This document shows positions 1 to 47,561 of a stretch of DNA of 47,561 nucleotides, one piece after another. Numbering within the stretch: position 1 is the first letter of the stretch; every line of letters starts with the position of its first letter. The notes under the pieces were generated by a model that did no database searches, was not told the origin of the DNA, and saw nothing but the letters and a program-made list of their open reading frames with translations. Origin of the DNA: an uncultured Prochlorococcus sp. Its GTDB lineage: Bacteria > Cyanobacteriota > Cyanobacteriia > PCC-6307 > Cyanobiaceae. Location of the stretch: the NCBI GenBank assembly GCA_902534685.1, contig CACAQP010000002.1, positions 1 through 47,561 of the forward strand, read 5' to 3'. Made by a program: the position numbers and the translations under genes.

Positions 1-1741
1 ACTTTTTATTTTAGGTTTAGGATCTACAGGACTTGTGGATGAAACCCCCCCTTTGTTTGCCGCTGCTGCTCGGGCAATGAGTGAATCTGGTGATTGGTTA
101 ACACCAAAAGTTAATGGAATATTACGCTTTGATAAACCTCCACTAATTTATTGGCTAATGGGTTTTTTTTACTCATTACCAAAAAACGAGATTTGGGATA
201 GTTTCGGAACACTTTCAGCAAGACTCCCTTCAGCTTTGGGATCACTATTTTTAATGTTGATAATTGGAGATACGTTATTTTGTTGGCCACAAAAGGGTGA
301 TAAGCAATTTCTTACCCCAATAGTTGCATCATTAGGGTTTGCTTTGTCTCCATTAATAATTATCTGGAGTAGAACTGCGGTGAGTGATGCTCTGTTTACT
401 GGAACATTAGGGATTAGCCTGCTTTTGTTTTGGCGAAGAATGGCAAGTGAAAATAATGATCAATGCATTTCGGCGTGGATATTTTTAGGGCTTGCAATTT
501 TAACCAAAGGACCCGTTGCTTTTGTTTTAACAATATTGACCATTACATCTTTCCTATTTAGTCAAAAGGGTTGGAAAAATTTGCTTGGCAAGATAAACCC
601 TAAGAAAGGTTTATTAATAACAACTCTAATAAGTGCTCCCTGGTATATTTTAGAACTAATTAAAGAGGGAAAACCTTTTTGGGATAACTTTTTTGGTTAC
701 CATAATTTTCAAAGATATACCTCAGTTGTAAATAATCATGCAGAACCCTTCTGGTTTTTTCTTTTCATAATGATATTTAGTTCATTGCCATTTACTCCTT
801 TTTTGTATCACGGGATATTTGAAGCCTTTAAGAAGTATTTGAAAAGTTCTGAAGAAAGTTCCAAAGTCACTGAAACCCTTCATACATATTGTCTATGCTG
901 GTTATTATCAGTTTTTATTTTCTTTAGTATTTCTGCTACGAAACTACCAAGCTACTGGTTACCTGCAATTCCAGCAGCGGCAATTTTAATAAGTAATAGT
1001 TTTATAAGCTTAAAAACTTCAAATAACAGTTATTCATATTTATGGATTTTTAATATTTTAATTTTCTTTGGTGTATCTGTTGCATTCTTTTTCTCAAATA
1101 TTTGGTTAAGTTTGATAAATGATCCTGAAATGCCTAATCTTGCATCTGAACTAATAAGTTCAGGGATAATTTTTAAAGCAAAATTGCTCTTCTCTTCATT
1201 TACAATTCTTGCAATAATTTTATTTTCCCTAAAATCCAAAAATATCCTCTTTTATCTTCAAATTTTACTTTTAATTGGACAATCTTTTTTGATGCCCCCA
1301 ATTAGAAAATTAGCAGATACTTCTAGACAATTACCTTTAAGGAATATCTCAAAATTAATTTTAGATATTCGTGAGGGGAGGGAAACTTTAGCAATGATCG
1401 GGATAAGAAAACCGTCATTACATTATTATTCGAGACAAATAGTTTTTTATGAGCCAAATACTGAAGAAGGATTAATTAATCTGTCAGACAGGCTAAATAC
1501 TGATAAGAGAGAAAATTATGAGGATCAACCTGATTATGAATACAAATCTCTATTGGTTGTGATAGATGCATATTCTTCCCGCGGAAAGCAATGGTCAAAA
1601 ATTAATCATCAAAAATTGGGTGAATTTGGGATTTATAATTTATGGCGTATTAAGAAAAGCGATTTAAATAAGTATTCTAAATTTTTAGTGAATAGTGGTT
1701 ATAAATCTGATTGGAAAAATAGAAAAGTTGAAAAATTTTAA
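1..1741 (+). CDS. ArnT/PMT-like family glycosyltransferase (GT39-like), 5' end truncated by the window edge
   Basis: ORF 35..1741 stays open in frame to the window edge (LFILGLGSTGLVDETPPLFAAAARAMSESGDW...). N-terminal D-E motif and many TM helices are typical of ArnT-like enzymes. Confidence 0.8.
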   Translation, partial: LFILGLGSTGLVDETPPLFAAAARAMSESGDWLTPKVNGILRFDKPPLIYWLMGFFYSLPKNEIWDSFGTLSARLPSALGSLFLMLIIGDTLFCWPQKGDKQFLTPIVASLGFALSPLIIIWSRTAVSDALFTGTLGISLLLFWRRMASENNDQCISAWIFLGLAILTKGPVAFVLTILTITSFLFSQKGWKNLLGKINPKKGLLITTLISAPWYILELIKEGKPFWDNFFGYHNFQRYTSVVNNHAEPFWFFLFIMIFSSLPFTPFLYHGIFEAFKKYLKSSEESSKVTETLHTYCLCWLLSVFIFFSISATKLPSYWLPAIPAAAILISNSFISLKTSNNSYSYLWIFNILIFFGVSVAFFFSNIWLSLINDPEMPNLASELISSGIIFKAKLLFSSFTILAIILFSLKSKNILFYLQILLLIGQSFLMPPIRKLADTSRQLPLRNISKLILDIREGRETLAMIGIRKPSLHYYSRQIVFYEPNTEEGLINLSDRLNTDKRENYEDQPDYEYKSLLVVIDAYSSRGKQWSKINHQKLGEFGIYNLWRIKKSDLNKYSKFLVNSGYKSDWKNRKVEKF

Positions 1742-1989
1742 CAAAGTCTTTTTTTAAGAAGAGCGTTTTTTAGGTCATCAAGGCTGCACTTGCTTGGGAT
1801 ATCGATATTATTCAAATCTTCCATTAATTCGAGATCGATTACAGAATCTTCGGCTAAAAAACTAAAAACTTCATTAATGCTTATTCCCATATCTTTAGCC
1901 ATCTCGGAGATAAGCCTTAGAGTATCCCTCCTTACAGAAATCCTAAGATCCAAAGGGATATATTCATTTTCAGGGAATGCTGACTTCAT
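1738..1989 (-). CDS. Conserved hypothetical, possibly ribbon-helix-helix-like small protein (83 aa)
   Basis: Intact ORF; LDLRISVRRDTLRLISEMAKDMGISINEVFSFLAED resembles RHH/CopG-type architecture. Confidence 0.6.
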   Translation of the reverse strand: MKSAFPENEYIPLDLRISVRRDTLRLISEMAKDMGISINEVFSFLAEDSVIDLELMEDLNNIDIPSKCSLDDLKNALLKKRLC

Positions 1990-2072
1990 AACCTAAATCT
2001 TAAGACATTATTTAGTTATCAGGATATAATCTTTACAATATTCATTAATCATGCAATCATTGAAACTTTCAT

Positions 2073-2995
2073 TCAAATTGTTTGAATAAATAAATTCATA
2101 AAATTTTTTAATAGAGGAATTGTAATTAATGAAATTAAAGTTGTGGTAAAAAGAATTTTTGAAGCTATTTTTTGTTTCACACCATAAGCCTCTGCCATCA
2201 ATATTGTAGATATTGCCGTTGGAGTTGCTGCCTGAAGAATTACTGCAGATGATTGATAGAAGTTAAAATTTAAGAATTTACATACAAAAAAAATAATAAA
2301 GGGAAGAATGAATAACTTTAATAGAATTGAAAATTTGATTTCTTCATTTAGATCCAAAATCCTCTCATTTTGATTTGTGATTATTCCAAGTCTTGTTCCC
2401 ACAATTATTATTGCCAAAGCAATAACTATTCTTGCAGGAATCCAAAGATAATTGCCTAAAATTTCATCTATTTGAAAAAGATATGCAAGAAGTACGCCAA
2501 TGATCCCTCTTGATGCAGGGCTTTTTATCAATGCATTTAAAAGTCCTTTGATGTTTGGGATGTTATTGCTGTTAGATTTTTCTTGAAGAAAAAAAGGTCC
2601 AAATATCCAAGCGAAAAGTGTTGTTCCTAAATCAAATCCAATAGTGAAATTTATAGTTGTTGAAGGTAGAAGAGCTAGCGCAATTGGTATTCCAAGAAAT
2701 GATGTATTTCCTATTAGGCCTGCTAGCTGTAATGTGTGATTTGGAAGCCTCTTCTTAAATATTGGGATTATATTTATTAATGTTATTAAAAATCCAATTA
2801 CAGAGAATGCTAAAAATGCACTTTTAATTAGGTTTATATCTATACCTTCCTTTAATAGGAGACCCATTACACTTAATGGAATACCAAATCTTATTAGAGG
2901 TATTGCTATATATTTTGAGATCTTTGGATTCTTTTTCCCCAGAAGAATACCAAAGATTAAAAAAGGGATGATATTTATAAAAAGAGAGTAGATGC
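2073..2995 (-). CDS. AEC (auxin efflux carrier) family permease; 5' end uncertain
   Basis: ORF-track call 2073..2867. The frame extends upstream as INSIYSLFINIIPFLIFGILLGKKNPKISKYIAIPLIRFGIPLSVMGLLL..., a typical AEC N-terminus, but with no ATG/GTG/TTG start. Confidence 0.7.
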
Positions 2996-3072
2996 TATTA
3001 ATTAAATATTTATTAAAGCAATATTAACTCCTCGTAGTGCAGTCAAAAAGTTTTTTATTATTTATTGAGGAT

Positions 3073-3297
3073 TTAAATTATTTTCCATACTGCTTTGTCT
3101 GGAATTAGAGGAGATTTATATAAATTTTCTGGTTCTTTAGTCAAAACTCTCCATGTAGGAACTCTGCAAGTTACGTAAGCAGGACTTTCTATTAAAACTC
3201 CTGGGTTCTCATCAAAGGTACAAGTAAAACCTTCTTTCCAATATCCACTATTGTTAAGGCTTCCTTTAAACCAAACCCAGCATTTTGAAGTTTTCAA
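3073..3297 (-). CDS. Conserved hypothetical protein (74 aa)
   Basis: Intact ORF, Trp/Cys-rich; no family recognised. Confidence 0.55.
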   Translation of the reverse strand: MKTSKCWVWFKGSLNNSGYWKEGFTCTFDENPGVLIESPAYVTCRVPTWRVLTKEPENLYKSPLIPDKAVWKII

Positions 3298-3378
3298 GAT
3301 CAGTAAACTTTTTGTTCTATTCTAATCAAGATTCAATTTATAAATCTAAAGTTTATTACTTTAAAAAATTTTTTTTAC

Positions 3379-3642
3379 TCATTTTTTGTTTTTTGAAAAA
3401 TATATTTTAGAGATTAATATCAATAAATTTAAGATCAGGGTAATTATATTTGCTATCAATATTGGTGTAGAAGAAATTTTATAACCATAAATAATCCAAG
3501 ACAAAACACCGATAATAAACATTATTAATGTTGCCAAAGAAACATCATCTGCCTTTTTTGTTTTTAAAGTTTTTATCAATTGAGGTAGAAATGCTGCTGT
3601 TGTTAGAATCGCTGCAAAATATCCAAATATATCTACATTCAT
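3379..3642 (-). CDS. SemiSWEET / PQ-loop (MtN3-saliva) family transporter
   Basis: 87 aa, three TM helices, PQ-loop motif FLPQLIKTLKTKKADDVSLATLIMFIIGVLSWIIYG. Confidence 0.85.
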   Translation of the reverse strand: MNVDIFGYFAAILTTAAFLPQLIKTLKTKKADDVSLATLIMFIIGVLSWIIYGYKISSTPILIANIITLILNLLILISKIYFSKNKK

Positions 3643-3658
3643 AAAAATATTTTAAAAA

Positions 3659-4396
3659 CTATTCTTTAATTAAATCATTCAAAAATCCTAAGGGATCCCT
3701 CATGTTTGATGAATATCCAAGAACATCCTTTGAAAAAAATTTATAAATAATTTGATTTTTATTATTCAATAGAAAAGAAGCCCCTCTTTGAGGAAGGTAT
3801 TCTTCATTAAGAATATAATCACTCCAATTTTGAATTATTTCATTCATATTTTTTAATCTAAATGTTGCTAATTCAAATGGTCTCAAATAACCATTCCCGA
3901 AAATCTTTCTAAAAGAATTACCTGAAAATTTTAAAAATTTTAAAATATCAATTTTGTCAAATTCTGAATAGATTTGCTTTGCTTTTCGGTCGCCGGTATA
4001 ACCTCTAATAACTTCTTTGATTGTTTTAAAAGAATTTATCCCTGATAGCATCAAAAGCATATTGATCCAACCTCCTAAACCAATATCTAATCCTCTTGAG
4101 ACTTTTAGATTATTATGGATTTGATTATCAGAAACAACTATTAAATTTTCCTTGTGAAAGCCAGTAAATTTACAGAATTTTTCTTTCCCATTTTGGTTCC
4201 CGATAGCAATTGCAAAAATATCTAAATTGTTATCTTGATTTTTATCGATAAAATTTTTCAAATTTATTGCATATTCAAAGCTATCAAAATCTCCTAATAA
4301 ACCAAATAAAACAATTAATTTGAACTTTTTCTGCCCATTAAATTTATATTCATCAATGATTTTATTTAGATTGCTATCAGAAGTTTTACTATTCAT
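3659..4396 (-). CDS. Peroxiredoxin-like (AhpC/TSA-like, PRXL2-type) protein
   Basis: 245 aa; FKLIVLFGLLGDFDSFEYAINL...IAIGNQNGKEKFCKFTGF...RGASFLLNNKNQIIYKF resembles cyanobacterial AhpC/TSA-like proteins. Confidence 0.6.
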   Translation of the reverse strand: MNSKTSDSNLNKIIDEYKFNGQKKFKLIVLFGLLGDFDSFEYAINLKNFIDKNQDNNLDIFAIAIGNQNGKEKFCKFTGFHKENLIVVSDNQIHNNLKVSRGLDIGLGGWINMLLMLSGINSFKTIKEVIRGYTGDRKAKQIYSEFDKIDILKFLKFSGNSFRKIFGNGYLRPFELATFRLKNMNEIIQNWSDYILNEEYLPQRGASFLLNNKNQIIYKFFSKDVLGYSSNMRDPLGFLNDLIKE

Positions 4397-4535
4397 GCTT
4401 AAAGATTTTTGAGTAGATTATTTTTAAAAGCTTTTTCTAACAATTATTAGTATAAAATTTAACTTGAAAAAGTTTTTTTTTTGGAAATTTTTCTTTTGTT
4501 TGCTTCTATTATTTTAAAGAAAGAATTTTAAATTT

Positions 4536-5060
4536 ATGACAGTAGGAATTTTTTACGCAACTACAACTGGAAAAACTGAAGATGTTGCAGATCGTCTTCA
4601 CAACTTTATTCCTTCAGCAGAATCACCAAAAGATGTGTCAGATGTTGATGATCTTTCAGAATTTGAAAATCTTGATGGTATTATTTGTGGCCTGCCAACT
4701 TGGAATACTGGAGCAGACGAGGAGAGATCTGGAACTTCGTGGGATTCAATATTAGAAGATATAGGCAAACTAAATTTATCAGGAAAAAAAGTAGCAATTT
4801 TTGGTTTAGGCGATTCTTCTACCTATACTGAAAATTATTGTGATGCAATGGAAGAACTTCATAGTTATTTTGCAAAAGCTGGTGCTGAAATGGTTGGGTA
4901 CGTGAACAAATCTTCTTATACCTTCGACGAATCAAAAAGTGTCATTGGAGAAAGTTTCTGTGGGTTGCCACTTGATGAAGATAGTGAATCTGATTTGACA
5001 GATTCACGCCTTGAGTCTTGGGCTAAGCAATTAAAAGCTGAAATTCCCTCTTTGGCTTAA
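4536..5060 (+). CDS. isiB: Flavodoxin
   Basis: MTVGIFYATTTGKTEDVADRLH FMN-binding loop, LPTWNTGADEERSGTSWD, and GLGDSSTYTENYCDAMEEL; 174 aa long-chain flavodoxin. Confidence 0.95.
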   Translation: MTVGIFYATTTGKTEDVADRLHNFIPSAESPKDVSDVDDLSEFENLDGIICGLPTWNTGADEERSGTSWDSILEDIGKLNLSGKKVAIFGLGDSSTYTENYCDAMEELHSYFAKAGAEMVGYVNKSSYTFDESKSVIGESFCGLPLDEDSESDLTDSRLESWAKQLKAEIPSLA

Positions 5061-5166
5061 ATTTTTGAAAAAAACCCAAAAAATAGTATGCAATTTTATA
5101 AATTAAAACTTTCTATCTCAATGAGAGATTCTTTTTTGTATTATTGCTTGTAAATCTTAAAACATA

Positions 5167-5820
5167 ATGAAAAATTTAAAAGAACATAGTTGCAAAGATA
5201 TTTTTAAGAATGCTTATGAAAAAAGATACACATGGAATACTGATTTCAAAGGATATAAAGGTAAATGTACTTACTTATTTGATGAACATGCTTATGAAGG
5301 TGAGTTCTCATTAGATGAAAACTTTAAACCTGAAGTTAAAAATATAGCCGATGAAAAAATCAAAAAAAGTATTGCCTCTCAATTGTTTGAAGTATGTATT
5401 CACAGGGTAAAAAGAGAATTTTATTCAGTTCATTCAGAAAATAATTTTAATTTACTCAAAAGTTCTGAAAATGGAATTGAAATGATTGTTTCTGGGAGAA
5501 ACGAGGGAGATAAGTACAGGGTTAAAGATGATTGTATTAATATGGTTTATAGAAAAATACATGGAACAATTATTGAGATTTTTGTTGAGGAATTTTTTGA
5601 TACTGGAGTCGGTTTTCTTAGTAAAAAATATACTAGTCAACAAATTAATCCAAAAACCCTAGAGGCAAATTCTCAAAAATTTGAATACAAAGATGATTTT
5701 ATAAATATAGGTAAAAATGATGATTGGATTTTAAATTCGAGATCAATAAAATATTTAAACCAAAATCAAGAAGATGAGACACAAAAGTTTGTTTTTGAGG
5801 ATTTAATTTTATCGAAATAA
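5167..5820 (+). CDS. DUF3386-like cyanobacterial conserved protein (217 aa)
   Basis: Intact ORF with overall similarity to cyanobacterial DUF3386 proteins by recall (FKGYKGKCTYLFDEHAYEGEF). Confidence 0.5.
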   Translation: MKNLKEHSCKDIFKNAYEKRYTWNTDFKGYKGKCTYLFDEHAYEGEFSLDENFKPEVKNIADEKIKKSIASQLFEVCIHRVKREFYSVHSENNFNLLKSSENGIEMIVSGRNEGDKYRVKDDCINMVYRKIHGTIIEIFVEEFFDTGVGFLSKKYTSQQINPKTLEANSQKFEYKDDFINIGKNDDWILNSRSIKYLNQNQEDETQKFVFEDLILSK

Positions 5821-5824
5821 GTTT

Positions 5825-6070
5825 TTATTCAACCAATCTAAATCCTTTATCAAGTAGTTTTTGATAAAGAAGCCTAGCTCTGAAAGCTAAAATTTGTTCT
5901 TCATTCTCATTACTAATTACATGAAAATAATTATTGTCTAATTTATTTTTGCTAAAACACACGTTTGCTTCCCCTAATCTTAAAGTCCAGTTTTCTTCTT
6001 TAGCTAAATGCTGATTAGGTCCGAGATCCCAAGGACATTTTTCAGGATATTTTTCTCTTTTAGAGCCCAT
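5825..6070 (-). CDS. Conserved hypothetical protein (81 aa)
   Basis: Intact ORF. Confidence 0.5.
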   Translation of the reverse strand: MGSKREKYPEKCPWDLGPNQHLAKEENWTLRLGEANVCFSKNKLDNNYFHVISNENEEQILAFRARLLYQKLLDKGFRLVE

Positions 6071-6165
6071 ATTATTAATTTTAACTATCCAATGTTAGTA
6101 AAAATCTAAAAGTATGGCTATAGATCTTTGTTAATGAATTTGTCTTAAATATAGCAAGGTATTAT

Positions 6166-6804
6166 TTACTCTTTAGTTGCAATTAAGCAATAAAATGGGT
6201 CTTTACTAAAAAAATTGAAGATATTTAGGGCTGTTTCATTAAATTTTTTTATTATTCTTGGCTCATTAAATCCGTTTGATATTAATACTTTTCTCACATA
6301 TTTAATTCTTTCATCTTCAGTGGATGAAGTCCATATGTTAGGAGCCTTATGCCAAAATGCTCTATTTGAAAAAGATATTATGAATTTACCTCGACTACTC
6401 AAAATTCTTTCAATTTCTTTAGTTAAATTTTCTGGATATTGTAAATATTGCCATGCAGCTACCATTAAACAATAATCAACACTTTCATTGTCTAAAGGAA
6501 TTTCTTGATTTGAATTGAAATTTTGTATCCAATAAGTATCAAAAATTTTGTTTTTCTCAAGTTCTTGTTTGTTTAACCCATGCCCAATAACCTTTTTATA
6601 TTTTTTCTCTTGAGGAAGGTAGCTATCCCAACTAGACATTAAATCTAGGACAGTTGAATAACTTGAAATTTCTTTTTTATAAATATTTGATAGATATTGC
6701 CTAAAGTTTGCATCTAAATGATAAACAAATTTAGGGTCAGAATAAAATTCTTCATCATTGCTTTCATCAAGTTTTTTTCTTTGATAATTATTTAAAACTT
6801 CCAA
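6166..6804 (-). CDS. SAM-dependent methyltransferase (class I-like)
   Basis: 212 aa; STVLDLMSSWDSYLP motif I, DNESVDYCLMVAAWQYLQYPENLTKEIERILSSRGKFIISFSNR. Confidence 0.75.
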   Translation of the reverse strand: MEVLNNYQRKKLDESNDEEFYSDPKFVYHLDANFRQYLSNIYKKEISSYSTVLDLMSSWDSYLPQEKKYKKVIGHGLNKQELEKNKIFDTYWIQNFNSNQEIPLDNESVDYCLMVAAWQYLQYPENLTKEIERILSSRGKFIISFSNRAFWHKAPNIWTSSTEDERIKYVRKVLISNGFNEPRIIKKFNETALNIFNFFSKDPFYCLIATKE

Positions 6805-6958
6805 AAGGGTTACTTAAGTAATTTAGTCCAAATTTAGTAAATATATATTCATATTGTGAATAAGAAATATATTTTTCATTTAATTGATTAAAGATTTTTA
6901 AAAAAGCTAGACATCTATTCAAAAAAAGTTAAATTAATAATTAATAATTTTGTTAAAA

Positions 6959-7129
6959 ATGATTGAATTCAAAAGGAGCAAAAAAAATAGATCTAAAAAT
7001 GCCCTTTTCAATCCTTATAAGAACGGAATAAGTCAATATGATATGGCATATCTTTCATCAAAAAAAGTTTTAAAAAATAAAACTTTAAATTTATATGATG
7101 ATTTTCAAAAAGATAATTTAGCAGCATAA
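6959..7129 (+). CDS. Small basic hypothetical protein (56 aa), not in the supplied ORF track
   Basis: ATG at 6959: MIEFKRSKKNRSKNALFNPYKNGISQYDMAYLSSKKVLKNKTLNLYDDFQKDNLAA*; ends 6 nt before the MIF-like ATG. Confidence 0.45.
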   Translation: MIEFKRSKKNRSKNALFNPYKNGISQYDMAYLSSKKVLKNKTLNLYDDFQKDNLAA

Positions 7130-7135
7130 ATAAAT

Positions 7136-7468
7136 ATGCCTTATATTAATGTATCTACTTCAGCAAAAATAGAGGATAAGAAAAAATTACTTGAAGAAAT
7201 CTCAATATTAGTATCCTCCTTAACAAATAAACCGAAAACTTTTGTTATGGCTAAATTAGATGATAATTTAGAAATGTATTTTGACGATGAGACCCCTTCT
7301 TGCTTTTTAGAGATTAAGTCAATAGGCTCTTTAAATCCTTCAGAGATGGCAAAGCCAATATCTAATTTTGTTTATGAAAAAATGGGAATTCCAATAGACA
7401 AGATTTATATTTCATTCGAGGATGTGCCTGCTTCAATGTGGGCTTGGAATGGAAGAACCTTTGATTAA
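7136..7468 (+). CDS. MIF / phenylpyruvate tautomerase-like protein
   Basis: MPYINVSTSA start with catalytic Pro2, ...IYISFEDVPASMWAWNGRTFD C-terminus typical of MIF homologs. Confidence 0.9.
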   Translation: MPYINVSTSAKIEDKKKLLEEISILVSSLTNKPKTFVMAKLDDNLEMYFDDETPSCFLEIKSIGSLNPSEMAKPISNFVYEKMGIPIDKIYISFEDVPASMWAWNGRTFD

Positions 7469-7493
7469 TAGTTATTGTTTTAGGTACTGATTA

Positions 7494-7883
7494 ATGGAAA
7501 TAAATAAATTAGCTGATTTAAACAGTTTTAGAACTGCTCCTCTTTTAAGCAGTATTCAAGAAAAAAATCTATTAGGAGAACTACAAACTAATATTTTTAA
7601 TGCCGATTGGATAACAATAGGCATTATGGCACCTTCTGATACTAATGCTATTGAAGCATTGCAATCAATTTCTAATAAATATTCTTCAATAAAATTTGAT
7701 AATATAAATTCTCTTCATGCTGATGGGAGTGTTTTCTTAAAAGCTAACCAAAAAACTGGTAAAGTTTTTGTTAGATCTGAGAATGGTCTTGGAGAAGGAA
7801 TTTTAATAACTTGCCAGTATGATGAAAATGCGGAAGATTCTAGTACTTTTGGTCCATTGCCTCTAGATTTTTTTCATGATTAA
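7494..7883 (+). CDS. DUF1824-like cyanobacterial protein (129 aa)
   Basis: ADWITIGIMAPSDTNAIEALQSI... and GEGILITCQYDENAEDSSTFGPLPLDFF pattern recognised by recall. Confidence 0.6.
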   Translation: MEINKLADLNSFRTAPLLSSIQEKNLLGELQTNIFNADWITIGIMAPSDTNAIEALQSISNKYSSIKFDNINSLHADGSVFLKANQKTGKVFVRSENGLGEGILITCQYDENAEDSSTFGPLPLDFFHD

Positions 7884-8036
7884 TTTCAAATTTATGTTTA
7901 TATTGGATTAAATTTTATGGAATCTAAATACCAGATAATGCTTTTTAGAACTTAGAAATGAAAAATATTTTTTGTTTTAAGCTTTGTTATTATGTTTAAT
8001 GGCATTTATCTAAATTCTAAACTTTTTTAAAATTTG

Positions 8037-8906
8037 ATGTTTTTTCAGGATATAGTTCAAAATCTAAATAATTTTTGGGCCAAAGAGGGTTGTTTGATTA
8101 TGCAGCCTTACGATACTGAAAAGGGTGCTGGCACAATGAATCCTCAAACTTTTTTGAGGGCAATTGGACCAGAACCTTGGTCTGTTGCATATGCTGAGCC
8201 ATGTAGAAGACCCACAGACGGAAGATTTGGTGATAATCCTAATCGTGCCCAACATTATTTTCAATATCAAGTAATAATCAAGCCTTCTCCAGATGGTATT
8301 CAAGAAAAATATTTGGAATCTCTCGAATCTCTTGGAATAGAGCCTAAAAATCATGACATAAGATTTGTTGAAGATAATTGGGAGTCTCCAACTCTTGGAG
8401 CTTGGGGCGTGGGTTGGGAAGTATGGCTAGACGGAATGGAAGTTACTCAATTTACTTATTTTCAACAATGCGGGGGAGTTGATTGTCAACCAATACCAAT
8501 TGAAATTACATATGGTTTAGAGAGGATTGCAATGTTTTTACAGAATAAAGAAAGTATCTGGGACTTAAATTGGAACAAAGATTTGAAATATAGTGATATT
8601 TGGCTCCAATTTGAAAAAGGTCAATGTTCATATAATTTCACTGAATCTAATCCTGAAAATCTAAGGCAATTATTTGAGATATATCAAGATGAAGCAAATG
8701 CATTAATTGAAAAGAAGCTCACTTACCCCGCTCTTGATTATGTTTTAAAGTGTAGCCATACCTTTAATTTGCTTGATGCTAGAGGCGTAATATCTGTAAC
8801 TGATCGTGCCCAATATATAGAAAAAATCAGAAAGTTAGCCAGAGAAGTAGCTTCATCTTGGATAGAGGAGAGAGATGTATTGAATTTTCCCTTATTAAAA
8901 AATTAA
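8037..8906 (+). CDS. glyQ: Glycyl-tRNA synthetase alpha subunit
   Basis: [71 protein letters not shown] at 8037 preferred over TTG at 8034. Confidence 0.97.
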
Positions 8907-8931
8907 AATATTTGAGTATTTTTTCAAAAAT

Positions 8932-8950
8932 ACAAATTTGTAAAATTTGT
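8932..8950. promoter_or_regulatory. 8+8 bp inverted repeat ACAAATTT-gta-AAATTTGT upstream of porin gene
   Basis: Exact inverted repeat read directly; about 100 bp upstream of the porin start. Confidence 0.35.
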
Positions 8951-9009
8951 TACGTGTAAATGGATCTTATATTCCTACCTAGAAAATTTACGCTAGATAC
9001 AATTTAATT

Positions 9010-9031
9010 ACCCAACTTTATGGGTTTTTTT
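9010..9031 (+). terminator. Hairpin plus T-run between glyQ and porin
   Basis: ACCCA-actttA-TGGGT followed by a T-run; downstream of glyQ and immediately 5' of the porin RBS. Confidence 0.45.
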
Positions 9032-9045
9032 AGTGTGAGGTAAAA

Positions 9046-10332
9046 ATGATACTCTTCCAACAAATGATGGTTGCAGGTGCATCTTTGAGCTTGATAGTTC
9101 CAATAGCTGCTCAAGCTTACGATGTTGTAAATCTAGAAGAAATAAATAGCTACTCTAGTAGCCGAACAAAATCTTCAAGAATTGATAGTAAAACATTCAT
9201 TAACGAAGTTAGTGAAGATATTGCGAACCTTAAAGCTCCTGTTGATGGCCTAAAGGGTAAAAAAAATGATTTTGAAGCTGGTAGCTTCTCAGATACAACT
9301 ACTTTAGATGGTAAAGCTATCTTTACAGTAGGTAGTGTAGATACCGAAGGTGCGACAAACCTATCTGAAGGATACACTGGCCAATTGATGGCGGCTTATA
9401 CATACCAAATGAACTTGAATTCAAGTTTTACGGGTGATGATAATCTTTACGTCAGACTTAAAACTGGTAACCATGACGGTTGGTCAGATATCAAAACGCC
9501 TTATAACACTTACCTAAGTGCTGGTACAGGAAAGGCTGGAGATATGCTTACTGTAGATAAGATTTGGTACACAACTCCAATCGGTGAGAATCACACTGTT
9601 TGGTTTGGTCCAAAGATCGAAAATTACTATATGCATGGAACAACTCCTTCGATATATAAACCTGTATTAAAGGCGTTTACACTTGGTGGTAATGCTGCTG
9701 CTTATGGTGCGAGCACAAGTCCAGGGGCTGGATGGGCTTATAACGCAGATAATGGTTTTGCAATAAGTTCTAACTTTACTTCTCAGACAGGTAATTCAAA
9801 TGGAATATTAAATGATGAGGTAGCAACAAGTTGGGCTACACAGGTTGGTTTTACTAAGCCACAATATTCAGTTTCAGCAATTATGAACTTGAAATATAAT
9901 GGCTGGTCTGATTCTTATTTCCAGTCAGTAGATGGGAAAGCAAGAGGTGGTGACGGTAGCAGTACCAATATCGGTTTAAGAGGTTGGTGGAGACCAGAAA
10001 GTACTGGTACAGCCACCCCTTCAATCTCTGTTGGTTATGATACTTCAGAAACTGGTGCTTCAGGTAACTCCAATACTACTGCTTACTTTGTAGGTCTTAC
10101 TTGGCAAGACATGATTAATGCTGATGACAGGATTGGTGTTGCTTTCGGTCAACCTCAAAAACATGAGGATGATACAGTTAATCCATTCTTGTATGAAGTA
10201 TATTATGACTACAAAGTAAATGATTCAGTTACTGTTACCCCCGCAATCTTTGGTGGTAAATCAAAGCATGGTTCAACAGGTAATGAAGTTGACATGACAG
10301 GATATGTATTAAATACTACATTCAAATTCTAA
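9046..10332 (+). CDS. som: Som-like outer-membrane porin, apparently lacking an SLH domain
   Basis: N-terminal signal peptide (MMVAGASLSLIVPIAAQAYDVVNLEEINSY), FSDTTTLDGKAIFTVGSVD beta-barrel start, C-terminal F (NTTFKF). ATG may be at 9064. Confidence 0.8.
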   Translation: MILFQQMMVAGASLSLIVPIAAQAYDVVNLEEINSYSSSRTKSSRIDSKTFINEVSEDIANLKAPVDGLKGKKNDFEAGSFSDTTTLDGKAIFTVGSVDTEGATNLSEGYTGQLMAAYTYQMNLNSSFTGDDNLYVRLKTGNHDGWSDIKTPYNTYLSAGTGKAGDMLTVDKIWYTTPIGENHTVWFGPKIENYYMHGTTPSIYKPVLKAFTLGGNAAAYGASTSPGAGWAYNADNGFAISSNFTSQTGNSNGILNDEVATSWATQVGFTKPQYSVSAIMNLKYNGWSDSYFQSVDGKARGGDGSSTNIGLRGWWRPESTGTATPSISVGYDTSETGASGNSNTTAYFVGLTWQDMINADDRIGVAFGQPQKHEDDTVNPFLYEVYYDYKVNDSVTVTPAIFGGKSKHGSTGNEVDMTGYVLNTTFKF

Positions 10333-10353
10333 ATTCAAATTTGAACAAAAAAT

Positions 10354-10380
10354 AACGCCCAAATAAGGGCGTTTTTTTTT
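10354..10380 (+). terminator. Rho-independent terminator of porin gene
   Basis: AACGCCC-aaataa-GGGCGTT followed by a T-run. Confidence 0.9.
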
Positions 10381-10424
10381 ACTTTTGAAAAAGATGTATA
10401 TTTGGATAAATTTATTTTAGATAC

Positions 10425-10652
10425 TTACCAGCAATTTTCTCCTTCTCCGATAGGGATACAAGTACTTGACTTAGCTGCTTCATCGGCAATCTTTTTTGCA
10501 TCTTTATCCAATATAAAATCAGCATCTATATCCATTTCTGTATTCCACTCTTTTAGACCACCCATATCATTCTCCCCACTATTAACAGATGATGAAATCG
10601 TTAATGCGCTAGTGGCAGCAATAAATAATGCAATCGAACTTTTTTTTGGCAT
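10425..10652 (-). CDS. Small secreted protein (75 aa) with C-terminal Cys pair
   Basis: Likely ATG at 10652: MPKKSSIALFIAATSALTISSSVNSGEND...STCIPIGEGENCW*; signal-peptide-like N-terminus. Confidence 0.6.
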   Translation of the reverse strand: MPKKSSIALFIAATSALTISSSVNSGENDMGGLKEWNTEMDIDADFILDKDAKKIADEAAKSSTCIPIGEGENCW

Positions 10653-10725
10653 TTCATAATTAAGATTCTTTTTGTATTTTAAATTTTTTTTTAACAATTT
10701 TCTTTTTATTGTATAAAATGATTCT

Positions 10726-11391
10726 TTAACTACCAAGTAGCCTCAAAAGATTAGAATAAGACTTGAAAATAAGATCTAATTCTTCTGACCTCCCATTTTT
10801 AGCAAGTAAGCCTTTTGCTCCTGCATCGAGATCAAATAAATATTCTCTTTCCTCGATTGATTTTATATAACTTTCTATCCAGCCCACACATACTACTCTT
10901 TCTCCATTTTTAATCTCTTTAACTGAATGCAAGTAAGTACTTGGATAAATAATTATCTCCCCTAAATTTAATTTGAATTCTTTTTCTGAATTCATATCTT
11001 CAATAATGAGTTCTCCCCCGTCGTATGTACTTTTATCAGCTAATGAAATGGTAAAAGATAAATCTGATCTACCTGTAGACATATATGGATTATCAATATG
11101 TCTTCCATATTTCATATCATTTATTGATTTCGTAAACATTATTCCATGTATTAATTTTGGTAAGGCAAAGCTTTTTATTAAAGGCATTGAAAGAATTTTC
11201 TTTTTGATTAAATAGGAGAATTTTTTCGATATTTCAGATTCTCTATTAAATTGCAAATTATTTTTTACGATTGAAGCGTGACTGCCAGCTGTTTTTTTGC
11301 CATCTTCCCAGTCTTCGTGGCATTTCTCTAATTCATTTTTTATTGAATTTATTTCTCTAGGATTTAATAACTGATAGATTAAATAGTTCAT
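10726..11391 (-). CDS. PKHD-type Fe(II)/2-oxoglutarate dioxygenase (PiuC/YbiX-like)
   Basis: MNYLIYQLLNPREINSIKNELEK... YGRHIDNPYM (HxD), GELIIED, IIYPSTYLHSV...GERVVCVGWIES. ATG at 11391 preferred over the longer ORF. Confidence 0.85.
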   Translation of the reverse strand: MNYLIYQLLNPREINSIKNELEKCHEDWEDGKKTAGSHASIVKNNLQFNRESEISKKFSYLIKKKILSMPLIKSFALPKLIHGIMFTKSINDMKYGRHIDNPYMSTGRSDLSFTISLADKSTYDGGELIIEDMNSEKEFKLNLGEIIIYPSTYLHSVKEIKNGERVVCVGWIESYIKSIEEREYLFDLDAGAKGLLAKNGRSEELDLIFKSYSNLLRLLGS

Positions 11392-11408
11392 ATTAAATAT
11401 AAAAAATG

Positions 11409-11424
11409 ATACATCTTGATGTAT
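11409..11424. promoter_or_regulatory. Perfect 7-2-7 palindrome in divergent promoter region
   Basis: ATACATC-TT-GATGTAT between the PKHD dioxygenase and futA. Confidence 0.45.
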
Positions 11425-11493
11425 ACAAGTTCGCTTTAAAAGTTTGTACCGTTTGTATGGGTATAAAGTAACCTTATAAACTATTTTTAAAAA

Positions 11494-12516
11494 GTGCAAA
11501 AACTTAAAAATTTAATTTATTCAGTGTTGACATGTTCATTTCTACTAAATGTTAATTTACCTGTAAATTCAACAGAAAAAGAAGTCAGAGTTTATTCAGG
11601 AAGACATTACAACACTGATAGAAATGTGTATAAAAAATTTGCAGAAGAAACTGGTATCAAAGTTCGATTAATCGAAGCTGCTGGGATTTCTTTAATCGAA
11701 AGACTAAAAAGAGAAGGAAGAAATTCTCAAGCTGATCTAATTTTACTTGTTGACGCAGCAAGAATTACTAATGCTTCAAAATTAGGTTTGCTTCAAAGCA
11801 TAGATTCTGCATCATTAGAAAATGATGTTCCTATTGGATTAAAAGACCCTAATAAAAAATGGTATGCATTAACTAGAAGGGTGAGAGTTATCGTGGCAAA
11901 TCCAAAGAGAGTAGATGTAAGCAAGATTAAAGATTTCACTGATCTTTCTGACCCCTCTTTGAAAGGAAAAGTATGCTTAAGAAATAGAAAAAGTCCTTAT
12001 AATCAATCTTTGGTGGCAAATCAAATCATTAATGAGGGGGAAGAGGTTACTAAAAAATGGCTTAATGGGATGATTTCAAATGTATCAAAGCCTTTTTTCC
12101 CAGGAGATATTTCTATTGTTAGAGCAGTCTCTAAAGGAAAGTGTGGTGTAGGGATTGTAAATCATTACTATGTTGCAAGAATGCTGGCAGGTGTAAATGG
12201 AAGAAGAGATGCTTTATATGCGAAAAAAACATCAGTTTTAACACCTAATCCTGCGCATGTAAATGTTAGTGCTGGCGGAGTAGCTAGATACGCTACAAAC
12301 AAAGATGAAGCTATTAAGCTTCTTGAATATCTAGCATCCCCAAAAGGAAGTAAAGGCCTTGCAGGCCCTACTTTTGAACATCCTTTGAAAGAGGTTAGTC
12401 AAAATTCAATTGTTAGAGCCTTTGGAGATTTTATCCCTGATAAAGTAACAGTTGTGGAACTTGGAGCAAGTAACTCTAAGGCAATAAAGTTGATGAAAGA
12501 TGCGGGGTGGGATTAA
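11494..12516 (+). CDS. futA: Fe(III) ABC transporter periplasmic binding protein (FutA/IdiA family)
   Basis: VRVYSGRHYNTDRNVYKKFAEETGIKVRLIEAAG..., VNHYYVARMLAG Tyr pair, YATNKDEAIKLLEYLASPKGSKGLA. GTG start. Confidence 0.93.
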   Translation: MQKLKNLIYSVLTCSFLLNVNLPVNSTEKEVRVYSGRHYNTDRNVYKKFAEETGIKVRLIEAAGISLIERLKREGRNSQADLILLVDAARITNASKLGLLQSIDSASLENDVPIGLKDPNKKWYALTRRVRVIVANPKRVDVSKIKDFTDLSDPSLKGKVCLRNRKSPYNQSLVANQIINEGEEVTKKWLNGMISNVSKPFFPGDISIVRAVSKGKCGVGIVNHYYVARMLAGVNGRRDALYAKKTSVLTPNPAHVNVSAGGVARYATNKDEAIKLLEYLASPKGSKGLAGPTFEHPLKEVSQNSIVRAFGDFIPDKVTVVELGASNSKAIKLMKDAGWD

Positions 12517-12572
12517 AAATTAAGATTTAAATAGACCGTGATTTATATTTTGTTGCATACTTATAAACATGT

Positions 12573-12657
12573 GGAGAGGTGGCTGAGTGGTCGAAAGCGA
12601 ACGACTCGAAATCGTTTAATAGGCAACTATTCGTGGGTTCGAATCCCACCCTCTCCG
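12573..12657 (+). tRNA. tRNA-Ser (CGA anticodon)
   Basis: GGAGAGG...CCTCTCC acceptor pairing, anticodon loop CTCGAAA, variable arm, GTGGGTTCGAATCCCAC T-arm. Confidence 0.95.
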
Positions 12658-12664
12658 TTAAAGG

Positions 12665-13924
12665 TTATTTGAGGCATATTTTTTCTTTGCCTTCTACTTT
12701 AATATAGTTAGGGCACTCAACATTATAATTAGGGAATATGGGAGGATCTTTTCTTATAGAAAGATCATTTTTTTGATTAGTTAGATCCTTTTTAAAAATA
12801 TTTTGGCAAATAGAATTTTTCTTATTTTTGAAAAAAGTTAAAGTAATTTCGTTACCTAAATTAATCGCCTCCTGAAAATCTTCACAAGCACCTTTCTCAT
12901 TACCAAGGCCTTGGCCTTTCGTAATACCACGATTATGAAAAGCGATAGAATATTTTGGATTTATGCTAAGAGCATTATTGTAGTCTTTTAAAGCGCCTTT
13001 GAAATCTCCAATTTTATTTTTAACTAATCCTCTATCTGTATAAGATGCAAAATCATCTGGTTTTTTCGCAATTGCATTTGTAAAGTCTTCAATTGCTCCT
13101 TCATATTGTCCTAATGAATCCTTTGCTAGTGCACGATTATAAAAAGATTCATTTAGAGGAAGAACATCAATTGCACTATTAAATTCTTTTATAGCTTTTT
13201 CGTAATTTCCTTTTTCAAATTCAATAACTCCTTTTGAAAAATATTCACCTGATTTATTAACTTTATAAATATAGTCAGAGGATTCTGAATAATCTAACTT
13301 AGGTTCATTTTGTAAATTATCTCCTATTGTTGAATCAACAGAGACATTGTTTGGAAGATCTGAATTACTGATATTTAAAGTTGCAATATTTTGACCTTGA
13401 TAAATATTATTGGGAATCGCAGAAATTAATATGCTTGGTATTAAAACTAAATTAAGTAATAAGATTGAATAAAGATAAGATTTTAAATTTCCTAATTCTC
13501 TCTTATTTGATTTTGAGAATAACCATCTTTGGTAAGGAAAGTTTATGGCATAAATGTAATTAAATATTTGACTTATTAGGATTGATAAATTTATATCAAC
13601 TTTGAAAGCATTTGTTAACCCGAGATCGATAAGTGCTGAAATAAAAAATAAGATGCCAGCTATCCAGAAATAACCCCAGTGTTTAATTTTTACAGCACAT
13701 AATGGTCCTATAAAATAAGCAATCCAGGATATGCCAGGTAAAGTGTTACCTTCAATTTTTTTAGATCTAAAGGGACTAAATTGAAATGTATTAACTCTTT
13801 TACCTTTTTTATCGATTAATTGATGATAAAAATCTTTTATAAATGAAGACTTAAGTACGTAACCTTGATCAATTAGGTCTTCAATTTTCTCTAACCTCAA
13901 ATTCATTTTTTTAGATATTGCCAT
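12665..13924 (-). CDS. TPR-repeat protein with N-terminal membrane domain
   Basis: Tandem TPR units (FEKGNYEKAIKEFNSAIDVLPLNESFYNRALAKDSLGQYEGAIEDFTNAIAKKPDD...) after several TM segments. Confidence 0.85.
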   Translation of the reverse strand: MAISKKMNLRLEKIEDLIDQGYVLKSSFIKDFYHQLIDKKGKRVNTFQFSPFRSKKIEGNTLPGISWIAYFIGPLCAVKIKHWGYFWIAGILFFISALIDLGLTNAFKVDINLSILISQIFNYIYAINFPYQRWLFSKSNKRELGNLKSYLYSILLLNLVLIPSILISAIPNNIYQGQNIATLNISNSDLPNNVSVDSTIGDNLQNEPKLDYSESSDYIYKVNKSGEYFSKGVIEFEKGNYEKAIKEFNSAIDVLPLNESFYNRALAKDSLGQYEGAIEDFTNAIAKKPDDFASYTDRGLVKNKIGDFKGALKDYNNALSINPKYSIAFHNRGITKGQGLGNEKGACEDFQEAINLGNEITLTFFKNKKNSICQNIFKKDLTNQKNDLSIRKDPPIFPNYNVECPNYIKVEGKEKICLK

Positions 13925-14046
13925 TTTCTTAAACTTTTAATTAATATTTTATATTTTGAACTACTAAAGAATATTAATCAATTCTGATCAAGAATATTAA
14001 AAAGTTTTAATTAACTGTTCTGGGATGTGTTGTGGGATTATCAACT

Positions 14047-14121
14047 ATGAGTTGGTTTGCCCTTACCTATCTATCCTATAGCGGCACATACGGACTGAAC
14101 TCAACTTCTGACTCTCCGTAA
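14047..14121 (+). other. Possible micro-ORF or gene remnant (24 aa from ATG; frame open from about 14014)
   Basis: (VLGCVVGLST)MSWFALTYLSYSGTYGLNSTSDSP*: one hydrophobic segment; no clear RBS. Confidence 0.2.
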
Positions 14122-14152
14122 ATTTATTGTTTCTGGAGTCCTAAAAATAAAT

Positions 14153-14176
14153 AAGAGGGCATTTATTTGCCCTCTT
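14153..14176 (-). terminator. Strong hairpin with minus-strand U-rich 3' flank
   Basis: AAGAGGGCA-tttatt-TGCCCTCTT (9 bp). Minus-strand downstream flank is ATTTATTTTTAGG; plus-strand flank is not U-rich. Confidence 0.5.
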
Positions 14177-14345
14177 CGAGTCTTATGCACCTCGCTGTCC
14201 ACAAAGTCGATGAAGTGCTATTGACTCCTGAATTATTTATACTCCTAACGAATGGGAAAAGATAGTCGCTACAACCACAAAGCACTAATACTCGGGTATT
14301 AATACTCTATTCATTTCAGTTGAATAAGAGGATAATTAAAGAGTA
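14177..14345 (-). ncRNA. Candidate minus-strand RNA (or degraded short ORF) ending at the 14153-14176 hairpin
   Basis: Long ORF-poor stretch with a minus-strand terminator-like end and internal hairpin TAATAC-tcgg-GTATTA. Confidence 0.25.
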
Positions 14346-14362
14346 GAGATATAGGAGGTTTT

Positions 14363-14521
14363 ATGAGACTAACCACTCCATTCACTGCCCTTAGAAATGC
14401 AACTTCAGATATTTGGAGAATGCATGATTTTAATTATCAACTACCAAAAGATCAAAGACAAGATTATTGGGAAAAAGAATGCAAAGACCACCCAACAAGT
14501 TCTCATTGCAAAGTTTACTAA
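14363..14521 (+). CDS. 52-aa protein with CP12-like C-terminal motif
   Basis: AGGAGG at 14353 plus ATG at 14363: MRLTTPFTALRNATSDIWRMHDFNYQLPKDQRQDYWEKECKDHPTSSHCKVY*; C-x8-C-x2-Y tail as in CP12. Confidence 0.75.
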   Translation: MRLTTPFTALRNATSDIWRMHDFNYQLPKDQRQDYWEKECKDHPTSSHCKVY

Positions 14522-14545
14522 AGCTAATATAAAATCAAGACTTTA

Positions 14546-14569
14546 AAAAGGCCCTTTTTAGGGTCTTTT
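14546..14569 (+). terminator. Rho-independent terminator after the 52-aa ORF
   Basis: AAAAGGCCCT-tttt-AGGGTCTTTT stem with one G.U pair. Confidence 0.75.
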
Positions 14570-14621
14570 CCTCTAAGTAAGTAGATATTAGATATTCTTT
14601 TAGTATAAAACTAAAGAAAAT

Positions 14622-15227
14622 ATGACTATTAATAATTCAATATCTAAATATGATTGGCAATATATCCTAAGCGCATCACTTTTAATTGCAGTTTTTTTAC
14701 TTACAGATTTAATTGGAGTCATTGATAAAGAATATTTTTACTTTGTACCAAGATTAATTAGTGATCAACCTTATAGGATTTTTACATCAATCCTAGTTCA
14801 TTCAGATTTAAATCACTTATTATCAAACATTGGTGGAATAATCATTACTAGATATTTTTTGATGAGACTTGGAATAGAAAGAAGATTTTTTTATCTGAAA
14901 TTTATTTTAATTTGTTCTTTTTTGAATTTTTTTATTATCTGGGTTTATGAAAAGATTTTATCGTACTTTCTTAATTTCTATCCCAACTATGCCACTTTAG
15001 GATTTAGTGGAATAATTTATGCTTTATTTGGATTCTTACTGTTAACGTCTTTTTATGGAAAGAGTCACTTTTTAGGCAAAAAAATTGGTTTAAAATCAAA
15101 TTACGAAGTGCAAAAAATGTCAAAGACAATATGCCTTATAGGTTTAATTTTCTCATTTTTGCCAGGGGTAAGTTTATTAGGTCATTTAAGTGGATTTTTT
15201 GCAGGATGTTTTTTATTCTTGATCTAA
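14622..15227 (+). CDS. Rhomboid family intramembrane serine protease
   Basis: HSDLNHLLSNIGG, LGFSGIIYALFGF (GxSG) and LLGHLSGFFAG (catalytic His) motifs. Confidence 0.85.
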   Translation: MTINNSISKYDWQYILSASLLIAVFLLTDLIGVIDKEYFYFVPRLISDQPYRIFTSILVHSDLNHLLSNIGGIIITRYFLMRLGIERRFFYLKFILICSFLNFFIIWVYEKILSYFLNFYPNYATLGFSGIIYALFGFLLLTSFYGKSHFLGKKIGLKSNYEVQKMSKTICLIGLIFSFLPGVSLLGHLSGFFAGCFLFLI

Positions 15228-15287
15228 ATAAGATTATTCTTTTACTTTTCTTTATCTAATTAAATAATAGGTAATCTTTAGTGAAAT

Positions 15288-15539
15288 TTATTTTTCCCAA
15301 AAGGGATCTGTAGTTAAAGAAACCTTTAAAGTACATTCTTTATTTTTTTTAATTTCACTGATACAAGCCCTCACTGTTTCACCATTTACATCTATCTCAC
15401 AGGCACCGCAACTACCTGTTAAGCAGCCAGTTGGAATTTCTAAACCTGCTTTTTTTGCAGTTGAGAACCAATCATCTCCCTCAGAGACGAATGTTTCTTC
15501 ATTGTTTGGCCATATTACTTTTATATTTTTTTCTTTCAA
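15288..15539 (-). CDS. [2Fe-2S] plant-type ferredoxin
   Basis: CLTGSCGACEIDVNGETVRAC cluster motif; 4-bp overlap with the upstream cobQ. Confidence 0.9.
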   Translation of the reverse strand: MKEKNIKVIWPNNEETFVSEGDDWFSTAKKAGLEIPTGCLTGSCGACEIDVNGETVRACISEIKKNKECTLKVSLTTDPFWEK

Positions 15540-17065
15540 CTTAAAAATGATTTGAGATTTAAATGTTTGTGGAATTCATTCGCAAGATTATCAATAATTG
15601 ATTGTCTCTTCTCTTTATAAGATATTGATTTTTTATTTAATATTGGTAAATTTTTACTCTTCCTTATTAAATTAATATATTCCTCTCTCCAACTATCATT
15701 TTCAAAGATCCCATGAATGTATGTTCCTGCAATAGTTCCGCCTTTATTATTTTCTTTGTACCAACCTAGATCTAAATCTTTAAAAATAGGTTTAATCTTT
15801 AATGAACTTTGAATTTCATCCAATACAGTATGACCATTATGAATTTCAAATCCATTAATTTCTGATTGGCATGGCCATATAGATTTAGAGTTGATTTGAC
15901 GTGTTAATTTTTTTTTAAAGAAAGTCGTTTTTAATGGTAGTAATCCAATCCCTTTAATTTTTTGTTCAGAATAATTTTTGGAACCCTCTTTAAAATAAGG
16001 ATCTTCAAGTGTAGTCCCTAACATTTGTAAACCTCCACATATTCCAATAATATTCCCTTTGTTATTTGAATATTCCCTTATATCTCCTGATAAGCCAGAA
16101 TTTTCAAGAAATATTTGATCTTTAATCGTTTGTTTACTGCCCGGCAGAATAATGAAGTCATACTTACTAAGGTTTTGTGATTCTCTAATCCATTCAATTA
16201 ATATTGTTTCTTCATTTTCTAGAGGGTCAAAATCTGAAAAGTTGCTTATGGAGGGCAACTTTACAATCCCAACTTTGATTTCAGGATTTTTAGAAAGTGA
16301 TTTTTTTTCTATTAAATCTAAAGAATCCTCTGGAGGAAATGAATCATTTAACCAAGGAATAATACCAATAACAGGGATTTGAGTTTTATTCTCTATCCAT
16401 TTTTTCCCATTTTCAAATAATGATAGGTCTCCTCTGAATCTATTTATAATAATTCCCTTAATAAGTTTCTTTTCTTCAGGCTTCATTAATTCAAGAGTGC
16501 CAATTATTTGTGCAAATACACCTCCCCTTTCAATATCAGTAACTAATATGCAATTCGCATTTAAATATTTTGCAATTCTTAAATTAGTAAGGTCTCTATG
16601 AATCAAATTCATCTCTACCGGACTGCCAGCCCCCTCGATAATTAAGCGGCAATTCGGATTCCTTTCATAAATAGAATTTAGACTTTTTTTAATTACTTCC
16701 CAGCCTGGAATAAACCAATCTTTATAGTAATTTTTTGCGGTTGTGGTGCCTATGCTTTTGCCAAGGTGAATCACCTCGCTTAGTGAGTTTCCTTGTGGTT
16801 TTAATAAAATGGGATTCATTTCTGTTGAGGGATTAATACCACAAGCAAAAGCTTGAAGTGCTTGTGAATATGCCATCTCTCCACCTTCCCAATCAACCCA
16901 AGCGTTGTTACTCATATTTTGTCCTTTAAAAGGTATTGGTTCTTCTCCTAAATTTTTAAGAATCCTGCAAATAGCAGTAACTGTTAAGGATTTTCCTGCT
17001 CCACTTGAAGTACCTAGGACCATTATTGGTTTCCTTATTTTATGTAATTTTGCTTCTGACTCCAT
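15536..17065 (-). CDS. cobQ: Cobyric acid synthase
   Basis: PIMVLGTSSGAGKS N-terminus, FKGQNMSNNA, and GICGGLQMLG glutamine amidotransferase domain. Confidence 0.96.
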   Translation of the reverse strand: MESEAKLHKIRKPIMVLGTSSGAGKSLTVTAICRILKNLGEEPIPFKGQNMSNNAWVDWEGGEMAYSQALQAFACGINPSTEMNPILLKPQGNSLSEVIHLGKSIGTTTAKNYYKDWFIPGWEVIKKSLNSIYERNPNCRLIIEGAGSPVEMNLIHRDLTNLRIAKYLNANCILVTDIERGGVFAQIIGTLELMKPEEKKLIKGIIINRFRGDLSLFENGKKWIENKTQIPVIGIIPWLNDSFPPEDSLDLIEKKSLSKNPEIKVGIVKLPSISNFSDFDPLENEETILIEWIRESQNLSKYDFIILPGSKQTIKDQIFLENSGLSGDIREYSNNKGNIIGICGGLQMLGTTLEDPYFKEGSKNYSEQKIKGIGLLPLKTTFFKKKLTRQINSKSIWPCQSEINGFEIHNGHTVLDEIQSSLKIKPIFKDLDLGWYKENNKGGTIAGTYIHGIFENDSWREEYINLIRKSKNLPILNKKSISYKEKRQSIIDNLANEFHKHLNLKSFLS

Positions 17066-17131
17066 TAGTAATTTATATTAATTTTAAAATTTATTAATTA
17101 TTAAATTGAATTATAATTTGGTAAAAAATTT

Positions 17132-17743
17132 GTGTTAATTCTAGCCTCTGCTTCTCAATCTAGAAAGAAATTACTAGAAAATTGTCAAATCGAATTTATC
17201 CAAATATCAAGTAACTTTGATGAAACTACTATTCAAGAAAAGAATATATTTAATTTAGCTTTGGAATTATCTTTTCAAAAGGCCAATAGTTTATCTGAAA
17301 ATATTCAAAACATTTCATTGCCCGAAGAATTTGATTATGGTCCTTTAGAAATACTTGGGTGCGATTCAATTTTTGAATTTAAAGGAGAAGCTTATGGAAA
17401 ACCATCTAATAAAGAGGAGGCATTTATTAGATGGAAAAAAATGTCTGGAGAATTTGGATTTTTACATACTGGACATACCCTGATAATTGGGGATTATGAT
17501 TCAACTTCCAAAATTTTTAAAATCACTGAAATAATAAAAAAAACAGTAAGTTCAAGAGTTTATTTTTCTAATTTGGAAGATTGGGAAATCAAGAGTTATG
17601 TAGATACAAATGAACCTTTATATTGCGCCGGAGGATTTGCCTTGGAAGGTATAGGCGGTAAATATATAGAAAAAATAGAAGGTTGTTTCAGTAATGTAAT
17701 GGGTTTAAGTTTGCCATGGCTCAGAGAAAATTTACATAGATAA
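17132..17743 (+). CDS. maf: Maf-family nucleotide pyrophosphatase
   Basis: [14 protein letters not shown] start, [42 protein letters not shown]. Confidence 0.93.
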
Positions 17744-17756
17744 TAAAATTGAGCAA

Positions 17757-17790
17757 AAAAAAACCCTATCAAAAAGATAGGGCTTTTTTT
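17757..17790. terminator. Bidirectional terminator between convergent maf and psbC
   Basis: CCCTATC-aaaaa-GATAGGG flanked by A- and T-tracts. Confidence 0.9.
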
Positions 17791-17804
17791 AGATGAAATA
17801 GAAA

Positions 17805-19187
17805 TTAATCTAGATCAGGCATTTCTAGAGCTGGTTCACTCTTTCTGTCGATTCCTTTCTCGAAACCAGCAGCGGCAGCTCTAGCACGTCCAGCATGCCA
17901 AAGATGACCGATGAATGTAAACCATCCTAGGAAGAATTGAGCAGCAGCTAACCATTGTCTTAAGTTAACGAAGTTAACAGCATTTGGCTCTGTAATGATT
18001 CCACCAACAGAGTTGATAGAAGCGTTAGGAGCATGAGTCATATATTCAGCAGCTCTTCTTACCTGCCAAGGCTGAATATCATTTTGGATTTTCTCGAGAC
18101 TTAATCCGTTAGGACCTCTTAAAGGCTCTAACCATGGACCTCTGAAATCCCAAAATCTCATCGTTTCACCACCAAATATAATTTCACCAGTAGGAGATCT
18201 CATGAGATACTTACCTAGACCTGTTGGTCCCATTGTTGAACCTACGTTAGCTCCAATTCTTTGGTCTCTCACAAGGAAAGTAAAGCTTTGAGCCTGTGAA
18301 GCTTCAGCATTTGTTGGGCCATAGAATTCTGAAGGATAAGCAGTATTGTTAAACCAGATGAATGTTGATGCAATAAAGCTTGCTACACAAATTCCACCTA
18401 AAGCATAACTAAGTAGACCTTCACCGTTCCATATGAATGCTCTTCTTGCCCATCCAAATGGTTTGGTAAAGATATGGAAAAGACCACCAATTATTGCGGT
18501 AATTCCAACATACACGTGACCACCAACTATATCTTCTATTGAGTTAACACCGATTATTGAACCAGCGCCACCCCAAGGAGACCTAAATAGGTAACCAAGT
18601 ATTACTCTTGGATCTAATGTAGGACTGACTAGCCTAACTTCTCCACCACCAGGTGCCCATGTATCATAAGCGCCTCCAATGAACATCCAATCAAAAACGA
18701 AAAATAATGCACCAACTCCTAATACTATTAAGTGATAACCCAAGATATTAGTCATTTGATTCTTATCTCTCCAATCTGTTGAAAAGAAAGGAAAATCTTG
18801 CTCAAGTTTTTCTGGACCTGCTAAGGAATGATAGATACCACCAAATCCTAAGACTGCAGAAGAAATTAAATGCATCACACCAGCCACAAAGAATGGGTAT
18901 ACATCAGTAACTTCTCCACCAGGACCTATTCCAAACCCAAACATTGCAACATGAGGCATACAAATTAAGCCTTGTTCCCACATTGGTTTATCGAATGTGA
19001 AATGACTAACTTCGAATAACATCATTGCACCGGCCCAGAAAACAATAAGGCCAGTGTGTGCAATATGAGCACCAAGTAAACGGCCAGATAAATTAATTAA
19101 TCTGGCATTACCTACATACCAAGCATAACCAGTTTCTTCAATACTCTGGTTAGGGGCTCTAAGTAAACTATTAAAGGGCGTTTCCAC
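17805..19187 (-). CDS. psbC: Photosystem II CP43 chlorophyll-binding protein
   Basis: [63 protein letters not shown] start overlapping psbD. Confidence 0.98.
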
Positions 19188-20247
19188 GTGGTAGAACCTC
19201 CTCAGGGAATACAAAGTTTTCGTGTGGTTGATCCACAGAAGACATCCATGCTCTCATACCTTCGTTCAAAAGTATATTTTTTGTATAGAAAGTTTCAAAT
19301 TCTGGATCTTCAGCTGCACGAATTTCTTGGCTTACGAAATCATAAGCTCTTAAATTAAGTGCTAATCCTACGATACCAATTGAAGATGTCCACATACCCA
19401 TAACAGGTACAAATAACATCAAGAAGTGTAAGAAACGTTTGTTTGAGAAAGCGATACCGAAGATTTGACTCCAGAATCTATTCGCTGTAATCATCGAATA
19501 AGTTTCTTCTTCTTGTGTTGGGTCAAAAGCTCTAAATGTTGAACTTTGAACCTTACCATCTGTATAAATACTTGTATCTTCATACAAAGTGTTCTGTACT
19601 GTAGCTCCATGAATAGCGCAAAGTAGAGCACCACCAAGAATTCCAGCTACTCCCATCATGTGGAATGGGTTTAGAGTGATATTGTGAAAACCTTGAATGA
19701 ACAGAATATAACGGAAGATTGCTGCAACACCAAATGAAGGTGCGAAGAACCAACTATGCTGTCCTAGAGGATAAATAAGGAAAATACTTGTGAATACTGC
19801 AATAACAGCTGAGAAAGCTAATGCGTTGTATGGTCTAATTCCAACAAGGCCAGCAATTTCAAACTGACGAAGCATAAAACCAATTAGGCCAAATACTCCA
19901 TGTAATGCAACGAAGTTCCAAAGACCACCAAGTTGTAGCCATCTTACGAAACTACCTTGGGCTTCAGGACCCCATAAAAATAGAAGACTGTGTCCCATGG
20001 CATCACCAGGGGTACTTACAGCTGCTGTTAAAAAGTTACAACCTTCAAGGTATGAGCTTGCAACTCCGTGTGTGTACCAAGAGGTAACAAATGTTGTTCC
20101 GACAAACCAACCACCTATAGCAAGATATGCACAAGGAAGTAGGAGTAGTCCAGACCAACCAATAAATACAAAGCGGTCGCGCTTCAACCAATCATCGAGG
20201 ACATCAAACCATCCTCTTTGTGGGGCGCTACCAACTGCGATCGTCAT
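19171..20247 (-). CDS. psbD: Photosystem II D2 protein
   Basis: [41 protein letters not shown]. Confidence 0.99.
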
Positions 20248-20427
20248 GAGAAATCGTTTTTAGCTTCGGGATACGCAGTGACTGTAACAAAGATTGAGAG
20301 TAATGTGGGGAAATATTTGTATATCTGAAATGCCTTGTAAAGCTTTCCTGACTTTTTTATTAAAAATTAGGTAAGAATACTCCCTTGGTTTGTTAAATTA
20401 TCTGAATTAGGCTTAAAAAAGATAAAA

Positions 20428-20985
20428 ATGAATTCAGACCTCACGTCTTTCGATAAAATCGAACAAAAAATCGGTGGATCAAGAAAAATTTCAAATTATA
20501 TTATTGGAGGAATGCTGACGATAGGAGGTATTGGTTTTCTTTTGGCCTCTATATCTAGCTACACAGGGAGGGATTTCTTACCTTTAGGAAATCCTTCATC
20601 TTTATTGTTTATCCCTCAAGGAATAATAATGGGAGCATACGGAGTAATAGCGAATTTATTAAATTTTTACTTGTGGTATTTGGTTTACATAAACTTTGGC
20701 TCAGGAAGTAATTATTTTGATAAATCATCAAAATCTGTAGAAATAAAAAGAAAAGGATTATTTAAAGATATTGAAGTTAAATTAAATTTCGATGAAATTA
20801 AATCGGTTAAGTTGGATATAAGTGAGGGATTTAATCCTAGAAGAAGGATTGCTTTAGTTTTAAAAGGTAGAAAGAAACCTCTCCCTTTAAGTGGAGCAGG
20901 TGAACTTAAACCACTGCTTCAAGTTGAAGAAGAAGGAGCGCGTCTGGCTAAATTTTTGGATGTTAGTTTGGAGGGATTAAAATAA
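20428..20985 (+). CDS. ycf4: Photosystem I assembly protein Ycf4
   Basis: IGGSRKISNYIIGGMLTIGGIGFLLASISSYTGRDFLPLGNPSSLLFIPQGIIMGAYG. Confidence 0.95.
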   Translation: MNSDLTSFDKIEQKIGGSRKISNYIIGGMLTIGGIGFLLASISSYTGRDFLPLGNPSSLLFIPQGIIMGAYGVIANLLNFYLWYLVYINFGSGSNYFDKSSKSVEIKRKGLFKDIEVKLNFDEIKSVKLDISEGFNPRRRIALVLKGRKKPLPLSGAGELKPLLQVEEEGARLAKFLDVSLEGLK

Positions 20986-21638
20986 AAAAAAAATATTTTT
21001 TAAAAACATTATCTTTTATACAAGTTTTGTTTTTTGTGCAAGCTTGTAGTTATAAAAATAAGATTGATTCAAATTATTACTGCCAAAAACTTAAATTTAG
21101 TTGTACTCAGAGTAATAAGGTGATTTACTTTAAAACTACAAAAGGTGATTTTGAGGTTAAATTATTTGGCAAAGATAATCCAGTAACGGTATCAAACTTT
21201 CTTAAAAACATTGACAATAATATTTACGTAAATCAAAAATTTTATAAAATAATAAATTATCCCCAAATAAGGTTTATACATGGCGGTATTAATCCAGAAA
21301 ATAAACCTTATATTGAACGAACACAAAACCTGAATAAGACAAATCTATCAATACCTTTAGAAATAAAATTCAAAGAAGAAATTAAACCAAGATATAACTA
21401 TCAAATAAAAAATCCTAATGAGACTAATAATTTAGTAAATACTTTCGAAAGTGGTTCAATTGCTATGGTTAAAAGAGGTAAGAATAAATCTTCATCTACG
21501 GAATTTTTTTTTGTAACTAGTAAGATCCCAGAACTAGATGGAAGATATTCGATTTTTGGAAAGATTATCAAAGGATTAGATATACTCAAAAAAATCAATA
21601 AAGATGACTACATAAAGGCAGTTCAGATAACTAATTAA
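20982..21638 (+). CDS. Cyclophilin-type peptidyl-prolyl isomerase, probable lipoprotein; likely non-canonical ATA start
   Basis: Cyclophilin core ([22 protein letters not shown]...[38 protein letters not shown]). The frame extends to ATA at 20982, giving (M)[22 protein letters not shown]; the track start is TTG 21027. Confidence 0.8.
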
Positions 21639-22159
21639 ATTTCTAGAGAATATTTGTTTATTTTCAACATTTCTGTATTAACCCCTGAAGAGCGTTTAAG
21701 AGCCACCTTACCAGTCCTCGCTATTTCAAGTATGCCGTATGGCTCGAGTAATTTCTCTAGAGCAACTAACTTCCCAGGATCTCCAACAACTTCAAGTGTT
21801 AGGGCTATGTCTGATACATCAACAACTTTTGCACGGAAAATCTGCACTATATCAAGGATATTACTCCTGGTATCTTCTTTCGATGAAACTTTTAGTAACA
21901 TCAATTCTCTTTCAACAGCTGCGAGATTAGTAAAATCTACAACTCCCAGAACATTAAATAATTTATTAAGTTGCTTCGTCATTTGTTGAAGGGTTTCATC
22001 ATCACCTTCTACTACCATTGTTAACCTTGAAATCCCTTTAGATTCTGCAGGCCCTACTGCAAGGCTATCTATGTTAAATCCCCTTCTGGCAAAGAGACCT
22101 GAGATTCTACTCAAGGCTCCAGATTCGTCTTCTACAAGAACTGATAATGTATGTTTCAT
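21635..22159 (-). CDS. ilvH: Acetolactate synthase small subunit
   Basis: [39 protein letters not shown]. Confidence 0.97.
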
Positions 22160-22162
22160 ATT

Positions 22163-23107
22163 TTAAAAGGTTTTTAATTCTCTAATCCATTCAAAAGAGA
22201 TTCTATTGAATACTGAAGGATCTTCATCATGGATACAATGGCCTGAATTGGATACTATTTTTAATTTTACCCATCTATGGAAATTTGCAATCTTTTTACC
22301 AATAAACAAAGGTATGAAATTATCTTTTTCTCCCCAAATCAATAAGAAAGGAACTTTTTTTGAGGCGCTAAGTTTTCTTAAAAGGTAAGAAGCTTGAAAT
22401 TTTTCGTCTCTTGAAGACATTCCAATACACATCGCTCTTAATGATCTAGCAGAAGTTCTCCTTAAAACTGGTTTCGTTATTATATCTATTAGTTCGCTAT
22501 CGATATTATCTTTTTTGAAATAGGCAGAATTTAGTCCCAGTTTTATAACCCCTAATTTGGTTATAAAAAATAAAATAAGCTCCAAAGGTAAAAACAAAAA
22601 AAATAATCTTATGAATTTATCTTTAAATTTTTTTAATAATCTTTGTGCTGTTATTTTTTTTTGGTTTTCCATAATTTGATCTGGTAGAGGCGATGCAATA
22701 ACCGTTGCAATCTGATCTTCAAATGAAACAGCACATGTTAAAGCAACTAGTGATCCAAGTGAATTGCCTATTAGAATGACTTTTTTAGAATTCTTCGGTC
22801 TAATAACTTGTGCAATAAAGTCTTTCAATTGATTAGACCAAATTTCATTATCTAGCTTTCCAATTTGTCTTATTCCAGGTTGATCTGAATCACCAAATCC
22901 AATTAAATCTAAAGAATAAGACGCAAAATTCCTTTTAGCAAAATATTCTAAATTGTTCCTCCAATGTTTTCTACTAGCGCCAAATCCATGTATAAAGATG
23001 ATTGGAATTTCATTTTCTTCGCCTGTTACACTCCAACAAATTTTAAAACCATTCCAGTTCCAGTAATTAGGAAAGTTAATATTTTCTTCTTTAAAAGATT
23101 TATTCAT
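22163..23107 (-). CDS. Alpha/beta hydrolase
   Basis: PIIFIHGFGASRKHWRNNL, LIGNSLGSL nucleophile elbow, LIWGEKDNFIP, SGHCIHDEDP. Confidence 0.88.
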   Translation of the reverse strand: MNKSFKEENINFPNYWNWNGFKICWSVTGEENEIPIIFIHGFGASRKHWRNNLEYFAKRNFASYSLDLIGFGDSDQPGIRQIGKLDNEIWSNQLKDFIAQVIRPKNSKKVILIGNSLGSLVALTCAVSFEDQIATVIASPLPDQIMENQKKITAQRLLKKFKDKFIRLFFLFLPLELILFFITKLGVIKLGLNSAYFKKDNIDSELIDIITKPVLRRTSARSLRAMCIGMSSRDEKFQASYLLRKLSASKKVPFLLIWGEKDNFIPLFIGKKIANFHRWVKLKIVSNSGHCIHDEDPSVFNRISFEWIRELKTF

Positions 23108-23199
23108 ATATTAAAAATTTTCAAGATATTTGCATTATCTACTTTTTTAACGAATAATTGTATATTAAATGTAAATTATAGTAATCATTAAATTTTACT

Positions 23200-23298
23200 A
23201 TGGCTAAAGAAATTTTTAGTATTGCTGCAGTTTTTTGGATACTAATACCAATAGGATTGGTTGGTGGCGCATTATTATTAAAGTTTCAGGGAGATTGA
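23200..23298 (+). CDS. petM: Cytochrome b6-f complex subunit PetM (32 aa); absent from the supplied ORF track
   Basis: [32 protein letters not shown]. Confidence 0.92.
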
Positions 23299-23355
23299 TT
23301 CTCGCGAACACATCACAAATTGAGTTATTGTCTACAGGTTAAGTAAATCTTAAAT

Positions 23356-24318
23356 ATGAAGATTCTTTTAGTAGGAGCAACAGGGACACTTGGGAGGCAA
23401 ATAGCAAAACAAGCTATAGAAGAAGGTCATGAAGTGAGATGCTTTGTGAGAAACCCTAGAAAAGCTTCCTTTCTTCAAGAGTGGGGATGTGAATTAACAA
23501 AAGGTAACTTATTGAATTCTTCTGATATTGAATATGCATTACAAGATATTGAAGTCGTTATTGATGCTGCTACTAGTAAACCAGATGATCCTAAAAGTAT
23601 TTATGAAATAGACTGGGATGGAAAACTAAACTTATTTAATGCTTGTGAATCTTTTAATGTAAAAAGAGTCATATTCCTTTCAATACTTTTAACAGAGAAA
23701 TTTAGAAATGTTCCGTTAATGGACATCAAATATTGTACTGAAAAACTTCTTGAGAAATCTGGCCTAGATTATACAATCTTCAAATGTGCAGCTTTTATGC
23801 AAGGTGTTATAAGTCAATTTGCTATTCCAATTTTAGATAGCCAAGCAGTATGGATGAGCGGAAATCCAACTAAAATTGCATACATGAATACTCAAGACAT
23901 GGCAAAAGTTATAGTCGCAGCAGTCAATAATACAAAAACTTATAGAACATCATTGCCATTGGTGGGTCCTAAAGCATGGGATTCAAACGAAGTCATATCG
24001 CTATGTGAAAAATTTAGCGAAAAGAAGGCTAAAATTTTTAGAGTTTCCCCCTTCCTAATTAGCGTTACTCAAAAAGTAGTTTCCTTTTTCCAAGATTCTT
24101 TAAATGTTGCTGAAAGATTGGCTTTTGCTGAAGTAACAAGTAGTGGTGAATCATTAGATACTGACATGAGCAAAACATACGAAATATTAGAACTTAAAAA
24201 AGAAGATATGACATCACTAGAAAGTTATATAAAGGAGTACTACCAACAAATTCTTAAGAGATTAAGGGAAATGGAAGCAGATCTAAATATTGAAGAAAAA
24301 AAGAGATTACCTTTTTAA
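23356..24318 (+). CDS. ycf39: NAD(P)-binding NmrA-like protein, Ycf39-type PSII assembly factor
   Basis: MKILLVGATGTLGRQIAKQAIEEGHEVRCFVRNPRKASFLQEWGCELTKGNL. Confidence 0.9.
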   Translation: MKILLVGATGTLGRQIAKQAIEEGHEVRCFVRNPRKASFLQEWGCELTKGNLLNSSDIEYALQDIEVVIDAATSKPDDPKSIYEIDWDGKLNLFNACESFNVKRVIFLSILLTEKFRNVPLMDIKYCTEKLLEKSGLDYTIFKCAAFMQGVISQFAIPILDSQAVWMSGNPTKIAYMNTQDMAKVIVAAVNNTKTYRTSLPLVGPKAWDSNEVISLCEKFSEKKAKIFRVSPFLISVTQKVVSFFQDSLNVAERLAFAEVTSSGESLDTDMSKTYEILELKKEDMTSLESYIKEYYQQILKRLREMEADLNIEEKKRLPF

Positions 24319-24337
24319 TATTGCAATTTTAGACTAA

Positions 24338-24357
24338 TATAGTATATTTGTACTATA
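24338..24357. promoter_or_regulatory. Palindrome TATAGTA-tatttg-TACTATA, LexA-box-like
   Basis: 7-6-7 inverted repeat read directly; one mismatch to the cyanobacterial LexA consensus RGTACNNNDGTWCB by recall. Confidence 0.35.
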
Positions 24358-24379
24358 CAAATATTGCTGCCCCCCCCCT

Positions 24380-24592
24380 ATGTCTGTTTCTAGGTCTAAA
24401 AATCTTGAACGAAAACTAGATAATTTTGCAAAAGAAGCAAAAAATGAATTGAATAATGTTTGCGGATCTTCATTATGGGAAAGTCTGGGCTTTGTTTTTT
24501 TTGATCAATTAGAAGATTCTGAAAAAATTGCAAAAGCTAATTTTTACTATGGTCAACTTCAAATAATTAATGAAATTAAATTTTCAATTTGA
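24380..24592 (+). CDS. Hypothetical protein (70 aa) preceded by a C9 tract
   Basis: ORF MSVSRSKNLERKLDNFAKEAKNELNNVCGSSLWESLGFVFFDQLED...; ATG lies one nt after nine consecutive C. Confidence 0.6.
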   Translation: MSVSRSKNLERKLDNFAKEAKNELNNVCGSSLWESLGFVFFDQLEDSEKIAKANFYYGQLQIINEIKFSI

Positions 24593-24684
24593 ATTGAATT
24601 CTATATTTTTGCTTATGTAATTTTTCTTAAATCAATTTTGGCCAATCTTTTTCTGATAATATGAATTTAGTAAAAGATTAATTA

Positions 24685-24951
24685 ATGATTGAAACTTCAG
24701 GTGTAATAGAAAAAGAGCAAGGAAATGGATTTTATTTGGTTACCTTGGAACAACCTGAAGGACATCAATGTTTATGCAGAGCCGCAGGTAAATTAACTAA
24801 ATTTAGAATTAAGTTACTAGCTGGAGACAAAGTGTTAGTTGAGATAAGTCCCTATGACCTCTCTCGAGGGAGGATAACTTATAGAGAAAGAAATGCGGGG
24901 GGTTCTAAACCAACAACTAATAAAAATAACCCCAAGCGAAACAACAAGTAA
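24685..24951 (+). CDS. infA: Translation initiation factor IF-1
   Basis: MIETSGVIEKEQGNGFYLVTLEQPEGHQCLCRAAGKLTKFRIKLLAGDKVLVEISPYDLSRGRITYR. IF-1-like cyanobacterial S1/OB-fold protein. Confidence 0.85.
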   Translation: MIETSGVIEKEQGNGFYLVTLEQPEGHQCLCRAAGKLTKFRIKLLAGDKVLVEISPYDLSRGRITYRERNAGGSKPTTNKNNPKRNNK

Positions 24952-24960
24952 CCAATTATT

Positions 24961-26337
24961 TTAGATGATATTTTTTATTGCTTCTTTAAACTCGCTTCTT
25001 TGTTTAACACCTTGCCATTGTTTTTTTAATAATTTTTCTTTAAAAAGTTGAACAGTTGGTGTGCCGTTAATACCAGCTTGTTTTGCAATATTTTGATCTT
25101 TATCAATATCTATTTCAACTCCAAGCACTGCGCCATCAAGTTCTTTGATTACCCTTTTTAATTGGGGTTTTAATACATGACATGGGCCACAACTTGGGGA
25201 ACTAAAAATTACTAAGATAGGTTTTTTACTCTCGTGATAAAGTTTCCTTAATGCATAACTGCCTTTTTGCCATTCAGAATTTGAATCGAAAGTATCTTCA
25301 TTAACTTCTTCTTCATTAAAGTCTGATGAATTAAGTTTTTTTTCTGGTTCGGGTGTTTCTCTGACTATAGTTTTTGCTAAATTTTTTTCTGCTAGCCACC
25401 TTTCGGTAGCTAATGCTGCCATGCATCCAGTTCCTGCAGCTGTAACTCCTTGTCTCCACTCAGAATCAACAACGTCACCTGCTGCAAAAATGCCTTCAAT
25501 AGATGTTTCTGGTCTCCCTGATTTGCAAGCAATATATCCTTTATTATCTAAATCAATTTTGTTGTCTAAGAACTTCGTATTTGGTGTGTGTCCTATCGCA
25601 TAAAAAAGACCCTTTATATTGATTTCCCCTTTACCTTTTTGAGAGTGAATAGTTTCTATTTTCTCAAGCCATTCAGAACCATCAGCTTTATTAACTTTTG
25701 TATTCCAATGGATTTCTATCTTTGGATTAGCTTTTACTCTATCAACCATTGCTGCGCTAGCCCTTAACTTTTCTGATCTAACAATTAAATGCACCTTGCT
25801 GCCATACTTTGTGAGGTATGCTGCTTCTTCACATGCCGAGTCTCCTCCGCCTATAACAGCTAATTCTTCATCTCTGAATTGTGGAGTTGCTCCATCACAG
25901 ATTGCACAAGCACTTATTCCTTTACTCCAGAATTTATCTTCATTTATCACGCCTAATCTATTTGCACTTGCTCCAGTAGCAATAATAATTGAGTTAGTTT
26001 TTATAGTCCCTTCTAAAGTTTTTAATTCAAAGGGATGTGAATCAGTATTTATTGAGACAACATCACTTTCGTATAAATTAGTACCCCATCTTTCTGCTTG
26101 AGCCTTCATTAGATCCATTAATTCAGGACCTAGTACTCCATCTGGGAAACCTGGATAGTTTTCAACAAATGTTGTAGTCATTAATTGTCCACCAGGAATT
26201 CCACCTGAATTAAAACCTGTGACGAGTAAAGGTTGAAGATTTGCTCTTGCTGAATATATTGCAGCGGTATAGCCTGCAGGCCCTGAGCCTATTATTACAA
26301 CATTTTCAACTTTTGAAGTGTTCTCCTTATTCTCCAT
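24961..26337 (-). CDS. trxB: NADPH-thioredoxin reductase with C-terminal thioredoxin domain (NTRC-type)
   Basis: [26 protein letters not shown] redox centre, and fused thioredoxin domain [21 protein letters not shown]. Confidence 0.95.
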
Positions 26338-26416
26338 TTATTTACTAATTTCACTATTAATAATAATAAACAAACCTAAATTATGTAGGGCGGATTTCAC
26401 TCGATCGATTTGTTAT

Positions 26417-26641
26417 TTAATCGTTGACTTTTTGGTCTAATAAATTTTTTAATTCCTTTGGGAAGTTTAAAACTGAATCTTTTAAATTTTCGTTCTTTTC
26501 TCCAATATGTAATATCCACTCTCTAAATTCCTCTGCAATTGCATAACTGTCTTCATATCTTTCTAAAGTATCCATTGCAGAAATTCTGTTCGTTGCCCAA
26601 CAGGTTGCAATGTCGATTCTTTTTCTAATGAAATTTTCCAT
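26417..26641 (-). CDS. Conserved hypothetical protein (74 aa)
   Basis: Intact ORF MENFIRKRIDIATCWATNRISAMDTLERYEDSYAIAEEF. Confidence 0.55.
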   Translation of the reverse strand: MENFIRKRIDIATCWATNRISAMDTLERYEDSYAIAEEFREWILHIGEKNENLKDSVLNFPKELKNLLDQKVND

Positions 26642-26795
26642 TGAAACTTAAAAGTTGTATATAGATAAACACATCAAACAGCTTATGTATTGTCTAATAA
26701 GTTACAACTTTGTACTTCCAAACAATAATTTAATCTTTAATTTATATTTGAGCCAATTTTTGGATGAATTATAAAAAAAATATAAAGAAATAAAG

Positions 26796-27374
26796 TTATA
26801 CTGCCTCGCTGTGATTTGCAAGAAGCCTTTCAACTTCCTCAAAACCTTCTTTAGCTGAATTTATTGCAAGTTCCTCGCTAACTTTTTCTTCTGATATCAA
26901 TTTTGCGGATATTTTCTTTAATAGAGTTTCTTTCTTTTCTCTTAGTGAACTAACAATTTCTTCTTCAATGATAGATTTTATTGCTTTAGAAATTATTTTT
27001 TTGTCATTTGCTTCCTCGAATGTGCCCTGAACTAATTCCTGAATAAATAATCGATGAACCTCACTACTCCTTAGAAAGCTTTCTGTGGCATTAATAATTC
27101 CTTCAACAAGAGCTTGATCAGGTTCAGAATCATTTTCTGCCAGCTTAAATTCCCAATCTAAATGCCTCCTTTGCCAACCTGCTGAGTGGAGACTGGGCAT
27201 GACTGTCTGTGAATAAGTATCAACTGACATTTCATAAATTCTCTCTGCTAATTTCTCGCACCAGTCTTTACCATGCTTTTCTAGATTTTTCTGCATAGCT
27301 TGCCTTGGAACTGCATGACCACCATGATGACTGTGGCAGACTCCATCAGGACATTCGATTGCTTTTATACTCAT
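26796..27374 (-). CDS. Conserved cyanobacterial hypothetical protein (192 aa) with Cys/His-rich N-terminus
   Basis: MSIKAIECPDGVCHSHHGGHAVPRQAMQKNLEKHGKDWCEKLAERIYEMS. Confidence 0.65.
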   Translation of the reverse strand: MSIKAIECPDGVCHSHHGGHAVPRQAMQKNLEKHGKDWCEKLAERIYEMSVDTYSQTVMPSLHSAGWQRRHLDWEFKLAENDSEPDQALVEGIINATESFLRSSEVHRLFIQELVQGTFEEANDKKIISKAIKSIIEEEIVSSLREKKETLLKKISAKLISEEKVSEELAINSAKEGFEEVERLLANHSEAV

Positions 27375-27501
27375 TGGATTATTTAGTACTTATATATTCT
27401 AGATAGCTATTTTTTATAGAAAAGAAAATATATTTTTAACAAAAATCCAAGACTTTTGACGTTCTTCAATTTATATTTAGTATGTTAAAAAAATAAATAA
27501 A

Positions 27502-28632
27502 TTGACAAAGATACTTATTCCTTCCGAAACAAGCTCTGGTGAAAGGAGAGTTTCAGCTACACCAGAAGCGGTAAAGAAATTAAAAAGTCTTGGATGTGAT
27601 GTTTATATTGAAAGTGCAGCAGGAAAATTATCAGGATTTAGTGACTTATCATATGAAGAATCGGGCGGCACAGTAATAAATAACTTAGATCAAAAAATTT
27701 GGAGTGAAGCGGACTTAATATTTTGTGTTCAGACTCCATCAGAGGATAATTTAACTAAATTAAAAAAAGGCGCTGTTCTTCTTGGTCTTCTTAACCCATA
27801 TGGTAATAAGGAGCTTCTTAGGATTATAAATAGTAATAAGATTTCAGCTTTATCCCTGGAGTTGCTTCCGCGGATAAGTAGAGCTCAATCTTCTGATGTA
27901 CTTTCTTCACAGGCCAATATTGCTGGATATAAAGCAGTTCTTATGGCTGCAAGTGAGTTAGATAGATATTTCCCAATGCTTATGACTGCAGCAGGGACAG
28001 TCCAACCTGCCAAAGTAGTCGTTCTTGGTGGAGGAGTTGCAGGATTACAAGCTGTTGCGACAGCAAAAAGACTTGGTGCAATAGTATTTGTATCTGATAT
28101 TAGACCTGCTGTTAAAGAACAAGTAGAGTCCTTAGGAGCAAGATTTATAGAACTTCCTGAAGTTGAGGAAAAGCCAGGAGAGGCAGGAGGTTATGCAAAA
28201 GCTGTAACACCCGAATTCCTGTCAAAACAGAAGGCAACTTTAACTAAATATTTATCTGAAGCTGATGTTGCTATATGTACTGCGCAAGTTCTAGGTAAAA
28301 AGGCCCCTGTTTTAATAGACTCTCCCATGATTGAAAAAATGAGGCCTGGTGCAGTAGTTATTGATTTAGCAGTTTCTCAAGGAGGGAACTGCGAAGGAAC
28401 AAAATCAAATCAAACTATTATTAAAGATGGGGTAAAACTTATAGGAGCGGGTGAATTACCCTCTTCAGTTCCTTATGATGCAAGTTCACTTTATGCTAAG
28501 AACTTAACATCTTTGATTACACCATTTATTAAAAATGGTGTAATTAAATTAGATAAAGAGGATGAACTCATTTCTGGATGTTTATTAAGCGATGAAGGAG
28601 TTGTTCTTCAAAATAAAGTTTTTGAAAATTGA
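27502..28632 (+). CDS. pntA: NAD(P) transhydrogenase alpha subunit part 1
   Basis: TKILIPSETSSGERRVSATPEAVKKLKSLG, VVVLGGGVAGLQAVATAKRLGA; TTG start. Confidence 0.95.
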   Translation: MTKILIPSETSSGERRVSATPEAVKKLKSLGCDVYIESAAGKLSGFSDLSYEESGGTVINNLDQKIWSEADLIFCVQTPSEDNLTKLKKGAVLLGLLNPYGNKELLRIINSNKISALSLELLPRISRAQSSDVLSSQANIAGYKAVLMAASELDRYFPMLMTAAGTVQPAKVVVLGGGVAGLQAVATAKRLGAIVFVSDIRPAVKEQVESLGARFIELPEVEEKPGEAGGYAKAVTPEFLSKQKATLTKYLSEADVAICTAQVLGKKAPVLIDSPMIEKMRPGAVVIDLAVSQGGNCEGTKSNQTIIKDGVKLIGAGELPSSVPYDASSLYAKNLTSLITPFIKNGVIKLDKEDELISGCLLSDEGVVLQNKVFEN

Positions 28633-28644
28633 GGTATTAAAATT

Positions 28645-28938
28645 ATGTCTTTTATAAGTCTTCTTTGGGTTCTTTTACTAGGTAGTTTATTAGGCCTCGA
28701 GTTAATTGGAAAAGTTCCTCCTACTCTTCACACACCTCTTATGAGTGGAGCAAATGCAATTTCAGGAATAACAATGCTTGCAGCCTTGACTTTAATTGTA
28801 AAAGCAGAAGGTAACGCACCACTTTTAATCATTGGTTCAGTTTCTCTTGGATTTGCTCTTTTCAACGTTATAGGCGGTTTCTTTGTAACTGATCGAATGC
28901 TTGCGATGTTTAGTCGTAAACCATCAAATAAGAAGTAA
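28645..28938 (+). CDS. pntA2: NAD(P) transhydrogenase alpha subunit part 2
   Basis: 97 aa TM protein, PPTLHTPLMSGANAISGITMLAAL. Confidence 0.93.
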   Translation: MSFISLLWVLLLGSLLGLELIGKVPPTLHTPLMSGANAISGITMLAALTLIVKAEGNAPLLIIGSVSLGFALFNVIGGFFVTDRMLAMFSRKPSNKK

Positions 28939-28946
28939 TTTTTAAC

Positions 28947-30386
28947 ATGAGTCTACCTGTAATCATTAAATTTGTTATTGACCTTTTAGCAGTACTTTTA
29001 CTGGCTTTAGGAATAAAAGGATTGTCAAAAGTAAAGTCAGCAAGGGATGCCAATAGATTAGCTGCATTTGCAATGTCGCTATCAGTAGTAGGATTACTTT
29101 CTTATTATTTAGGCACTTCTGGAATTGCTATTCAGTCTTGGATTTGGATAATAATTGGATCAATCATAGGTAGTTTATTCGGAGCAATACTTGCAAAAAA
29201 AGTACCTATGACCTCCATGCCTGAAACTGTGGCATTGTTTAATGGTTGTGGAGGAATGTCATCACTTTTAGTGGCCTTAGGAGTAGCTATTTTTCCTATA
29301 TCTGGTGGCCAAGAAAATTTTGATTTTTTTAAGTCACTTATTAACGAAGTTTCAATATCTGTTTCTATATTTGTTGGTGCCATAACTTTCACAGGTTCAA
29401 TTGTTGCGATGGCAAAGTTACAGGGTTGGTTGTCAACTCCAGGATGGACTCAGAGCAAAGTTAGACATTTTGTAAATATTGTTTTTGCAGTTGCTTCCTT
29501 GATAGCTTTTTTTGATTTGATAAACGGCAATACAAGTTCTATTTGGCTTTTAGTTATAGTTTCTTCTTTATTAGGTATTGGAGTTACTTTGCCAATTGGT
29601 GGAGCTGATATGCCAGTCGTTATATCTTTATTAAATAGCTATTCAGGGATTGCAGCAGCAGCAGCAGGTTTCGTTGTAGATAGTCAGCTTTTGATAGTAG
29701 CTGGCGCAATGGTTGGAGCGGCAGGTCTAATACTTACTCAAGTAATGTGCAAGGGTATGAATAGATCATTGGTCTCAGTTCTTTTTGGAGGATCTTTATC
29801 TGCACAAAGTACAGCCTCTTCTGGTTCAGGAGAATATACAAATATAACTTCTTGCAGTGTTGAAGAATGTGCATTGACTTTAGAGGCAGCCAACAAGGTA
29901 ATTATTGTTCCTGGATACGGTCTAGCGGTAGCTCAAGCTCAGCATACTTTAAGGGAAGTGACAAAAAAACTAGAGCAAAATGGTATTGAAGTTGTTTACG
30001 CAATTCATCCTGTAGCGGGGAGGATGCCTGGACATATGAATGTACTTTTAGCAGAAGCAGATGTTCCTTACGAACAACTTAAAGAGATGGATGTTGTAAA
30101 TCCTGATTTTCCAGCAACGGATGTTGTTTTAGTTTTAGGAGCAAATGATGTGGTTAATCCTCAAGCAAAGAATGATAGCTCTTCTCCTTTATATGGCATG
30201 CCAGTTCTTGATGTGCAGGAAGCAAGAACTGTATTTGTAATTAAACGTGGTATGAGCGCAGGTTACTCCGGAATAAAAAATGATTTATTTGATCTGCCAA
30301 ATACCTCAATGGTCTTTGGTGACGCGAAAAAGGTACTGAATGATTTGATTGGAGAATTAAAGGATCTTGGAGTTGGGGAAAAATAA
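28947..30386 (+). CDS. pntB: NAD(P) transhydrogenase beta subunit
   Basis: GGADMPVVISLLNSYSGIAAAAAGF; VIIVPGYGLAVAQAQHTLREVTKKLEQNGIEVVYAIHPVAGRMPGHMNVLLAEADVPY. Confidence 0.97.
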   Translation: MSLPVIIKFVIDLLAVLLLALGIKGLSKVKSARDANRLAAFAMSLSVVGLLSYYLGTSGIAIQSWIWIIIGSIIGSLFGAILAKKVPMTSMPETVALFNGCGGMSSLLVALGVAIFPISGGQENFDFFKSLINEVSISVSIFVGAITFTGSIVAMAKLQGWLSTPGWTQSKVRHFVNIVFAVASLIAFFDLINGNTSSIWLLVIVSSLLGIGVTLPIGGADMPVVISLLNSYSGIAAAAAGFVVDSQLLIVAGAMVGAAGLILTQVMCKGMNRSLVSVLFGGSLSAQSTASSGSGEYTNITSCSVEECALTLEAANKVIIVPGYGLAVAQAQHTLREVTKKLEQNGIEVVYAIHPVAGRMPGHMNVLLAEADVPYEQLKEMDVVNPDFPATDVVLVLGANDVVNPQAKNDSSSPLYGMPVLDVQEARTVFVIKRGMSAGYSGIKNDLFDLPNTSMVFGDAKKVLNDLIGELKDLGVGEK

Positions 30387-31452
30387 TAGTATATCTTTTA
30401 GTTTTTCAGATTACATAAAAAATAAGCCATTTCGAGAAGTCTTACCTTGGATAGGTGGTGACTTACAAACTTTGAGAGATACTTTTGTAATTGATTTTGG
30501 TAAATCAAAAAAAAATAAAAAAATATTCTTTCCGATTAATAAAATTCTTTCTAAAAAATTTGAATTTGATTATCTTCTAGGATTTTTAGAATTACCTGAA
30601 AACTTAGACTCACTTAGGGGTTTTGTAATCGTTACACATGGTTTAGGGGGCTCAACTAAACGGTTTGGTTTAAGAAGAATTTCTAGGAAATTAGCAAATA
30701 ATGGTTTTGGAGTTCTTAAATTAAATCTAAGAGGATCTGGATCTGCGAGATATTTAGCTAAGGGAAATTATTGTGCTAGATGCTCTAGTGATGTAATTTC
30801 AGCAATTAATTATTTTAAAAAATTCATTAATTTAGAGTTTAAAGATTTCATCAAGATGAATAATCTTCCAATTTACGGAGTTGGATTATCTTTAGGCGGA
30901 ACAATTCTTTTAAATGCCTGCTTAGATTACGATGAAAACAAAGGAGAAAAACTTTTAGATGGCCTAGCCTGTGTAAGTAGCCCTTTAGATTTATCATCAT
31001 GCAGTCTCTGTATTGAAAAATCTAGAAATTATATCTACCAAAAATGGTTACTTCATCGCTTAAAAAATCAGTTATGGGACGGATTTAATGATGAAGGCAA
31101 AATTCTTAATAATGAGAAATTAAGAAAAAAAATTAGAAATTTAAAAAGTATAAGGGAATTTGATCAGAAATTTACAGCTCCAAGTTGGGGATTTGATTCT
31201 TTAGAAGATTATTATGTTAAAGCTTCTCCAATATTTAGAATCCAAAACTCAATAAAAAAATTACCTCAAATGCTTTTTATTCATGCCAAGGATGATCCTT
31301 GGGTTCCATATAATGCAACTTTGAATTTAAGAGGAAAATTTATTGATAAATTTACTATTTTTATAACTGAAAAAGGAGGTCATAATGGTTTTCATTCGAT
31401 TAATGGCTGCTGGTCAGACGAAGTCGTGAAGAACTGGTTTATGAGTATCTAG
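30367..31452 (+). CDS. YheT-like alpha/beta hydrolase
   Basis: VIVTHGLGGSTKRFGLRRISRKLANNGFGVLKLNLRGSGSA, YGVGLSLGGTILLN, FIHAKDDPWVP, EKGGHNGF. Confidence 0.88.
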   Translation: MELGKNNSISFSFSDYIKNKPFREVLPWIGGDLQTLRDTFVIDFGKSKKNKKIFFPINKILSKKFEFDYLLGFLELPENLDSLRGFVIVTHGLGGSTKRFGLRRISRKLANNGFGVLKLNLRGSGSARYLAKGNYCARCSSDVISAINYFKKFINLEFKDFIKMNNLPIYGVGLSLGGTILLNACLDYDENKGEKLLDGLACVSSPLDLSSCSLCIEKSRNYIYQKWLLHRLKNQLWDGFNDEGKILNNEKLRKKIRNLKSIREFDQKFTAPSWGFDSLEDYYVKASPIFRIQNSIKKLPQMLFIHAKDDPWVPYNATLNLRGKFIDKFTIFITEKGGHNGFHSINGCWSDEVVKNWFMSI

Positions 31453-31783
31453 GACTATTTAAAAATGGTGTTTTTTTAAAAATCCATTTTTCTATTGGCT
31501 TACCGTTAATAATATGTGAGGTAAAAATTTCAGAAATTTTTTCTGGAGAAACTTTCTCATACCAAATACCATCAGGCCAAATAAGAAGAATTGGGCCGTT
31601 CTTACATACCCTTAAACAGTCAGCTTTTGATCTTAATATATGAACGTTTTTTGCAGAGGGATCATTCTCAAATTTTTTTAAAGTCTTTTTCAGACATTCC
31701 CATGTTTTTTGACCTTCATTGCCTTTAAAGCATTTCTGTTTTGTGGGTGTTGCGCATAGTAGAAGATGCTTTTTAATATTCAC
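31439..31783 (-). CDS. Thioredoxin-like [2Fe-2S] ferredoxin-domain protein
   Basis: HLLLCATPTKQKCFKGNEGQKTWECLKK...VHILRSKADCLRVCKNGPILLIWPDGIWYEKVSPE. Confidence 0.85.
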   Translation of the reverse strand: MNIKKHLLLCATPTKQKCFKGNEGQKTWECLKKTLKKFENDPSAKNVHILRSKADCLRVCKNGPILLIWPDGIWYEKVSPEKISEIFTSHIINGKPIEKWIFKKTPFLNSPRYS

Positions 31784-31785
31784 TT

Positions 31786-33015
31786 TTATCCAATACTTAC
31801 GTATTTTTTCCCTTTTTTAATTTCTTGCTCAACAAAAAGTCTGGCCCAATTATCTACTTCAAGAATATCCTCCAATTCGGGACTCAAATTCAAATTCTCC
31901 ATATGTGATTCACAAGCTTTACTTATAAATGTTGGAATTTCTTGAAAAGAAATTTTTTCTTTAAGGAATTGTTCAACAGCCATTTCATTGGCAGCATTTA
32001 AAACTGCGGGCATAGTCCCAGAAGATTTTCCTGCAGCATAGGCAAGTCCCATGCATGGATATTTAAACTCGTCTGGCTCTTTAAAAGTTAATTTTCCAAT
32101 TTCACTTAGGTTTAATCTTTTCCAATTTGTTTTAAATCTCTCAGGCCAACTCATCGCATATAAAATGGGTAGTTTCATATCTGGCCAACCTAATTGAGCT
32201 AATACTGAAGAATCATCCATCTCAATCATTGAATGAATAATACTTTGAGGGTGGATAACTATTTCGATATTTTCGTAAGAAGTCCCAAATAAATAATGAG
32301 CTTCTATAACTTCTAATCCTTTATTCATAAGAGTTGCAGAATCTACAGTTATTTTTTTCCCCATATCCCAATTCGGATGTGAAGTCGCATCTTCCACTGT
32401 GACATGCTTTAAATCCTCAACAGCCCAATCTCTGAAAGCACCACCAGAAGCTGTTAAATGTATGGCTTTTAAACCTTTAGGTATTTCTCCTGTTGAAAAA
32501 TCTGCATTTTCATAATTGGGTAATCCTTGTAAACATTGAAAGATAGCAGAGTGTTCTGAATCAGCAGGTAAAAGCCTACTATTATTTTTCTTTAATGCAG
32601 GAATAACAATTGGTCCTGCCGCAATTAAAGTTTCTTTGTTTGCAAGTGCAATATTTTTCCCCGCATTAATTGCTGACATTGTTGGAATTAAGCCTGCACA
32701 TCCTACTATCCCTGTAACCACAGTATCTGCCTTATCCCATGCTGCAACTGCGTTAATCCCCTGCTTTCCACTCAAAACCAAGGGAGCACTATTCAAATCT
32801 AAGTTATTAATATTATCTTTTAAATCTTGTATGAGACTTTCATCCTCAATTGCAACTACCTCTGGTTTATGCGTTTTAACTTGTTCAGTTAATAAATTAA
32901 TATTTCTTCCTGCAGAAAGAGCTACGGCTTTAAACTTATCAGGCTGCTCACTAGCTATTTCGAGAGTTTGAGTCCCTATTGAACCAGTAGAACCGAGCAC
33001 AGTAATGTATTTCAA
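31786..33015 (-). CDS. dxr: 1-deoxy-D-xylulose-5-phosphate reductoisomerase
   Basis: [49 protein letters not shown]. Confidence 0.98.
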
Positions 33016-33097
33016 TTTTCTCTGATATTTCTAATATCTTCCCATTTAAAGGTGTATTTAAAAAACAAAAATTTAAAATTGGTTTTTTTCTTAAAAT

Positions 33098-34567
33098 TTA
33101 TATCCTTATCCATGTTGTTATTTCCTTTGATTGATCAATAAGTTCAATACCTTTTTCTTTTAACAAATTTCTTATTTCATCGGCCTTCGCATAATGCTTT
33201 CCCTTTTTTGCTTTCAATCTTTCATTAATAAGAGATGATATTTCTTCTTCTGTTATTTTACTTTCTTTTACTAAAACTTCTTTTTTAAGACCAAGTACCT
33301 CAGTCAACTTTTCAAGAGTTTTAAAATTCTCAAGTAGAAATAATTTTTCATTTAGGTCTATTTTAAAACCTTCGACCCTTTGAAATTGGTTTAAAAAGTT
33401 TTTTAATGGTTTTGCTAAATCGTAAATAATTGCAATAGCAGCTGCTGTATTAAGGTCATTTTCCAGAGCCTCGGAAAAATTAAGCTTTTTTTGAGATAAT
33501 TCAAAGCTTATTTTCTCTTTATATTCCTCTTCGATAGATTCATTTTTATCAATAGATTTAAAAGCATCTTTTGTAAGGTCCATAAAAGAAAGAGCCACAT
33601 TAATGTTTTTCCAAGCTTCTGAAGCACTCCTTAAAGCTTCTTCAGTAAAATCAAGTGGTTTTCTATAATTCACAGTCATAACAAAATATCGCAAAGTCAT
33701 AGGGCTTATACCTGAATTAATTAGTTCTCTTATAGTTTTAAAATTTTTAAGGGATTTACTCATCTTTTGTCCATTTACATTGACCATTCCATTGTGTAAC
33801 CAATAGTTCGCTAGCTTTTTGCCATTAGCTGCTTCTGATTGGGCGATTTCATTCTCGTGATGTGGAAAAATCAAATCAGAACCACCTAAATGAATATCAA
33901 TAGTATCTCCTAATTCATCTTTAACCATCGCCGAACATTCAATATGCCATCCTGGCCTACCTTTTCCCCATGGCGAATCAAAAAATGGTTCATCATCTTT
34001 GGCTTTTTTCCATAGCGCAAAATCTTGTGGATTAAGTTTTTTACTATTTTCATCATTAGCCATTCTTCCTTGCTGATTGATATTTTGTTCTTGTATATTT
34101 TGATTACTTAGCTTTCCATAATTTTTATTTTTGAAAACAGAATAATAAACATCCCCATCCCTAGAGTATGCATAACCTTTGTCCTCAAGGATTGTTATGA
34201 AGGAGCAGATATTGCATATATGATTCGTTGCTCTTGGCATGCTATCCGGACGCATTATCCCTAAAGAATCCATATCTTTATGAAATTCAATGATATTTTT
34301 TTCAGATACTTCCTTCATTGAACTGCTTTCTTCTTTCGCTCTTTTTAAGATCTTGTCATCAATATCTGTAAAATTTTGAACATACTTCACTTTGAAATCA
34401 CTGTAAATTAAGAATCTTCTCAATACATCCCAAGCTATATAACTTCTGGCATGACCAAGATGACATAAATCATAAACAGTTACCCCACAACAATAAATTT
34501 TTACTACATCATCAATAGGCTTAAAAACCTCAACTTTTTTGCTTAAAGTATTAAAAAGTTTGATCAT
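33098..34567 (-). CDS. cysS: Cysteinyl-tRNA synthetase
   Basis: YCCGVTVYDLCHLGHARSYIAWDVLRRFL; HGMVNVNGQKMSKSLKNFKT. Confidence 0.98.
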   Translation of the reverse strand: MIKLFNTLSKKVEVFKPIDDVVKIYCCGVTVYDLCHLGHARSYIAWDVLRRFLIYSDFKVKYVQNFTDIDDKILKRAKEESSSMKEVSEKNIIEFHKDMDSLGIMRPDSMPRATNHICNICSFITILEDKGYAYSRDGDVYYSVFKNKNYGKLSNQNIQEQNINQQGRMANDENSKKLNPQDFALWKKAKDDEPFFDSPWGKGRPGWHIECSAMVKDELGDTIDIHLGGSDLIFPHHENEIAQSEAANGKKLANYWLHNGMVNVNGQKMSKSLKNFKTIRELINSGISPMTLRYFVMTVNYRKPLDFTEEALRSASEAWKNINVALSFMDLTKDAFKSIDKNESIEEEYKEKISFELSQKKLNFSEALENDLNTAAAIAIIYDLAKPLKNFLNQFQRVEGFKIDLNEKLFLLENFKTLEKLTEVLGLKKEVLVKESKITEEEISSLINERLKAKKGKHYAKADEIRNLLKEKGIELIDQSKEITTWIRI

Positions 34568-34591
34568 CTTAAGTTAAGTATTTCATAAGGT

Positions 34592-37522
34592 TTATTTTGT
34601 CTCCATCCAATTGTCTCCAATTCCAATATCAACTAAAAGAGGTACATTTAATTTTACACAATCTTCCATAGTCTTCTTTACTAATTTCGTTGTAATTTCC
34701 AAAGAATCTGGTTCAACTTCAAACAATAATTCATCATGTACTTGTAAAAGCATTTTGGCTGGAACATTCATTTCTATGAATTTCTTATTTAGTTGAACCA
34801 TTGCAATTTTAATAATATCTGCACTTGAACCCTGAATTGGTGCATTAGCTGCGGCTCTTAATGACTGTGCTTCCATACCAGCCCTTCTTGCGGATTGCAG
34901 GTCAATTTCGTAAGGATCTTTCCCTATTAATCTTCCAAGTCCATTTTTATCAAACTTAAATTCTCTTTTTCGACCAAAAATTGTTTTTACATAACCTTTT
35001 GATAAGGCAAGCCTTTCTTGAAGTTCAAGAAATTTGAAGATTTTTGAATATCTTTCTTTATATTTTATTAGGAATTCTTTTGCCTCTGGAGTACTTACTC
35101 CTGTAGAACGTGCAAACTTTTTAATTCCCATACCATAGATAACTCCGAAATTTATTGTTTTCCCAACTCTCCTCTCATCAGTAGAAATTTCTTCTTTCTC
35201 AAAAATTAATCTTGCAGTCAAAGAATGAATGTCATCATTTTTATGAAATGCATTTATTAGTATTTCTTCATCCGCTAAGTGAGCAAGTATTCTTAATTCG
35301 ATCTGAGAATAATCAGCTGATAAAAGTTTCCAATTTTTTTCAGGCAAGAATGCTTTTCTGATTCTCCTACTAAATTCAGTCCTAACAGGGATATTTTGAA
35401 GATTAGGATTGCTACTACTTAGTCTCCCAGTCGCTGTAGCAGCTTGATTAAAGTTTGTATGAACTCTTCCTGTCTTTTCGTTAATAAGATTTGGAAGAGC
35501 ATCAATATAGGTGCTAAGTAATTTGCTAAGAGTTCTATGTTTTATTAAATGTTGGATTATTTCATGTTCGTCGACTAATCTTTCCAAAACTACTGCATCT
35601 GTGCTCCATCCTGTTTTTGTTTTCCGTGATTTTTTCTTATCCAAATTTAATTTTTCAAACAAGATCTCACCAAGTTGTTTTGGTGAAGATAGATTGAAAC
35701 TTTCCTCTGCTAACTCATAAACTTTACTTTCAATATCTTCTAGGGTACTTTTTAATTCTTTTGAGAGTTTATCCAAATAAGGGATGTCGATGGTAATGCC
35801 ATTCATCTCCATTTGGGACAATACCGGCTCTAAAGGTAGCTCGATTTCTTCGAACAATTTGATTAATTCATCTTTTTCCTTTGAAAAGCTTTCTTTAAAA
35901 ATTTTGACAATCTTAAAAGTTAGAAAAACATCATAACCGCAGTAAATACTTGCTTCATCAATATCAACAAATGAAAAGTCTTTATTTTTTCCAACTGTCT
36001 CCTTAAATGAAGGAGGCTTAAATCCAAATAATCTAAAACTAATTTCACTTAACCCATGTTTCTCCTGATTATTAAGAAGGTAGTCTGCTAACAAGGTGTC
36101 AAAGGTTACGCCTTTAAGATCAAGTCCATGATTAAAAAATATTTGCCTATCAAATTTAGAATTTTGGAGTGCCTTTTCTTTTTTTGGATCTTCTATCCAA
36201 TTTCTTAGCTTTGAGAAAACATCTTCAATTGATAATTGATTGGGGGTCTCCTTTTTTGTTTGATGACCAAGGGGTATATAAAATAAATCATCATTTTCTT
36301 CTCCAAGACATAACCCTATCCCAACAAGTTCCGCATCGATTGGATTCAAACTATTGGTCTCTGTATCTAAAGAAACTATTTGATTAGTCTTGTCTAATTT
36401 TTGAATTAATTTATCAAGTAATTCGAAATTATTTACAACAGTTACGTTGATTTTAGGGATTTTATTTTCACTATTTTCTAATTCATTATTGCCTGCGACT
36501 TTTGGTGCCTTCTCCTCCTCTTTAGCTACATTATTTTTGTCAAAACCACCTTTGCTGAAGGTTGAATTGAAAATATCAATTTGTCTAAGTAGTGTTGATA
36601 GTTCTAATTTTTTCAGTGACTCTGAAAGTAGTTCTTGATTTATATTTTTTAATTCATAACCGTTACTTAAAATTAAAGGCACCTCAGTATTTATTTTTGC
36701 TAAATCCCTGGAAAGAAAAGCATTATGTTTATCGTTTCTGAGCTTTTCTATAACTGAACCTTTGATGAATCCTTTATATTTCTTATCGTTGTTCTGCTGA
36801 ATCTTGTCTAAAGCCTGATAGATTCCATCAAGCGTATCGTTCTCTTTTAGTAGATTAATTGCAGTTTTTGGCCCTACTCCTTTAATACCTGGAATATTAT
36901 CAGAACTATCACCAGTTAGGGCTTTGAGATCAACTACTCTTTCTGGCGTAACACCTAATTTTTCTTTTACTCCATTTTCATTCATAAGAGTTGGATTTCC
37001 ACTTTTCGCATATGGACCACCACCCATATAAAGCACATAAATATCTTTTTGATCATCTACTAATTGAAATAAGTCCCTATCTCCAGAAAGAATATTCACG
37101 CACCATCCTTTAGAAGAAGCATCATTTGCAATTGTGCCTAGGAGATCATCTGCTTCGTATCCTGGAGATTTAAAAATTGGTAAATTAAGGCTTTCTTCTA
37201 AAATTATTTCTAGTTGTTCAATATCCTGAAAAAAAACATCTGGTGCTACATCTCTATTGGCCTTATAATTTGGATCTAATTCATGTCTGAAAGTAGGTTT
37301 TTCGGTATCAAACGTAATACAAACACCCTCAGGACTAATATTTTTACAATTATCCAGAAGGCTTTTTAGAAATCCATAAGTGACACTTGTTGGAAATCCC
37401 TCTTTGGTAGTTAAACCTCCATCAATGCCTTTGCTAAATGCATAGAAGCTTCTAAAAGCAAGTGAGTGGCCATCGACTAAAAGTAAAATTGGTTTTTTAG
37501 AGTTTTCAGATTTTAAACTCAT
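34592..37522 (-). CDS. polA: DNA polymerase I (5'-3' exo, 3'-5' exo and polymerase domains)
   Basis: LLVDGHSLAFRSFYAF; GDSSDNIPGIKGVGPKTA; VSLDTETNSL; SADYSQIELRILAHL; LQVHDELLFEV. Confidence 0.98.
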   Translation of the reverse strand: MSLKSENSKKPILLLVDGHSLAFRSFYAFSKGIDGGLTTKEGFPTSVTYGFLKSLLDNCKNISPEGVCITFDTEKPTFRHELDPNYKANRDVAPDVFFQDIEQLEIILEESLNLPIFKSPGYEADDLLGTIANDASSKGWCVNILSGDRDLFQLVDDQKDIYVLYMGGGPYAKSGNPTLMNENGVKEKLGVTPERVVDLKALTGDSSDNIPGIKGVGPKTAINLLKENDTLDGIYQALDKIQQNNDKKYKGFIKGSVIEKLRNDKHNAFLSRDLAKINTEVPLILSNGYELKNINQELLSESLKKLELSTLLRQIDIFNSTFSKGGFDKNNVAKEEEKAPKVAGNNELENSENKIPKINVTVVNNFELLDKLIQKLDKTNQIVSLDTETNSLNPIDAELVGIGLCLGEENDDLFYIPLGHQTKKETPNQLSIEDVFSKLRNWIEDPKKEKALQNSKFDRQIFFNHGLDLKGVTFDTLLADYLLNNQEKHGLSEISFRLFGFKPPSFKETVGKNKDFSFVDIDEASIYCGYDVFLTFKIVKIFKESFSKEKDELIKLFEEIELPLEPVLSQMEMNGITIDIPYLDKLSKELKSTLEDIESKVYELAEESFNLSSPKQLGEILFEKLNLDKKKSRKTKTGWSTDAVVLERLVDEHEIIQHLIKHRTLSKLLSTYIDALPNLINEKTGRVHTNFNQAATATGRLSSSNPNLQNIPVRTEFSRRIRKAFLPEKNWKLLSADYSQIELRILAHLADEEILINAFHKNDDIHSLTARLIFEKEEISTDERRVGKTINFGVIYGMGIKKFARSTGVSTPEAKEFLIKYKERYSKIFKFLELQERLALSKGYVKTIFGRKREFKFDKNGLGRLIGKDPYEIDLQSARRAGMEAQSLRAAANAPIQGSSADIIKIAMVQLNKKFIEMNVPAKMLLQVHDELLFEVEPDSLEITTKLVKKTMEDCVKLNVPLLVDIGIGDNWMETK

Positions 37523-38580
37523 TTTCTCTTCTTAGCCCAAGGTGGAATATCAATAAAGATTTGCTCTCCAGGTTCTAATCCATCAATTACTGAAGTTTTA
37601 TTTCCACTACTAATACCAATTTCGATTTTTTCAAATTTGGGAGAATTGTTTTTATCAACTTTCAAAATTCCTTTTTCACCTTTTTCAGTAACAATAGAAA
37701 CTGTTGGTACTAAAATTTTTTCTTCATTACCTTCGACTCTAAATTCAAGATCTGCAGTCATTCCAATTTTAATTTCTTCAGAAATATCTTTAAAATTTAA
37801 AGTTACTTCGAATGAGGTTACATTATTATCTTTTACAGCTCTTGTAGCTATTTTTTTAACTATGGCAATATATTTTTTTGAGGGATAAGCCTCAATTCTT
37901 ACTGAGGCTTCTTGACCTATTTTTATTCTGCCAATGTCACTCTCAGGAACTTTAGCAACAATTTCTAGGCCCTCTGATAGTTCAAAAATAAAGTTTTTGG
38001 TTTTAGGGTCTGAACTTAAGTTTGTACTTGGTGTGACATAAGATCCTATCTCAGCATATTTTGCAGTTATCTTTCCTCCATAAGGAGCTTTAATTAGATA
38101 GAAACTTTTTTCAGCTTTTGCATCATTAAGTTTTGCGCTACTAATGCTGTATTTATTTTTATAACTTTCATAGTCTTCTTTACTTACTGCGCCTTCTTGA
38201 TATAAATATTGCCTTCTTAAAAATTCAGATTTTTGTTTTTCTACATTTAATTCAAGTTCTTCAATTTTATAGATAAAATCTTCATCATCAAGAGAGGCTA
38301 AAACCTGATCTTTTTTTACAAGATCGCCCTCATCTACTTTGATTTCTTTTATTACGCCTTGCTTCCGAGGCCCAATATTGCTTGTCCTTATAGCTTTTAC
38401 TTCACCACTAGTATTAATTGAATCTGAGAGGATTCCTTTTTCAACTTGAACTACAAAATCAGAAATATCTTTTGACTTATTTTTCTTGAAGGAATTGGTT
38501 ATAAAAACGAAAAATATAGTTAGAGAAAGCAATATAATTCCACTTCTTAGATTTATATTTTTTTTTATTAAATCAAACAT
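37519..38580 (-). CDS. HlyD-family (RND/MFP-type) periplasmic adaptor
   Basis: GVIKEIKVDEGDLVKKDQVLASLDDEDF biotinyl-lipoyl-like half-motifs, coiled coil; 4-bp overlap with polA. Confidence 0.88.
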   Translation of the reverse strand: MFDLIKKNINLRSGIILLSLTIFFVFITNSFKKNKSKDISDFVVQVEKGILSDSINTSGEVKAIRTSNIGPRKQGVIKEIKVDEGDLVKKDQVLASLDDEDFIYKIEELELNVEKQKSEFLRRQYLYQEGAVSKEDYESYKNKYSISSAKLNDAKAEKSFYLIKAPYGGKITAKYAEIGSYVTPSTNLSSDPKTKNFIFELSEGLEIVAKVPESDIGRIKIGQEASVRIEAYPSKKYIAIVKKIATRAVKDNNVTSFEVTLNFKDISEEIKIGMTADLEFRVEGNEEKILVPTVSIVTEKGEKGILKVDKNNSPKFEKIEIGISSGNKTSVIDGLEPGEQIFIDIPPWAKKRK

Positions 38581-38724
38581 TTCTTTTTAAAAGCAGAATT
38601 AGAGAATATTTAGGAACTAAATAAATAATCAAGACGATTATAATTAACTTATCCAAGATTGGTTAAGTAAATACTATATTACTAGAAGATGTTTTCTTGA
38701 TAATTTTTCCATAAGTTTTTTCAA

Positions 38725-39816
38725 ATGTTAAAAGCAGGTATTATTGGATTACCAAATGTTGGAAAATCAACTCTATTTAATGCACTTGTAGAAAATGCTA
38801 AGGCCCAAGCGGCTAATTTCCCCTTTTGTACTATAGAACCTAATAAAGGCATAGTTTCAGTCCCAGATCAAAGGTTGCAAGAGTTAGGTAATTTAAGTTC
38901 TAGCCAAAATATTATCCCAACAAAAATTGAATTTGTAGATATCGCAGGATTAGTAAAAGGAGCTAGTAAAGGCGAAGGTTTGGGAAATAAATTTTTATCA
39001 AATATTAGGGAGGTTGATGCAATAGTTCATGTTGTAAGGTGCTTTGAAGATAGTGATGTAATTCATGTTTCTGGAAAAGTAGATCCCTTAGATGACATTG
39101 AGATAATTAATCTGGAATTGAATTTAGCTGATTTATCTCAACTCCAAAAAAGAAGAGAAAGAATTAAAAAACAGGTTAGAACTAGTAAAGAGGCAGCTAA
39201 AGAAGATACCTTACTAGAAAAAATTGAAGAAGAGCTAGAGAAAGGCCTTTCAGTTAGATCAATATCTTTGAATGAAGAAGAAAATTTAATAATTAAGCAA
39301 TTAGGCTTCCTTACTGCTAAACCAATTATTTACGCAACTAATTTGAATGAAAATGATTTAGCTGAAGGTAATGATTTTTCATCAACAGTTCAGAGTTTTG
39401 CAAGCAATGAAAATACAGAATGTATAAAAATATCAGCGCAAGTCGAATCAGAATTAATAGAGTTAGAACCAGAAGATAAAAAAGACTACCTTATTGGTTT
39501 AGGAGTAGAAGAAGGGGGATTAAGTTCTTTAATTAGATCAACATATAAATTATTGGGATTAAAAACTTATTTCACCACTGGAGAAAAGGAGACAAAAGCA
39601 TGGACCATAAAAGATGGGATGACTGCGCCACAGGCAGCAGGAGTAATTCATACTGATTTTGAAAAAGGATTTATAAGAGCTCAGACTATTTCGTATCAAA
39701 ATTTAATTGATTCAGGTTCAATTGCCAATGCAAAAACTAAAGGTCTTTTAAGAAGTGAAGGTAAGGAATATATTGTTAACGAAGGTGATGTAATGGAGTT
39801 CTTATTTAATGTATAG
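38725..39816 (+). CDS. ychF: Redox-regulated ATPase YchF (Obg-like GTPase family)
   Basis: MLKAGIIGLPNVGKSTLFNALVENAKAQAANFPFCTIEPNKG. Confidence 0.98.
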   Translation: MLKAGIIGLPNVGKSTLFNALVENAKAQAANFPFCTIEPNKGIVSVPDQRLQELGNLSSSQNIIPTKIEFVDIAGLVKGASKGEGLGNKFLSNIREVDAIVHVVRCFEDSDVIHVSGKVDPLDDIEIINLELNLADLSQLQKRRERIKKQVRTSKEAAKEDTLLEKIEEELEKGLSVRSISLNEEENLIIKQLGFLTAKPIIYATNLNENDLAEGNDFSSTVQSFASNENTECIKISAQVESELIELEPEDKKDYLIGLGVEEGGLSSLIRSTYKLLGLKTYFTTGEKETKAWTIKDGMTAPQAAGVIHTDFEKGFIRAQTISYQNLIDSGSIANAKTKGLLRSEGKEYIVNEGDVMEFLFNV

Positions 39817-39824
39817 TAAGTCTC

Positions 39825-39983
39825 TTAAGGCTTACTATTTTGCTTTTTGAATTTAAATTCAAAAAATGAAATTAATAAAATTAAGATACATCCTAAGCAA
39901 CTTCCTATTAACCCAAAAACAATGGTTGTAAAGCCATCATCGTAGCCATATTGTAATTGTGGTACGTGAGGGGGTATTGGCAT
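39825..39983 (-). CDS. Small membrane protein (52 aa), not in ORF track
   Basis: MPIPPHVPQLQYGYDDGFTTIVFGLIGSCLGCILILLISFFEFKFKKQNSKP*; start overlaps the upstream ORF stop (TAATG). Confidence 0.55.
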   Translation of the reverse strand: MPIPPHVPQLQYGYDDGFTTIVFGLIGSCLGCILILLISFFEFKFKKQNSKP

Positions 39984-40126
39984 TATTTTTCAACAGAATT
40001 TTCAATATCTTCCAGTAAATGTTTAGTTGATCTACTAAACCCATTGGTTTTTAAATAGTTTTGTGCCTCTCTAAATTTTTCAGCTACTCTTTTTGCATAA
40101 GGAGTATTCATGGAATTTTGAGTCAT
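39983..40126 (-). CDS. Small hypothetical protein (47 aa), not in ORF track
   Basis: MTQNSMNTPYAKRVAEKFREAQNYLKTNGFSRSTKHLLEDIENSVEK*; translationally coupled to 39825..39983. Confidence 0.55.
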   Translation of the reverse strand: MTQNSMNTPYAKRVAEKFREAQNYLKTNGFSRSTKHLLEDIENSVEK

Positions 40127-40282
40127 GTTGAAAATGCGACTCATTACATAATCTGATTTAGGTAACCCCTTGATAAGTATTCAAAAATACAAGAATATAA
40201 AAATAGGATTTTTTACTTACTAAGAAATTTATTGTGAAAAGTTCTTGATTCTCCAAAATAAAGTTTCTTCAAATTAGAAAAA

Positions 40283-40573
40283 TTGACAATGTCAAATATA
40301 TTATTAATTCTTTTTTTTGTACTTTTATTTTTATTATTTTTTTATTCAAAACGAAAAAATAAGTCAGCAAAAAAAGCAACAATTATTCCAACTTATGCAC
40401 CTTTCTTAAAAGATCAAGAATTTAATCCTGACATAAGTACTGATAATTGGGATTTACATAAACTTAGATTAGATAAATTTAAAAGATCACAATATAAGGG
40501 ATTAACTTTCTTCGTTAGTTCAGAAAATAAAATTTACTATCTTTCTGAAGAAGGGTATAAGGTTTATTGCTAA
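40283..40573 (+). CDS. Small single-TM hypothetical protein (96 aa)
   Basis: N-terminal TM ILLILFFVLLFLLFFYSKRKNK; soluble C-terminus. Confidence 0.5.
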   Translation: MTMSNILLILFFVLLFLLFFYSKRKNKSAKKATIIPTYAPFLKDQEFNPDISTDNWDLHKLRLDKFKRSQYKGLTFFVSSENKIYYLSEEGYKVYC

Positions 40574-40626
40574 CAGCTGAAATTAATTTTATAAATAAGA
40601 AAAGCGGATAGAAATTAATAATATTA

Positions 40627-40878
40627 ATGAAGTATTTTTTTTTATTATCAGAAAAGTTCTATAGGTTTATCGAATGGGAGTGGAATACCTTAAAGAATCT
40701 AAGAAGAACAAAAAGAAAGAACTTTTTTCTAAGAGGATCATTTGCGTTATTTAGTTTATTCTCTATTCTTTTTTTAGTATTTTCTCCTCCTATCGCTTTT
40801 GGATTATTATTTGGAGAGGGATTGAAATTTAGTACTTTTTTTATTTGGATATGGATTTTAAATTTGAAGTTTTTTTGA
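40627..40878 (+). CDS. Small membrane hypothetical protein (83 aa)
   Basis: Intact ORF with two hydrophobic segments. Confidence 0.5.
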   Translation: MKYFFLLSEKFYRFIEWEWNTLKNLRRTKRKNFFLRGSFALFSLFSILFLVFSPPIAFGLLFGEGLKFSTFFIWIWILNLKFF

Positions 40879-40935
40879 AAATGTATAATTTATTTTCCGA
40901 GATTATTTAAAATTAAGAATATAAAAAATTACCTT

Positions 40936-41151
40936 ATGCCAAAAATATTTAAACAAAATAAGTTAGCTTTGTTGGGAGCAAATATATTAATAATTTTACT
41001 TTGGGTAACCATATCTTCCTTTTTGATGAATTTATTTCAAAGTGAAAATGCCCCATTTTATATATATAAAATTTCTTTTTTAATAAGATTTCTCCCTCCT
41101 ATTTGGGTCACTTGGTTCCTTTGGATAAAAAGAGATGGTTTAAAAAGATAA
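40936..41151 (+). CDS. Small membrane hypothetical protein (71 aa)
   Basis: Intact ORF, two TM segments. Confidence 0.5.
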   Translation: MPKIFKQNKLALLGANILIILLWVTISSFLMNLFQSENAPFYIYKISFLIRFLPPIWVTWFLWIKRDGLKR

Positions 41152-41189
41152 ATAACTAAATTATTTTTACGTATTTACTATAAATATAA

Positions 41190-41284
41190 ATCAGTTAAGC
41201 TTTGAGAGCTTATTTGAAATTTTCATGTAAGGATTAGGTAATTGAGAGAGTGTTTTTAGCTGGGAGACAATCTCTTTTTTTTTC
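41190..41284 (+). ncRNA. Candidate small RNA
   Basis: Intergenic; hairpin TAAGCT-ttgag-AGCTTA at 41196-41212, and GGAGA-caa-TCTCT hairpin followed by a T-tract near 41277-41284. Confidence 0.3.
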
Positions 41285-41293
41285 TCATTAAAA

Positions 41294-41325
41294 AGTGTCT
41301 GTCAGTATCCCTATTGACAAACACT
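41294..41325 (-). terminator. Probable terminator of the hli operon (minus strand)
   Basis: Minus strand AGTGT-tt-GTCA...TGAC-ag-ACACT followed by TTTTT. Confidence 0.5.
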
Positions 41326-41346
41326 CATGACGATAAATTCTTAAAA

Positions 41347-41526
41347 TTAAACAGGTAATCTATTATCGATTTCTAATTTGCCAGAATCCATAAGACGGCC
41401 AATTTTGATAACTAAAGACATATCTAACCTTGAAAATTCGGATTGATGGTTAGTTATCCAATCAAGTTCTGAAAGGGTTATTACTCCTAAAGTATTTACT
41501 TTAAGAAAAAGTAAACCTAAATTCAT
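41347..41526 (-). CDS. Small hypothetical protein (59 aa) downstream of hli genes
   Basis: MNLGLLFLKVNTLGVITLSELDWITNHQSEFSRLDMSLVIKIGRLMDSGKLEIDNRLPV*; starts immediately after the hli stop. Confidence 0.65.
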   Translation of the reverse strand: MNLGLLFLKVNTLGVITLSELDWITNHQSEFSRLDMSLVIKIGRLMDSGKLEIDNRLPV

Positions 41527-41527
41527 T

Positions 41528-41656
41528 TTAAAAGATTCCTGGGATAATCCAGCCGAATAAGCCGTAATTTACAACTAATGCAAATAAGCCCATCATTGCC
41601 ATTCTTCCATTGGTTCTCTCGGCATTTTGCCAATAAGTTGGTTTTGAATTTTCCAT
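41528..41656 (-). CDS. hli: High-light-inducible protein (42 aa)
   Basis: MENSKPTYWQNAERTNGRMAMMGLFALVVNYGLFGWIIPGIF*; HLIP E-x-x-NGR-x-AM motif. Confidence 0.9.
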   Translation of the reverse strand: MENSKPTYWQNAERTNGRMAMMGLFALVVNYGLFGWIIPGIF

Positions 41657-41690
41657 TTTATCTGGGTTTAAAGTTAATAAATAGTGTAGT

Positions 41691-41951
41691 TTAAACGAAG
41701 CCAGGAATTATTTGGCCTGTTGTTAGATATGCTCCAAGAGCAGCAATTAATCCAAGCATTGCGAATCTACCGTTAAGTGTTTCAGCAACAACTTTCTCTT
41801 TCTCGATTGTTTTGATTTTTGTATTTGTGTTTTTCATTTGATTAGAAGATGAATAGTTTAAATTTTCGTTTTGAAATTGCTTGGTTAGATAAGCAACTAG
41901 AATGGCTGTAAAGAATACAACTACGGCTAAAAAACCTGAGAGTGGACTCAT
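41691..41951 (-). CDS. hli: High-light-inducible protein with extra N-terminal TM helix (86 aa)
   Basis: MSPLSGFLAVVVFFTAILVAYLTKQF...VVAETLNGRFAMLGLIAALGAYLTTGQIIPGFV*; ATG overlaps the upstream hli stop. Confidence 0.88.
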   Translation of the reverse strand: MSPLSGFLAVVVFFTAILVAYLTKQFQNENLNYSSSNQMKNTNTKIKTIEKEKVVAETLNGRFAMLGLIAALGAYLTTGQIIPGFV

Positions 41952-42157
41952 TAAAAAATGCCAGGAATAATTTGTCCGGTTGAAACGTAAGCACCTACTA
42001 GTGCAACAAGCCCAATCATCGCCCAACGACCATTAACTTTTTCTGCATTTTGTGGATAGCTGTCGTAAGAAACAGACTCATCTATGTAAGGACGTGTCTC
42101 AGTAGGAAACATATTCTGTCTGCCACCTGATTCAGTAGTAACGTTTGAATTTGCCAT
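41951..42157 (-). CDS. hli: High-light-inducible protein (68 aa)
   Basis: Likely ATG at 42157: MANSNVTTESGGRQNMFPTETRPYIDESVSYDSYPQNAEKVNGRWAMIGLVALVGAYVSTGQIIPGIF*. Confidence 0.9.
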   Translation of the reverse strand: MANSNVTTESGGRQNMFPTETRPYIDESVSYDSYPQNAEKVNGRWAMIGLVALVGAYVSTGQIIPGIF

Positions 42158-42169
42158 TGAAGTTGTGTA

Positions 42170-42187
42170 ATTGTTAACTAATGTAAC
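42170..42187 (-). promoter_or_regulatory. HLR1-like (RpaB-site-like) direct repeat upstream of hli
   Basis: Minus strand GTTACATT-AG-TTAACAAT versus HLR1 consensus (G/T)TTACA(T/A)(T/A)-NN-(G/T)TTACA(T/A)(T/A); one mismatch. Further TTTACATT at 42201-42208. Confidence 0.4.
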
Positions 42188-42244
42188 ACTACTATTAACA
42201 AATGTAAAGTAATAGGTCAATTATAAGTTATTTTCAAGACATTT

Positions 42245-42260
42245 GCTACATTTATGTAGC
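42245..42260. promoter_or_regulatory. Perfect 7-2-7 palindrome GCTACAT-TT-ATGTAGC
   Basis: Read directly; lies between the DUF1651-like gene and the hli cluster. Confidence 0.4.
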
Positions 42261-42322
42261 ATTTTCATTACATATAAAGTTAAATAGTTGATTTTCTTGA
42301 GTACTTTCTTGATGGGGAATCC

Positions 42323-42592
42323 TCATCCGTAATGGTAATAGACCTCCGTCCAGCCTTTTTGGTGAAGCTCGTTCCACTTTTCCCAAGCTGCATCTATGTT
42401 AAGTTTTTTTGAGGATTTGTACCCTTCAGGTTCCCCAAGGTGATTTGCATAAAAAAGATGAGTATGAATTTTTAGATTAGGTTTAGGGGAATTTTTGCAT
42501 TCTTCGAAAAAGATCATTCTGCTACCTTCAGGATTTAGTAGGCATCCGCTTGGTCTGCTAGTGCTGCATCCGAATGAGTACTTAGGCTCCAT
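42323..42592 (-). CDS. DUF1651-like protein (89 aa)
   Basis: CLLNPEGSRMIFFEECKN...HLGEPEGYKSSKKLNIDAAWEKWNELHQKGWTEVYYHYG. Confidence 0.6.
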   Translation of the reverse strand: MEPKYSFGCSTSRPSGCLLNPEGSRMIFFEECKNSPKPNLKIHTHLFYANHLGEPEGYKSSKKLNIDAAWEKWNELHQKGWTEVYYHYG

Positions 42593-42622
42593 GATTTCCT
42601 TTAAAGTTCAGTTGGCTTTAAT

Positions 42623-42636
42623 ACATTTGTACTATA
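42623..42636 (-). promoter_or_regulatory. LexA-box-like sequence upstream of the DUF1651-like gene
   Basis: Minus strand AGTACAAATGTATT, one mismatch to RGTACNNNDGTWCB; shares ATTTGTACTATA with the 24.35-kb site. Confidence 0.3.
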
Positions 42637-42738
42637 AATTATATTCTTATTGTTTCGCTGTCAATCCTTTTAAGGTTAAGTACTTATTTACTTATAATTA
42701 TTTTGTTTTTTAATAGAAAAGATAATTTATCTAAGCTC

Positions 42739-42921
42739 ATGAATTACAGGGAAGATTTAGAAATCAAACTACAAAAAGTAACACTTGCAATGCAGGAAGT
42801 TGTAGAGGATATCTATAAAAGTGACTACGAGAAACAAAGGATAATATCCAAACTTATTGAAATTAAAGAAACAATCATTTCAAGGGGTATTGAACTTAAT
42901 ATTAAATTAGATGCAGCCTAA
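42739..42921 (+). CDS. Small coiled-coil-like hypothetical protein (60 aa from ATG)
   Basis: MNYREDLEIKLQKVTLAMQEVVEDIYKSDYEKQRIISKLIEIKETIISRGIELNIKLDAA*. Confidence 0.5.
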   Translation: MNYREDLEIKLQKVTLAMQEVVEDIYKSDYEKQRIISKLIEIKETIISRGIELNIKLDAA

Positions 42922-42994
42922 AAATATTGAATATCTCATGAATGTTTTATAACTTTTAGAATAATGTTATTAAAAATGATGGTTTATTTATCAA

Positions 42995-43156
42995 ATGCAG
43001 CCTGGTACTTTTGAATTATTGATTCTAGTATTTATCTTTTTAGGTCTTCAAGCTTGGTGGATTATCCCAATAATAAATAAAAATAATCAATTGAATAAGA
43101 GAGGTAAGGATTTAAGAGAGGAAATTAATCAATTAGAAAAATTATATAAAAAATAA
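42995..43156 (+). CDS. Small single-TM hypothetical protein (53 aa), not in ORF track
   Basis: MQPGTFELLILVFIFLGLQAWWIIPIINKNNQLNKRGKDLREEINQLEKLYKK*. Confidence 0.6.
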   Translation: MQPGTFELLILVFIFLGLQAWWIIPIINKNNQLNKRGKDLREEINQLEKLYKK

Positions 43157-43206
43157 ATAAATTTATTATTTTTAAACTAGTTATTATAAATGTAAAAAAA
43201 TACCTA

Positions 43207-43629
43207 ATGAAATTAAAAAAAATTATTGCATTCATATATCTTTTTATTGGGACTTTAGGATTAATACAAATTTCTTTTGCTGAAGAAAAGATTGAAGTTA
43301 TACCCCTTATTCAAAGTTCCAGAGGACTAAGTGGTAAAAATTTTAATTATCTCGAGGGTAAGCCTGAATTAAGACTTTTAAAGGTAATGATTCCTGTTGG
43401 CTTGAAAACTCCAATTCATACGCATCCTTCTCCAATGTTGATTCATGTCACAAGAGGAAGATTAAAGCATGTGAGGGGTGAAGAAATTAATTTCTTTAAA
43501 GCAGGTGATGCATTTATAGAGAGTAATAATGGGGGCGCCCACTATGTCAAAAATGTAGGAAAGAAGCCAGCTTTACTCCATGTGGGAGTTATATCAGTAG
43601 TTGGAATGCCTACAGCAATAAATAAATAA
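43207..43629 (+). CDS. Secreted cupin-domain protein (140 aa)
   Basis: Signal peptide (IIAFIYLFIGTLGLIQISFAEE); cupin PVGLKTPIHTHPSPMLIHVTRGRLKHVRGEE...GDAFIE...AHYVKNVG. Confidence 0.85.
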   Translation: MKLKKIIAFIYLFIGTLGLIQISFAEEKIEVIPLIQSSRGLSGKNFNYLEGKPELRLLKVMIPVGLKTPIHTHPSPMLIHVTRGRLKHVRGEEINFFKAGDAFIESNNGGAHYVKNVGKKPALLHVGVISVVGMPTAINK

Positions 43630-43673
43630 GATTTTTTCAAAGTTTTTCAATCTGCATTTTGAGGATTCAACTT

Positions 43674-45377
43674 TTATGAAGAACAGCTGTAATGAGATAT
43701 GCCTCCGTAGTTAAAATATTGGCTTGGCCTTAAACGATTATATTTTTGATCTATTTCTGGGGCTTGTTCTATATATGGATTGTTAAAAACATCCTGTAAC
43801 TCCTTTATTTTTGTGTAATTTCCTGTTTCGGCCTCTTCATATGCGGGAACTATCATCCATTCTCGCCATGTATAAACCGGGTTAAGAGATTTCATTGATG
43901 CTGATTTTGTTTTAAAATCTACCTCATTCTTTAAGATTGATTGCCAGTTTTTAAGCCAGACTTCCCATCTATTCTTGAGCTCATCATTAATTGGTAAATA
44001 AAAACTGTCTTTTAAAGAATCTAAGTTATCAGGTATGTCAGAAAGTTTACGGAAAAAAATTGTATAGTCTGCTTTTGAAATGAGCATAAGATTAAACAAT
44101 TCATTAATAAGAGCTCCGTTGTAATTATCTAAACCAAGTTTGCTCGCCCACATTTTCTTCAAGTCTTTGTTCATCAATTCTGAAAATTCCTTGTCGATTT
44201 GATCTAACTTTTCTTGAGCTTGTTTGCTTTCTGAAAGTAAGGGGCTAAGAGAAGAACAGAATGTTTTAAAGTTTATTGCCGCAGCATAAGGTTGGTTGAA
44301 AAATGAGAAATGTTCACCTCCACCTGTCCATGGTTGAAATCTTGGGTCAAATAATTCACAGAATCCAAAGGGGCCATAATCCAAGGTATTACCTCCAGCA
44401 GCGCAATTATCACTATTGAAGTTACCCTGGCAATAACCAACTCGCATCCAGTTAGCTACAAGAGATATTAGTCTCGATCTATATAAAGAAGCCAGTTTTA
44501 TTATTTTGCTTTCAAATGAAATTTCATATTCAATTTCATCTTTATAGTTTCTATCTATAAGGTGTTGAACTATCATCTTTAGTTCACTGAGGGCCTCATC
44601 ATGCGCATTATTGCGAACGCGTCTTGCAAAAAGTTCAATCTGGCCTACACGTAAAAAAGATGGAGCGACTCTCGTTGTAATTGCTGCTTGATTATCAATC
44701 ATGATGTCAGGTTCAAAATACCTGGACCCTTTGGAATACCATGGTCTTCTAACTATTTCTGAACGTGAGACATAAAGTGTTAAAGATCTTGAGGTAGGTA
44801 TTCCCAAGGCATCCATTAATTCCTGCGCAAGAAATTCTCGTACGCTAGACCTTAAGACAGCTCTACCATCCGCTCCACGACAGTAGGGAGTTGGACCTCC
44901 TCCTTTAAGTTGCATTTCCATTCTTTCCCCATTGAATATGCCTTCAAAAACAGAAATTGCTCTGCCATCGCCATAACCATTGCCAGTGCCAAAGGGACAT
45001 TGCTGGGTATATTCAGTACCGTAAATTGATAATGCATAACCTGTCGCCCAACCAACAGGACTCATTGGATAATCAGCAACAGAAATATCACCTGAGAAAA
45101 AACGACAAAAATTATTGTCTCTAGTAAGATCTGAGCTTAGCCCTAGTTCTTTAAAAAGTTTCTTGCTATGGGAGATATATTCTGGGTCTGGAATAGCAGT
45201 TGGGAGAATTGGTACGTAATGGCCTGAATATACCGAACGCGGCTTATGATCATTTCCATCTTTTGTTGATTGAGGATCTGCTTTGAGATAATTCATAAAA
45301 GAATAGTCAGAAAGTTGAGAAAATTCAGAAAAATTTTCCGTAAGCTTTTCTTTTAATGAATTGGAATTGGTTGACAT
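43674..45377 (-). CDS. selO: SelO/YdiU-family pseudokinase (protein AMPylase)
   Basis: MQLKGGGPTPYCRGADGRAVLRSSVREFLAQELMDALGIPTSRSL; NFNSDNCAAGGNTLDYGPFGF; C-terminal CSS. Confidence 0.93.
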   Translation of the reverse strand: MSTNSNSLKEKLTENFSEFSQLSDYSFMNYLKADPQSTKDGNDHKPRSVYSGHYVPILPTAIPDPEYISHSKKLFKELGLSSDLTRDNNFCRFFSGDISVADYPMSPVGWATGYALSIYGTEYTQQCPFGTGNGYGDGRAISVFEGIFNGERMEMQLKGGGPTPYCRGADGRAVLRSSVREFLAQELMDALGIPTSRSLTLYVSRSEIVRRPWYSKGSRYFEPDIMIDNQAAITTRVAPSFLRVGQIELFARRVRNNAHDEALSELKMIVQHLIDRNYKDEIEYEISFESKIIKLASLYRSRLISLVANWMRVGYCQGNFNSDNCAAGGNTLDYGPFGFCELFDPRFQPWTGGGEHFSFFNQPYAAAINFKTFCSSLSPLLSESKQAQEKLDQIDKEFSELMNKDLKKMWASKLGLDNYNGALINELFNLMLISKADYTIFFRKLSDIPDNLDSLKDSFYLPINDELKNRWEVWLKNWQSILKNEVDFKTKSASMKSLNPVYTWREWMIVPAYEEAETGNYTKIKELQDVFNNPYIEQAPEIDQKYNRLRPSQYFNYGGISHYSCSS

Positions 45378-45544
45378 TAAATTAGTAATCTATTGTTGAG
45401 TGCGTTGTAATTTCTTTAAATTCAACATCTAGATATATCTTATATATTTTTTTTTTAGGGATGTTTTCTGTCGTTACTTTTGAGATTCAATAGAAGTTAA
45501 AATTTAATATTTACTTAAAAAAAGGTTCCGCAGTAAAATGTTGT

Positions 45545-46900
45545 CTAACTTACCCAGCCTTTCAGCAAATCAAACAAACTTATAAATAGTCCAAAACCAA
45601 TAATTGGGGGCGCAACCCATCTTGTCATGAATTTTAAATAACGTGTCGTTTTGATCCCAACTTTTGAATCACTAAGTTCTTCATTAAATTTTCTAGGGAC
45701 TACCCATCCCATGAAGAAAGTAACCAAGAATCCACCAAATATTAGTAATACCCCTCCAAAAATCGAATCAACTGTTCCAAGAATATTTAAATTTAATGCA
45801 GAAGGGATGCCTGCTAAGAACAAGAATAGCGTTATCAACCAAACCGATTTTTCTCTTTTAAAGCCAAATTTATCCATTAAAGAGGAAACTGGAACCTCTA
45901 ATAATGAAACAGATGAAGTTATGGCTGCAATATAAGCTAGTGAAAAAAATGCAACAGCCACAATTCTTCCTGCTGCACCATATGAACCTAGACCTGTTGG
46001 AATTGAGATGAATAAAGCACCAACAGTGGATTCAGAGATAGCATCACTTAACCCGAATGTTAATACTATTGGAAAAGTTATAAATCCAGCCATCAGCCCA
46101 ACCAAAGTATCTAATGATGCAACTCCAACACTTAGTTTTGGAAGATTACTTTTTTTATTTAAATAGGATGCGTAGGTAACCATAATTCCAATCCCTAAGC
46201 TTAATGAAAAGAATGCTTGTGTAAATGCGTTTCTTATTGTTTGAGGATTTCTTAATTCATTAAAATCAAACTTAAGTAGAAATGTTTTATATCCTTCCCA
46301 TGCACCTGAAAGTGAAGTAGCCCAAATAGCAAGAATAACAATAATTATGAATAGTATTGGCATGAAATATTTAGTAACCTTTTCTATACCTTTTTTTATA
46401 CCTGATGAAACTATGATTGCTGTAAGTACAAGACTTAATAGGTGGCCCAACAAAACACTGCTGCCACTACTAATCGAACCAAAGAAGGTTTCTGCTTCAG
46501 TTAAATTTTTCGGTAATCCAAAAAATAAAGAATGGAACAAGGTATCTGCAGTCCATCCCATTATCACTGAATAATATGATGCTATTCCTAGTGGAGCTAT
46601 GAAGAAAAGAATTCCTAATGGATACCAATTTCTCCCAGCCAGCTTAACAGGAGCAAGCAATGTGCTTGCCATTGCGTTTCTCCCTAGAGCCATTTCAGCA
46701 ACAAATACCGGAAGACATACAATTAAAACGATCAGTATATATAAAAGTACAAAAGCCGCACCTCCACCTTGAGATGCTCTGTAAGCAAAACCCCAAAGGT
46801 TGCCTAGACCTACTGCACTACCAGCAGCGGCGAGAATGAATCCTAGCTTACTAGTCCATTGTTCTCTCTGAGAAATTTTTGAGTCCAAAATTAAAATCAA
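45545..46900 (-). CDS. Sodium-dependent neurotransmitter:sodium symporter (NSS) family transporter
   Basis: REQWTSKLGFILAAAGSAVGLGNLWGFAYRASQGGGAAFVLLYILIVLIVCLPVFVAEMALGR. Confidence 0.93.
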   Translation of the reverse strand: MILILDSKISQREQWTSKLGFILAAAGSAVGLGNLWGFAYRASQGGGAAFVLLYILIVLIVCLPVFVAEMALGRNAMASTLLAPVKLAGRNWYPLGILFFIAPLGIASYYSVIMGWTADTLFHSLFFGLPKNLTEAETFFGSISSGSSVLLGHLLSLVLTAIIVSSGIKKGIEKVTKYFMPILFIIIVILAIWATSLSGAWEGYKTFLLKFDFNELRNPQTIRNAFTQAFFSLSLGIGIMVTYASYLNKKSNLPKLSVGVASLDTLVGLMAGFITFPIVLTFGLSDAISESTVGALFISIPTGLGSYGAAGRIVAVAFFSLAYIAAITSSVSLLEVPVSSLMDKFGFKREKSVWLITLFLFLAGIPSALNLNILGTVDSIFGGVLLIFGGFLVTFFMGWVVPRKFNEELSDSKVGIKTTRYLKFMTRWVAPPIIGFGLFISLFDLLKGWVS

Positions 46901-47023
46901 TTTTTATAGTTGATTTATAACTCATAAATGAAAATTAGTTAACACTTTGCTTAAAAAAAAACTTATTTTTTTATATTAATTATTTTGATAAAGATCTAGA
47001 ATTAAAAAACTTTAATTATTCTT

Positions 47024-47305
47024 ATGACTATAGAAACGACTATTTTAGATTTTCAACTAAGTAATAACTATGAGGAGTACGAATCATATATGAATGCAAA
47101 AGAACAGCAGACGATGTTTAAAGAGATGGGAGTTAAAACATTTTATATTGGTAAATCATTAGATGATCCTCAAAGGGCAACTGTAATTTTTCAAGGACCA
47201 GAAAATGTTTTATACGATATTTTTATTAATCCTGCAACAAAACCAATAGTTGAAGCTTCAGGTCATATTTATACGGGAACAAAAATCACTCGCTGGATTT
47301 CTTGA
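47024..47305 (+). CDS. DUF3764-like small protein (93 aa)
   Basis: TTILDFQLSNNYEEYESYMNAKEQQTMFKEMGVKTFYIGKSLDDPQRATVIFQGPENVLYDIF. Confidence 0.65.
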   Translation: MTIETTILDFQLSNNYEEYESYMNAKEQQTMFKEMGVKTFYIGKSLDDPQRATVIFQGPENVLYDIFINPATKPIVEASGHIYTGTKITRWIS

Positions 47306-47317
47306 AAAAAATCTTTT

Positions 47318-47561
47318 ATGAATTATCAACTTTTAATTGAATCATATTCTTTTGGGGCACCCCTATCTGAGCAAGAAATAGAACTGTTAAGTCTGGAACT
47401 TGAAACTCAAATCATGAACTTTAATATATCTACAGAATTTGGCTGTTTTAAATCAGCTCCCTCCCATATTTGCGAACGTCTTAATTTAAAAAAAGATACT
47501 TATTGGATAATGTGCCTTGCTGAAATATTAGATTTACATAAGCCCCCGAAATTTGGGAAAA
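47318..47561 (+). CDS. Hypothetical protein, 3' end truncated by the window edge
   Basis: ATG at 47318: MNYQLLIESYSFGAPLSEQEIELLSLELETQIMNFNISTEFGCFKSAPSHICERLNLKKDTYWIMCLAEILDLHKPPKFGK..., open to the end. Confidence 0.6.
   Translation, partial: MNYQLLIESYSFGAPLSEQEIELLSLELETQIMNFNISTEFGCFKSAPSHICERLNLKKDTYWIMCLAEILDLHKPPKFGK

Follow-up and report, generated by a model that had tools for sequence, protein, structure and literature searches.

Prochlorococcus is the most abundant photosynthetic organism and has few regulatory proteins. It has been proposed that cyanophage CP12 switches the Calvin cycle off in the course of infection, and CP12–GAPDH structures have the last two residues of CP12 directed into the active site. 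Of the two Cys pairs of CP12, the C-terminal one belongs to the GAPDH-binding region, and the N-terminal one is close to the PRK site (PMC8151241). Mutants of the C-terminal Cys pair of Synechocystis CP12 fail to complement, and loss of Gap2 binding is what the authors expect (PMC9623430). That a CP12-type tail can work by itself, apart from the remainder of CP12, is illustrated by the plant GapB extension (PMC3838966), and phage CP12 is believed to shift the carbon flux of its host (PMC3906501, PMC7760959). A small Bacillus protein, SR1P, is reported to act on GapA in trans (PMC8152036), a likeness of description, not of sequence; it comes from another bacterium and has another role, RNA degradation. 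The protein family analysed here resembles CP12 in being small, cysteine-paired and present in both cyanobacteria and cyanophages, and in having the same C-terminal C-x3-P-x4-C-x2-Y-x2-end tail, of which the clade under study lacks the last two residues.

We analysed a window (the whole stretch of DNA, 47,561 nucleotides) of Prochlorococcus-type picocyanobacterial DNA, identified as such by same-genus matches and by psbC/psbD-like genes at 17.8–20.2 kb. The features of the locus are:

14143–14362, plus strand: conserved leader of the ORF, containing the inverted repeat AATACTCGGGTATT (alignment of 66 orthologous upstream regions)
14353–14358, plus strand: AGGAGG ribosome-binding site, 4 nt 5′ of the ATG (from the sequence; conserved in the 66-sequence leader alignment)
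14363–14521, plus strand: 52-aa protein MRLTTPFTALRNATSDIWRMHDFNYQLPKDQRQDYWEKECKDHPTSSHCKVY (ORF; orthologues; dN/dS about 0.15)
14363–14437, plus strand: N-terminal module, residues 1–25, M-[KR]-L-x2-P-F...SDIW-x-MHDFNY (alignment; tail-less phage ORF)
14465–14518, plus strand: CP12-like C-terminal tail, residues 35–52, YWEKECKDHPTSSHCKVY (superfamily alignment; PDB profile search; hhalign; 166 tails)
14480–14482, plus strand: Cys40, first Cys of the proposed redox pair (invariant in the tail alignment and the 166 tails)
14507–14509, plus strand: Cys49, second Cys of the proposed redox pair (invariant in the tail alignment and the 166 tails)
14546–14569, plus strand: terminator-like hairpin (RNA fold −13.9 kcal/mol, z −2.45)

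The ORF, with its ATG at 14363 and stop codon at 14519–14521, is as described in the initial annotation, which also noted the AGGAGG ribosome-binding site, and its claim that the gene has its own terminator agrees with the folding of the hairpin. A consensus terminator scan did not include this hairpin among its predictions, probably because the T-run is interrupted. A rhomboid-like gene lies downstream of the ORF on the same strand.

The 52-aa ORF is a real, strongly conserved Prochlorococcus gene under purifying selection. When 99 genomes were searched with the protein, most of those from the same genus had a full-length orthologue. The known carriers are most high-light Prochlorococcus genomes, several low-light ones and one cyanophage clade (the high-light and low-light labels were deduced here from the grouping and size of the genomes). 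The gene is not universal, being missing from some near-complete genomes. Contigs in GTDB hold 186 relatives, and the 80 of these that were listed all come from Prochlorococcus or Synechococcaceae single cells. In the neighbourhoods of these 80, the rhomboid-like gene is present at 73 loci, ferredoxin-like and cobQ-like genes at 67 each and an iron-transporter-like gene at 65; the TPR gene that adjoins the ORF in the window is found at only 3. Among 67 distinct 52-aa alleles, mean dN was 0.048 versus a dS of 0.33 (dN/dS about 0.15), and variable sites at codon positions 1, 2 and 3 numbered 23, 22 and 44, respectively.

We collected 94 distinct family proteins, all with both Cys; the search pattern demanded the Cys, so this set cannot by itself prove their invariance, and the unbiased support for their conservation comes from the unselected 99-genome matches and the selection test. 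Both Cys were kept in every unselected match that was read (99 genomes, GTDB and IMG/VR). Orthologues with the conserved Cys, Pro and Tyr, whose absence the initial annotation had regarded as fatal to its proposal, are indeed present among the 99-genome and GTDB matches, the 94 proteins and the set of 166 tails described below. Scans with Pfam, NCBIfam and PHROGs gave no assignment for the window protein, and the family is apparently undescribed, with no name in these collections or in the searchable literature.

As seen from the alignment of the 66 orthologues, about 220 nt 5′ of the ORF are unusually conserved, the stretch noted being 14143–14350 of the window. This leader is probably a promoter and 5′ UTR, or else a small RNA; an Rfam scan gave no match at the locus of the ORF, leader included. 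The conservation would also fit a leader and short ORF that act mainly as a dual-function RNA or leader, with the peptide secondary. We consider this very improbable, given the dN/dS of the coding sequence, the strong ribosome-binding site in the copies read and the low-light and phage orthologues, in which the flanks differ and the protein is the same.

Judged by its sequence, the window protein belongs outside the CP12 family. The Pfam CP12 profile (PF02672) gave no match to it at E≤10. As had been claimed, the N-terminal Cys pair is absent (there is no other Cys in the window protein), and so is the AWD_VEE core, from the window protein and from the family proteins listed. The picocyanobacterial CP12s that were read are also without AWD and without the N-terminal Cys pair, yet they match PF02672; this form, lacking the N-terminal Cys pair and found in marine picocyanobacteria, is the closest CP12. 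Every complete genome tested carries a separate canonical CP12 (CP12 is missing from the assembly of the window, which is uninformative, because this assembly is 55% complete). To describe the protein as a stripped-down CP12 is not apt: it represents a separate family that shares only the tail and coexists with canonical CP12. The GapB C-terminal extension is likewise a CP12-type Cys-pair tail alone, a likeness of description, not of sequence; it is fused to GAPDH and acts in cis, whereas in the new family the tail is part of microproteins of its own and its action would be in trans.

The tail of the window protein contains C40-x8-C49 with Pro44, and a Tyr three residues past the second Cys. 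Thus, of the CP12 motif proposed initially, C-x3-P-x4-C-x2-Y stands, and the preceding part, E-Y/W-x-C, does not correspond position for position; the residue before the first Cys is Glu (W-x-x-E-C) in the window protein and Tyr or Phe in CP12. The superfamily tail consensus is [YF]W-x2-E-C-x3-P-x4-C-x2-[YF]-x2-end. We gathered 166 distinct tails by a pattern that fixed the positions of the two Cys, P/S and Y/F. Before the first Cys, [YF] at −5 and W at −4 each occur in 165 of the 166, and E at −1 in 158; after it come H/N/Y at +3, Pro at +4 (165/166), T/S/A at +5, K/L at +10 and V/I/L at +11, and both Cys are present in all. The pattern allowed up to three residues after Y/F, and the chain ended either at once (59/166) or after exactly two (107/166), one or three never being seen. 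The 59 tails ending at Tyr or Phe are those of the high-light 52-aa clade, the window included; low-light, 54-aa and phage members have the two-residue end, which is mostly CD, DD, EV, DE or ED, often acidic, and low-light orthologues end in CKVYDD. A third Cys near the C-terminus (YCD end) occurs in many members.

The CP12 tails that were read follow C-x2-N-P-[DE]-x2-E-C-R-[VIL]-Y-[DE]-[DNE]; their first Cys is preceded by Y or F. CP12 has Glu before the second Cys, where the family has mostly His, Asn or Thr, and NP[DE] where the family has HP[TS]; the family has a Trp at −4 of the first Cys. CP12 ends in YDD, YDN or YED, and the two-residue ends of the family are often acidic likewise. The N-terminal half of CP12 differs from that of the family.

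The similarity to the CP12 tail, as far as sequence comparison goes, is real, extends over about 16 residues and is compatible with descent or convergence. We built a tail profile from tail proteins only, with no CP12. Among 177,635 PDB sequences it matched just two up to E 10, namely the CP12 peptide in 3b1j/3b1k, at E 0.011, and that in 3zdf, at E 0.12. Alignment of the tails with CP12 tails by hhalign was column for column, with a probability of 92.6% and a score of 25.4, compared with a maximum of 16.9 and a mean of 8.1 in 200 column shuffles. In a search of 145 cyanobacterial genomes, three matches outside picocyanobacteria reached E≤0.01: two were CP12 proteins, and the third, a short frame, looks like a chance match. 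Within the taxonomic family of the window, the canonical CP12 of many genomes was also matched, over tail columns 12–26 only (E about 0.01–0.04); these E-values are modest because the shared stretch is only about 16 residues long. The resemblance to the CP12 tail noted in the initial annotation thus withstood the PDB profile search, the hhalign comparison with shuffles and the 145-genome search.

It is also conceivable, if unlikely, that the tail arose by convergence, as a small hairpin that forms a disulfide or binds a metal and lacks any CP12-like action, in a structural or stress microprotein. The shortness of the shared stretch and the third Cys adjoining the C-terminus of many members are in line with this, as is the PF02672 cut-off (22.7 bits), which no superfamily member scanned reaches, the best scoring 14.7 bits. 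It fits poorly with a column-by-column similarity well over that of shuffled controls, with the PDB and other cyanobacterial genomes having independently yielded CP12 as a match, and with a chain end that agrees with that of CP12.

The weaker matches of the 99-genome search are several other short proteins whose N-terminal halves differ (for example MKLFNQFNILPRYLTAFNYAG..., MALNDTFTIQ... and MNLKTSPFAIQDKKLRDLD...) and whose tail is common. This superfamily has from 1 to about 6 copies per Prochlorococcus genome. Within the taxonomic family of the window, the tail profile finds members in nearly all small, Prochlorococcus-sized genomes, often several in each, and matches in a few larger genomes resembling marine Synechococcus. 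At some loci two tail genes lie within a few kilobases. The N-terminal modules are conserved within, and specific to, each family. An AlphaFold2 model from 26 family sequences, of low confidence (pLDDT 60, pTM 0.24), has helices at residues 6–21 and 29–42, and the N-terminal module of the 52-aa family (residues 1–25) is possibly an amphipathic helix.

Several variants were seen on the side. A branch of about 70 aa, probably from low-light Prochlorococcus, has an extra internal Cys pair, C-x11-C, before the CP12-like tail; it has four Cys, as does CP12, at a different spacing. In several same-genus genomes the 54-aa version adjoins a gene that is conserved, encodes about 172 aa (M.LKFCPTTIFRETPKVTFFDAG...) and looks cupin-like, and in some genomes other tail genes are found near these two. 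Genomes of 2.3–2.7 Mb, probably marine Synechococcus, encode small proteins whose tail, YWxxxCxxxPxxPGCKIYxx, is related and whose N-termini are not; in further genomes of this size, again probably marine Synechococcus, the matches are CP12-like proteins.

The family is also carried by phages. In IMG/VR, 32 contigs have relatives, one of them of host type. The phage proteins are 44–51 aa long, and at the loci examined the gene lies 3′ of regA and hsp20; the phage copies read are also preceded by an AGGAGG ribosome-binding site. In a tree built on only 54 columns, the phage proteins form one group adjoining the high-light host clade (support 90/77), and the grouping of phage with high-light proteins is supported at 99/92. 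The 51-aa homologue in P-TIM68, gp144, is annotated merely as hypothetical, and this phage carries both the microprotein and CP12. Searched against ten phage records, the tail profile matched the phage CP12 of every cyanomyovirus and, apart from these, only the microprotein of P-TIM68. Cyanophage CP12 (PHROG 627) is also phage-borne and small and has the same kind of tail; it has a CP12 body (PF02672 over the cut-off), whereas the phage copy of the new family is the short protein adjoining hsp20. Two other superfamily branches were tested, and neither was found in viral contigs. In P-SSM2-type phages, an unannotated ORF after hsp20 has the N-terminal module (MKLTSPFSIIKNAISDLKRV...) and no Cys tail. 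PMED4_15491, a small ORF from Steglich 2008 that is homologous to PSSM4_181 and PSSM2_278, was set aside as a family member; in P-SSM2 and P-SSM4 the tail profile finds only CP12.

A microprotein with a CP12-like tail and no PRK-binding half would most simply be a GAPDH-only redox ligand. We propose, giving it somewhat less than an even chance, that the window protein is a microprotein under redox control, with a tail that docks on GAPDH as the tail of CP12 does, and that it does not recruit PRK; the latter would follow from the lack of the CP12 N-terminal loop and of the AWD_VEE core. We infer the formation of the disulfide, the binding to GAPDH, the choice of GAPDH as target and the direction of the effect. 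In darkness, stress or phage infection, the two tail Cys would be oxidised to a disulfide, and the oxidised tail would fold into the short loop that CP12 forms at its C-terminus. This loop would insert in the coenzyme/active-site cleft of the Calvin-cycle GAPDH and slow or titrate the enzyme; in the light, thioredoxin would undo the tail disulfide and the docking. With their variable N-terminal halves, the paralogues of the superfamily may each have a second partner or a location of their own.

Docking on GAPDH is favoured by the PDB matches, all of them GAPDH-bound CP12 peptides, by the hhalign score, by the near-invariant Pro and the CP12-like two-residue end of the tails, by the precedents of the CP12 Cys pairs and of the GapB extension, and by phage carriage, P-TIM68 having a CP12 as well. 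Against it stand the altered residues around both Cys, the end at Tyr in the clade of the window, the common third Cys and the modest E-values. The first three of these make retargeting a serious rival, which we regard as somewhat less likely than docking on GAPDH: the tail would be related to, or derived from, that of CP12 and would form a redox disulfide loop, each paralogue binding another enzyme (a phage target, say, or a different NAD(P)-dependent dehydrogenase) for which its N-terminal half would give the specificity. Several tail positions that differ consistently from CP12, the two terminal residues lost in the clade of the window, the several diverse paralogues per genome and the conserved, family-specific N-terminal modules agree with retargeting, and there is a precedent in CP12-CBS fusions, whose CP12-like regions were modelled as unable to bind GAPDH (PMC3906501). 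The CP12 spacing and an end two residues past Tyr, kept in all other families, and the restriction of the PDB matches to GAPDH-bound CP12 speak against retargeting.

It is possible, and we suggest it only tentatively, that picocyanobacteria and their phages use a tail-only CP12-like repertoire with interchangeable N-terminal modules on one redox-sensing, GAPDH-docking tail to adjust or divert carbon flux without involving PRK. If so, phages would have in their copy a further inhibitor of the Calvin cycle, in addition to phage CP12, and the superfamily an added layer in the control of ocean carbon fixation and its viral hijack. The proposed function is directly testable with short peptides. NirP1 was dropped as a candidate, as it has a single absolutely conserved Cys and, according to its authors, no Prochlorococcus homologues (PMC10907346).

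Elsewhere in the window, Rfam matched IsrR at 18590–18773 (plus strand), antisense to the psbC-like gene, a match that psbC/isiA homology alone may explain, with no real antisense RNA, and the small RNA Yfr19 at 41208–41290 (plus strand), barely over the gathering score.
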